Positions 1-40,175 of a DNA stretch of 40,175 bases are shown here, piece by piece. Each line of letters starts with the position of its first letter. The stretch's first letter is position 1. The notes under the pieces were generated by a model, which saw only the letters and a program-made list of their open reading frames with translations, had not been told where the DNA came from and did not search any database. The stretch covers positions 1-40,175 of the forward strand of contig JAMBEQ010000261.1 in NCBI GenBank assembly GCA_024506175.1, given 5' to 3'. The stretch is from Methylocystis sp. (GTDB lineage Bacteria > Pseudomonadota > Alphaproteobacteria > Rhizobiales > Beijerinckiaceae). The position numbers and the translations under genes were made by a program.

Positions 1-147
1 CGGCATAAGCCGCCCGCGACGGCGGCTTTCGCGCCGCCCGGCGAAAATGGTGCCGCCCAAAATCCTGAAAACGCCTCCAACGGAGGGCGACAAAGCTCTG
101 TCGCAGACTTTTTCAACGAAATCCGCCGAGAACGGCGCTTTCGATGA
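1..147 (+). other. 3' end of an unidentified open frame at the window edge
   Basis: A plus-strand frame is open from the first base to a TGA at 145-147. It ends with residues SVADFFNEIRRERRF and has no start inside the window. It overlaps the point where the minus-strand P450 reading frame stops. The upstream part is rich in Ala, Pro and Asn and shows no domain I recognise. It could be the tail of a foreign or mobile-element gene whose arrival truncated the P450, or simply a chance open frame in GC-rich DNA. The bases left of the window are needed to decide. Confidence 0.22.
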
Positions 148-607
148 TGGAGAAAGTGACTTCCGACATGGCCTTCATGGCGTCGATCGGCGCGGTCGGC
201 CGCTCCCGCCGCCAGGCTTGGCAAAGCTCGCCCGCGCAGCGCGTGAAAATCGGCGTCAGCGCCAGAAGATTTTCGTGCCGGAACGCCGGCGCTAAAGCGC
301 GCCGCTGCCATTTCCAATCGGCGCCCTCTGCAAAAAACAAAGAGCCCTTGTTGATTGCTCCTGCAAGCGCCCGAACCGTCACCACGTCGCGTTGGAAGAA
401 TTCCGCGCGCGTGAGCAGCATTTCTTCAATCAGGGCGGGGTCTGTCAGATAGACCGTTTTCGGCATGATCGGCCAAAGACCACGCAACGACCAGAATGCC
501 TCCCGATAGGCCGCGGGTGGGTAGGCCTCGAGGAAGTTACGCTGGATTGAGCGAAAGCTCGGGCGCTCATTGGGGGTGAAAGGCATAAATTCGGAGTCGT
601 AAAACAT
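113..607 (-). pseudogene. Cytochrome P450, N-terminal fragment (truncated)
   Basis: The product resembles the first 160-odd residues of a bacterial class I cytochrome P450, a heme monooxygenase. The region GADWKWQRRALAPAF carries the helix-C WxxxR motif that contacts a heme propionate in the family. It is followed by the helix D-E stretch ending near IIESAVLGG. The frame then stops at 113-115, so the I helix, the ExxR motif and the Cys heme ligand are all missing; a full protein is about 450 residues. I place the start at 607 rather than 652. An AGGG Shine-Dalgarno lies 8 nt upstream of 607, and the 652 start would sit inside a palindromic operator. It is divergent from the TetR gene and was probably its target. 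The fragment cannot be catalytic. Confidence 0.72.
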
Positions 608-640
608 CGTGGGTCGCCCTGATGAATCGGCAATGGCAAT

Positions 641-660
641 ACCATACCTCATAGTATGGT
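641..660. promoter_or_regulatory. Palindromic operator between P450 and tetR
   Basis: A perfect inverted repeat has 7-bp arms ACCATAC and GTATGGT separated by 6 bp (CTCATA). It lies between the divergent P450 fragment and the TetR-family gene, 36 bp before the latter's ATG. This is the size and position expected of a TetR-family operator controlling both directions. Assignment to this regulator is inference from position. Confidence 0.6.
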
Positions 661-696
661 TTTGGCAAGAGCCGTGCGCTGTGCGAGCTTAACCCT

Positions 697-1254
697 ATGA
701 GTCGTTTTAAAAAGGAAGACTGGCTGGCGCTCGCGGCAAAGCTGCTGGGAGAAGAAGGGCCGGCGGCGCTGACGATCGACCGTCTCACGGCGGCGGCGCG
801 GCGCACGCGCGGCAGCTTCTACCATCACTTCGAAGACCGCGACGCCTTCCTGCGCGCGCTGATGGAGCGCTGGCGCACGCAGGTCATCGAAATTGCGGGC
901 AAGCGTTACGAGGCCGCGCAATCCGAAGCGGAAATCTGCGCGCTGATGCGCGAGCAGCCCTTCGAGCTCGACTTCCGTTTCGAGCGTGAAATCCGTCGTC
1001 TCGCGGCGAGCGAGCCGATCGTGCGCGAGATATTGAATCAGGTCGACTGCGCGCGAATCGAGGGGCTTGCGTGCCTGTTGACGCATATGCGCCCCGACAT
1101 CGACGATCCGATGTCCTTCGCCTTCGTGCAATATTGCGCGGTCGTCGGCGCGCAATGGCTGCTGGAGGATCCAAACGATCCGCGCCTGCCGGCGATCCGC
1201 AGAACGGGCAACCGGCTCTTCGGTCTCAGCGAGCCCGAAGAGCCTGTGCGGTGA
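697..1254 (+). CDS. TetR-family transcriptional regulator
   Basis: A 185-residue protein. Residues about 8-55 form the TetR N-terminal helix-turn-helix, with the recognition segment RTRGSFYHHFEDRDAFLRAL, in which the G-SFYHHF-D signature is clear. The C-terminal helical domain is ligand-binding and gives no clue to the effector. In the family the protein represses a divergent or adjacent gene until a small hydrophobic ligand binds. The divergent neighbour is the truncated P450, and a 20-bp palindrome lies between them, so this was probably a P450-locus repressor. The regulator itself is intact, so it may autoregulate or have other targets. No strong Shine-Dalgarno precedes the ATG. Confidence 0.85.
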   Translation: MSRFKKEDWLALAAKLLGEEGPAALTIDRLTAAARRTRGSFYHHFEDRDAFLRALMERWRTQVIEIAGKRYEAAQSEAEICALMREQPFELDFRFEREIRRLAASEPIVREILNQVDCARIEGLACLLTHMRPDIDDPMSFAFVQYCAVVGAQWLLEDPNDPRLPAIRRTGNRLFGLSEPEEPVR

Positions 1255-1257
1255 CGG

Positions 1258-1291
1258 CGCGCCCTCATCCTCGGGAAGGAACGAGGGCGCG
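1258..1291. terminator. Hairpin between convergent tetR and trpB
   Basis: Arms CGCGCCCTC (1258-1266) and GAGGGCGCG (1283-1291) form a 9-bp GC-rich stem. It sits between the tetR stop on the plus strand and the trpB stop on the minus strand. There is no T-run on either side, so intrinsic termination is only plausible. Confidence 0.4.
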
Positions 1292-1298
1292 ATAGGCC

Positions 1299-2537
1299 TC
1301 ACATCTCGCCGAGAACCTCCGCGACGGTGAAGATGTCCTTGTCGCCGCGGCCGCTGAGATTCATTACCATCAGATGATCTTGCGGCTTTTGCGGCGCAAG
1401 CTCGAGCACTTTCGCGATGGCGTGCGAGGGCTCCAGCGCCGGGATGATGCCCTCCAGTTTCGAGCAGATCTGGAAAGCGGCGAGCGCCTCCTTATCAGTG
1501 GCGTTGAGATATTTCACGCGCCCGGTCTGGTGCAGCCAGCTATGTTCGGGGCCGACGCCCGGATAATCGAGGCCGGCCGAAATCGAGTGGCCTTCCAAAA
1601 TCTGCCCGTCGTCGTCCATGAGCAGATAAGTGCGATTGCCGTGCAGCACGCCCGGCCGGCCGCCGGCGATCGACGCCGCGTGGCCGTTCGGCACCGAGAC
1701 GCCATGGCCGGCCGCCTCGACGCCGTAAATCTCGACCTCCCGATCGTCGAGGAAGGGGTGGAACAGGCCGATGGCGTTTGAGCCGCCGCCGATGCAGGCG
1801 ACGAGCGAATCTGGCAAGCGTCCTTCCGCCTCCTGCATCTGCGCGCGCGTTTCATTGCCGATGATCGACTGGAAATCGCGCACCATGCCCGGATAGGGAT
1901 GCGGTCCGGCGGCCGTGCCGATGCAATAGAAAGTGTTGGAGACGTTGGTCACCCAATCGCGCAGCGCCTCGTTCATCGCGTCTTTCAGCGTGCGCGCGCC
2001 GGACTGCACCGGGTTCACCGTCGCGCCCAGCATTTTCATGCGAAAGACGTTGGGCTTTTGCCGCTCGACGTCGACGGCGCCCATGTAGACGACGCATTCG
2101 AGCCCGAAGCGTGCGCAGGCCGTGGCGGTGGCGACGCCGTGCTGGCCGGCGCCCGTCTCGGCGATGATGCGCTTCTTGCCCATGCGCTTCGCCAGCAAAA
2201 TCTGCCCCAGCACATTGTTGATCTTATGGGAGCCTGTGTGGTTCAGCTCCTCGCGCTTGAAATAGATTTTGGCGCCTTTTCCCTCGCCCGCGTTCTGGCG
2301 TACGTGATCGGTCAGGCGCTCCGCGAAATAGAGCGGGCTCGGACGGCCGACATAGTGTTTGTGGAGGTCCGCGAGCTCGGCGTGGAAGGCGGGGTCGTTC
2401 CTGGCTTGCCGGTAGGCCTCCTCGAGGTCGAGGATGAGCGGCATCAGGGTCTCGGCGACAAAGCGGCCGCCGAAAATGCCGAAACGGCCGTTCTCGTCCG
2501 GGCCGGCGCGGAAGGAATTGGGAAGCGGCTTTGTCAC
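1299..2537 (-). CDS. trpB: Tryptophan synthase beta chain
   Basis: A 412-residue, full-length PLP enzyme that condenses indole with L-serine to give L-tryptophan; it works with TrpA in the cytoplasm. The PLP-binding lysine is K105 in [13 protein letters not shown], and the phosphate-binding loop GGGSNAIG lies near residue 250. The start is GTG (2535-2537), which gives MTKPLPNSF; an AGAGGA sequence lies upstream. Alphaproteobacteria usually keep trpF-trpB-trpA together. Here no trpA follows and trpF lies 26 kb away on the other strand. An inverted GC-rich repeat separates the gene from ecm upstream, so it probably has its own promoter. Confidence 0.97.
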
Positions 2538-2565
2538 GGGGCGGTTCCTCTTTGCGGCGCCTTTC

Positions 2566-2685
2566 GCCCCCTCCCCAGCCCTCCCCGCCCACGCGGGAGG
2601 GGGAGTCAGGCTGGCGCCTTAGTCGACGCTGCTGATCGCGAGCGTCCCCTCTCCCGCGAAGCGGGGGAGGGACAGGGAGGGGGTG
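2566..2685. repeat. REP/BIME-like inverted GC-rich repeat pair
   Basis: Two imperfect copies of a unit of about 40 bp (CCCCTCCCC... ending in a CGCGGGAGGGGG-like palindrome) face each other at about 2566-2605 and 2646-2685. About 40 bp of unique sequence separates them. They fill the gap between ecm and trpB, which are both on the minus strand. The structure is typical of extragenic palindromic repeats in alphaproteobacteria. It may attenuate read-through from ecm into trpB. Confidence 0.6.
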
Positions 2686-2780
2686 AATGCGGCTATCGTC
2701 TTCTGCGAAACCTTTAGAGCCTTCGAGGCCCCAAATCAAAGCGGCCAAACAGCCTCGGCAGGCTGCTCGCGCCGGAGCGC

Positions 2781-4775
2781 CTAGACCGTCTCCGCGCTCT
2801 TCTCGATGATATGCGCCAGGTCGGTCATGATGACGTTGAGGTCGTAGTTCTTCGGCGTATAGACCGCCGCCACCCCAGCCTCGACCAAAAGCTTTTCGTC
2901 CGCCGGCGGGATGATGCCGCCGACGACGAGCGGCGCGTCGACACCCTCTTCCTTCATCAGCCGCATGACTTCATGGGCGAGCGTCACATGCGAGCCGGAG
3001 AGGATGGAGAGGCCGATGCAGTGGACGCCCTCTTTCTTTGCGGTCTCGACAAGCTCGGCCGGGGTCGAGCGGATGCCGGCGTAGATCACGTCGAAGCCCG
3101 CGTCCCGCGCACGGACGGCGATTTGTTCGGCGCCGTTCGAATGGCCGTCGAGGCCCGGCTTGCCGACGAGGAATTTGGCGCGCTTGCCGATCTTCTGCGA
3201 GACGCGCTCGACCTCGCCGCGCACCGCGTCGAGCTGGCCGCCAACCTGGCGCGCCGTGGAGGAGACGCCGGTCGGCGCGCGATATTCGCCGAAGACGCCG
3301 CGCAGCACATTGCCCCATTCGCCGGTCGTCACGCCGGCCTTGGCGGCGGCGATGGACGGCTCGACCATGTTGCGGCCTTCCTTCGCGGCGCGGACGAGCT
3401 CTTCGATCGCGGCTTGAGCCGCCTTGTTGTCGCGGGTCTCCCGCCAGGCCTTCAGCCGTGCGATCTGCTCGGCCTCGACGCCTTCCGGCACGACCATGAT
3501 CGCGCCGTCGCCCGAGGCGAGCGGCGACGGCTCGGTGCTGGTGAATTTGTTGACGCCGACGACGGTCTGCTCGCCGGCCTCGATCGCCTCGAGGCGCGCC
3601 GTGTTGGATTGGACGAGCTTGGACTTCATATAGCCGATCTCGACCGCGGCGGCGGCGCCGCCGAGCTGGTCGATCTTGTTCAATTCGGCCTTGGCTTCGT
3701 CCTTGAGCTCCGCGACCTTGCGGGCGATTTCGGGATTGCCGTCGAAAATGTCGCCGTATTCGAGAAGGTCTGTCTCATAGGCCATGATCTGCTGCATGCG
3801 CAGCGACCATTGCTGATCGAAGGGACGCGGCAGGCCGAGCGCCTCGTTCCAGGCGGGAAGCTGCACGGCGCGGGCGCGGGCGTTCTTGGAGAGAACGACC
3901 GCCAGCATCTCGATGAGAATGCGATAGACGTTGTTTTCCGGCTGCTGCTCGGTTAGGCCGAGCGAATTGACCTGCACGCCATAGCGGAAGCGCCGCAGCT
4001 TCTCGTCCTTCACGCCGTAACGGCGCTCAGTGATCTCGTCCCACAGCTCCGTGAAGGCGCGCATCTTGGAGAGTTCCGTGACGAAGCGCATGCCGGCGTT
4101 GACGAAGAAGGAAATGCGGCCGACGACCTGGCCGAAGTCCTCGTCGGAGAGCCCCGAGGCTTTCACCCCGTCGAGGATCGCCACCGCCGTCGCCAGCGCA
4201 TAGGCGAGCTCCTGCGCCGGCGTCGCGCCCGCTTCCTGCAGATGGTAGGAGCAGACGTTCATCGGGTTGAATTTGGGGCATTCCTTCGTGGTGAAGAGAA
4301 TGAGGTCCTGCGTGAGGCGCAGCGACTGCGCGGGCGGGAAGACATAAGAGCCGCGCGAGAGATATTCCTTGATGATGTCGTTTTGCGTCGTGCCCTGCAG
4401 CTTCGCGCGCGGAACGCCCTGCTCCTCGGCCGCCGCGATATAGAGCGCCATCAGCCACACGGCGGTGGCGTTGATGGTCATGGACGTGTTCATCTCGCCG
4501 AGCGGAATGCCGTCGAAGAGCGCGCGCATGTCGCCGAGATGCGAGACCGGCACGCCGACCTTGCCGACCTCGCCGCGCGAGAGAATGTGGTCGCTGTCGT
4601 AGCCGGTTTGCGTCGGCAGATCGAAGGCGATGGAGAGACCCGTCTGGCCCTTGGCGAGATTGGAGCGATACAGCCGGTTCGACGCCTCGGCGGTCGAGTG
4701 ACCGGCGTAGGTGCGGAACATCCAGGGCTTATCGCGGCCAGCGCTCCGGCTCTTCTCGGCAGACTTGTCGTTCAT
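2781..4775 (-). CDS. ecm: Ethylmalonyl-CoA mutase (B12-dependent)
   Basis: A 664-residue acyl-CoA mutase. It has an N-terminal TIM-barrel mutase domain (TYAGHSTAEASNRLYR, IAFDLPTQTGYDSD, TSMTINATAVWL) and a C-terminal cobalamin-binding domain from about residue 535. In that domain, KPGLDGHSNGAEQ supplies the DxHxxG motif whose His coordinates cobalt. Ecm converts (2R)-ethylmalonyl-CoA to (2S)-methylsuccinyl-CoA in the ethylmalonyl-CoA pathway. The family assignment over methylmalonyl-CoA mutase rests on the single-chain form (664 residues), the sequence character and the neighbouring ccr. A GGAGGAG Shine-Dalgarno precedes the ATG. The gene lies downstream of the DUF2267 gene on the same strand with a 176-bp gap, and a repeat separates it from trpB. 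Confidence 0.93.
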   Translation of the reverse strand: MNDKSAEKSRSAGRDKPWMFRTYAGHSTAEASNRLYRSNLAKGQTGLSIAFDLPTQTGYDSDHILSRGEVGKVGVPVSHLGDMRALFDGIPLGEMNTSMTINATAVWLMALYIAAAEEQGVPRAKLQGTTQNDIIKEYLSRGSYVFPPAQSLRLTQDLILFTTKECPKFNPMNVCSYHLQEAGATPAQELAYALATAVAILDGVKASGLSDEDFGQVVGRISFFVNAGMRFVTELSKMRAFTELWDEITERRYGVKDEKLRRFRYGVQVNSLGLTEQQPENNVYRILIEMLAVVLSKNARARAVQLPAWNEALGLPRPFDQQWSLRMQQIMAYETDLLEYGDIFDGNPEIARKVAELKDEAKAELNKIDQLGGAAAAVEIGYMKSKLVQSNTARLEAIEAGEQTVVGVNKFTSTEPSPLASGDGAIMVVPEGVEAEQIARLKAWRETRDNKAAQAAIEELVRAAKEGRNMVEPSIAAAKAGVTTGEWGNVLRGVFGEYRAPTGVSSTARQVGGQLDAVRGEVERVSQKIGKRAKFLVGKPGLDGHSNGAEQIAVRARDAGFDVIYAGIRSTPAELVETAKKEGVHCIGLSILSGSHVTLAHEVMRLMKEEGVDAPLVVGGIIPPADEKLLVEAGVAAVYTPKNYDLNVIMTDLAHIIEKSAETV

Positions 4776-4929
4776 CGGGCTCCTCCTCGCCGCTGCGATA
4801 GCACAGAGGGGCGTTTTGACAAGTCGTGGCTTGGACGCGGCAAGCTTCGCCGTCGCTTCACGAGCGGCCAGGCTCGAAACGGATTAGGTTATCGCTGGGC
4901 CCTCAAGCAGGCGAAGGCGCATGTAAGGG

Positions 4930-4946
4930 CGCTCGGATCCCGAGCG
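4930..4946. terminator. Short hairpin after the DUF2267 gene
   Basis: Arms CGCTCGG and CCGAGCG flank a 3-nt loop immediately downstream (minus strand) of the DUF2267 stop. There is no T-run, so it may act as an RNA-stability or weak termination element before ecm. Confidence 0.3.
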
Positions 4947-4951
4947 AGCGC

Positions 4952-5419
4952 TCACCCTTCCCCCGACCGCGCCTTCGCCAGCTTTTGCGCCTCCTCAGGC
5001 CACAGCTCCCGCAGCGGCATCGGCAGGTCGGAGACGACCTTGGCGATCTCGTTGAAATCCAGCTCCCGCCACATCACCGCAAAGACCGCCCGCGCGGCGG
5101 CGCCCGGCTCTACAGGGAAGCCCGGCAAAAGCTCGCGCGCGATCCTGTCCTCGAATTGCTCGATCCGGCGCTGGACGTCCGGCTTGTCGGCGAGCCGATA
5201 GCCTTCGAAGTAAAGCCCCCGCACCAGCATCGGAAGCTGCGCGCCGAGATGCATCGCCTGTTCCGGGGTCAGCCGGTCGCGCAACGCATGGAGCACGGCG
5301 CGTAGCGCGCCATAGGCGTGCGGCCGGTCGCCCAATCGATGATCCTCCGCCAGGCGCTTGAGCCAGACATTGGTCAGCTGGACCGTGTGATCGAGCGCGG
5401 ATACCTGGGTGTCGCTCAT
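4952..5419 (-). CDS. DUF2267 family protein
   Basis: A 155-residue protein matching the DUF2267 pattern of two similar helical halves. The motifs are ALRAVLHALRDRLTPEQAMHLGAQLPMLVRGLYFEGY, here quoted in part only as ALRAVLHALRDRLTPEQA, and later ARAVFAVMWRELDFNEIAKV. I start it at the ATG at 5419 (MSDTQVSALDH) because a perfect GGAGG lies 8 nt upstream. An upstream in-frame ATG at 5497 adds 26 residues with no family resemblance. The family's function is not established. It is divergent from ccr across about 260 bp and lies upstream of ecm on the same strand, so it may be coregulated with the EMC genes, but nothing in the sequence proves this. Confidence 0.8.
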   Translation of the reverse strand: MSDTQVSALDHTVQLTNVWLKRLAEDHRLGDRPHAYGALRAVLHALRDRLTPEQAMHLGAQLPMLVRGLYFEGYRLADKPDVQRRIEQFEDRIARELLPGFPVEPGAAARAVFAVMWRELDFNEIAKVVSDLPMPLRELWPEEAQKLAKARSGEG

Positions 5420-5683
5420 GACGCGCGCCTCCAAAAAGCCTTCGCCCCACGCCCAATCTGCCCTCGTCCAAATTATACGCCGGCCGCGCGCCCGCAAGCT
5501 GGGGCGGGCGTCCTGCCGCGTTAGTTAAGTCTCTGAACGGCGCTTTAAGGGGAGCTTCACCCCAAAGAGTTCCCCGTATATGAATGCGCCCGGCGGGACG
5601 GCGACCGCAAAGAGGCCGTCATCCCTGAAGGAATTCGACCGACGGGCCGCCGAGACGAAAGAAGCGCCCGAGGAGACGCGACG

Positions 5684-6940
5684 TTGACCGATAAAAAAGA
5701 TCTTTACGAGTTGGGTGAAATTCCGCCGCTCGGCCATGTTCCCAAGAACATGTACGCCTGGGCGATCCGTAAGGAGCGTCACGGTCCGCCCGAGACGGCG
5801 ATGCAGCTCGAGGTCCTCCCCACCTGGGAGCTGGACAGCCACGACGTGCTCGTTCTCGTGATGGCGGCCGGCGTCAACTACAATGGCGTCTGGGCGGCGC
5901 TCGGCGAGCCGATTTCCGTCCTCGACGCGCATAAGAATCCTTATCACATCGCGGGCTCCGACGCGGCCGGCATCGTCTGGGCGGTCGGCTCCAAGGTCAA
6001 GCGCTGGAAGGTCGGCGACGAGGTCATCGTCCACTGCAACCAGGACGACGGCGACGACGAGGAGTGCAACGGCGGCGATCCGATGTTCTCGGCCTCGCAG
6101 CGCATCTGGGGCTATGAGACGCCGGACGGCTCCTTCGCCCAGTTCTGCCGCGTGCAGGACCGCCAGCTCATGCAGCGCCCCAAGCACCTCACCTGGGAAG
6201 AGTCCGCCTGCTACACGCTGACGCTCGCCACCGCCTATCGCATGCTCTTTGGCCATGAGCCGCACGAGCTGAAGCCCGGCCACAATGTGCTGGTGTGGGG
6301 CGCGTCGGGCGGCCTCGGCGTCTTCGCCGTGCAGATCTGCGCGGCTTCCGGCGCCAACGCCATCGGCGTGATCTCGGACGAATCCAAGCGCGAGTACGTC
6401 ATGTCGCTCGGCGCCAAGGGCGTGATCAACCGCAAGGATTTCAAATGCTGGGGTCAGCTCCCCAAGGTCAACTCGGCGGAATATGTCGAGTGGACCAAGG
6501 AAGCGCGTAAATTCGGCAAGGCGATCTGGGACATCACCGGCAAGAAGGACGTCGACATCGTCTTCGAGCATCCGGGCGAGGCGACTTTCCCGGTCTCCAC
6601 CCTCGTCGCCAAGCGCGGCGGCATGGTGGTGTTCTGCGCCGGCACCTCGGGCTTCAACATCACCTTCGACGCCCGCTATGTGTGGATGCGCCAGAAACGC
6701 ATTCAGGGCTCGCACTTCGCGCATCTGAAGCAGGCGGCCGCCGCCAACCAGTTCGTGATCGACCGCCGCGTCGACCCCTGCATGTCGGAGGTCTTCGCCT
6801 GGGACAAGATCCCGCTGGCGCACATGAAGATGTGGAAGAACGAGCACGCCCCCGGCAATATGGCCGTGCTGGTCAATGCGCCGGAGCCCGGCCTGCATAC
6901 GGTCGAGGACGTGGTCGAGGCTTACAACAAGAAGAAGTAA
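5684..6940 (+). CDS. ccr: Crotonyl-CoA carboxylase/reductase
   Basis: A 418-residue medium-chain dehydrogenase/reductase that reduces and carboxylates crotonyl-CoA to ethylmalonyl-CoA using NADPH and CO2, the key step of the ethylmalonyl-CoA pathway. It is nearly identical in layout to Methylobacterium Ccr: KDLYELGEIPPLGHVP at the N-terminus, the acidic loop CNQDDGDDEECNGGDPMF, and the nucleotide-binding loop WGASGGLGVF (205-214). N67, E145 and H344 appear, from a remembered alignment, to match CO2-binding N81, E171 and H365 of the Kitasatospora enzyme, with Tyr144 in place of Phe170. The start is TTG at 5684, supported by AGGAG 7 nt upstream and the absence of a better in-frame ATG. It is divergent from DUF2267 and ecm. 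Together with ecm it supports glyoxylate regeneration for a serine cycle (inference). Confidence 0.96.
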   Translation: MTDKKDLYELGEIPPLGHVPKNMYAWAIRKERHGPPETAMQLEVLPTWELDSHDVLVLVMAAGVNYNGVWAALGEPISVLDAHKNPYHIAGSDAAGIVWAVGSKVKRWKVGDEVIVHCNQDDGDDEECNGGDPMFSASQRIWGYETPDGSFAQFCRVQDRQLMQRPKHLTWEESACYTLTLATAYRMLFGHEPHELKPGHNVLVWGASGGLGVFAVQICAASGANAIGVISDESKREYVMSLGAKGVINRKDFKCWGQLPKVNSAEYVEWTKEARKFGKAIWDITGKKDVDIVFEHPGEATFPVSTLVAKRGGMVVFCAGTSGFNITFDARYVWMRQKRIQGSHFAHLKQAAAANQFVIDRRVDPCMSEVFAWDKIPLAHMKMWKNEHAPGNMAVLVNAPEPGLHTVEDVVEAYNKKK

Positions 6941-6986
6941 GCCGCACTACGGCAATAGCGAGGCATGGGCGGCGGGGCGCCAAATA

Positions 6987-7154
6987 CCTCCCCTTTACGG
7001 GGAGGTCGGCGGCCTCAGGCCGCCGGGTGGGGTTCCGGCCGCAACCATAGTGGTGGGGCTTTACCCCACCCGACCCCGCCAGAGCTCGTCTAAAAGACGG
7101 GCGTCTTAAAAGACGCCCTTTGGCGGGCCCACCCTCCCCGTAAAGGGGAGGGAT
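6987..7154. repeat. Mosaic palindromic intergenic repeat between convergent genes
   Basis: The convergent gap between ccr and the acyltransferase is almost entirely palindromic. CCTCCCCTTTACGGGGAGG on the left (about 6987-7005) reappears as CCTCCCCGTAAAGGGGAGG on the right (about 7133-7152). Between them are GGCGGCCTCAGGCCGCC, GGGGCTTTACCCC, and GGGCGTCTTAAAAGACGCCC. This is a composite repeat of the type dispersed through alphaproteobacterial genomes, and the inner hairpins probably terminate both genes. Confidence 0.65.
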
Positions 7155-7157
7155 TCC

Positions 7158-8147
7158 CTATTTCCGCGCCGCGATGCACTTGCCGGCGATTTCCTGAAGC
7201 CTCTTCCCACGTTCGGCGTCGTTCGTGACGCCCACGAGCGCGTGGCTGCGCGTCGCCTCCTCGGCCGTGCAGACGCAGGCCTCATGGCAGAAGCCCTGCT
7301 CGGCCCCCTCCTCGCGACAGCTTTTAACGCACTCGGCGACGAAGTCGGCCGCAGTCTCGGGCGGCGGCGCGATCATGAGAAGGCCGGTGAAAGCGGCGAA
7401 GAGAAGAGGCTGGTGAGCGAGGTAGATCAGAAGACTATGGCGGCCGATATATTTTAAAGGCGCCACGCGTTCCTTCTCTTCCTTGGGGAGCGCGCGGTCG
7501 CGGCGCAGCCAGCTCAAAGGCTCATCCGCAGGCGCCATAGATGTTTTCGCCGGCTCCGTCGTATCCTCCTGCCGGGAGAGACGCAGCCGCCCGGCGGCCA
7601 CGCCGAGGAGCATCGCCCCGGCCCAGGGGAAGAGCGGTCGCCAGTCCTGGGTCAGCGGCTCGGTCGTCGAAAGCCCCAGCCATTGCAGCCAAGCCGAGTT
7701 GAAGAGGGGCGATCCGAGAAAATGCGGAGCCGCGATGAACAGGGCGCCGGCGACAATCGCCGCGGACGGGGGCAGAAAGAGAATGCCGACCGAGAGCAGG
7801 CTCGCCGCGGCGATGCAGTGCAGAATGCCGAAGAAGACAAAGGCGCTCGGGAAGACGATATAGGTGCCGAGGCTCACTATGCCTGCCGCGCCCGCGACGA
7901 TGGCGAGGCGCCGCCAGAACGCGCGCCAACGCACGCCATACCGATGGGCGAGCGTCAGCGACACGCCGGCGATGAAGAGAAAAGAGAAGGCGATTGCGTG
8001 GCCGAAGCCCTTCACCGGGGCGGACCACGGGATAGAGGCGTCTATAAAGCCGAAATGGCCCAGATCCCAGGTCAGGTGAAAGGCGACCATCGCCAGAACG
8101 GCGAGGCCGCGCGCGGCGTCGAGCGCGCCCCAACGCCCGGCTGTCAT
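7158..8147 (-). CDS. HGSNAT-type (DUF1624) membrane acyltransferase with Cys-rich tail
   Basis: A 329-residue integral membrane protein. Its opening (GALDAARGLAVLAMVAFHLTWDL) is the hallmark of the heparan-alpha-glucosaminide N-acetyltransferase catalytic family. About seven hydrophobic segments follow, including HSLLIYLAHQPLLF near residue 245. Family members move acyl groups across membranes onto sugars; the substrate here is unknown. After the last membrane span comes an extra domain of about 60 residues with six cysteines, including two CX3C pairs (CVKSC and CHEAC) 9 residues apart, then a CxC. This tail should face the periplasm if the topology is standard. The ATG overlaps the stop of the upstream Tat-protein gene (ATGA, 8144-8147), so the two are translationally coupled. 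Confidence 0.82.
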   Translation of the reverse strand: MTAGRWGALDAARGLAVLAMVAFHLTWDLGHFGFIDASIPWSAPVKGFGHAIAFSFLFIAGVSLTLAHRYGVRWRAFWRRLAIVAGAAGIVSLGTYIVFPSAFVFFGILHCIAAASLLSVGILFLPPSAAIVAGALFIAAPHFLGSPLFNSAWLQWLGLSTTEPLTQDWRPLFPWAGAMLLGVAAGRLRLSRQEDTTEPAKTSMAPADEPLSWLRRDRALPKEEKERVAPLKYIGRHSLLIYLAHQPLLFAAFTGLLMIAPPPETAADFVAECVKSCREEGAEQGFCHEACVCTAEEATRSHALVGVTNDAERGKRLQEIAGKCIAARK

Positions 8148-9115
8148 TTCCCCGTGACGCCCTGGAATTTGCTGAAGACCATGTCCGGCGCGGAGAGATT
8201 GTGGCGCGAGGGCAGATGCCGGCCGACCCAGACTTCCGTGGCGCTGGCGCCGGGGAAGTCGATGACGGGCGCCTCCTCCCAGCCCTTCCCGCGCTTGCTG
8301 CGCCAGGCGACGATCGCCGCGTCGCTCATGGTCTCCATGGCGTACATGGAGCGCAAGGCCGCGAACGGCCGCCCGCCCGGCAAGGCGTCGTCGAAGGAGA
8401 CATCGAGCGTGAGGCGCTCCTGATCGATGCTCTTCAAGGCGAGCGTCGCCTCGCCGCCGCGCTTGAACTTGAGCGTGAAACTGCGCGCCTTAGGATCGAA
8501 CGCGATTTCCTTGAGGGCAACGATCGGCCGTTCCTGCGTCTCGACGGGGCCGACGAGAAAGGACGAGCCATAGGCGGTCCAGCGCATGTCTTCGAAAGGC
8601 AGCGGCCGGGCGCGCCAGTAGCCGTCGGGCGGGTAGAAAACCATGATCTCCTCGGCGCGCTCGCGATACCACATCCACAATTGAATAAGGTGGAAGCCTG
8701 TCTCTACCGAGTCGCCCACCCGAATCGGGACGTCGTTGGGGCGCCAGAATGAGGGGAAAGTGTAGCCCGTCAGCCAGAATTCGGGCGTCTCCCAGAAGGT
8801 GCGTCGGCGCGCCTGCGCGAAGAATTTTGGATCATGGGAGAGATCGCAGCTCGACCAGTCAGGCGCCCAGCGGTCGGAGACAATCGTATTGATATAGGAC
8901 GGATGCACCGCCTGGATCTGCAAGCTCCGAATGCGCGGCGAGACAAAGTCGAGCTCTATATTATCCTTCTCCGCGCAAAGTTCCTGGACGGATTTGTTTT
9001 CGACGCGCACTTGCAGCTCGCCGGCAAGCTCCTGCACGGAGGGCTGCGCGAAGGCGGGCGCGGCGGCGAGCGCGCCGGCGCTCATCAGAAATCGGCGGCG
9101 GTCGAAGGTCTTCAC
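8144..9115 (-). CDS. Tat-exported protein of unknown function
   Basis: A 323-residue protein that begins with a twin-arginine signal (DRRRFLMSAGALAAAPAFA, probable cleavage after AFA), so it should be exported folded to the periplasm. The mature part has many aromatic residues (for example FWETPEFWLTGYTFPSFW and LWMWYRERAEEIMVFY) and looks beta-rich toward the C-terminus. I recognise no catalytic family. It overlaps the acyltransferase gene by 4 bp, which implies a joint role, perhaps as the periplasmic partner or acceptor-handling protein for the acyl transfer. It follows the GT-C-like gene on the same strand after 139 bp. Confidence 0.75.
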   Translation of the reverse strand: MKTFDRRRFLMSAGALAAAPAFAQPSVQELAGELQVRVENKSVQELCAEKDNIELDFVSPRIRSLQIQAVHPSYINTIVSDRWAPDWSSCDLSHDPKFFAQARRRTFWETPEFWLTGYTFPSFWRPNDVPIRVGDSVETGFHLIQLWMWYRERAEEIMVFYPPDGYWRARPLPFEDMRWTAYGSSFLVGPVETQERPIVALKEIAFDPKARSFTLKFKRGGEATLALKSIDQERLTLDVSFDDALPGGRPFAALRSMYAMETMSDAAIVAWRSKRGKGWEEAPVIDFPGASATEVWVGRHLPSRHNLSAPDMVFSKFQGVTGK

Positions 9116-9254
9116 GGCGGTGTGTGTCCCTGGGGTTTTCGCGATAGGGTTTTTGCGCTTATTTCACGGCTCAAAAGGCGAAAACAAGGAGAGACGCGCC
9201 TTTCGGCGATTTGCGGTCGAGGTCAGCTCGGCCGTCGCTGTGCGCGTCCTGCTG

Positions 9255-10814
9255 TCATTCAGGCGCGAACGGGTAATTCGGCCAGCACTTCCGCCGTTCT
9301 ATTTCGAGGCGCCTGCCCGAGGCGGGGACAAGCCACGCCGGCGCCTTTTCCACATGGGCGAGATAGTTGGATGCGGGAAAGCCGGGCAAGACTTTGTCGG
9401 TCGCCGTGAGCAAATTGCAGTCGTTGATCTCATAGCTCGGATCGACGACGGACCGGCCAATCTCCATCATTCCGGTGACCGCCGAAATCCCGACGATGGA
9501 ACCTGCCAGAATGGCGCGCGGCCGGTGGGTCGATTCCACCAGTTTCGGAGCCGCTTCGGCAAAGATAAATCCGAGAAGAAACATCGGCGTCATCATGGCC
9601 CGCATCGCCATGTCATTGTCCTTGACGGTCACGCCGATGCGATAAAGCGGAAAGAGCACGAGTACGGCGGAGGCGGCGAAAAATGTTGGTTTCAACCATG
9701 GGGGAATGTCGTCGCGCCCCCAAACCAGCAACCAGACTTGCGGAATGCCGAAGACGAGCGCCATGGGGTACCAAAGGAAGAAGCCCTCTTTCTCGAAGAG
9801 CCAACCCCGGCTCAGGGCGGCGGCGTCGATCGAAAGATAGACGAGCAGCGGCAAAAGCATCATTCCGGCTGCGGTCGCCAGCGCGGTTCGGTCGCGCGAC
9901 AGCTCAGGGGACAGGCTTGCGATGCCGCGCATCAAGAGCAGCGGGGCCGCCCCGATCATCGGCAGCGGCGACCAGAACAGCAACGCGATAGAGGATAAAG
10001 CGAGCAGCGCGATGTCGATCTCGCGCCGGATGCTCAGCAGAATAAGGACCGCGGTCAGCCAGGCTGAAAGAGCGTGGTTCGGGGCCCAAAAAAGCTGCGG
10101 CAATTGGGCCCAGTAACGCGCCAACGGATTCCAGAACATGAAATGCGGTTTTATTACGCACTCCGGCTGGAAGAGATAACAATCTGCGAGGAGGGGGATC
10201 GCGTCGACCGGGCCGGAAGAGATCAAGAGCAAGAGAAAACGCAGCTTCGCGCCGCCGGCAAGGGACCCGGCCAGGTATAAAAGCGAGCTGAATAGAAACG
10301 TGTTCTGCAGCAGCAGCGCAAAATGCGCCGCCTTCAGCCCGAAACCCCACCCGATCGCCGCCGGGAGCATATACATGCCGAGGGGCGCACGCAGGAAGAA
10401 GTCCGCGCCCTGGTAGTGGTAGAAAACCGGGAACGTGTTGCCGACCAGATCTGCGAGGACCGCGTCGCGGGTGAACCAGTCCCAGGTCGAAAAGAACAGA
10501 TGATATTCGCCGCCGAGCAAGCAGAGGGCTAGGCCGCCCGCCAGGCAGCCAGCATAGAGCCGCATATCGAGCTGCGCCGACAAGATCGCGCCGGGCACCC
10601 ATTTGGAAACGATGAGGTAGGCGCCGAGAGCGCAGCCGGCGAGCAACGCCATCGCCGCGATTGGCTGAAGAAACACCGCGAAAATGGCGGTCGGAGCCAG
10701 GGCGCAAAGGAGCGCCGCCTTGACAAGGTGCGCATTGACGATGCGCGTCGCATCCAGAGAGGAAAGCGGTCTGAAGATCGTCCGCGTAAGGCTCGGAACG
10801 ATATTTTCACTCAT
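9255..10814 (-). CDS. Polytopic membrane protein, GT-C glycosyltransferase-like
   Basis: A 519-residue protein with roughly 11-12 hydrophobic spans. After the second or third span comes an acidic, aromatic loop, WDWFTRDAVLADLVGN, followed by APLGMYMLPAAIGW. A first outer loop with Asp and aromatic residues is characteristic of polyprenyl-phosphate-sugar-dependent GT-C glycosyltransferases. The C-terminal 70 residues are soluble and contain two cysteines (DCNLL and RKCWPN). No specific family can be named with confidence. The gene is third in a run after a Glf-like flavoprotein and GtrA, both associated with glycan assembly, which supports a role in transferring a lipid-linked sugar on the periplasmic face. 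Confidence 0.65.
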   Translation of the reverse strand: MSENIVPSLTRTIFRPLSSLDATRIVNAHLVKAALLCALAPTAIFAVFLQPIAAMALLAGCALGAYLIVSKWVPGAILSAQLDMRLYAGCLAGGLALCLLGGEYHLFFSTWDWFTRDAVLADLVGNTFPVFYHYQGADFFLRAPLGMYMLPAAIGWGFGLKAAHFALLLQNTFLFSSLLYLAGSLAGGAKLRFLLLLISSGPVDAIPLLADCYLFQPECVIKPHFMFWNPLARYWAQLPQLFWAPNHALSAWLTAVLILLSIRREIDIALLALSSIALLFWSPLPMIGAAPLLLMRGIASLSPELSRDRTALATAAGMMLLPLLVYLSIDAAALSRGWLFEKEGFFLWYPMALVFGIPQVWLLVWGRDDIPPWLKPTFFAASAVLVLFPLYRIGVTVKDNDMAMRAMMTPMFLLGFIFAEAAPKLVESTHRPRAILAGSIVGISAVTGMMEIGRSVVDPSYEINDCNLLTATDKVLPGFPASNYLAHVEKAPAWLVPASGRRLEIERRKCWPNYPFAPE

Positions 10815-10886
10815 CTGCGTGCCTAACGCTGGAATGTCGAAACCGCGTGATCGAGGAGGCGCGAACGTTTTAGGCCAGAGCGCGCG

Positions 10887-11339
10887 TCACGCGTTCGCCG
10901 CCTTGAACAGCAAACCCCGGCGCGTCAGGAAATTGAACATGAACACAAAGCCCGCCGTCGCCGCCTTGGCGAGCGGGACGGGCAAGCAGAACTGGCCGAC
11001 GAAGAGACCCATCAGCGCCTCGGTCAGCGTCAGGCCGACGACGCCGGTGACGAGGAAGCCCAGCATCTCCGTGCTTGGCGCGCGGCTCCGCCGGCCCTCG
11101 AAGACATAGCGGATGCTGAGGAGATAGATGAGTCCGAGGCCTGACAGGAAGCCCGCGGCGGCGGCTTGAAGATAGCCGACGCCCAAGCCCTTCGTCAGCG
11201 TCAACAGCACGGCGTAATCCAACGCGAGCGCAAAGAGGCTCGCAGCCGCGTAACGGACCATGTCGCGCAAGAAGCGCATCAGACGCGCCGGCGTGAAACG
11301 CGGGGTAGGCGCGCCTTCTCGGGCCGATGTGACCGACAT
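10887..11339 (-). CDS. GtrA family membrane protein
   Basis: A 150-residue protein with four predicted membrane spans. It carries the GtrA signature of a short basic N-terminus followed by FLRDMVRYAAASLFALALDY and a last span, AATAGFVFMFNFLTRRGLLF. GtrA-like proteins are thought to help flip or position polyprenyl-phosphate-linked sugars. The gene starts 2 bp after the stop of the Glf-like gene and precedes the GT-C-like gene, so the three look like one operon for glycan modification. Confidence 0.88.
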   Translation of the reverse strand: MSVTSAREGAPTPRFTPARLMRFLRDMVRYAAASLFALALDYAVLLTLTKGLGVGYLQAAAAGFLSGLGLIYLLSIRYVFEGRRSRAPSTEMLGFLVTGVVGLTLTEALMGLFVGQFCLPVPLAKAATAGFVFMFNFLTRRGLLFKAANA

Positions 11340-11341
11340 CG

Positions 11342-12832
11342 TCAGGCGACCTTTTTCGGCGCGAGCCGTTCGCTTGCGAGCGCCTCCTCCGCACCCTCGA
11401 CGCCGCCTTCGGAATACTCTGCGTCCTCGTTGACCCGCCAGATATCGAACGCCTGCTTGCCGCGGATGATATTGAGCGCCGCCAGCATGCCGGTCATCAT
11501 CGCATGGTCCTGGTTATTGTATTTGTGCATGCCGTTGCGGCCGATCGGATGCAGCGTCGGGAAGCGGGCCGCAATCTCGCGGCGGATCGTCTCGACGTTC
11601 TGTGCGTAAGCGTCGTCATAGACCGGATACGCCTTGGCCTGGCGAACGACGCAGGCGTCGCGCACGTCACGGGGGTCCATCAGCCCGATCTGACCGATTT
11701 CCTGTTTGGCAAGCTCGATCAAATCCTCGTCGGGGGCGGTCCACAGCCCGTCGCCTTCGAAACAGAAATATTCGAGCCCGAGGCAGGTGGAGACGCCGTC
11801 GGCGATCATCTCCGGCGACCAGCTCTTGAAATTTTGCACGCGGCCGACCTTGACCGCGGGGTCGTGGATATAGACCCAATTATCGGGCAGCTCCTTGCGC
11901 GGGCGGCCGATCAGAACCACGGTGAGGAAGTCGCGGTATTTGAGGTCGCGGGCGTTGAAGAGGCTGAGCGGCGCGGACTCGATGGCGTTCATCAGATCGC
12001 GCAGCGGCGCCGAGGACATGACGTGGCGGGCGCGGAAGATTTCGACCTCTCCGCTCTGCCTCGTCGCGCGCACGGTCCAGAGCCTGGCCGCTTCGTCGTA
12101 ATGGAGCGCGTTGACGCTAAGCCCCATAAGAAGGCGCCCGCCCATCTCCTTGAACTTTCGCGCGCAGGCCTCCCACATCATGCCGGGGCCCCGGCGCGGA
12201 TAGCGAAAGCTCTCGATCAGCGTCTTTGCGCCCGCCTGCGTTTTGCGCAGGCCCAGCGAACGGCGCAGGCCGTCGATGATGGCGGCGCCTAGCGAGAGGC
12301 CTTTGATGCGCTGCGCCGCCCAATCCGCGGAAATTTCGTCGCAGCCCATGCCCCACACCTTCTCGGTATAGGTCTTGAAGAAGATGCCGAAGAGGCGCTC
12401 GCCGAACTGGTTGCGCACCCATTGATGGAAGGTCTTCGGCTCCCTGACCGGAAAGGCCTTCGCGTAAGCGAAAGAAGCCATGCACAGGGCGCTTTCGAAG
12501 AGGCCGAGGTTCTTCAACGCCTCGAACGCCTTCAGCGGATAGGCGTAGAACTTTCCCCTGTAAAAGATGCGGGACAGCCGTGGGCGTTCGAGAAAGTCGT
12601 CCGGCAGAATCTCGTTCCAAAGGTCGACAATTTCCCTGGATTTCGAGAAGAAACGATGGCCGCCGATGTCGAAAAGAAAGCCTTTATAGCTCGCTGTACG
12701 CGATATTCCGCCGACATAGAGCGGGTCCTGTTCGAGCACGAGCGCGTCACGCTGGTGTTTTGCGAGAGTGTATCCTGCTGTCAGCCCGGCCGGGCCGGCT
12801 CCGATAATGATCGTTTCGACAATCTCGCCCAT
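11342..12832 (-). CDS. FAD-dependent oxidoreductase, UDP-galactopyranose mutase-like
   Basis: A 496-residue flavoprotein. The dinucleotide-binding motif GAGPAGLTAGYTL (12-24) is followed by GGISRTASYKGFLFDIGGHRFFSKS, split here as GGISRTASYKGFLFD and IGGHRFFSKS, a pattern shared by the amine-oxidase/UDP-galactopyranose mutase group. The C-terminal FAD-binding motif is HKYNNQDHAMMTGMLAALNI. True Glf enzymes interconvert pyranose and furanose nucleotide sugars. This longer subgroup is usually annotated only as NAD(P)/FAD-dependent oxidoreductase and sits in polysaccharide loci. It heads the operon with gtrA and the GT-C-like gene. The exact reaction is unproven. Confidence 0.83.
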   Translation of the reverse strand: MGEIVETIIIGAGPAGLTAGYTLAKHQRDALVLEQDPLYVGGISRTASYKGFLFDIGGHRFFSKSREIVDLWNEILPDDFLERPRLSRIFYRGKFYAYPLKAFEALKNLGLFESALCMASFAYAKAFPVREPKTFHQWVRNQFGERLFGIFFKTYTEKVWGMGCDEISADWAAQRIKGLSLGAAIIDGLRRSLGLRKTQAGAKTLIESFRYPRRGPGMMWEACARKFKEMGGRLLMGLSVNALHYDEAARLWTVRATRQSGEVEIFRARHVMSSAPLRDLMNAIESAPLSLFNARDLKYRDFLTVVLIGRPRKELPDNWVYIHDPAVKVGRVQNFKSWSPEMIADGVSTCLGLEYFCFEGDGLWTAPDEDLIELAKQEIGQIGLMDPRDVRDACVVRQAKAYPVYDDAYAQNVETIRREIAARFPTLHPIGRNGMHKYNNQDHAMMTGMLAALNIIRGKQAFDIWRVNEDAEYSEGGVEGAEEALASERLAPKKVA

Positions 12833-12887
12833 GCCAGCCCTGAAATGTGACCCCCGGCCGTGGCGGGAGCCCTGGCCTGGTTCGGCC

Positions 12888-12919
12888 CCACAATCGGCGC
12901 CGCATGGCCACGATTGTGG
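12888..12919. promoter_or_regulatory. 9-bp inverted repeat upstream of the Glf-like operon
   Basis: CCACAATCG (12888-12896) and CGATTGTGG (12911-12919) form perfect arms with a 14-bp spacer, 56 bp upstream of the Glf-like ATG and 58 bp downstream of the L,D-transpeptidase stop. It could be an operator for the glycan operon or a terminator for the upstream gene; there is no T-run. Confidence 0.4.
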
Positions 12920-12976
12920 TTCAGAGCCCTTAATGGGCAGTTTACGTTAACGATGCTCTCGCGCTCACCAAGACAA

Positions 12977-13552
12977 TCAGAAAGGCGCGTATGGGTGAGC
13001 CTGCCAGCTTCGGAGCGTGCCATGGCGATAATTGTGAAGGGGCGCATAGGCCATGGCGTGGCCGTGGCGGCTGTGACGCAGGTGGGCGTAGCGCGTGAAG
13101 TTGTGGCGCGCCTTGGCGTAGCGCGCTCCGCCGGCCGGCGGCGCGCCGGTGATCGAAATCCTGCCGCCTTCGGCCTGCACAATTTCATAAAGCCGCTTGG
13201 CGTTGCCGGGCGCGAGGCGCACGCAGCCATGCGAGGCGGGCCGGCCCAGGGCGCCTGTGGCGTAGGTGCCATGGATGGCGTAGCCGCCGCGGAAGAAGAT
13301 CGAATAGGGCATCGGCGACATGTGATATTTGCGGGAATAATGCATCCGCTGCATCCCCGTCGGGGCATAGGAGCCGCGCGGCGTCGCATAGCCGGCGCGA
13401 GCCGTCGAGACGGGCCAGGTATAGCTGCCGGCGCTCGACTCGACCCGCATGATCTGTGACGACAAATCGATGTGAATATCGGCGGCGGCGTAAGCGAAGC
13501 TGAACGAGGCAAAAAAGGCCGCTAAAGCCAAAAAGAAAAGTTTGAAACGCAT
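12977..13552 (-). CDS. L,D-transpeptidase (YkuD domain)
   Basis: A 191-residue exported enzyme. The signal peptide is MRFKLFFLALAAFFASFSFAYA, here cited by its start MRFKLFFLALAAFF. The YkuD catalytic segment has HGTY followed by RPASHGCVRLAPGNAK, with the H...SHGCxR nucleophile Cys. These enzymes form 3-3 mDAP cross-links in peptidoglycan or attach proteins to it. I start at 13552 because GGAG lies 7 nt upstream and a signal peptide begins there; the longer frame to 13594 lacks support. The C-terminus is His/Tyr/Arg rich. It is divergent from mepA, which cleaves such cross-links. Confidence 0.93.
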   Translation of the reverse strand: MRFKLFFLALAAFFASFSFAYAAADIHIDLSSQIMRVESSAGSYTWPVSTARAGYATPRGSYAPTGMQRMHYSRKYHMSPMPYSIFFRGGYAIHGTYATGALGRPASHGCVRLAPGNAKRLYEIVQAEGGRISITGAPPAGGARYAKARHNFTRYAHLRHSRHGHAMAYAPLHNYRHGTLRSWQAHPYAPF

Positions 13553-13687
13553 GACCCAACTCCAGTGAACTTTATTGCTGAGATTGTGGCTCAATGTTTC
13601 GCAAGCGGCAACGTGAATGGATCGGTAAGGTTGACCGGCAACTATCGGCTAAGAAACCGCCGGGCGTGCGTGGGGAAGAGAAGAACG
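13553..13687. promoter_or_regulatory. Divergent promoter region, L,D-transpeptidase / mepA
   Basis: This 135-bp spacer separates two oppositely oriented cell-wall genes and must hold both promoters. A TTGACC hexamer occurs on the plus strand near 13631, but no convincing -10 partner follows. No clear palindrome was found. Confidence 0.35.
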
Positions 13688-14602
13688 ATGACTGATATGC
13701 GGGCGTTTGGATTTGCCGCACTTCTGATTCTGGGGCTTGTTGCGCAGGCTTTTGCCCAGGATAAGGGAACGCTCGACCCCAAACCGTTGCCGCCGCTCGC
13801 CAATCCATCCGATCCAAAGACTCCGGCGAAGGAGCTTTTCGGCCGGGCGCGGAACAGCGCGCAGCTCGGGCCTGACCCGATCGGATTCTATTCGAAAGGC
13901 TGTCTTGCTGGCGGCGAGCAATTGTCGGTGAATGGGCCCCATTGGCAGGTCATGCGCCTTTCCCGCAACCGCAATTGGGGCCATCCGGAGCTTGTCCGCT
14001 TTCTGGAGGGCTTCTCCGCCAAGGCTTCACAAGCCTCCGGCTGGCCGGGGCTTCTTATCGGCGACATGTCGCAGCCGCGCGGTGGGCCGATGCTGACCGG
14101 CCACGCCTCCCACCAGATCGGTCTAGACGCGGACATATGGCTCACGCCCATGCCCAACCGGGAACTCAGCAGGGCCGAGCGGGAGGAGATGTCTGCGACC
14201 GACGTGGTTCGCGACGACCATCTCGACGTGAAGCCGGATGTTTGGAGCGAGGGCCATCTGGCGGTCATCCGCGCCGCGGCGATGGAGCCGAAGGTCCAGC
14301 GCATTTTTGTCAACGCCGCCATCAAGCGGGCCCTTTGCCGGGCCGCTGAGGGCGAGCCCTGGATGCGCAAGGTGCGGCCGATGTGGGGGCACAACTACCA
14401 TTTCCACGTGCGGCTTTTCTGTCCGGATGGCTCGAGCTGCAGGGACCAGGATCCGACGCCCGCCGGCGACGGCTGCGATCAGTCGCTCGCCTGGTGGTTC
14501 ACGGACGAGGCCCTGACTCCAAAAAAGCCGGGCAAGTCTTGGCCGCCCATGACCATGACGGCCTTGCCCTCCGCCTGCAGGGAAGTGCTGAACGCGGAGT
14601 GA
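13688..14602 (+). CDS. mepA: Penicillin-insensitive murein endopeptidase
   Basis: A 304-residue periplasmic zinc peptidase of family M74. It starts MTDMRAFGFAALLILGLVAQAFA, cited here by MTDMRAFGFAALL, a signal peptide ending at AFA. Zinc ligands are visible in GHASHQIGLDADIW (His and Asp) and WGHNYHFHVRL (His). Cysteines in the C-terminal half probably form disulfides. MepA cleaves D-Ala-mDAP and also mDAP-mDAP bridges. The upstream in-frame ATG at 13565 would place 41 non-signal residues in front, so 13688 is preferred; a GAAGAG purine stretch precedes it. It is divergent from the L,D-transpeptidase, so the maker and cutter of 3-3 bridges share a control region. Confidence 0.93.
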   Translation: MTDMRAFGFAALLILGLVAQAFAQDKGTLDPKPLPPLANPSDPKTPAKELFGRARNSAQLGPDPIGFYSKGCLAGGEQLSVNGPHWQVMRLSRNRNWGHPELVRFLEGFSAKASQASGWPGLLIGDMSQPRGGPMLTGHASHQIGLDADIWLTPMPNRELSRAEREEMSATDVVRDDHLDVKPDVWSEGHLAVIRAAAMEPKVQRIFVNAAIKRALCRAAEGEPWMRKVRPMWGHNYHFHVRLFCPDGSSCRDQDPTPAGDGCDQSLAWWFTDEALTPKKPGKSWPPMTMTALPSACREVLNAE

Positions 14603-14612
14603 CCTGCTGAGA

Positions 14613-15263
<651 letters not shown>

Positions 15264-15284
15264 GTTTTAAAGATAAAGCGGCCT

Positions 15285-15602
15285 TCACCGGCGCCAATAG
15301 CGATTCGAAGCTTCCTGCTTGTGGCTGAAGACGATGAGCAGCGCGCCCACGCCGCCAAGCACCGCGCTGACCGGCAGCAGCATCAGCGTCGCCAGCACAG
15401 GGTCCCACAGGAAAGCCGATTTCGCCCGCAATCCGGCCTCCAGGGAGTGATAGAGCGAGGGGAAGGATTCGGCGAGGCCGCGATGCAGGTTCGTCACGAG
15501 AAGCGCCCCGCCTGCGATCGAGCGCGTGCCGTCGACGATGAGGGCGATGAACCCTCCCGCGAGCAGCAGCAATCCGAGAAAACGGGTCAGAAGGCGTAAC
15601 AT
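15285..15602 (-). CDS. Small two-span membrane protein
   Basis: A 105-residue protein with hydrophobic segments at about 5-25 and 68-92 and a polar loop between. The motif VDGTRSIAGG after the first span recurs in hypothetical proteins of related bacteria (recalled, not checked). The C-terminus is basic. It is cotranscribed with msrA. Function unknown. Confidence 0.7.
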   Translation of the reverse strand: MLRLLTRFLGLLLLAGGFIALIVDGTRSIAGGALLVTNLHRGLAESFPSLYHSLEAGLRAKSAFLWDPVLATLMLLPVSAVLGGVGALLIVFSHKQEASNRYWRR

Positions 15603-15708
15603 TACTCAAAACATAAGCGTCCTCGCCGCCCGTGTCCACGAGCTCGGCAGGACAGTTCGTGGGCGGCCGCTCGCGGTCGCCGGCGCTGACGTTAGGCCTT
15701 TGGCGAAG

Positions 15709-15722
15709 CATTAACCTTAATG
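15709..15722. promoter_or_regulatory. CATTAACCTTAATG palindrome before the M23 gene
   Basis: A perfect 14-bp palindrome with 6-bp arms (CATTAA and TTAATG) lies 85 bp before the ATG of the M23 peptidase. It contains TTAACC, the half-site of the alphaproteobacterial cell-cycle regulator CtrA. The full TTAA-N7-TTAA arrangement is not present, so CtrA control is only a possibility. Confidence 0.35.
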
Positions 15723-15807
15723 AGTTCTGATCCAGCTTCGAGGCCGGAAGATCACCGGAGAGGCTTTCGGCCGGGTAATTCAGGAAAACGCGCGACGCGG
15801 GATCGAC

Positions 15808-17277
15808 ATGCGCTATCGTGACCAGTCTCGTTTCTTTGTCGATGCGTCCGGCGATTTCATCGTGCAACTGTCGCGCGGTCACCGCACCCGCATGTTTCGC
15901 TTGTCTCCCGCCGCGCTCGCGGCCGGCTTCGTCGTCCTCGGGCTCCTCGTACTCGTGATCGTCGGCGGCGCTGGATACACCGTGTTTCGTGATGAATTGC
16001 TTGCCGGCCTGGTCGATCGCCAAACGCAGATGCAATACGCCTATGAGGACCGGATCGCGGCTCTGCGTTTGCGCCTCGACCAGCTCGCGAGCCGACAATT
16101 CATCAATCAGGATGGCGTCGAGGGGAAGGTCCAAAATCTGGTTCTCAGGCAGGCGAAGCTCGAGACTCGCGCCGCCGTGGTCGCCCAACTGCTCGAACGC
16201 GCGATCTCCCGAGACGCCGGGGTTTCGCTGGTCGCGCCGGAGCGTCCCCAAGCCTCGGCCCTCGACGCGTTGAAAGCGGGCCTGCCTTTCGCCAAGGCGC
16301 CCGTCGGCGCCGCGAGCGGCCTGCCAAAGGCGCCTCGGGGCGGGGTTGAGAACGCCCCCTTGAGCTACAGCGGAAAGCCCGAGCCCGAGGGACTCGAGCT
16401 GCGTCTCGGCGGCGAATCGAAGCCGCTTCCGCTCGCGCCCCCCAACCCCGCGCCCAAGCGCGACGAGCTCGTCCCTATCGACACCTCCATGGCGCCGCGA
16501 ACGGTCGCGCCATCGGCCCCGCTCGCCCATGCCGCCGACCCCGGCGCGCCCATGGAGGCGCGGCTCGAAAGCGTCGCCTCCTCGCTCGACCGCGTCGAGC
16601 GCGAGCAGTCGCATCGGCTTTCGGGGATCGTGCGTCCGGCGGTCGAAGCGGCGACGCGGCTGCGACTTGCCTTCGACATGGCGGGAGTTCCGGCTGATCG
16701 ATATGTCCCGAAACCGCGCCCTAAGGATGGCCCGCCCGCGGTCGGCGGACCCTTCGTTGCTGTCCCAAAATCCGGCGACAGCCTCTTCGAGCGCGAGCTT
16801 GCCGCCGCACAGAGCGCCGTCGCGACGCTCGACGGCCTGCGGCGCGCGCTGCCGACGACGCCATTGCGCAAGCCGCTCTCAGGCGAGCTGCAGCTCACCT
16901 CGACTTTCGGATATCGCACCGACCCCTTCTTCGGCCGTCCGGCGCTTCACAGCGGCGTCGATCTGCGCGAGGAGCATGGCGCGCCCGTCAAGGCGACGGC
17001 GGCGGGGACTGTCAGCGTCGCGGGGCCGCAGGGCGGCTATGGCAATCTGGTCGAGATCGACCATGGCGGCGGCATATCGACCCGCTACGGGCATCTCTCC
17101 GCGATCGATGTCGCGCCAGGGCAGCAAATCGCGCCCGGCGCGGTCATCGGCCGTGTGGGCTCGACGGGACGCTCCACCGGCCCTCATCTTCATTACGAGG
17201 TGCGCATAGACGGCGAGGCGGTCGATCCGTCGCGCTTCCTGAAGGCGGCTGCCGCTCTCGGCGGCGCCGTCCGATAA
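15808..17277 (+). CDS. M23 family metallopeptidase, membrane anchored
   Basis: A 489-residue protein. A short cytoplasmic N-terminus of about 35 residues precedes one membrane span (about 36-62, LAAGFVVLGLLVLVIVGGAG). A helical coiled-coil region follows (about 65-135), then a Pro/Ala-rich linker. The C-terminal LytM/M23 domain starts near residue 360. Zinc-binding residues are visible in LHSGVDL (His, Asp) and in HLHYEV (His), with TRYGHLSAIDV between. The motif set is complete, so it should be an active endopeptidase cutting peptide stems or cross-links in the periplasm. Confidence 0.93.
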   Translation: MRYRDQSRFFVDASGDFIVQLSRGHRTRMFRLSPAALAAGFVVLGLLVLVIVGGAGYTVFRDELLAGLVDRQTQMQYAYEDRIAALRLRLDQLASRQFINQDGVEGKVQNLVLRQAKLETRAAVVAQLLERAISRDAGVSLVAPERPQASALDALKAGLPFAKAPVGAASGLPKAPRGGVENAPLSYSGKPEPEGLELRLGGESKPLPLAPPNPAPKRDELVPIDTSMAPRTVAPSAPLAHAADPGAPMEARLESVASSLDRVEREQSHRLSGIVRPAVEAATRLRLAFDMAGVPADRYVPKPRPKDGPPAVGGPFVAVPKSGDSLFERELAAAQSAVATLDGLRRALPTTPLRKPLSGELQLTSTFGYRTDPFFGRPALHSGVDLREEHGAPVKATAAGTVSVAGPQGGYGNLVEIDHGGGISTRYGHLSAIDVAPGQQIAPGAVIGRVGSTGRSTGPHLHYEVRIDGEAVDPSRFLKAAAALGGAVR

Positions 17278-17287
17278 GTAAAGCGCG

Positions 17288-17755
17288 TCAACTTATCTCG
17301 ATGATCTTGGCGCCGTGGTGAGCCACTTCGACCTTGTCGCCAACGCTCTTGCCCATCAACGCTTGCGCAAGCGGCGCGACATAAGGAATCAGCCCTTTCG
17401 CAGGATCGGCTTCGTCCTCGCCGACGAGCCGGAACGTTTTCCGTTCGCCGCCCTCGACCTCCACGACGACGCTATGGCCGAAACGCACGTGCGAATGGTC
17501 GGCGATATTGGGCACCACCACCGCGCTCGCGCGCCGCGCCCGCCAGTAGCGCCAATCGCGTTGGGCAAGCGCGATCGCGTGGTTGTCGCCCTCACGGGTG
17601 GCTTTTTCGATGTCAGCCTGTAGACGCGTCATGGCGTCGTCGATCTGCTGCAGGCCCTCCGGCGTCACCAGATTGCGATGCGGGCTGACGGGACGATCGG
17701 GCAAATCCTGGCGGGGATTGTCGTCGTCCTGTTCCTTGGTGAATGCCGAACTCAT
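17288..17755 (-). CDS. GreA/GreB-like transcription elongation factor
   Basis: A 155-residue protein with a Gre-like layout: an N-terminal helical part (LVTPEGLQQIDDAMTRLQAD, then a basic segment), and a C-terminal FKBP-like domain with VRFGHSVVVEVEGGERKTF and the closing GKSVGDKVEV. Gre factors reactivate backtracked RNA polymerase by stimulating transcript cleavage. The N-terminal coiled coil carries the sequence AQRDWRYWRARRASA rather than a canonical acidic tip, so it may be a Gre-fold regulator rather than a cleavage factor. The start at 17755 has AGGA close upstream; an upstream in-frame ATG at 17875 would overlap the neighbouring gene. Confidence 0.85.
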   Translation of the reverse strand: MSSAFTKEQDDDNPRQDLPDRPVSPHRNLVTPEGLQQIDDAMTRLQADIEKATREGDNHAIALAQRDWRYWRARRASAVVVPNIADHSHVRFGHSVVVEVEGGERKTFRLVGEDEADPAKGLIPYVAPLAQALMGKSVGDKVEVAHHGAKIIEIS

Positions 17756-17855
17756 GGTCCTACCTTTGCCGCCGAGCGGCGGCGCCAAACGCCCGATTAG
17801 AGTCCACTCGGAAGGCACGGCCGAGAAGCTCGGCGGCGCGCCCAAATTCGCGCCG

Positions 17856-18842
17856 CTATGGCATCTCGACGACAACCCGCCCGCGTATTTTTCCCCCTAC
17901 GATCCGGCGCGCCCTCTCTAGCGCCTGGTCGAAGGGTATAATTTCACAGATGGCGTCGATTATCCCGGAGTCGAGGTCTGCCGCGATTCGCGTCCAGGCT
18001 TCGCGGCGCAAATCTATCCTGGGCCGCACGCTTTCGACGCCGATGAGCGACACGCCGCGCAGGATGAAAGGCGCGACGCTCGTAGGCAGATCCATCCCGC
18101 CGACGTTGCCGCAGGCGGCAACCGCTCCGTCGAACTGCGTTTGCGCGAGAATATTTGCGAGCGTCGTTCCGCCGACCGTGTCGATCCCGGCGGCGAAGCG
18201 CTGCTGCTGCAGCGCCTTGCTGGGCGCGGCGAAATCGTCGCGGGACAGTATCTCGGCCGCGCCGAGCGACTCGAGATAGGGGGCCTCGTCGGGCCGCCCG
18301 GTGATCGCCGCCACGCGCCAGCCGGCGCTCGCCAGCAGGGCTACGGCAAAGGAGCCCACGCCACCCGCCGCGCCGGAAACAACCGCGAGCCCATCGGCGG
18401 GCGCGAGGCCGTGACGCTCCAGGGCCAGCACGCAGAACATGGCGGTAAGCCCGGCGGTGCCGACCGTCATCGCTCTTGCGGGCGTCAGCGATTGTGGGAG
18501 CTTCACCAGCCAACCGCCGGGAAGCCGCGCCCTTTGTGCGAAACCGCCAAAATGCGCCTCTCCGAGGCCGCAGCCTGTGGCGATGGCCAAATCGCCCGGC
18601 GCGAAACCCTCTTGGCTCGAACTTATCACCCGCCCGGCGAGATCTACTCCAGGAATCATTGGAAAGTGGCGAATCACTGGCGCTTTTCCCGTAATCGCCA
18701 GGCCATCCTTGTAATTGATCGCCGAGTAAAGCACGGCGAGATCGACATCTCCCGGCATCAGCTCATCGTCCGCCATCTCGACGTAACCGGCGCAATGCGC
18801 GCCAGAGAGTTCATCAACTCGTATGGCCCGGAAAGAGGACAT
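17856..18842 (-). CDS. acuI: Acryloyl-CoA reductase / YhdH family oxidoreductase
   Basis: A 328-residue zinc-free medium-chain reductase of the YhdH/AcuI group. Landmarks are YSAINYKDGLAITGKAPVI, PMIPGVDLAGRVISS, the NADPH-binding loop GAAGGVGSFAVALLA, and a C-terminal FILRGVSLIGVESV. AcuI reduces toxic acryloyl-CoA to propionyl-CoA; many relatives have untested substrates. The start at 18842 is chosen for GGAG 5 nt upstream over an upstream in-frame TTG. A perfect 10-bp palindrome at 18881-18890 lies just upstream and may be its operator. Propionyl-CoA is also an EMC-pathway product, so the two could connect metabolically. Confidence 0.88.
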   Translation of the reverse strand: MSSFRAIRVDELSGAHCAGYVEMADDELMPGDVDLAVLYSAINYKDGLAITGKAPVIRHFPMIPGVDLAGRVISSSQEGFAPGDLAIATGCGLGEAHFGGFAQRARLPGGWLVKLPQSLTPARAMTVGTAGLTAMFCVLALERHGLAPADGLAVVSGAAGGVGSFAVALLASAGWRVAAITGRPDEAPYLESLGAAEILSRDDFAAPSKALQQQRFAAGIDTVGGTTLANILAQTQFDGAVAACGNVGGMDLPTSVAPFILRGVSLIGVESVRPRIDLRREAWTRIAADLDSGIIDAICEIIPFDQALERARRIVGGKIRGRVVVEMP

Positions 18843-18880
18843 GACTGCTCCAGTTGATCCCAAAAGGCGGACATTTGTTT

Positions 18881-18890
18881 ACTGATCAGT
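18881..18890. promoter_or_regulatory. ACTGATCAGT palindrome upstream of acuI
   Basis: A perfect 10-bp palindrome lies 38 bp upstream of the acuI ATG, in the spacer shared with the divergent mucR gene. The position suits a repressor operator for acuI. No regulator gene for it is in the immediate neighbourhood. Confidence 0.4.
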
Positions 18891-18977
18891 CGCCGCCCCC
18901 GGGAGCCTCATCTGGGCTGGACTTTACCTAAAACGACTGAGGACGCGCTAGAGACTTTGAGTTTATGACAGCCTCCT

Positions 18978-18994
18978 TGACGCCGCTGGCGTCA
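18978..18994. promoter_or_regulatory. TGACGCC-GCT-GGCGTCA palindrome
   Basis: Perfect 7-bp arms with a 3-bp spacer sit in the 371-bp spacer between acuI and mucR. It is too short and lacks a T-run for a terminator at this divergent position, so a protein-binding site is likelier. Which gene it serves is unclear. Confidence 0.4.
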
Positions 18995-19027
18995 CGAAAA
19001 GAGAAACATTCGCTGCAGTTCGCATGT

Positions 19028-19053
19028 CGTAAAAATTACGAAGAATAATTCTT
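19028..19053. promoter_or_regulatory. Two abutting AT-rich palindromes upstream of mucR
   Basis: CGTAA-AAA-TTACG (19028-19040) is followed directly by AAGAAT-A-ATTCTT (19041-19053), each a perfect inverted repeat. MucR/Ros proteins bind AT-rich DNA and repress their own genes, so this is a candidate autoregulatory site, about 160 bp before the mucR ATG. Confidence 0.45.
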
Positions 19054-19078
19054 GATAGAACGAGAACACTGGTATAAA
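19052..19078 (+). promoter_or_regulatory. Candidate mucR promoter
   Basis: TTGATA (19052-19057) and TATAAA (19073-19078) resemble -35 and -10 boxes with a 15-bp spacer, shorter than ideal. They overlap the end of the second AT-rich palindrome, which would fit autorepression. This is one of the few AT-rich patches in the window. Confidence 0.4.
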
Positions 19079-19213
19079 TTAATTTCTAGTCTTCGCCTGT
19101 TCGATAAAACCCGCGCTCAATAAGTTTTGTTCGGGCTATTGAGGCGGCGACGCTTTCCACGAGAAGACGCCCACTTCTCCGGGCCCCCACGAGACGCAAT
19201 AGGCGCCCCTGAA

Positions 19214-19621
19214 ATGAACCTGCCCAACAATATCGAACTCGCCGCCGACATCGTATCCGCATATGTCAGCAATAATTCGGTGCCGGCGGCCGACCTCCCG
19301 CACCTGATCAGCGAAGTCTACAACGCTTTGCTGCGCGTCGGCTCCGATGGGGCCGCGGCGCCGGCCGAGCCGCCGAAACCGGCGGTCGCCGTCAAGCGTT
19401 CGGTGACGAACGACTACATCATCTGCCTGGAAGACGGAAAGAAGTTCAAATCCCTCAAGCGCCATTTGCGCACGCAGTACGGTCTTTCCCCGGAGGAATA
19501 CCGGGAGAAATGGGGTCTGCCGGCCGATTATCCGATGGTCGCCCCCAATTACGCGCAGGCGCGCTCGAATCTGGCCAAACAGATGGGCCTGGGCCAGCAG
19601 CGCCGGCGCCGCGGCAAGTAG
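19214..19621 (+). CDS. mucR: MucR/Ros family transcriptional regulator
   Basis: A 135-residue DNA-binding protein. The N-terminal helical part [19 protein letters not shown] (oligomerisation region in the family) is followed by the Ros/MucR domain, with [39 protein letters not shown] and [13 protein letters not shown]. In the Ros zinc finger the ligands are C-x2-C and H-x4-H. Here the second Cys is Asp (CLED) and the second His is Tyr (HLRTQY), as in zinc-less or altered relatives. MucR is a global, nucleoid-type repressor of exopolysaccharide, motility and cell-cycle genes. The ATG at 19214 is preferred to an upstream TTG at 19127. A strong terminator follows. Confidence 0.93.
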
Positions 19622-19648
19622 TCGCGACCGCCCTGTAAAAAGAAAAAA

Positions 19649-19679
19649 CCCGCGGCCAGTCGGCCGCGGGTTTTTTTTT
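19649..19679. terminator. Bidirectional intrinsic terminator
   Basis: A 9-bp perfect stem, CCCGCGGCC / GGCCGCGGG, with loop AGTC is followed by nine T residues and preceded by six A residues. It serves mucR on the plus strand and the FYDLN-acid gene on the minus strand. This is the clearest intrinsic terminator in the window. Confidence 0.92.
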
Positions 19680-19704
19680 GTCGTTCGTGAGAACGCCAAG
19701 GGGA

Positions 19705-20067
19705 TCAGACCTCGTCGTCAGTCTCTATGTCGCTGTCGATGAGGCCTGCGACGTCGTCGTCCTCGCCTTCTTCGGCTTCGAGGAAGGTGTCGTCCTCGCC
19801 AGCGTCATCGATCTCGACGTCCTCGTCGACATCGATCGTCTCCGCGGCGTTCTCGCTCTCCTCGACCTCGTCGAGCGACACCGTTTCGACGCCTTCCGCC
19901 TCGACTTCGTTCTCCTCCACCTCGGCGCGGCCGGGGGCGCGCGAGATGGCGGTGAGCTGGAAGATCGCGCCGCATTTCGGGCAGACGATCGGGTCCTTGT
20001 TGAAGTCGTAGAATTTCGTCGCGCAGGACTGGCATTGGCGCTTGGCGCCGAGTTCCGGTTTGGCCAC
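19705..20067 (-). CDS. TIGR02300 / FYDLN acid domain protein
   Basis: A 120-residue protein. The N-terminus [20 protein letters not shown], followed by [12 protein letters not shown], provides two CxxC pairs (a zinc ribbon) and the FYD(L/F)N motif. The last 75 residues are almost wholly acidic (for example [15 protein letters not shown]). The family is restricted mainly to alphaproteobacteria and has no proven function; the zinc ribbon plus acidic tail suggests a partner of nucleic-acid or ribosome-associated basic proteins. The start codon is GTG at 20067, with AAGGA upstream. Convergent with mucR across a shared terminator. Confidence 0.9.
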
Positions 20068-20239
20068 GGTTCGTTGATCCTTACGAAAGAAGCAGCGTTT
20101 GAGCGCCCGCCTGATGATTCACCGTCGGGCGCTCCGGTTAGTGGGCTGCGGCGGCGCTGTCAAATGGATAAATGCGGGCGTCTCCGTCAGAGGATTTTGC
20201 GTTGCAAAGCGGCGCGCGGCTTGGCATAGAAAAAGGGCC

Positions 20240-20313
20240 GCGGGTGTAGCTCAATGGTAGAGCAGCAGCCTTCCAAGCTGAATACGAGGGTTCGATTCCC
20301 TTCACCCGCTCCA
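20240..20313 (+). tRNA. tRNA-Gly (anticodon UCC)
   Basis: A 74-nt cloverleaf with encoded CCA. The acceptor stem is GCGGGTG / CACCCGC, the D arm is GCTC-AATGGTA-GAGC, the anticodon loop is CTTCCAA (UCC, reads GGA/GGG), and the T arm is GAGGG-TTCGATT-CCCTT. All stems pair apart from one mismatch at the base of the anticodon stem. It is followed by the dgkA-like gene. Confidence 0.97.
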
Positions 20314-20370
20314 TAGGCCACCGCGGTCGCAAGCGAAGCACCTTCTTTGGCGCATGCGCAAGGGCCGAAG

Positions 20371-20750
20371 ATGCAAAATCACCGCGCCTTCTCGGCTTTT
20401 GCTCTGCTTAAAAGCTTTTCCTTCGCTTTTGCAGGGCTCGCCTTCATGCTCCGCACGCAGAGAAACGCCCGGGTTCACGCCCTGGCCACGGTCGCCGTCA
20501 CAGCGGCGGGACTAGCGTGCCAAGTTGACGCCCAGGATTGGCGCTGGCTCATTGCGGCGATTGCCCTGGTCTGGATGGCGGAGGCAATGAATACGGCCTT
20601 CGAGCATGTCTGCAACGTCGTCTCGCCGCAGTATCACGCAGAGGTCGAAAAAGCGAAGGACGTCCCGCTGGCGCGGTCCTGCTCGCAGCGGCCGGAGCGG
20701 CGATGATCGGCGCGAGCGTTTTCGCGCCGTATCTGGGCCTTCGGTTTTAG
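20371..20750 (+). pseudogene. dgkA: Diacylglycerol kinase, frameshifted near the C-terminus
   Basis: The first 98 residues match the small integral-membrane DgkA family: KSFSFAFAGLAFMLRTQRNA, RVHALATVAVTAAGLA, LIAAIALVWMAEAMNTAFEH and VSPQYHAEVEKAKDV, including the catalytic Glu/Asn region. After KAKDV the frame reads PLARSCSQ and stops at 20706. The plus-one frame continues as AGAVLLAAAGAAMIGASVF to a stop at 20750, exactly the expected third membrane span. One missing base near 20664 explains this. The original start is ATG 20371 with AGGG 6 nt upstream. DgkA recycles diacylglycerol or phosphorylates undecaprenol. A sequencing error cannot be excluded. Confidence 0.82.
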
Positions 20751-20819
20751 AGCGCATTGCGCAAAAGTTGACAGACTTTCGCGATAAGAATGCGCTCCAA
20801 GCTTTCAGTTTCTGCGATT

Positions 20820-23153
20820 TCAGCGCCCGCCTTTATGCTTCATCGCAGCCAGCAGCGCCTCTCCGAGCCCGCCGGGCCCATTGCCGGCCGGCTTTCCGCC
20901 GCGCGGCGCCGACGAGGATTGTTGCGGTCCGCGCGGACGACCTTGGTCGCGGCCAGCGCCGCCCCCTTGCCCGCCCTTGGCGTGCTGGCCCGGCGCGTCG
21001 TCGAGGCGCATGGAGAGCGAGATGCGCTTGCGCGGAACGTCGACCTCCATGACCTTCACCTTCACGATGTCGCCAGGCTTCACGACGCTGCGCGGGTCTT
21101 TGACGAACTCCTTAGACAACGCCGAGATATGCACCAGACCGTCCTGATGCACGCCGATGTCGACGAAGGCGCCGAAAGCGGCCACATTGGTGACGACCCC
21201 CTCGAGGACCATGCCGGCCTTCAGATCATTGAGGGTCTCGACGCCTTCCTGGAAAGTCGCCGTCTTGAAGGCGGGGCGCGGGTCGCGCCCGGGCTTTTCC
21301 AATTCCGCCAGCACGTCGGTGATGGTTGGAACGCCGAATGTCTCGTCGGCGAATTGCGTCGGCCTGAACTTGCGCAGCTCGTTCGCGTTGCCGATCAGCG
21401 ATCTGATGTCGGTTTTCGCGGCGTCGAGGATGCGGCGCACCAGCGGATAGGCTTCCGGATGCACGCCCGAGCGGTCGAGCGGATCGTCGCCGTCGATAAT
21501 GCGCAGGAAACCCGCGCTCTGCTCGAAAGCCTTGGGGCCGAGGCGCGGGACTTTCTTCAATTCGGCGCGCGTGCGGAACGGCCCGTTGGCGTCTCGATGC
21601 GCGACAATATTGGCGGCGAGCGTGTCGCCAAGGCCGGATACGCGGGCAAGCAGCGGCGCGGAGGCGGTGTTCACGTCGACTCCGACGGCGTTCACGCAGT
21701 CCTCGACCACCGCGTCGAGCGTGCGCGACAGCTTCGTCTCCGATAGATCATGCTGATATTGCCCCACGCCGATGGACTTGGGTTCGATTTTCACGAGCTC
21801 GGCCAGCGGGTCTTGAAGGCGGCGCGCGATCGACGCTGCGCCGCGCAACGTGACGTCGAGGTCGGGTAGTTCTTTCGAGGCGTATTCGGAAGCCGAATAA
21901 ACCGAAGCGCCGGCTTCCGACACGACGATCTTTGTGAGCTTCAGCTCGGGGTGTTTCGAGATAAGTTCTCCGGCGAGCTTATCCGTCTCGCGCGAGGCTG
22001 TGCCGTTGCCGATCGCGATCAGCTCGATCTTGTGCTGGCGCGCGAGGCTCGCGAGCATGGCGATCGATTCGTCCCAGCGCCGCTGCGGCTCGTGGGGATA
22101 GATCGGGGTTGTCGCGACGATCTTGCCGGTTGCGTCGATCACCGCGACCTTCACGCCGGTGCGGAAGCCGGGATCGAGGCCGATGGTCGCGCGCGCGCCC
22201 GCCGGTGCGGCGAGCAGAAGGTCGCGCAGATTTTCGGCGAACACGCGAATGGCTTCTTCCTCCGCGAATCGCCACAGGCGGGAGCGGGCGTCGACGGAAA
22301 GATGCAGCTCGATCTTGGTGCGCCAGGCCCAGCGCGCCGTCTCCAGCAGCCATTTGTCGCCAGGGCGGCCGCGATCCTCGATATTGTAGCGGCGCGCGAT
22401 TCGGCTCTCGTAGCCTCCAACCCCAGGCTCGGCCTCGGGCGCCATTTCGAGCTCCAGCACCTCCTCCTTCTCGCCGCGGAAGAGCGCGAGAATGCGGTGC
22501 GAGGGAAGCTTCGAGATCGGCTGCGAGAACTCAAAGTAATCCGAATATTTCGCGCCCGCCGCCTCTTTGCCCTCGCGCGGCTTGGATTTCACAATTGCTT
22601 GCTGCCAGTGGGTCTCGCGCAGCGCGCCAATGAGATCGGCGTCTTCGGCAAATCGCTCGACGAGGATGGCGCGCGCACCCTCGAGCGCCGCCTCGACGGT
22701 CGCCACATTCTTTTCGGCGTTCACGAAGGCTTCGGCCTGCGCCTTCGGGTCTTTTTCGGGCGAGGAGAGCAGCGCGTCGGCGAGCGGCGCAAGGCCCGCT
22801 TCGATGGCGATCTGCGCCTTGGTTCGGCGCTTGGGCTTGAACGGCAGGTAAATGTCTTCGAGGCGGGCCTTGTTGTCGGCCTCCATGATGACGCGCCTGA
22901 GGGCCTCGTCGAGCTTTCCCTGCGATTCGATCGAATCGAGAATCGCCTTGCGGCGTTCTTCGAGCTCCCGGAGATAGCTCAGCCGCTCTTCGAGCTTACG
23001 CAGCTGCGCATCATCGAGCTGGCCAGTCGCCTCCTTGCGATAGCGCGCGATGAAGGGGACAGTCGAACCGCCGTCGAGCAGGCCGATCGCGGCCTCCACC
23101 TGCCAGGGTTTCGCCGCAAGTTCCTCGCTCAGCCGCTCGACGATCGACGCCAT
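20820..23153 (-). CDS. tex: Tex-family RNA-binding transcription accessory protein
   Basis: A 777-residue full-length Tex protein. In order it has the N-terminal helical domain ([20 protein letters not shown] and [14 protein letters not shown]), a YqgF/RNase H-like domain ([20 protein letters not shown]), and helix-hairpin-helix motifs ([19 protein letters not shown] and [18 protein letters not shown]). An S1 RNA-binding domain follows near residue 645 ([20 protein letters not shown]), with a Gly/Arg/Gln-rich tail. Tex binds nucleic acids and acts with the transcription machinery; its exact role varies between species. It faces the frameshifted dgkA convergently. Confidence 0.96.
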
Positions 23154-23801
23154 ATGCTCGCCTCTTTCCGTTGGGAGGGCAGCTTTTACCCAAGCGCATC
23201 AGACGAAGTCAAAGACGCCCGCCCGTTGCGCACAAGAGCGGCGTTAACCTTAGATCGATCCTTGAGCGCATCTCCAGCGCCTCTGGGGAGGGAGGGCGTT
23301 GGACCAATCAATCTGACCCCCGTCCCAGATTCGCACAGGCCGTTAGGGTTTGTCGCGTGGCGGCGGGCCTCGCTGGGGCTCGCCTTGGCGCGCCCCTCCT
23401 AGATCTGGCGCCAAGGAACGTTCTGCAGCGCAATATCGGCCCGAACGGATAGCAAACCTGGAGGGAGAAGCGATTCGTGCTCGTCTCGTTCCCTTTCGAT
23501 CCTAAAACTTAACAGGACGATGGCTTTGGGACTCATTGACAAAAAAGGGGGAGAGAGTCCCGCAGCAGTTGCCGCGATTGAGGAAATAACGTCCAATCCG
23601 CGCAAGATTTGGGGCACAAACGGCAAAAATTTCTATATATTGTTGGAACAGAGCATGACTCGGCCAGAGTCAGCGATTCGGCCGCGATTCGTTCGCGCGC
23701 TGTTCGGAAGGTGAATTCGCGCTCCGCCAGAAGTTCCTTTATGAGACGTCGCCGCCCTTCTAAGGGGCCCAGGGTCAGAACGACAAGAACCGACAATCAT
23801 C
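23154..23801. other. 648-bp spacer between divergent tex and the helicase gene
   Basis: The left part contains TTAACC (23244-23249), a CtrA half-site-like sequence 91 bp upstream of tex. A 9-bp inverted repeat CCTTGGCGC / GCGCCAAGG lies at 23383-23416. The right part is more AT-rich, with TATATATTG near 23632 as a possible helicase promoter and a GACTC-GGCCA-GAGTC palindrome near 23657. A 64-codon frame lies inside (listed separately). The spacer is unusually long for this gene-dense window, and a small RNA cannot be excluded. Confidence 0.45.
23520..23714 (+). CDS. Possible small protein of unknown function
   Basis: A 64-codon frame beginning MALGLIDKKGGESPAAVAAI has ATG preceded by AGGA 4 nt upstream. 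Composition is plausible for a soluble protein (helical first half, basic C-terminus). No family is recognised, and a 264-bp frame on the opposite strand overlaps it. Kept as a low-confidence candidate only. Confidence 0.22.
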   Translation: MALGLIDKKGGESPAAVAAIEEITSNPRKIWGTNGKNFYILLEQSMTRPESAIRPRFVRALFGR

Positions 23802-26800
23802 ATGCCGCCGCTCCCGCCAGGAAGCCGCGCCGCCTCTCATGGGTTGGCCGCGGTGCTCGGCCCCACCAACACCGGCAAGACCCATCACGCCATTGAGCGC
23901 ATGCTTTCGTTCCCGAGCGGCGTCATCGGCCTGCCGCTGCGGCTGCTCGCGCGCGAGGTCTATGGGCGCGTCGTCGCCAAGGTCGGCTCCGAGGCCGTCG
24001 CCCTCATCACCGGCGAGGAGAAAATCAAGCCCCGCGCGCCTGCCTATTGGATCTCGACCGTCGAGGCGATGCCGCGCGACGTCAACGTGGACTTTGTGGC
24101 CATCGACGAAATCCAGCTCGCCGCGGACCTCGACCGGGGGCACATCTTCGCCGACCGGCTGCTGCGCTGGCGGGGGCGCCAGGAGACGCTCCTGATCGGC
24201 GCCGACACGATGGCGCCGCTGATCGGCGAGCTTTTCCCCGGCGCCCCCATTTTCTCGCGCCCGCGCTTGTCGCGCCTCACCTTCGCGGGCGACAAGAAGA
24301 TTTCCCGCCTGCCGCCGAGAACCGCCATCGTGGCCTTTTCGGCCGAGGAGGTTTACGCCATTGCCGAATGGATCAAGCGGCAAAGGGGCGGCGCGGCCGT
24401 GGTGCTCGGGGCGCTTTCGCCGCGCACCCGCAACGCGCAGGTCGAGATCTTCCAGTCAGGCGACGTCGACTACATCGTTGCGACGGACGCCATTGGCATG
24501 GGCCTCAATCTCGATGTGGATTATGTGGCCTTCGCCTCCGACCGCAAATTCGACGGCTGGCGTTATCGCCGCCTCACGCCGGCGGAATTCGGCCAAATCG
24601 CCGGCCGCGCGGGACGCCATATGAGCGACGGCGCCTTCGGCGCCACGGGTCGCTGCCCGCCTTTCGAGGAAGAGCTGATCGAGGCGCTGGAGGACCATCG
24701 CTTCGATCCTGTTCAGCTCCTTCAATGGCGCAATAGCGAACTCGATTTTTCATCCATCGCGGCGCTCCTGCGCTCTCTGGACAAGACCCCGGGCCATCCG
24801 CGCTTTACCCGCGCGCCGATCGCTGTGGATCAGTTGACCTTGGAGGCGGCCAGCCGCGACGAAATCGCGCAGCGCAACGCCAAGACGCCCGCCGATGTCG
24901 CGCGTTTATGGGAAGCCTGCCAGATTCCGGATTATCCAAAGAGCTCTCCGGCCGCGCACGCCGATTTGGCGCTCTCGGTTTTTTCTTTCATTGCAAGACG
25001 CGGCAAAATTCCGGCCGATTGGATGGCTAAGCATATCGCCGCCGTGGACCGGACCGACGGCGACATCGACACGCTATCGTACCGGCTTGCGCAAGTCCGC
25101 ACGGTGAGCTTCATCTCGAACCGATCGGGCTGGCTTGACGACGCCGAGCATTGGCAGAGCGTCGCGCGTCGGGTAGAGGACAGCCTGTCCGATGCGCTGC
25201 ACGCCCGTTTGACGCAGCGTTTCGTCGATCGCCGCACCAGCGTGCTGATGCGCCGCTTAAGAGAGAATGCGATGCTCGAAGCCGAAATAAACGCCGCCGG
25301 CGACGTGCTGGTTGAAGGCCAGCATGTCGGGAGCCTCCAGGGCTTTCGCTTTACGCCAGATCCCGGGGCGGCGGGCGAAGCCGCCAAGGCCTTGAATGCG
25401 GCCGCCCAGAAGGCCCTCGCCGGAGAGTTCGAAGCGCGCGCGACGCGCGTTTTCGACGCCGTCGACGACGCCTTTGTGCTCGGCAACGACGGCGTCATCC
25501 GCTGGCTCGGCGAGCCTGTCGCGAAAATTACGGCCGGCGCAGGCGTGCTCACGCCCACGACCCGCGTCCTCGCCGACGAGCAGCTCACCGGCGCGGCGCT
25601 GGAAAAGGTTCAGACCCGTCTCAACCTCTGGCTGGCGCAACATGTCAAAAAATTGCTCGGCCCGCTGGAGGCGCTGGAGAAGGGCGAGGGGCTGGAGGGG
25701 GTGACGCGCGGCGTCGCTTTCCAGCTCGCGGAGGAGCTGGGCGTCCTCGACCGCGCCCGCGTCGCCAAGGAAGTAAAGGCTTTCTCGCAGGAAGACCGGG
25801 CCGCGCTGCGCAAGCTCGGCGTGCGATTCGGCGCCTATCACATCTATCTGCCCCTCCTGCTGAAGCCCGCGCCGCGCGCTCTGGCTTCGCTGCTTTGGGC
25901 GCTACAGCACGGCGGGCTCGACAATGTGAAGGGACTCGAGGAGGTCCCGCATCTCGCGGCCTCTGGCCGCACCTCCTTCGCCGCCGACCCCTCTATAGCG
26001 AAAGGGTTTTACCGCGCCGCTGGCTTCCGGGTCTGCGGCGAGCGGGTGGTGCGCGCAGATATTCTGGAGCGCCTCGCCGATCTCATCCGTCCGGCGATCG
26101 CCTACAAGCCCGGCGTCACGGCTGGTGACCCGCCGCCTGGGGCGGCTGATGGCGAGGGCTTCGTCGTCACTGTCGCGATGACTTCGTTGACCGGCTGTTC
26201 CGGCGAGGCTTTCTCTTCGATTTTGAAGTCGCTCGGCTATGCGCCGACCCAGCGCCCTGGCCCTGCCATCACCGTGCCGCTGATCCCCGCGGCCTCGACC
26301 CAGCCGATTGCGCCGAAGCCCGCGGCGGAAGAATCGCCGGCCGAGGCCCCGAGCGAAGCGGTTTCCGAGGCGTTAGCCTCCGAAACGCCCGCCTTCGTCC
26401 CCGAGACGCCGGCCGCCGAGTCCGCGCCCGCGATGGAGACGCCTTCCGAGGCTGCCCCCGACGTCGTCGCAACATCTCCTGTCATGGAAGCCGCTGTCGA
26501 GGCCGTTGGCGAAGTCGCTGTCGCCGTGGAGGCGCCGGTCGCTGCGACCGCCCCTGAGCCGGCCGCCGAAGCAGAAGCCGCGCTCGAACCTCCCGCAGTG
26601 ATCGAAGTCTGGGGGCCGCAGCGCCACGCCCATGCCGGGCCGCGCCGTCATCAAGGCGCGCCTCAACGCGCTCCGCGCGAGGGGGCCGAGGGCGAGCGTC
26701 GCCCGCCCCGCCGTGACCACCGCCCCCGCCAGCCCGAGGGCGCCGCCGCTCCCGCTGACGGGGCGGGACAGGCCGCCGGCGGCAGGCCGCATTTCGAAAA

Positions 26801-26987
26801 GCCGCGTTTCGACAAACCGCGTTTCGACAAGCCCCGTCCCGATCGAGGGCCGCGGGAGGACCGCCGCGGTCGTCCCGCCGGCAACTTCGCCCCCGCCGAG
26901 AAGCGCGAGCGTCAGCCTGACCCGGATTCGCCCTTCGCCAAGCTCGCGGCGCTGAAAGCCGAGCTGGAGAAAAAAGGCAAAGGCTAA
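23802..26987 (+). CDS. Suv3-like superfamily 2 RNA helicase with long disordered tail
   Basis: A 1061-residue protein. The helicase core matches alphaproteobacterial relatives of mitochondrial Suv3: Walker A GPTNTGKTHHAIERML, motif Ia LPLRLLAREVYGRV, motif II VAIDEIQLAAD, motif V ATDAIGMGLNLDVD and motif VI QIAGRAGRHMSDGAFG, followed by conserved C-terminal domains to about residue 800. From about residue 820 the sequence is low complexity: first Ala/Glu/Pro rich, then Arg/Pro rich with tandem KPRFDKPRFDKPRP-type repeats, typical of disordered RNA-binding tails in degradosome helicases. It probably unwinds structured RNA during decay. The 648-bp spacer upstream may carry its promoter, and it is followed by manC rather than the small RNA-binding genes common in relatives. 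Confidence 0.9.
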   Translation: MPPLPPGSRAASHGLAAVLGPTNTGKTHHAIERMLSFPSGVIGLPLRLLAREVYGRVVAKVGSEAVALITGEEKIKPRAPAYWISTVEAMPRDVNVDFVAIDEIQLAADLDRGHIFADRLLRWRGRQETLLIGADTMAPLIGELFPGAPIFSRPRLSRLTFAGDKKISRLPPRTAIVAFSAEEVYAIAEWIKRQRGGAAVVLGALSPRTRNAQVEIFQSGDVDYIVATDAIGMGLNLDVDYVAFASDRKFDGWRYRRLTPAEFGQIAGRAGRHMSDGAFGATGRCPPFEEELIEALEDHRFDPVQLLQWRNSELDFSSIAALLRSLDKTPGHPRFTRAPIAVDQLTLEAASRDEIAQRNAKTPADVARLWEACQIPDYPKSSPAAHADLALSVFSFIARRGKIPADWMAKHIAAVDRTDGDIDTLSYRLAQVRTVSFISNRSGWLDDAEHWQSVARRVEDSLSDALHARLTQRFVDRRTSVLMRRLRENAMLEAEINAAGDVLVEGQHVGSLQGFRFTPDPGAAGEAAKALNAAAQKALAGEFEARATRVFDAVDDAFVLGNDGVIRWLGEPVAKITAGAGVLTPTTRVLADEQLTGAALEKVQTRLNLWLAQHVKKLLGPLEALEKGEGLEGVTRGVAFQLAEELGVLDRARVAKEVKAFSQEDRAALRKLGVRFGAYHIYLPLLLKPAPRALASLLWALQHGGLDNVKGLEEVPHLAASGRTSFAADPSIAKGFYRAAGFRVCGERVVRADILERLADLIRPAIAYKPGVTAGDPPPGAADGEGFVVTVAMTSLTGCSGEAFSSILKSLGYAPTQRPGPAITVPLIPAASTQPIAPKPAAEESPAEAPSEAVSEALASETPAFVPETPAAESAPAMETPSEAAPDVVATSPVMEAAVEAVGEVAVAVEAPVAATAPEPAAEAEAALEPPAVIEVWGPQRHAHAGPRRHQGAPQRAPREGAEGERRPPRRDHRPRQPEGAAAPADGAGQAAGGRPHFEKPRFDKPRFDKPRPDRGPREDRRGRPAGNFAPAEKRERQPDPDSPFAKLAALKAELEKKGKG

Positions 26988-27000
26988 GCAAAAGCAAAGC

Positions 27001-27016
27001 TGTCAAATTGTTGACA
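27001..27016. promoter_or_regulatory. Palindrome with TTGACA upstream of manC
   Basis: TGTCAA-ATTG-TTGACA is a perfect inverted repeat just after the helicase stop. Its right arm equals a consensus -35 hexamer, but no good -10 lies 17 bp on. It could be a small operator controlling manC or the loop of a weak terminator. Confidence 0.35.
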
Positions 27017-27155
27017 AGAAACGAGCGGATTGACGGTTCCGTCCGAGTTTTCCGTGGTTGCGGACCTTTCGGTCGAAGACGCTTGTCATACGGGCTTTTC
27101 CTGGCTGGCTCCCACACCGGCCGGCGGTGAATTTGTCACGGCTGGAGAGGATTGA

Positions 27156-28568
27156 ATGAAAAAAATTCTGCCTGTCGTCATGTGCGGCGGTTCTGGCACG
27201 CGGGTTTGGCCCGAGTCGCGTGAGACGCTCCCCAAGCAATTTATCCCGCTCGTCGGCGAGCGCTCGACCTTCCAGACCACCATGGCGATGCTGGCGGATC
27301 CCGCCTTCGAGAAGCCGATCGTCATCTCCAATAGCGACTACCGCTTCCTGATCTCCGATCAGCTGCGTGAGATCGGCGCAGCGGCCGACATCGTCCTCGA
27401 GCCCTCGCGCCGCGATTCCGGCCCCGCGGTCGCCGTGGCGGCCGGCCTCGCCGCACGCCGCGCGCCAGATACGATCGTGGTCGTGCTCGCCGCCGACCAC
27501 GTGGTGCGCGACCGCGCCGGTCTTGTCGCGCTGTGCAAGAAAGCCGCCGAGGCCGCCGCCGAGGGCTATATCGTGACGCTCGGCGTGAAGCCCGACAGTC
27601 CCGCGACGGGCTACGGCTATCTGCGCCCCGGCGAGCCGATCCATCCTGGGGCCGAGGTGCTCGCGCTCGACGCCTTCGTCGAAAAGCCGGATCGCGAGAC
27701 GGCGCAGCGCTACATCGAGGCCGGCTATTTCTGGAACAGCGGCAATTTCATCTTCCGCGCCGACGTGATGCAGGCCGAGATCGCCCATTTCGAGCCCGCG
27801 ATCTCCGAGGCCGCGGAGGCGGCGATCGAGGGCGCGGTCAAAGACCTCGATTTCTGCGTGCTGAACGCCGAGGCTTTCGCCCGCGCGCCCAAGAAATCCA
27901 TAGACTACGCCGTGATGGAGAAAACCGAGAAGGCGGCGCTGATCCCGGCCGACATCGGCTGGTCGGACGTCGGCACCTGGCGCGCGGTCTGGGAGCTCTC
28001 CGACAAGGACGAGAAGGGCAATTCGGTGCGCGGCCATGGCGTGGTGATGGACGCGTCGAACGTTCATGTCCGCTCGGAGGAGGCGTTGACCACTGTCGTT
28101 GGCGTCGACGATGTGATCGTGGTGACCACGCAGGACGCCGTGCTGGTGCTGAACCACGAGCACGGAGATCGCGTCAAAAATCTCGTCGACGAGCTGAAGA
28201 CTCAAAATCGCCGCGAGGCCGCCGCGCATAAGCGGATATTCCGCCCCTGGGGTTATTATCAGTCGATCGACGAGGGTCAGCGCTATCAGGTGAAGCGCAT
28301 CGTCGTGAAGCCGGGCGAGCGACTCTCGCTGCAGAAGCATTTCCACCGCGCCGAGCATTGGATCGTGGTGCGCGGCACGGCGGAAGTCGGCCGGGACGAA
28401 GAGGTGCATCTCGTCCACGAGAACGAGTCGATCTACCTGCCGATCGGCTGCAAGCACCGGCTCATCAATCCCGGCAAGATCGACCTCGAGTTGATCGAAG
28501 TGCAGACGGGCTCCTATCTCGGCGAGGACGACATCGTCAGATTCCAGGACGTATATAATCGGGGATAG
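27156..28568 (+). CDS. manC: Mannose-1-phosphate guanylyltransferase / mannose-6-phosphate isomerase
   Basis: A 470-residue bifunctional type II enzyme. The N-terminal nucleotidyltransferase has PVVMCGGSGTRVWPESRETL and PKQFIPL, with FVEKPDRETA (mannose-phosphate site) and WNSGNFIFRADV. The C-terminal cupin carries GERLSLQKHFHRAEHWIVV, with the metal-binding His residues of the isomerase. It makes GDP-mannose from fructose-6-phosphate/mannose-6-phosphate for capsule, LPS or exopolysaccharide synthesis. It lies 168 bp after the helicase and 77 bp before trpF, so it may be transcribed with trpF. Confidence 0.95.
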   Translation: MKKILPVVMCGGSGTRVWPESRETLPKQFIPLVGERSTFQTTMAMLADPAFEKPIVISNSDYRFLISDQLREIGAAADIVLEPSRRDSGPAVAVAAGLAARRAPDTIVVVLAADHVVRDRAGLVALCKKAAEAAAEGYIVTLGVKPDSPATGYGYLRPGEPIHPGAEVLALDAFVEKPDRETAQRYIEAGYFWNSGNFIFRADVMQAEIAHFEPAISEAAEAAIEGAVKDLDFCVLNAEAFARAPKKSIDYAVMEKTEKAALIPADIGWSDVGTWRAVWELSDKDEKGNSVRGHGVVMDASNVHVRSEEALTTVVGVDDVIVVTTQDAVLVLNHEHGDRVKNLVDELKTQNRREAAAHKRIFRPWGYYQSIDEGQRYQVKRIVVKPGERLSLQKHFHRAEHWIVVRGTAEVGRDEEVHLVHENESIYLPIGCKHRLINPGKIDLELIEVQTGSYLGEDDIVRFQDVYNRG

Positions 28569-28645
28569 GAACCGCCCGCCCTTCGGGCCAATTCACTGAC
28601 GGCGAGCTTGGAGGCTCGCGCCCGAGAGGCTCCCAAGAGGCTGCT

Positions 28646-29287
28646 TTGTCGAAGACCATCGTCAAAATTTGCGGTCTTTCTTCCCCGGAGAGCCTGCTCG
28701 CGGCCATTGCCGCCGGCGCGGATATGGCGGGCTTCGTTTTCTTTGAGAAGAGCCCGCGCCATATCGATCTGGAGACCGCCCGGGCGCTTGGCGCGCTGGC
28801 CTCAGGGCGCATTCGCAAGGTCGCGCTCACTGTCGACGCAACCGATGACGCGCTGGCGGCGATCGTCGGCGATCTCGTTCCAGACATGCTGCAACTGCAT
28901 GGGCATGAGCGCCCCGAGCGGGTGGCCGCCATCAAGTCCCGCTTCGGCCTCCCCGTGATAAAGGCGATCGGCGTCGCGACCGCCGGGGACGTTGAAACCG
29001 CCAACGCCTATGAGAGCGTCGCCGATATTCTGCTTTTCGACGCCAAGCCTGCGCCTGGCGCGGCGGTTCCTGGGGGCGCTGGCGTCAGCTTTGACTGGGC
29101 TTTGATGCGCGGCGTAAGTTCAGCCGGTTGGATGCTGTCCGGCGGGCTGGACCCCGAAAATGTGCAAGACGCTTTGCGCCGCACGCATGCCCCTGCGGTA
29201 GACGTGTCCTCAGGGGTCGAGCGCGAGAGCGGCGTCAAGGACGTAAACAAGATCAAAGCCTTCCTGGCGGCCGTCCGATCGCTTTGA
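28646..29287 (+). CDS. trpF: Phosphoribosylanthranilate isomerase
   Basis: A 213-residue TIM-barrel enzyme for the third dedicated step of tryptophan synthesis. Diagnostic segments are VKICGLSSPESLLAAI (catalytic Cys), GFVFFEKSPRHI, LQLHGHERPERVAAIK (strand with His), and the C-terminal phosphate site MLSGGLDPENV with VDVSSGVERESGVKD. The start is TTG at 28646, supported by AGAGG upstream. It is next to manC and an oxalate/formate-type transporter, away from trpB at 1299-2537. Confidence 0.96.
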   Translation: MSKTIVKICGLSSPESLLAAIAAGADMAGFVFFEKSPRHIDLETARALGALASGRIRKVALTVDATDDALAAIVGDLVPDMLQLHGHERPERVAAIKSRFGLPVIKAIGVATAGDVETANAYESVADILLFDAKPAPGAAVPGGAGVSFDWALMRGVSSAGWMLSGGLDPENVQDALRRTHAPAVDVSSGVERESGVKDVNKIKAFLAAVRSL

Positions 29288-29361
29288 CGCGGGCGGGAAG
29301 GCCTCGAGCTAGTGGCCCCCGCGTCAGCGGCGCCGGGTCGGGTCCCCCGCGCCAAATGGTC

Positions 29362-29400
29362 GTTTCTGCCGAGAAACCCTACGGCCCCGAAGCAGCTTCG
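29362..29400. promoter_or_regulatory. Two small palindromes between trpF and the OFA transporter
   Basis: GTTTCT-GCCG-AGAAAC (29362-29377) and CGAAGC-A-GCTTCG (29388-29400) are perfect inverted repeats in the 201-bp gap. The first could be a hairpin after trpF, the second an operator for the transporter gene. No convincing T-run or promoter is visible. Confidence 0.3.
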
Positions 29401-29488
29401 TTGATCATTTTACTGCGGTGCGATATGCAGGGGCCGATAAGCTCGCCTGTCTTCACGAGTTGTCTTCACCGCCCGGAAAGGTCGAGAG

Positions 29489-31204
29489 ATGGACGTCGCC
29501 GTTGCCCCGCAACCGAGTTTTTTGAGCCGCGAACGTTCCATCGCATCGCCGACATTCAACCGCTGGCTCGTGCCGCCTGCTGCGCTCGCAATTCATCTGT
29601 GCATCGGCATGATCTACGGCTTTTCAGTGTTCTGGCTGCCGTTGCGCAACGCGGTCGGCATCACGAAGCCTGTGCCCTGCCCGGAGAATATGGGCTTTCT
29701 TCAATCGTTGGTCGCGACGAACTGCGACTGGACCAACCAGTCGCTTGGATGGACTTTTAGTCTCGCCATCGTGTTCCTCGGCTCCTCAGCCGCCGTCTTC
29801 GGCCATTGGCTGGAGAGCGCCGGCCCGCGCAAGGCTGGGCTCGCCGCCGCGGCTTGCTGGTCGGGCGGGCTGCTGATCTCGGCGCTCGGCGTCTATCTGC
29901 ATCAGATCTGGATGCTGTGGCTCGGCTCGGGCGTCATCGGCGGCATCGGCCTCGGGCTCGGCTATATCTCGCCGGTCTCGACCCTCATCAAATGGTTCCC
30001 GGACCGGCGCGGTCTCGCCACTGGCCTCGCCATCATGGGCTTCGGCGGCGGCGCGATGATCGGCGCGCCGCTCGCGGACCGCCTGATGAAACATTTCGCC
30101 ACGCCGGATTCCGTCGGCGTATGGCAGACCTTCGTCGTGCTTGCCGCAATCTATGTTGTGTTCATGGTCGCTGGGGCGCTCGGCTACCGCGTGCCGCCCG
30201 AGGGCTGGACGCCCGCCGGCTGGACGCCGCCGGCTCCCGCCGCCAATGCGCTCGTCACTCACCGCCACGTGCATCTCGATCGCGCCTGGAAGACCCCCCA
30301 ATTCTGGCTGCTCTGGGCGGTGCTGATGCTCAACGTCAGCGCGGGCATCGGCGTTCTCTACATTGCATCGCCCATGCTGCAGGAAGTGTTCGGCGGCCGC
30401 CTGCTCGGAGTTGATGCTGGCTTCGACGCCCTGTCGCCCGACCAGCGCAAGCAGATCGCGACCGTCGCCGCCGGCTTCACGGGTCTCTTGAGCCTGTGCA
30501 ATATTTTCGGTCGAATCGGCTGGGCGTCGGCGTCGGACAAGCTCGGGCGCAAGACGACTTACGCCATTTTCTTCATCCTCGGCGTTCTCCTCTACGCGGC
30601 CGCTCCTTCCGCCGCCCATGCCGGCTTCGTATCTCTCTTCGTGCTCGCCTTCTGCGTGATTCTCACGATGTACGGCGGAGGCTTCGCGACCATTCCGGCC
30701 TATCTTGCCGATATGTTCGGCACGCATATGGTCGGCGCAATTCATGGCCGTCTGCTTACCGCTTGGTCGACGGCGGGCGTGGTGGGTCCCTGGCTCGTGA
30801 ACTATTTCCACGATGCGCAGCTCAAGGCGGGCGTACCCCGTGAGGCGGTCTATAACCAGATCATGTATTTGCTGGCCGGGCTGCTGGTCATCGGCCTCAT
30901 TTGCGATCTGCTCGTCCGGCCGGTCGCGGAAAAAAATTACATGAGCGATGAGGAACTCGCGGCGGAGAAGAAGACCAGCGTCGCTGCGGTCAGGGACGAG
31001 GAACGCGAAACTCACGCCGACTTCGAGGATTTCATCGAGGAGGGCCTGGAGCCCGTGACCCGTCGGACTTCGGCTGCAGTCGCGCGTCGTCCGGCGTCCG
31101 GTGGGGTTTCCCCCGGCTTGGTCCTCGCCTGGGCGGCGGTCGGCGTCCCGCTCCTCTGGGGCGTGTGGACGACCCTGATCAAGGCGTTCGCGCTCTTTCA
31201 TTAA
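29489..31204 (+). CDS. OFA-type MFS transporter (oxalate/formate family), fused small subunit
   Basis: A 571-residue transporter with 12 hydrophobic spans and the long first outer loop of the oxalate:formate antiporter family. Key segments are IHLCIGMIYGFSVFWLPLRN, WFPDRRGLATGLAIMGFGGG (MFS loop 4-5), and NIFGRIGWASASDKLGRK (the second MFS signature loop). After the core (about residue 485) comes a charged cytoplasmic stretch and then an additional hydrophobic span, LVLAWAAVGVPLLWGVWTTL. That span resembles the separate one-span small subunit found next to OFA transporters in many proteobacteria, so this looks like a natural fusion. The substrate is inferred to be a small carboxylate. Confidence 0.88.
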   Translation: MDVAVAPQPSFLSRERSIASPTFNRWLVPPAALAIHLCIGMIYGFSVFWLPLRNAVGITKPVPCPENMGFLQSLVATNCDWTNQSLGWTFSLAIVFLGSSAAVFGHWLESAGPRKAGLAAAACWSGGLLISALGVYLHQIWMLWLGSGVIGGIGLGLGYISPVSTLIKWFPDRRGLATGLAIMGFGGGAMIGAPLADRLMKHFATPDSVGVWQTFVVLAAIYVVFMVAGALGYRVPPEGWTPAGWTPPAPAANALVTHRHVHLDRAWKTPQFWLLWAVLMLNVSAGIGVLYIASPMLQEVFGGRLLGVDAGFDALSPDQRKQIATVAAGFTGLLSLCNIFGRIGWASASDKLGRKTTYAIFFILGVLLYAAAPSAAHAGFVSLFVLAFCVILTMYGGGFATIPAYLADMFGTHMVGAIHGRLLTAWSTAGVVGPWLVNYFHDAQLKAGVPREAVYNQIMYLLAGLLVIGLICDLLVRPVAEKNYMSDEELAAEKKTSVAAVRDEERETHADFEDFIEEGLEPVTRRTSAAVARRPASGGVSPGLVLAWAAVGVPLLWGVWTTLIKAFALFH

Positions 31205-31292
31205 TGCTTAGGGGAAAAGGCCCGCTTCTGCGCGGCGGAGCGCCGCGGCCGGCGAATCTCGTCGTCCGCGCGTTCGTCGTGTTTTCGCTCCA

Positions 31293-31298
31293 TTAACC
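31293..31298. promoter_or_regulatory. TTAACC half-site before uppP
   Basis: The sequence CATTAACCAGATTTACGG lies about 70 bp before the uppP start. TTAACC is the CtrA half-site in alphaproteobacteria, but the second half (TTTACG) is a poor match. Similar TTAACC half-sites precede the M23 gene and tex. Confidence 0.3.
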
Positions 31299-31366
31299 AG
31301 ATTTACGGATGGTTGATGTTCCGTGAGCACGCGTCCGCGGACGCGCACTATCCCGGCGGAGAAAAA

Positions 31367-32239
31367 ATGACGACGGCTTGCACCAATGGTCTCGATACGG
31401 GTTTTGTCGACCTGGGCTATATGAAAGTCGCAGCGCTCGGCGTCGTACAGGGGATTACGGAACTTCTTCCGATTTCCTCCACAGCACATATGCGCATCGT
31501 TCCGGCGCTGCTTGGCTGGAAAGACCCCGGTTCGGCCTTCTCGGCCGCCATGCAGCTCGCGGCGCTCGCCGCTGTGGTGAGTTATTTCTGGGGCGACATT
31601 CGCGCGCTCGCGGTCGGCTCGGTCAGGGCCGCCGTTAGGCGCGACTTCAGCGATTGGACTTTCCGCTTCGTCATGTGGATCGGCCTGGCGACCGTGCCGA
31701 TCGGCGTCGCGGGCATTCTCCTGTCGCATACGCTCAATACCTGCGGCTCGCCGCTGCGCTCGCTTCCCGTCATCGGCATTTCCTGCATTGTGATGGCGGC
31801 TTTGCTGGCGATCGCCGAGCTCTACTGCAATCACAAGCGGTCGCTCGACCATGTGAGCCTGAAGGATGCGCTGATCGTCGGCTTCGCCCAGGTCGGCGCG
31901 CTCGTTCCGGGCGTGTCACGCTCGGGCTCGACGCTGACGGCGGCGCTCTTTCTCGATCTCAAGCGCGAAGAGGCCGCCCGGTTCTCCTTCCTTCTCGGTC
32001 TGCCGGCCATCGCTCTCGCCGGGCTCAAGGAGCTCTGGGAGCTGCATAAGGCGCATCTCGATTTTCACGGCTGGTCGGTGCTGACGCTCGGCCTCCTTGT
32101 CGCGTCGCTGTCAGCCTTCGCGGCGATCTGGGGTTTGCTGCGCATCCTCGAGCGCTTTTCAGCCTGGCCTTTCGTCGCCTATCGCGCCTTTATCGGCGTG
32201 GTGCTGCTCGTCGGCTTTTACGGCGGGTTCCTGGCTTGA
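31367..32239 (+). CDS. uppP: Undecaprenyl-diphosphate phosphatase
   Basis: A 290-residue multispanning enzyme that dephosphorylates undecaprenyl diphosphate, recycling the lipid carrier for peptidoglycan and polysaccharides; overexpression gives bacitracin resistance. Active-site motifs are intact: VVQGITELLPISSTAHM (the QxxxE plus PxSSxxH region) and PGVSRSGSTL. The start at 31367 is chosen for GGAG 5 nt upstream; an upstream in-frame ATG at 31313 adds 18 polar residues. It is convergent with ccrM at a 26-bp gap. Confidence 0.95.
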   Translation: MTTACTNGLDTGFVDLGYMKVAALGVVQGITELLPISSTAHMRIVPALLGWKDPGSAFSAAMQLAALAAVVSYFWGDIRALAVGSVRAAVRRDFSDWTFRFVMWIGLATVPIGVAGILLSHTLNTCGSPLRSLPVIGISCIVMAALLAIAELYCNHKRSLDHVSLKDALIVGFAQVGALVPGVSRSGSTLTAALFLDLKREEAARFSFLLGLPAIALAGLKELWELHKAHLDFHGWSVLTLGLLVASLSAFAAIWGLLRILERFSAWPFVAYRAFIGVVLLVGFYGGFLA

Positions 32240-32265
32240 ATGGAGGATTGCGGGGCGCTTTTCGC

Positions 32266-33519
<1,254 letters not shown>

Positions 33520-33588
33520 GTGGGCCGCGTCTCTTTTTCGAACGGAAAACTTAAATAAATTAAAGAACGTGGTTCGGCGGAAAGCCGC

Positions 33589-34197
33589 TCAGCGATCGCG
33601 CAGGGGCGAGAAGCTCAAGCGATGGGCGGGGGAGGGCCCGCATTCGCGCAAGGCGTCGAGATGGCGGGGCGCCGCATAGCCGACATTGGTTTCAAACCCG
33701 TAGTTTGGAAAAACGGCGCTCAGCCGTCGCATCATGGCGTCGCGCGCGACTTTTGCGATGATCGACGCCGCGGCGATGGAAAGCGTCGAGGCGTCGCCCT
33801 TGACGATGGCGCGGCAGGGACAGGAAAGGCGCGGTGGGTCAGAGCCGTCAATGAGCGCATAGGCGGGCGCGTGAGACAGAGCGGAGACGGCGCGGACCAT
33901 CGCGGCGAGCGACGCCTGCCGGATGTTCATCGCGTCGATTTCGGCCGGGGTGACAAAGGCGACGCCAACCGCGACCGCCGTTTCCATGATTCGGTCGAAT
34001 GCGGTTTCCCGCTCCTTCTGGGTAAGCGCTTTCGAATCGTCGAGACCGCGCGGTAACCGCTTGGGATCGAGAATGACGGCGGCGGCGGCCACCGGCCCGG
34101 CGAGAGGGCCGCGACCGACTTCGTCGACGCCTGCAACGGGCCAAATCCCCTGCCGATACAGTCGGCCCTCGATGCGAAAATCCGGCCCTGCCGTCAT
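33589..34197 (-). CDS. rnhB: Ribonuclease HII
   Basis: A 202-residue nuclease that cuts RNA in RNA-DNA hybrids and removes misincorporated ribonucleotides. Catalytic acids are in GVDEVGRGPLAGPV (D and E) and in AYALIDGSD, with LDDSKALTQKERE as the second conserved block and SIAAASIIAKVARDAMM as the fourth. It ends with HRLSFSPLRDR, the usual RNase HII C-terminus. rnhB next to ccrM is a common alphaproteobacterial arrangement; here the radical SAM gene lies upstream on the same strand (107-bp gap). Confidence 0.95.
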   Translation of the reverse strand: MTAGPDFRIEGRLYRQGIWPVAGVDEVGRGPLAGPVAAAAVILDPKRLPRGLDDSKALTQKERETAFDRIMETAVAVGVAFVTPAEIDAMNIRQASLAAMVRAVSALSHAPAYALIDGSDPPRLSCPCRAIVKGDASTLSIAAASIIAKVARDAMMRRLSAVFPNYGFETNVGYAAPRHLDALRECGPSPAHRLSFSPLRDR

Positions 34198-34304
34198 AGG
34201 GTCAGGCTCGGGAGTTGGAGGAATTGGCGCGCGCGTTTACTCATAAGCTCTAGAAAGCGTTTGGCCGTCTCGTTGGCAAGAAAAATTGCCGTCGCCATGG
34301 ACTC

Positions 34305-35423
34305 TCAAAAAAGGCTGAGCTGCTGGGGCCCCTTGCGTGGCGGCTCGAAGAGATCGGAGCGCAATTTGAACGTAGAATTTGAAAAACCGAGGCGCTTCGC
34401 CGCCAGCTCGAAACGTCGGCCAATCATCCATGCATAGGGCCCCTCGCCAGTGAAACGTTTGCCGAAAGTGGGGTCGTACAGCTTGCCGCCGCGCGTCGAG
34501 CGCACGAGCGAGAGGGCGCGTCGGGCCTTGTCCGGGAAATGGGCGACGAGCCATTCGCTGAAGAGGTCGCGCACCTCGAGCGGCAGGCGCAGCATAATAT
34601 AGCCGGCTTCGCGCGCGCCCGCGGCATGGGCGCGCGCCAGGATCGCCTCCATCTCTTCGTCATTGATCGCGGGAACGACGGGCGCGATCATCACTGCAAC
34701 GGGCACGCCGGCGGCGGCGAGCTTTTCCATGGCGTCGAGACGGCGCTCTGGCGTGGCGGCGCGCGGCTCCATGGTTCGGGCAAGGCTTGGGTCGAGAGTC
34801 GTCACCGAAAAGGCGACCTTGGCGAGTCCGTCACGCGCCATTGGAGCCAGCAGATCGGCGTCGCGCAAGACGAGCGCCGATTTCGTGACAATCGCGACCG
34901 GATGTTTCGCGCGCGCCAGCACCTCCAGGATCGAGCGCATAATCCGGTGGCGCTTTTCCGAAGGCTGGTAAGGGTCGGTGTTCGTGCCGATGGCGATGAT
35001 TTTCGGAACATAATTCGGCGCTGAAAGCTCGCGCTCCAAAAGCGCGGCCGCGCCCTCTTTCACAAAAATCTCTGTTTCGAAATCGAGGCCAGGGGAGAAG
35101 CCGATATAGGCGTGCGTGGGCCGCGCGAAGCAATAGACGCAGCCGTGCTCGCAGCCGCGATAGGGATTAATGGAGCGGTCGAAGGCGATGTCGGGAGAAT
35201 CATTCTTCGTGATGATCGAGCGCGGTTTCTCGACGTGGATGTTGGTCTTCAGCGCCTCGAGGCTCTCGAGCGCGCCCCAGCCGTCGTCCGCCTCCTCGCG
35301 GATTTCCTTTTCATAGCGGCCGCTGCGCTTCGAAAGAGATCCGCGCCCGCGCCGCCGCTCGGGGTCGACCCGCGCTCCGATTTGCGCCTGCGCATCCGTC
35401 GAGATTTCAGCGAGCCGACCCAT
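34305..35423 (-). CDS. PA0069-family radical SAM protein with C-terminal clamp-binding motif
   Basis: A 372-residue radical SAM protein of the PA0069/Rv2578c family, distantly related to spore photoproduct lyase. The 4Fe-4S cluster motif is in NPYRGCEHGCVYCFARPTHA (C-x3-C-x2-C). The barrel continues with FSPGLDFETEIFVKE, IAIGTNTDPYQPSEK and VAFSVTTLDPSLARTMEP. The last residues are GPQQLSLF: QLSLF fits the bacterial beta-clamp-binding consensus QL(S/D)LF. The ATG has GGGAG 8 nt upstream. A GAAC-N7-GAAC LexA box lies 128 bp upstream. The enzyme's reaction is unknown; the cluster, motif and context point to DNA repair. Confidence 0.9.
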   Translation of the reverse strand: MGRLAEISTDAQAQIGARVDPERRRGRGSLSKRSGRYEKEIREEADDGWGALESLEALKTNIHVEKPRSIITKNDSPDIAFDRSINPYRGCEHGCVYCFARPTHAYIGFSPGLDFETEIFVKEGAAALLERELSAPNYVPKIIAIGTNTDPYQPSEKRHRIMRSILEVLARAKHPVAIVTKSALVLRDADLLAPMARDGLAKVAFSVTTLDPSLARTMEPRAATPERRLDAMEKLAAAGVPVAVMIAPVVPAINDEEMEAILARAHAAGAREAGYIMLRLPLEVRDLFSEWLVAHFPDKARRALSLVRSTRGGKLYDPTFGKRFTGEGPYAWMIGRRFELAAKRLGFSNSTFKLRSDLFEPPRKGPQQLSLF

Positions 35424-35452
35424 GATCCACTCCCGACAAAACGGCCCCTAAG

Positions 35453-35478
35453 GGGAGGCCGGCCGGAGCCGGCCTCCC
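35453..35478. promoter_or_regulatory. 11-bp stem hairpin in the radical SAM gene leader
   Basis: GGGAGGCCGGC (35453-35463) and GCCGGCCTCCC (35468-35478) form a very stable stem with a 4-nt loop, between the LexA box and the gene's start. Its position in the 5' leader could limit basal expression. There is no T-run, so a terminator for another gene is unlikely. Confidence 0.45.
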
Positions 35479-35550
35479 GTGATCGCGACTTTGGGGACTT
35501 GATGTCCCGTCGCGGCTCGACCTGCCGGAGCGGAACATAGCGCGAATAAA

Positions 35551-35565
35551 GAACGAATAAAGAAC
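35551..35565. promoter_or_regulatory. LexA box (GAAC-N7-GAAC)
   Basis: GAAC-GAATAAA-GAAC matches the alphaproteobacterial LexA-binding consensus exactly (GTTC-N7-GTTC on the other strand). It is embedded in two tandem copies of GAATAAAGAAC (35544-35565), one of the few AT-rich patches in this spacer. It sits between the minus-strand radical SAM gene (128 bp away) and the plus-strand small gene (137 bp away). Confidence 0.7.
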
Positions 35566-35701
35566 ATTCTCGGAGCATGCAAGAGGGTTTAAAATGAAGT
35601 TAAGCGCTCGGGCGGGCGGGCGCGTGTCCGCAACGCGCGTTGGCGCACGGCAAAACCTCGCGCGCTGACCGATGACTGCGCTCACAGACCGGAGCAAAAA
35701 G

Positions 35702-35938
35702 ATGCGCTGGAGCCAGTTGAAGAAGATGATCGAAGCGACTTTCGCAGACCACGTGAAGGGTCGGGTCGAGGTCTTCGTCACGCGCTATCGCCATGCTCAC
35801 GACGCTGCCGGCGAAGCCTGGATCGTCATCGGGGGGAAGCGGCGGCTTGCGGCTCTCGACACAAAAAAGGAGACGGCGCTCGCGCGCCGCCTCCATGCGT
35901 TTCGTTGCGAGGTCGAGAATGTGGTCTTGCTCGATTAG
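35702..35938 (+). CDS. Small conserved protein, SF0329-like
   Basis: A 78-residue protein beginning MRWSQLKKMIEATFADHVKG, followed by RVEVFVTRYRHAHDAAGEAW. This pattern resembles the short SF0329-like family of unknown function (recalled, not searched). The start at 35702 has GGAG 7 nt upstream; an earlier ATG at 35672 lacks one. Its stop overlaps the homospermidine synthase stop by 4 bp (TTAG, 35935-35938). It faces the LexA box from the other side, so it may share the SOS promoter region. Confidence 0.65.
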   Translation: MRWSQLKKMIEATFADHVKGRVEVFVTRYRHAHDAAGEAWIVIGGKRRLAALDTKKETALARRLHAFRCEVENVVLLD

Positions 35939-37368
35939 CGGGCGAGGATATTCTTGAACTGCCAGGGATCGCTCTCGTCGATGTCCTCAGGGAAGAGGCC
36001 GGGGCGGCCTTCGAGCGGGGTCCAATCGGTGTAATAGCCCTTCACCGGCCCGAGATAGGGCAGCTGCACCTCGAGGCAGCGCTTGTAGTCGACCTCGTCG
36101 GCCTCGACGATGCCGGCTTCAGGATTCTCCAGCGCCCAGACCATTCCAGCGAGCGCGGCGGAAGACACCTGCAGGCCCGTCGCGTTCTGATAAGGCGCGA
36201 GATCGCGCGTCTCCTCGATCGAGAGCTGCGAGCCGTACCAATAGGCGTTCTTGGCGTGGCCGAAAATCAGTACGCCGAGCTCGTCTATTCCGTCGACGAT
36301 CTCGTATTCATCGAGAATTTTCCAGCTCGGCTGCATCTTGCCGGCGGCACCGAAGATTTCATGCAGCGACAGCACCGCATCATTGGCCGGATGATAGGCA
36401 TAGTGGCAGGTTGGGCGGTAGACGGCGTTGCCCGCGCCGTCGCGCACGGTGAAATAATCGGCAATCGAGATCGACTCGTTGTGCGTAACCAGGAAGCCAA
36501 ATTGCGCCCCCAGCGTCGGGCACCAGCTGCGCACGCGGGTGTTGGCGCCGGGCGAGAGCAGATAGATCGCCGCGCCGCAGCCCGTGGAGTGAGTCCGGCC
36601 GATGTCCGGCAGCGACTTCTCATGCGTGCCCCAGCCCAGCTCGGCGGGCTGCATGCCCTCCGACACGAAGCCCTCGACCGACCAGGTGTTCACGAAGACG
36701 TTCATGGGCTTGGGGTCGCGCGCCCGCTGCGTGTCGCGCTCGGCGATATGGATGCCCTTGACGCCGAGCTTTTGCGCGAGCGTGCCCCATTCGGCGCGGG
36801 CCGCAGGCTCCTTGTCGAACACGCCCGTGTCCTTGGCGATGTCCACGAGCGCCTGCTTCACAAACCAGGACACCATGCCCGGATTGGCGCCGACGCAGGA
36901 GACGGCGGTTGAGCCGCCGGGATTCTTGCGGCGCTCCTCCAGCACGGTCTCGCGCAGCGCGTAATTGGTGCGGGCCTCATTGCCCATGTTCTTGTCGAAG
37001 TAAAAGCCAGGCCAGGGCTCGACGACCGTGTCGACGTAAAGCGCCTTCAGCTCCCGCGCGAGCTTCATAATCGCGAGCGAGGAGACGTCGACGGAAAGAT
37101 TGACGATAAAGCCCTGTCCGCCGCCCTTCGTCAGAAGGGGCGTGAGCACTTCGCGACAGTTTTCGGGAGTAAGCTTCTCTTTCAGAAAAGCGATGCCGCG
37201 CTCATCCAGCAGACGGCGATGCGTATCGACCGGGTCGATGACGGTGAAACGGCTCTTGTCGAAGGCGAAGTGCCGCTCGATCAGGGGCAAGACGCCGCGC
37301 CCGATGGAGCCGAAGCCGATCAGAACGATCGGACCGGTGATTTTACCATAGACGGGCCATACGGACAT
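35935..37368 (-). CDS. hss: Homospermidine synthase
   Basis: A 477-residue NAD-dependent enzyme that joins two putrescines (or spermidine and putrescine) to make sym-homospermidine, the main polyamine of many alphaproteobacteria. The Rossmann motif IVLIGFGSIGRGVLP is at about 14-28, then KEKLTPENCREVL, and the conserved central GCGAAIYLLSPGANTRVRSW. AAGGAGG lies 9 nt before the ATG at 37368. Length is normal. It shares overlapping stop codons with the small plus-strand gene. Confidence 0.96.
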   Translation of the reverse strand: MSVWPVYGKITGPIVLIGFGSIGRGVLPLIERHFAFDKSRFTVIDPVDTHRRLLDERGIAFLKEKLTPENCREVLTPLLTKGGGQGFIVNLSVDVSSLAIMKLARELKALYVDTVVEPWPGFYFDKNMGNEARTNYALRETVLEERRKNPGGSTAVSCVGANPGMVSWFVKQALVDIAKDTGVFDKEPAARAEWGTLAQKLGVKGIHIAERDTQRARDPKPMNVFVNTWSVEGFVSEGMQPAELGWGTHEKSLPDIGRTHSTGCGAAIYLLSPGANTRVRSWCPTLGAQFGFLVTHNESISIADYFTVRDGAGNAVYRPTCHYAYHPANDAVLSLHEIFGAAGKMQPSWKILDEYEIVDGIDELGVLIFGHAKNAYWYGSQLSIEETRDLAPYQNATGLQVSSAALAGMVWALENPEAGIVEADEVDYKRCLEVQLPYLGPVKGYYTDWTPLEGRPGLFPEDIDESDPWQFKNILAR

Positions 37369-37511
37369 TTGCTCATGCCTCCTTAAGGGTTGGGAATGGT
37401 GCGCCGCGATAAAGCAGGCGCAGGCGTCTTAATCAAGTATGGGCGACAATTTCTCGCGGCCCCGCCCTTGACCAGCTTTAACGGGACGCCAAAATCTTTC
37501 TTGAGCGTTGG

Positions 37512-38477
37512 ATGGAAGCAAGTATGGACAGGCCTGCGCGCCAAGGCGCGTCTGATGGCGCGACGGCGACCGCCGAGCCGCAAAAGGCCCGGCCCGTGAA
37601 GCTGCTCGCGACCGACACGGTCGAGGACGCCGCCGTCTGCGTCTTTTCCTCAGCGCTCGACCATTTCGAGGCCAATCTGCCGGTCTTTCTGGCAGAGGCG
37701 CAGCCCGAAAGCGTCCACCAGATGCGCGTCGCCCTGCGGCGATTGCGCGCGGCGATGGGCACGTTCCGCGGAGCGATATCCGGGCCAAACCTGACCGCTG
37801 CGCGAGACAGCGGCAGGGCGCTTGCCTCGGTTCTGGGACAGGCGCGCAATTGGGACGTTTTTATCGACATGCTTTCGGAAGGCCCCGGCGCGCCGCTTCA
37901 TGGCGATCCGAGCTACGAGGCGCTTCTCGAAGCGGTCGAAACGCGCCGCGCCAAGGCTTATGGCGCCGCGCGCACCGCCCTCGACGGCCCGGAAGCGCGG
38001 GCCTTTCTCGCCGATTTCCGCGAGACGATCGCCCAACGCGATTGGACCGCGCGGCCGGAGGCGCACGAGGAGGGTTCGGCGAAAGATTTCGCGCAAGCCG
38101 CGCTGACAAAATTACGCAAGCGCGTGTTGAAGAAGGCCAAGGATCTCGCCGATCTTTCGCCTCCCGAACGCCATGAGGTTCGCATCGCCTTGAAGAAAGC
38201 GCGTTACAACACGGAATTCTTCGACAGCCTGTTTCCGAATGCGGATGACGCCGCGGAATTCACCTCGGCGCTCGCCAAGCTGCAAGACGGGCTCGGCGGC
38301 TTCAACGACATGGAGACGGCCAACGCGCTCCTCGACGAGATCGACGCCGAGGGCGGCGCGGTCCTGCGCGCCTCGGGCTTCGTGCGGGGCTGGTTCGCTC
38401 ACGCGGCGCAGGCCGGCGCCGCGCATGCGAAGAAGAGCGAGAAGCGGCTGAAAAGGCTGGAGCCTTTTTGGGAGTGA
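37512..38477 (+). CDS. CHAD domain protein
   Basis: A 321-residue helical protein. The CHAD signature is present twice: VHQMRVALRRLRAAMGTFRG near residue 68 and RHEVRIALKKARYNTEFFDS near residue 218, each with the conserved His and basic residues. CHAD domains bind inorganic polyphosphate; the protein lacks the CYTH triphosphatase domain, so it may only bind polyphosphate and localise to granules. ATG 37512 is used; ATG 37524 has a comparable GGAAG sequence. It is divergent from hss. Confidence 0.9.
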   Translation: MEASMDRPARQGASDGATATAEPQKARPVKLLATDTVEDAAVCVFSSALDHFEANLPVFLAEAQPESVHQMRVALRRLRAAMGTFRGAISGPNLTAARDSGRALASVLGQARNWDVFIDMLSEGPGAPLHGDPSYEALLEAVETRRAKAYGAARTALDGPEARAFLADFRETIAQRDWTARPEAHEEGSAKDFAQAALTKLRKRVLKKAKDLADLSPPERHEVRIALKKARYNTEFFDSLFPNADDAAEFTSALAKLQDGLGGFNDMETANALLDEIDAEGGAVLRASGFVRGWFAHAAQAGAAHAKKSEKRLKRLEPFWE

Positions 38478-38480
38478 GTC

Positions 38481-38723
38481 TTAGATTAGTTCAATGAGGT
38501 TCTCCCCGCGCTCCAAGGCTTGAATGATCTGTGGGAGCATTTGTTCGAACCGCGCGAGCAACTCACGCTTGCGTGTATTTCGCAGTCTGACCCAGACAAT
38601 TGGCGGCTCAAGGCGATATGGGATGTCGCGTTACAAACAGGCGCGGCGGTCGTTTCGAAAACCGGCGGTAGTTAGCCAGCACGCCAGCGCCGGGGGCAGC
38701 TGCGCATCGACCAGAAACCGCAT
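38481..38723 (-). pseudogene. DUF5615 (PIN-like) toxin, internally deleted
   Basis: Codons 1-21 give MRFLVDAQLPPALACWL, the family N-terminus. Codons 22-31 then diverge and reach a TAA. In the same frame after the stop, residues PPIVWVRLRNTRKRELL and QIIQALERGENLIEL give the family's C-terminal half. The 81-codon span is short compared with about 115 residues for intact members, and the missing middle carries the VTKDxDF-type catalytic acid region. So a deletion removed about 40 codons and left a stop. The ATG overlaps the antitoxin's stop (TGATG), the normal coupling in this toxin-antitoxin type. Confidence 0.75.
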
Positions 38724-38933
38724 CACGCGACCCTTAAAACCGGATGATCGCTCTGTCGCGCCGCGAATTCCAGCACGGCGCTAATGTCTCCATCCTCGAG
38801 CGCCGGATAATCCTCCAGAATCTCCTCTCGGGTTGCACCTGCAGCGAGGAGGTCAAGAATATCCTTGACCCGGATGCGCAGGGCTCGAATGCAAGGGCGG
38901 TGGATCGACAGTGATCCTGCTGATTTCACTCAC
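38723..38933 (-). pseudogene. DUF433 antitoxin, frameshifted near its N-terminus
   Basis: Starting at GTG 38933 the frame reads MSEISRITVDP, the usual DUF433 N-terminus. The rest of the domain, PCIRALRIRVKDILDLL, AAGATREEILEDYPALEDGD and ISAVLEFAARQSDHPVL, is in a different frame that opens at GTG 38929 directly after a stop. A small deletion at the GATCCACCG point removed the glycine-rich segment between them. The body is intact, so the GTG-38929 product may still fold. It overlaps the deleted toxin gene. Confidence 0.7.
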
Positions 38934-38979
38934 GTTCTTGCATCCCTAGGCTTCTGTAAGGTTAGCGCCTCTTGCCCGC

Positions 38980-40175
38980 TTACCCCGAAACCGCAACATT
39001 CCCGTCGATCCGTCCCAGCACGCCATTCGGCAAACGCGGCCCGGCGCCAAGATAGCGGTTGCGGTCGCGCACCATCTTGGTCACCGCCGAGAAATCGAGC
39101 TTGCCCGAGCCCAAGAGCGGCAGATGCTCGACGACGATGACCTCCGCCGGCACAGCCAAATCCGAGGCCCCCTTGGATTTGGCGTAGGCCGTGAAATCCG
39201 CGCGTGTCGCGTCCTTCTGCTGGGTGACGAGCACGATGCGCTCGCCCTTGCGCGCGTCGACCTCGGTGGCGGCGGCCGATAGCGCCGTTGGCCATAGCTC
39301 GGCGGCGAGCTGCTCAATTGCCGCGAGCGACACCATCTCGCCGCCGATCTTGGCGAAGCGCTTGGCGCGGCCCTTGATCGTCACGAAGCCTTGCGCGTCG
39401 ATCGTCACAATGTCGCCCGTGTCGTGCCAGCCGCCCTCCGGCGGCTGCAGCACGCCCGGCTTGTCGGCCTTGAGATAGCCCATCATCACATTGGGGCCGC
39501 GCACCAGCAGCCGGCCGCCTTCCTCGACGCCCGGCACGCGCTCGAGCCGCACCTCGACGCCCGGCATGATGCGGCCCACCGTGCCGAATTTATTGAACAT
39601 GGGCGTATTGAGGGCCAGCACTGGCGCCGTCTCGGTGACGCCATAGCCCTCGAGAATGCGGATGCCAAACTTCTCGCACCAAGTGTCGCGCGTCGACTGC
39701 TTCACCGGCTCGGCGCCCGCGACGACATAGCGGATCGAGCGGAAATCATAGGCGTGGGCGCTCCGCGCATAGCCCGCAAGAAACGTATCCGTGCCGAAGA
39801 AGATCGTGGCGTTCGTGCCGTAGATCATCTCAGGCACGATGCGGTAATGCAGCGGGGAGGGGTAAAAATAGACCGGGACGCCGGAGATGAGCGGCAGCAT
39901 GAAGCCGATCGTCAGCCCGAAGCAGTGGAACACCGGCAGGACGTTGAACACCTTGTCCTGGCGGCCGAAGTCGATGCGCGCCGCGGCCTGGGCGGCGTTG
40001 GCGAGCATGTTGGCGTGCGAGAGCGCGACGCCCTTGGGCGCGCCCTCAGAGCCCGAGGTGAAGAGCACGGCGGCCATGTCGTCGCTCTTGCGCGCGACGA
40101 CGGGCTTCTTGAAGCGCAGAGAGGCTTTCAGCTTGTCGAAGGAGGAAACGTTCGCGCGCAGGTCTTCGAGATAGA
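38980..40175 (-). CDS. AMP-dependent acyl-CoA/acyl-ACP synthetase, C-terminal part
   Basis: The frame is open to the window edge, giving at least 398 residues of the protein. The adenylate-forming signature LFTSGSEGAPKGVALSHAN is present, then ILEGYGVTETAPVLALN, the adenosine-ring Asp region GWHDTGDIVTIDAQG, and the C-terminal GKLDFSAVTKMVRD with the catalytic Lys. It resembles Aas-type acyl-ACP synthetases, which often carry an N-terminal lysophospholipid acyltransferase domain; that part, if present, lies beyond 40175. It activates fatty acids with ATP for phospholipid repair or acyl transfer. Confidence 0.85.
   Translation of the reverse strand, partial: YLEDLRANVSSFDKLKASLRFKKPVVARKSDDMAAVLFTSGSEGAPKGVALSHANMLANAAQAAARIDFGRQDKVFNVLPVFHCFGLTIGFMLPLISGVPVYFYPSPLHYRIVPEMIYGTNATIFFGTDTFLAGYARSAHAYDFRSIRYVVAGAEPVKQSTRDTWCEKFGIRILEGYGVTETAPVLALNTPMFNKFGTVGRIMPGVEVRLERVPGVEEGGRLLVRGPNVMMGYLKADKPGVLQPPEGGWHDTGDIVTIDAQGFVTIKGRAKRFAKIGGEMVSLAAIEQLAAELWPTALSAAATEVDARKGERIVLVTQQKDATRADFTAYAKSKGASDLAVPAEVIVVEHLPLLGSGKLDFSAVTKMVRDRNRYLGAGPRLPNGVLGRIDGNVAVSG

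Follow-up and report, generated by a model that had tools for sequence, protein, structure and literature searches.

The radical SAM proteins of the PA0069 family end in a short, conserved peptide of the type through which several proteins dock on DnaN, the bacterial sliding clamp. The member encoded in the window (the whole 40,175-nucleotide stretch of Methylocystis sp. DNA analysed here) has ...GPQQLSLF as its C-terminus, followed directly by a TGA stop at 34305-34307, and its QLSLF tail is real and beyond chance. We favour, with some reserve, a reading in which this protein is an SOS-induced radical SAM enzyme with the fold of spore photoproduct lyase (SPL) that is recruited to DnaN by its C-terminal tail and acts on DNA lesions. 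The features on which the argument draws, and two neighbouring genes on which it does not depend, are the following.

34305..35423, minus strand: coding sequence of the PA0069-family radical SAM protein (372 aa, predicted start; NF033668 at 543.7 bits and PF04055 at 70.5 bits)
34308..34322, minus strand: C-terminal pentapeptide QLSLF of the clamp-binding type, residues 368-372 (from the sequence and its conservation in members)
34323..34343, minus strand: linker of variable sequence directly before the peptide, residues 361-367 (predicted coil of lower confidence, past the part aligned with the SPL fold)
34338..34349, minus strand: conserved F-x-x-P before the linker, residues 359-362 (F in 207/208 and P in 190/208 members)
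35130..35153, minus strand: radical SAM [4Fe-4S] motif CxxxCxxC with C91, C95 and C98 (from the sequence; Cys fraction 1.0 in 208 members)
35551..35565, minus strand: putative LexA (SOS) box of the alphaproteobacterial type GTTC-N7-GTTC, GTTCTTTATTCGTTC (pattern match, conserved upstream in relatives)
33589..34197, minus strand: rnhB (RNase HII), directly downstream of the radical SAM gene (presumed gene name, recognised from sequence)
32266..33444, minus strand: ccrM, downstream of the radical SAM gene (presumed gene name, recognised from sequence)

The first-pass annotation had placed the protein in the PA0069 family and read its end as QLSLF within 34305-34340. Both statements hold: the codons of the pentapeptide lie at 34308-34322, and the 543.7 bits scored with NF033668, the profile of the family, compare with a cut-off of 360. 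As this match runs over profile positions 1-348 of 348, the C-terminus belongs to the family model. The score with PF04055 (Radical_SAM; cut-off 29.5), together with the CxxxCxxC motif, puts the protein in the radical SAM superfamily. The next-best family is Rv2578c (NF038135), for which the window protein scores 231.6 bits with a cut-off of 430, and the nearest named relative found is a protein of Methylocystis sp. L43 that is 82% identical.

Conservation of the C-terminal peptide

Members were collected in two sets of loci that overlap in part. Together they gave 219 loci, of which 213 were readable, corresponding to 208 distinct proteins (the window protein included) once five exact duplicates had been removed. 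Left out of the 208, besides these duplicates, are L142, L143, L077 (frame-shifted tail) and six loci that the search pattern could not read; a Q-x-x-L-[LF] tail is present in each of these six when read separately. The sample leans to high scorers, the best-scoring genomes having been taken first, and 30 weak scorers were added. In L077 the C-terminal tail is out of frame and the neighbouring frame reads GDQLPLL followed by a stop, the result of either a sequencing error or a recent loss.

In a MAFFT-anchored alignment of the 208 proteins, made without using the motif as an anchor, the Gln of the motif is present in 208/208 and the Leu at position 4 in 204/208, the four others having Phe there. 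Conservation of QLxLF at the C-terminus of the family was the comparison that could have overturned the clamp-docking prediction of the first-pass annotation, and it came out in its favour. In the same alignment, position 2 is L in 157 members, M in 23 and G in 17, and position 5 is F in 118, L in 78, I in six and G in three. Taken as whole tails, 174/208 proteins carry a Q[LIVMA]x[LM][FLI] pentamer and six a hexamer (QLTLGL twice, QLSLGL, QIALPF, QLGLPI and QLRLDF); 23 fit only Q-x-x-[LM]-[FL], their second residue falling outside the set of the pentamer. Seventeen of these last read QGxLF (QGSLF, QGELF, for instance), with Gly where the strict consensus has an aliphatic residue. The remaining five fall elsewhere, four of them being Q-x-x-F-[LF] and one a QLNLF with seven residues after it. 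The motif sits at the exact C-terminus in 179/203 cases and is followed by 1-6 residues in the other 24, so that it is not merely the end of the chain.

Among 22 members from the same class and the wider phylum, which are 47-62% identical to the window protein, Q352 and L355 (alignment numbering) are invariant and are preceded by a gap-rich linker. The invariant Leu, with its six codons, and Gln, with its two, show synonymous codon changes among members, which point to selection acting on the peptide.

The tail is also found among weakly scoring proteins. In the sample of 30 weak-scoring genomes, 21 hold a member over the cut-off, and 20 of these 21 keep a Q-x-x-L/hydrophobic tail, some in a loose form (QAALF, QMHLW, QRSLF). 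The one over-cut-off weak member without the motif (L259) ends in KKELPQT and lacks the GTTC-N7-GTTC box; its genome measures about 1.4 Mb. Nine weak loci lie below the cut-off: three of them (L276, L277, L278) end without the motif, the C-terminal pieces of two broken or split copies (L271, L273) end in QAELF and QINLF, and four (L272, L274, L275, L279), whose C-terminus is unreadable, were left out of the tail tally. Gene copies with in-frame stops or split matches occur at L274, L275 and L268 (genomes G065, G385 and G695).

These residues are those of published clamp-binding peptides. Natural DnaN-binding motifs have the form Q-phi-x-[L/M]-[F/L] or Q-phi-x-[L/M]-x-[F/L], with Leu, Phe or Ile tolerated as the last residue, and are sometimes located in C-terminal tails, according to a review (PMC11139829). 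The equation of QLSLF with this consensus was thus correct, and 181/208 tails of the family are canonical in the same sense, in a count that allows Met and a final Ile. Both known forms of the peptide, QLxLF and QLxLGL, occur among the family tails.

That a five-residue motif is short is the one point in favour of a coincidence limited to one protein, a reading whose probability we consider negligible and which was rejected on the conservation across 208 members and on controls that fall far lower. Shuffling the last 30 residues gives an expectation of 2.68 canonical and 7.78 core motifs per 208 proteins, against 181 canonical and 202 core motifs observed in the last 14 residues. Orthologues of the neighbouring genes at the same loci give 4/66 canonical motifs for rnhB, 0/21 for ccrM and no core motif for either. 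Shuffling and these orthologues replaced a background computed from neighbouring ORFs (0/441 pentamers, one hexamer, two core motifs), which is unreliable because some of these "ORFs" are shadows on the antisense strand of GC-rich DNA; the same shadow ORFs spoiled a clustering of the neighbourhoods. Finally, none of eight further radical SAM proteins encoded in the genome that the window comes from (eight loci out of 19 match rows) has a clamp-type tail.

Distribution, LexA boxes and gene neighbourhood

A PA0069-family member over the cut-off was found in 200 of the 385 alphaproteobacterial genomes sampled, i.e., about half; across the phylum, 171 of 398 sampled genomes have a PA0069 match. 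Five relatives from outside the Pseudomonadota were read, four actinobacterial and one from the Gemmatimonadota; a fifth actinobacterial locus, the second from Nonomuraea (L230), yielded no ORF with the patterns used. All four actinobacterial Rv2578c-type proteins (L228, L246, L247, L248) carry a related end, QLTLL, QLRLL, QESLF and QEPLF, respectively, the last two departing from the strict consensus by a Glu in place of the aliphatic residue, and the Gemmatirosa relative (L229) ends in QLSLGI. As far as we could look, the clamp tail would therefore extend to the sister Rv2578c branch, in the few proteins read.

Other radical SAM relatives end differently. The clamp tail is absent from proteins of the mobile-pair type or like it (L232, L277, L278) and from L233, L234 and L276. 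The genomes G283 and G506, each with a PA0069 match of its own, encode an SPL-like protein (L280) and two SPL-family proteins (L281, L286); these three end in ILYWT, VRYAF and VRYAF, without a clamp peptide, and no GTTC-N7-GTTC box was found upstream of their genes. Among the radical SAM relatives read, the tail is thus a property of the PA0069 branch, with the extension to the sister branch noted above. Viral contigs gave ten loci: three (L236, L237, L239) run off the contig ahead of their C-terminus, L238 ends in QLDLFDLAS, five (L240, L241, L242, L244, L245) show other tails and L243 was left out. Ten phage records contained only partial matches, none covering 80% of the query. A Dulem virus 36 gene annotated as "PA0069 family radical SAM protein" (PP511521.1, 51787-52227) matches 41% of the query at 27.8% identity and is probably a distant relative named too closely.

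The window's LexA box GTTCTTTATTCGTTC lies about 128 nt upstream of the predicted ATG. The first-pass annotation had relied on this box, which is not significant when considered alone, since GTTC-N7-GTTC matches twice in the window with 1.4 matches expected; what stands is its conservation, since 97/108 and 77/80 alphaproteobacterial loci have a box of this type in the 400 nt before the gene (1.30 and 0.88 expected, respectively). It is likewise found upstream in 4/7 weak alphaproteobacterial loci, for 0.06 expected. At loci from other classes, CTGT-N8-ACAG occurs in 13/38 (0.14 expected) and no such box is seen in 25/38. Close to the start of the gene, two of the four actinobacterial Rv2578c-type loci carry a GAAC-N4-GTTC site, the pattern of the Gram-positive SOS box, in a count made without a shuffled control. 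The LexA-box count could cover one of the five relatives from outside the Pseudomonadota (L247) and found none there. Since the clamp tail is kept where no LexA box is seen, the tail is more conserved than the box.

From these upstream sequences, the family appears to be under LexA/SOS control and hence induced by DNA damage. Regulation of this kind has been proposed before: LexA control of splB was predicted in alpha- and beta-proteobacteria (PMC3323433), and COG1533 SplB is counted among the SOS genes of several groups, Bacteroidetes being one of them (PMC8565304). As SOS control of splB-type genes (COG1533) is already published, the regulatory part of the present proposal is not new.

In the window, the radical SAM gene is followed on the same strand by two genes that we take to be rnhB and ccrM, in this order, the three spanning 32266-35423. 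Of 80 loci of relatives, 66 likewise have rnhB downstream in the same orientation, and 25 have ccrM within the flank of about 3 kb. Two plasmid loci have other neighbours. On a Sphingomonas plasmid (L235, 4419-6984), the PA0069 gene has a gene annotated as dnaE close by, on the opposite strand and separated from it by one small ORF, and on a Legionella adelaidensis plasmid (L231, 1284-2822), PolX is the divergent neighbour of the PA0069 gene.

Fold and chemistry compared with spore photoproduct lyase

To our knowledge, lesion repair by radical SAM enzymes is known mainly from the spore photoproduct in germinating spores. The homology to SPL claimed in the first-pass annotation survives at the level of the predicted fold. 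An AlphaFold2 model of the window protein, computed from 39 sequences (pLDDT 77.8, pTM 0.78, residues 1-56 below 50), has SPL entries as its six best PDB matches (Foldseek E-values of 1.2e-9 to 4.6e-8; Z 19.5-20.0), and the next fold match is lipoyl synthase, with Z 15.4. Sequence comparisons go the other way: the protein scores 21.3 bits with TIGR04070 (spore photoproduct lyase), whose cut-off is 400, and 18.8 bits with PF20903, whose cut-off is 27, and a PDB search with the sequence profile of the family returned no SPL entry up to an E-value of 1, its best match being 6efn (E 0.0012).

The catalytic residues differ as well. The H-donor cysteine of SPL is presumably C141 in B. subtilis, and C140 mutants are named in the titles of SPL PDB entries. 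In a sequence alignment of low identity, its position is occupied by Thr147 in the window protein and by T, A, V, I, G or S in relatives, never by Cys in 23 rows; in the same alignment, the SPL-like protein L280 does have Cys there. Beyond the three cluster cysteines, no cysteine is conserved in the 208 members. All 208 members keep a Tyr immediately ahead of the third cluster Cys; the residue that comes next, the counterpart of Tyr99, the second relay Tyr of SPL, is Phe in 177/208 and Tyr in 31/208. With the H-donor Cys missing and Tyr99 mostly replaced by Phe, the chemistry must differ from that of SPL, and the absence of this Cys also means that the spore photoproduct is not to be assumed as the substrate. 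Judging from the alignments and the model, the window protein would resemble SPL in its action at most in outline, and it is not classed as an SPL.

Candidate function and relation to known systems

The tail very probably binds DnaN, given the peptide sequence and its conservation. Two other readings of the conserved end would dispense with the clamp, and both seem very improbable to us. SOS proteins are often proteolysed, and a motif with hydrophobic residues last, located at the exact C-terminus in most members, might be a degradation tag or another C-terminal signal, such as one for protease recognition in post-SOS turnover; the most invariant residue is nevertheless the internal Gln, residues may follow the motif, and penta- and hexameric forms interchange as they do in clamp peptides. 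As for the tail being a structural element that packs on the protein's own barrel or on a dimer partner, the region just before it does look ordered: the model has a pLDDT of 90 for residues 351-360, which include most of the F-x-x-P, and from this value and the conservation of its Phe and Pro, this segment probably packs. Further along, the confidence drops to 65 for residues 361-370 and 44 for residues 371-372, all of 361-372 being predicted as C-terminal coil, which argues against packing of the tail, though weakly, the model being a monomer without ligand and a lower pLDDT not being proof of disorder. The distance from the Phe to the Gln is 9 in 174/208 members, as a packed element might have it, but lies between 6 and 19 in the others, and some members have the extra residues after the motif. 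The columns between the F-x-x-P and the Gln are variable in sequence, more so than the linker is in length, the distance being mostly 9. The alignment of the model to SPL stops at residue 351/352, so that linker and peptide come on top of the SPL fold. What speaks most strongly for clamp binding over degradation or packing is that the family uses the residue alphabet of clamp peptides and switches, as they do, between penta- and hexameric forms.

Binding of the clamp by the tail would also be compatible with an enzyme that modifies an undamaged base or nucleotide, or that works alongside translesion synthesis as a regulator or accessory factor. We regard this as unlikely, though a good deal less so than the two preceding readings. 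The loss of the SPL H-donor Cys and, mostly, of Tyr99 speaks for it, as does the label "hypoth_equivalog" of NF033668, which comes without a stated function; SplB-like radical SAM proteins have in addition been placed in operons with ImuB-C domains and mutagenesis-related factors (PMC3765255). Against it stand the conservation of LexA boxes across a wide distance and the fact that the nearest fold is that of a DNA lesion repair enzyme. That the enzyme acts on DNA is likely in our estimation, and we lean slightly towards lesion reversal rather than other DNA chemistry.

Under the preferred reading, an SOS-induced and clamp-recruited enzyme acting on lesions, derepression by LexA would lead to synthesis of the enzyme, whose folded part would bind damaged DNA. 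SAM would be cleaved at the [4Fe-4S] cluster, yielding a 5'-deoxyadenosyl radical that would reverse or process a base lesion. Meanwhile, the five or six residues at the end of the chain (Q-hydrophobic-x-L-F/L or Q-hydrophobic-x-L-x-F/L/I) would enter the hydrophobic cleft of DnaN, and this docking may enrich the enzyme at forks and in post-replicative gaps, where it would compete with polymerases and MutS. A broader view, which we put forward only tentatively and with some doubt, is that the PA0069 and Rv2578c families form a widespread, fork-tied direct-reversal system, induced by the SOS response, docked on DnaN and using a radical route that does without the SPL cysteine, which would undo a replication-blocking lesion while competing with translesion polymerases for the clamp.

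The first-pass annotation had further supposed such an enzyme to be undescribed. This does not hold for its regulation, in view of the splB and COG1533 accounts cited above, and stands for the peptide: no report of a clamp peptide in a radical SAM enzyme, or of a radical SAM partner of the clamp, was found in the open-licence literature. Open-licence papers on radical SAM together with the sliding clamp, considered by title and start of abstract, included none on a clamp-docked radical SAM enzyme; no open-licence papers were found for PA0069 with radical SAM or for Rv2578c with LexA; and among the matches listed for SplB, COG1533, DnaN and clamp, none held SplB or COG1533. The main text of the clamp review, in its available part, names no radical SAM enzyme (PMC11139829). 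As far as these searches reach, the new part is the clamp tail alone, SOS control having been known before.

Four known systems can thus be set beside the PA0069 family. The SOS-regulated splB/COG1533 genes belong to the same broad gene group under LexA control, though perhaps not to this exact family, and the available parts of both make no mention of a clamp peptide (PMC3323433, PMC8565304). Rv2578c (NF038135) shares with the window protein a C-terminal clamp-type peptide, in 4/4 proteins read, and the library descriptions of PA0069 and Rv2578c give neither a function nor this peptide. SPL/SplB (PDB 4FHC, 4FHF, 4K9R) has the nearest fold, with 266-271 residues aligned, and the same radical SAM cluster motif, but it is only 13-16% identical to the window protein, and its Cys H-donor has no counterpart here. 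Finally, E. coli Pol II (TLMTGQLGLF, with QLGLF), Pol IV (RQLVLGL, with QLVLGL) and Pol III alpha carry C-terminal clamp peptides (PMC11139829) of the same class as those of the PA0069 family, at the same tail-end position and in both penta- and hexameric forms; unlike the radical SAM enzymes of the family, these are all polymerases. If the proposed function is correct, the PA0069 proteins would be a new class of enzyme among the partners of DnaN, and the ways of dealing with lesions at the fork would gain a direct-reversal branch.
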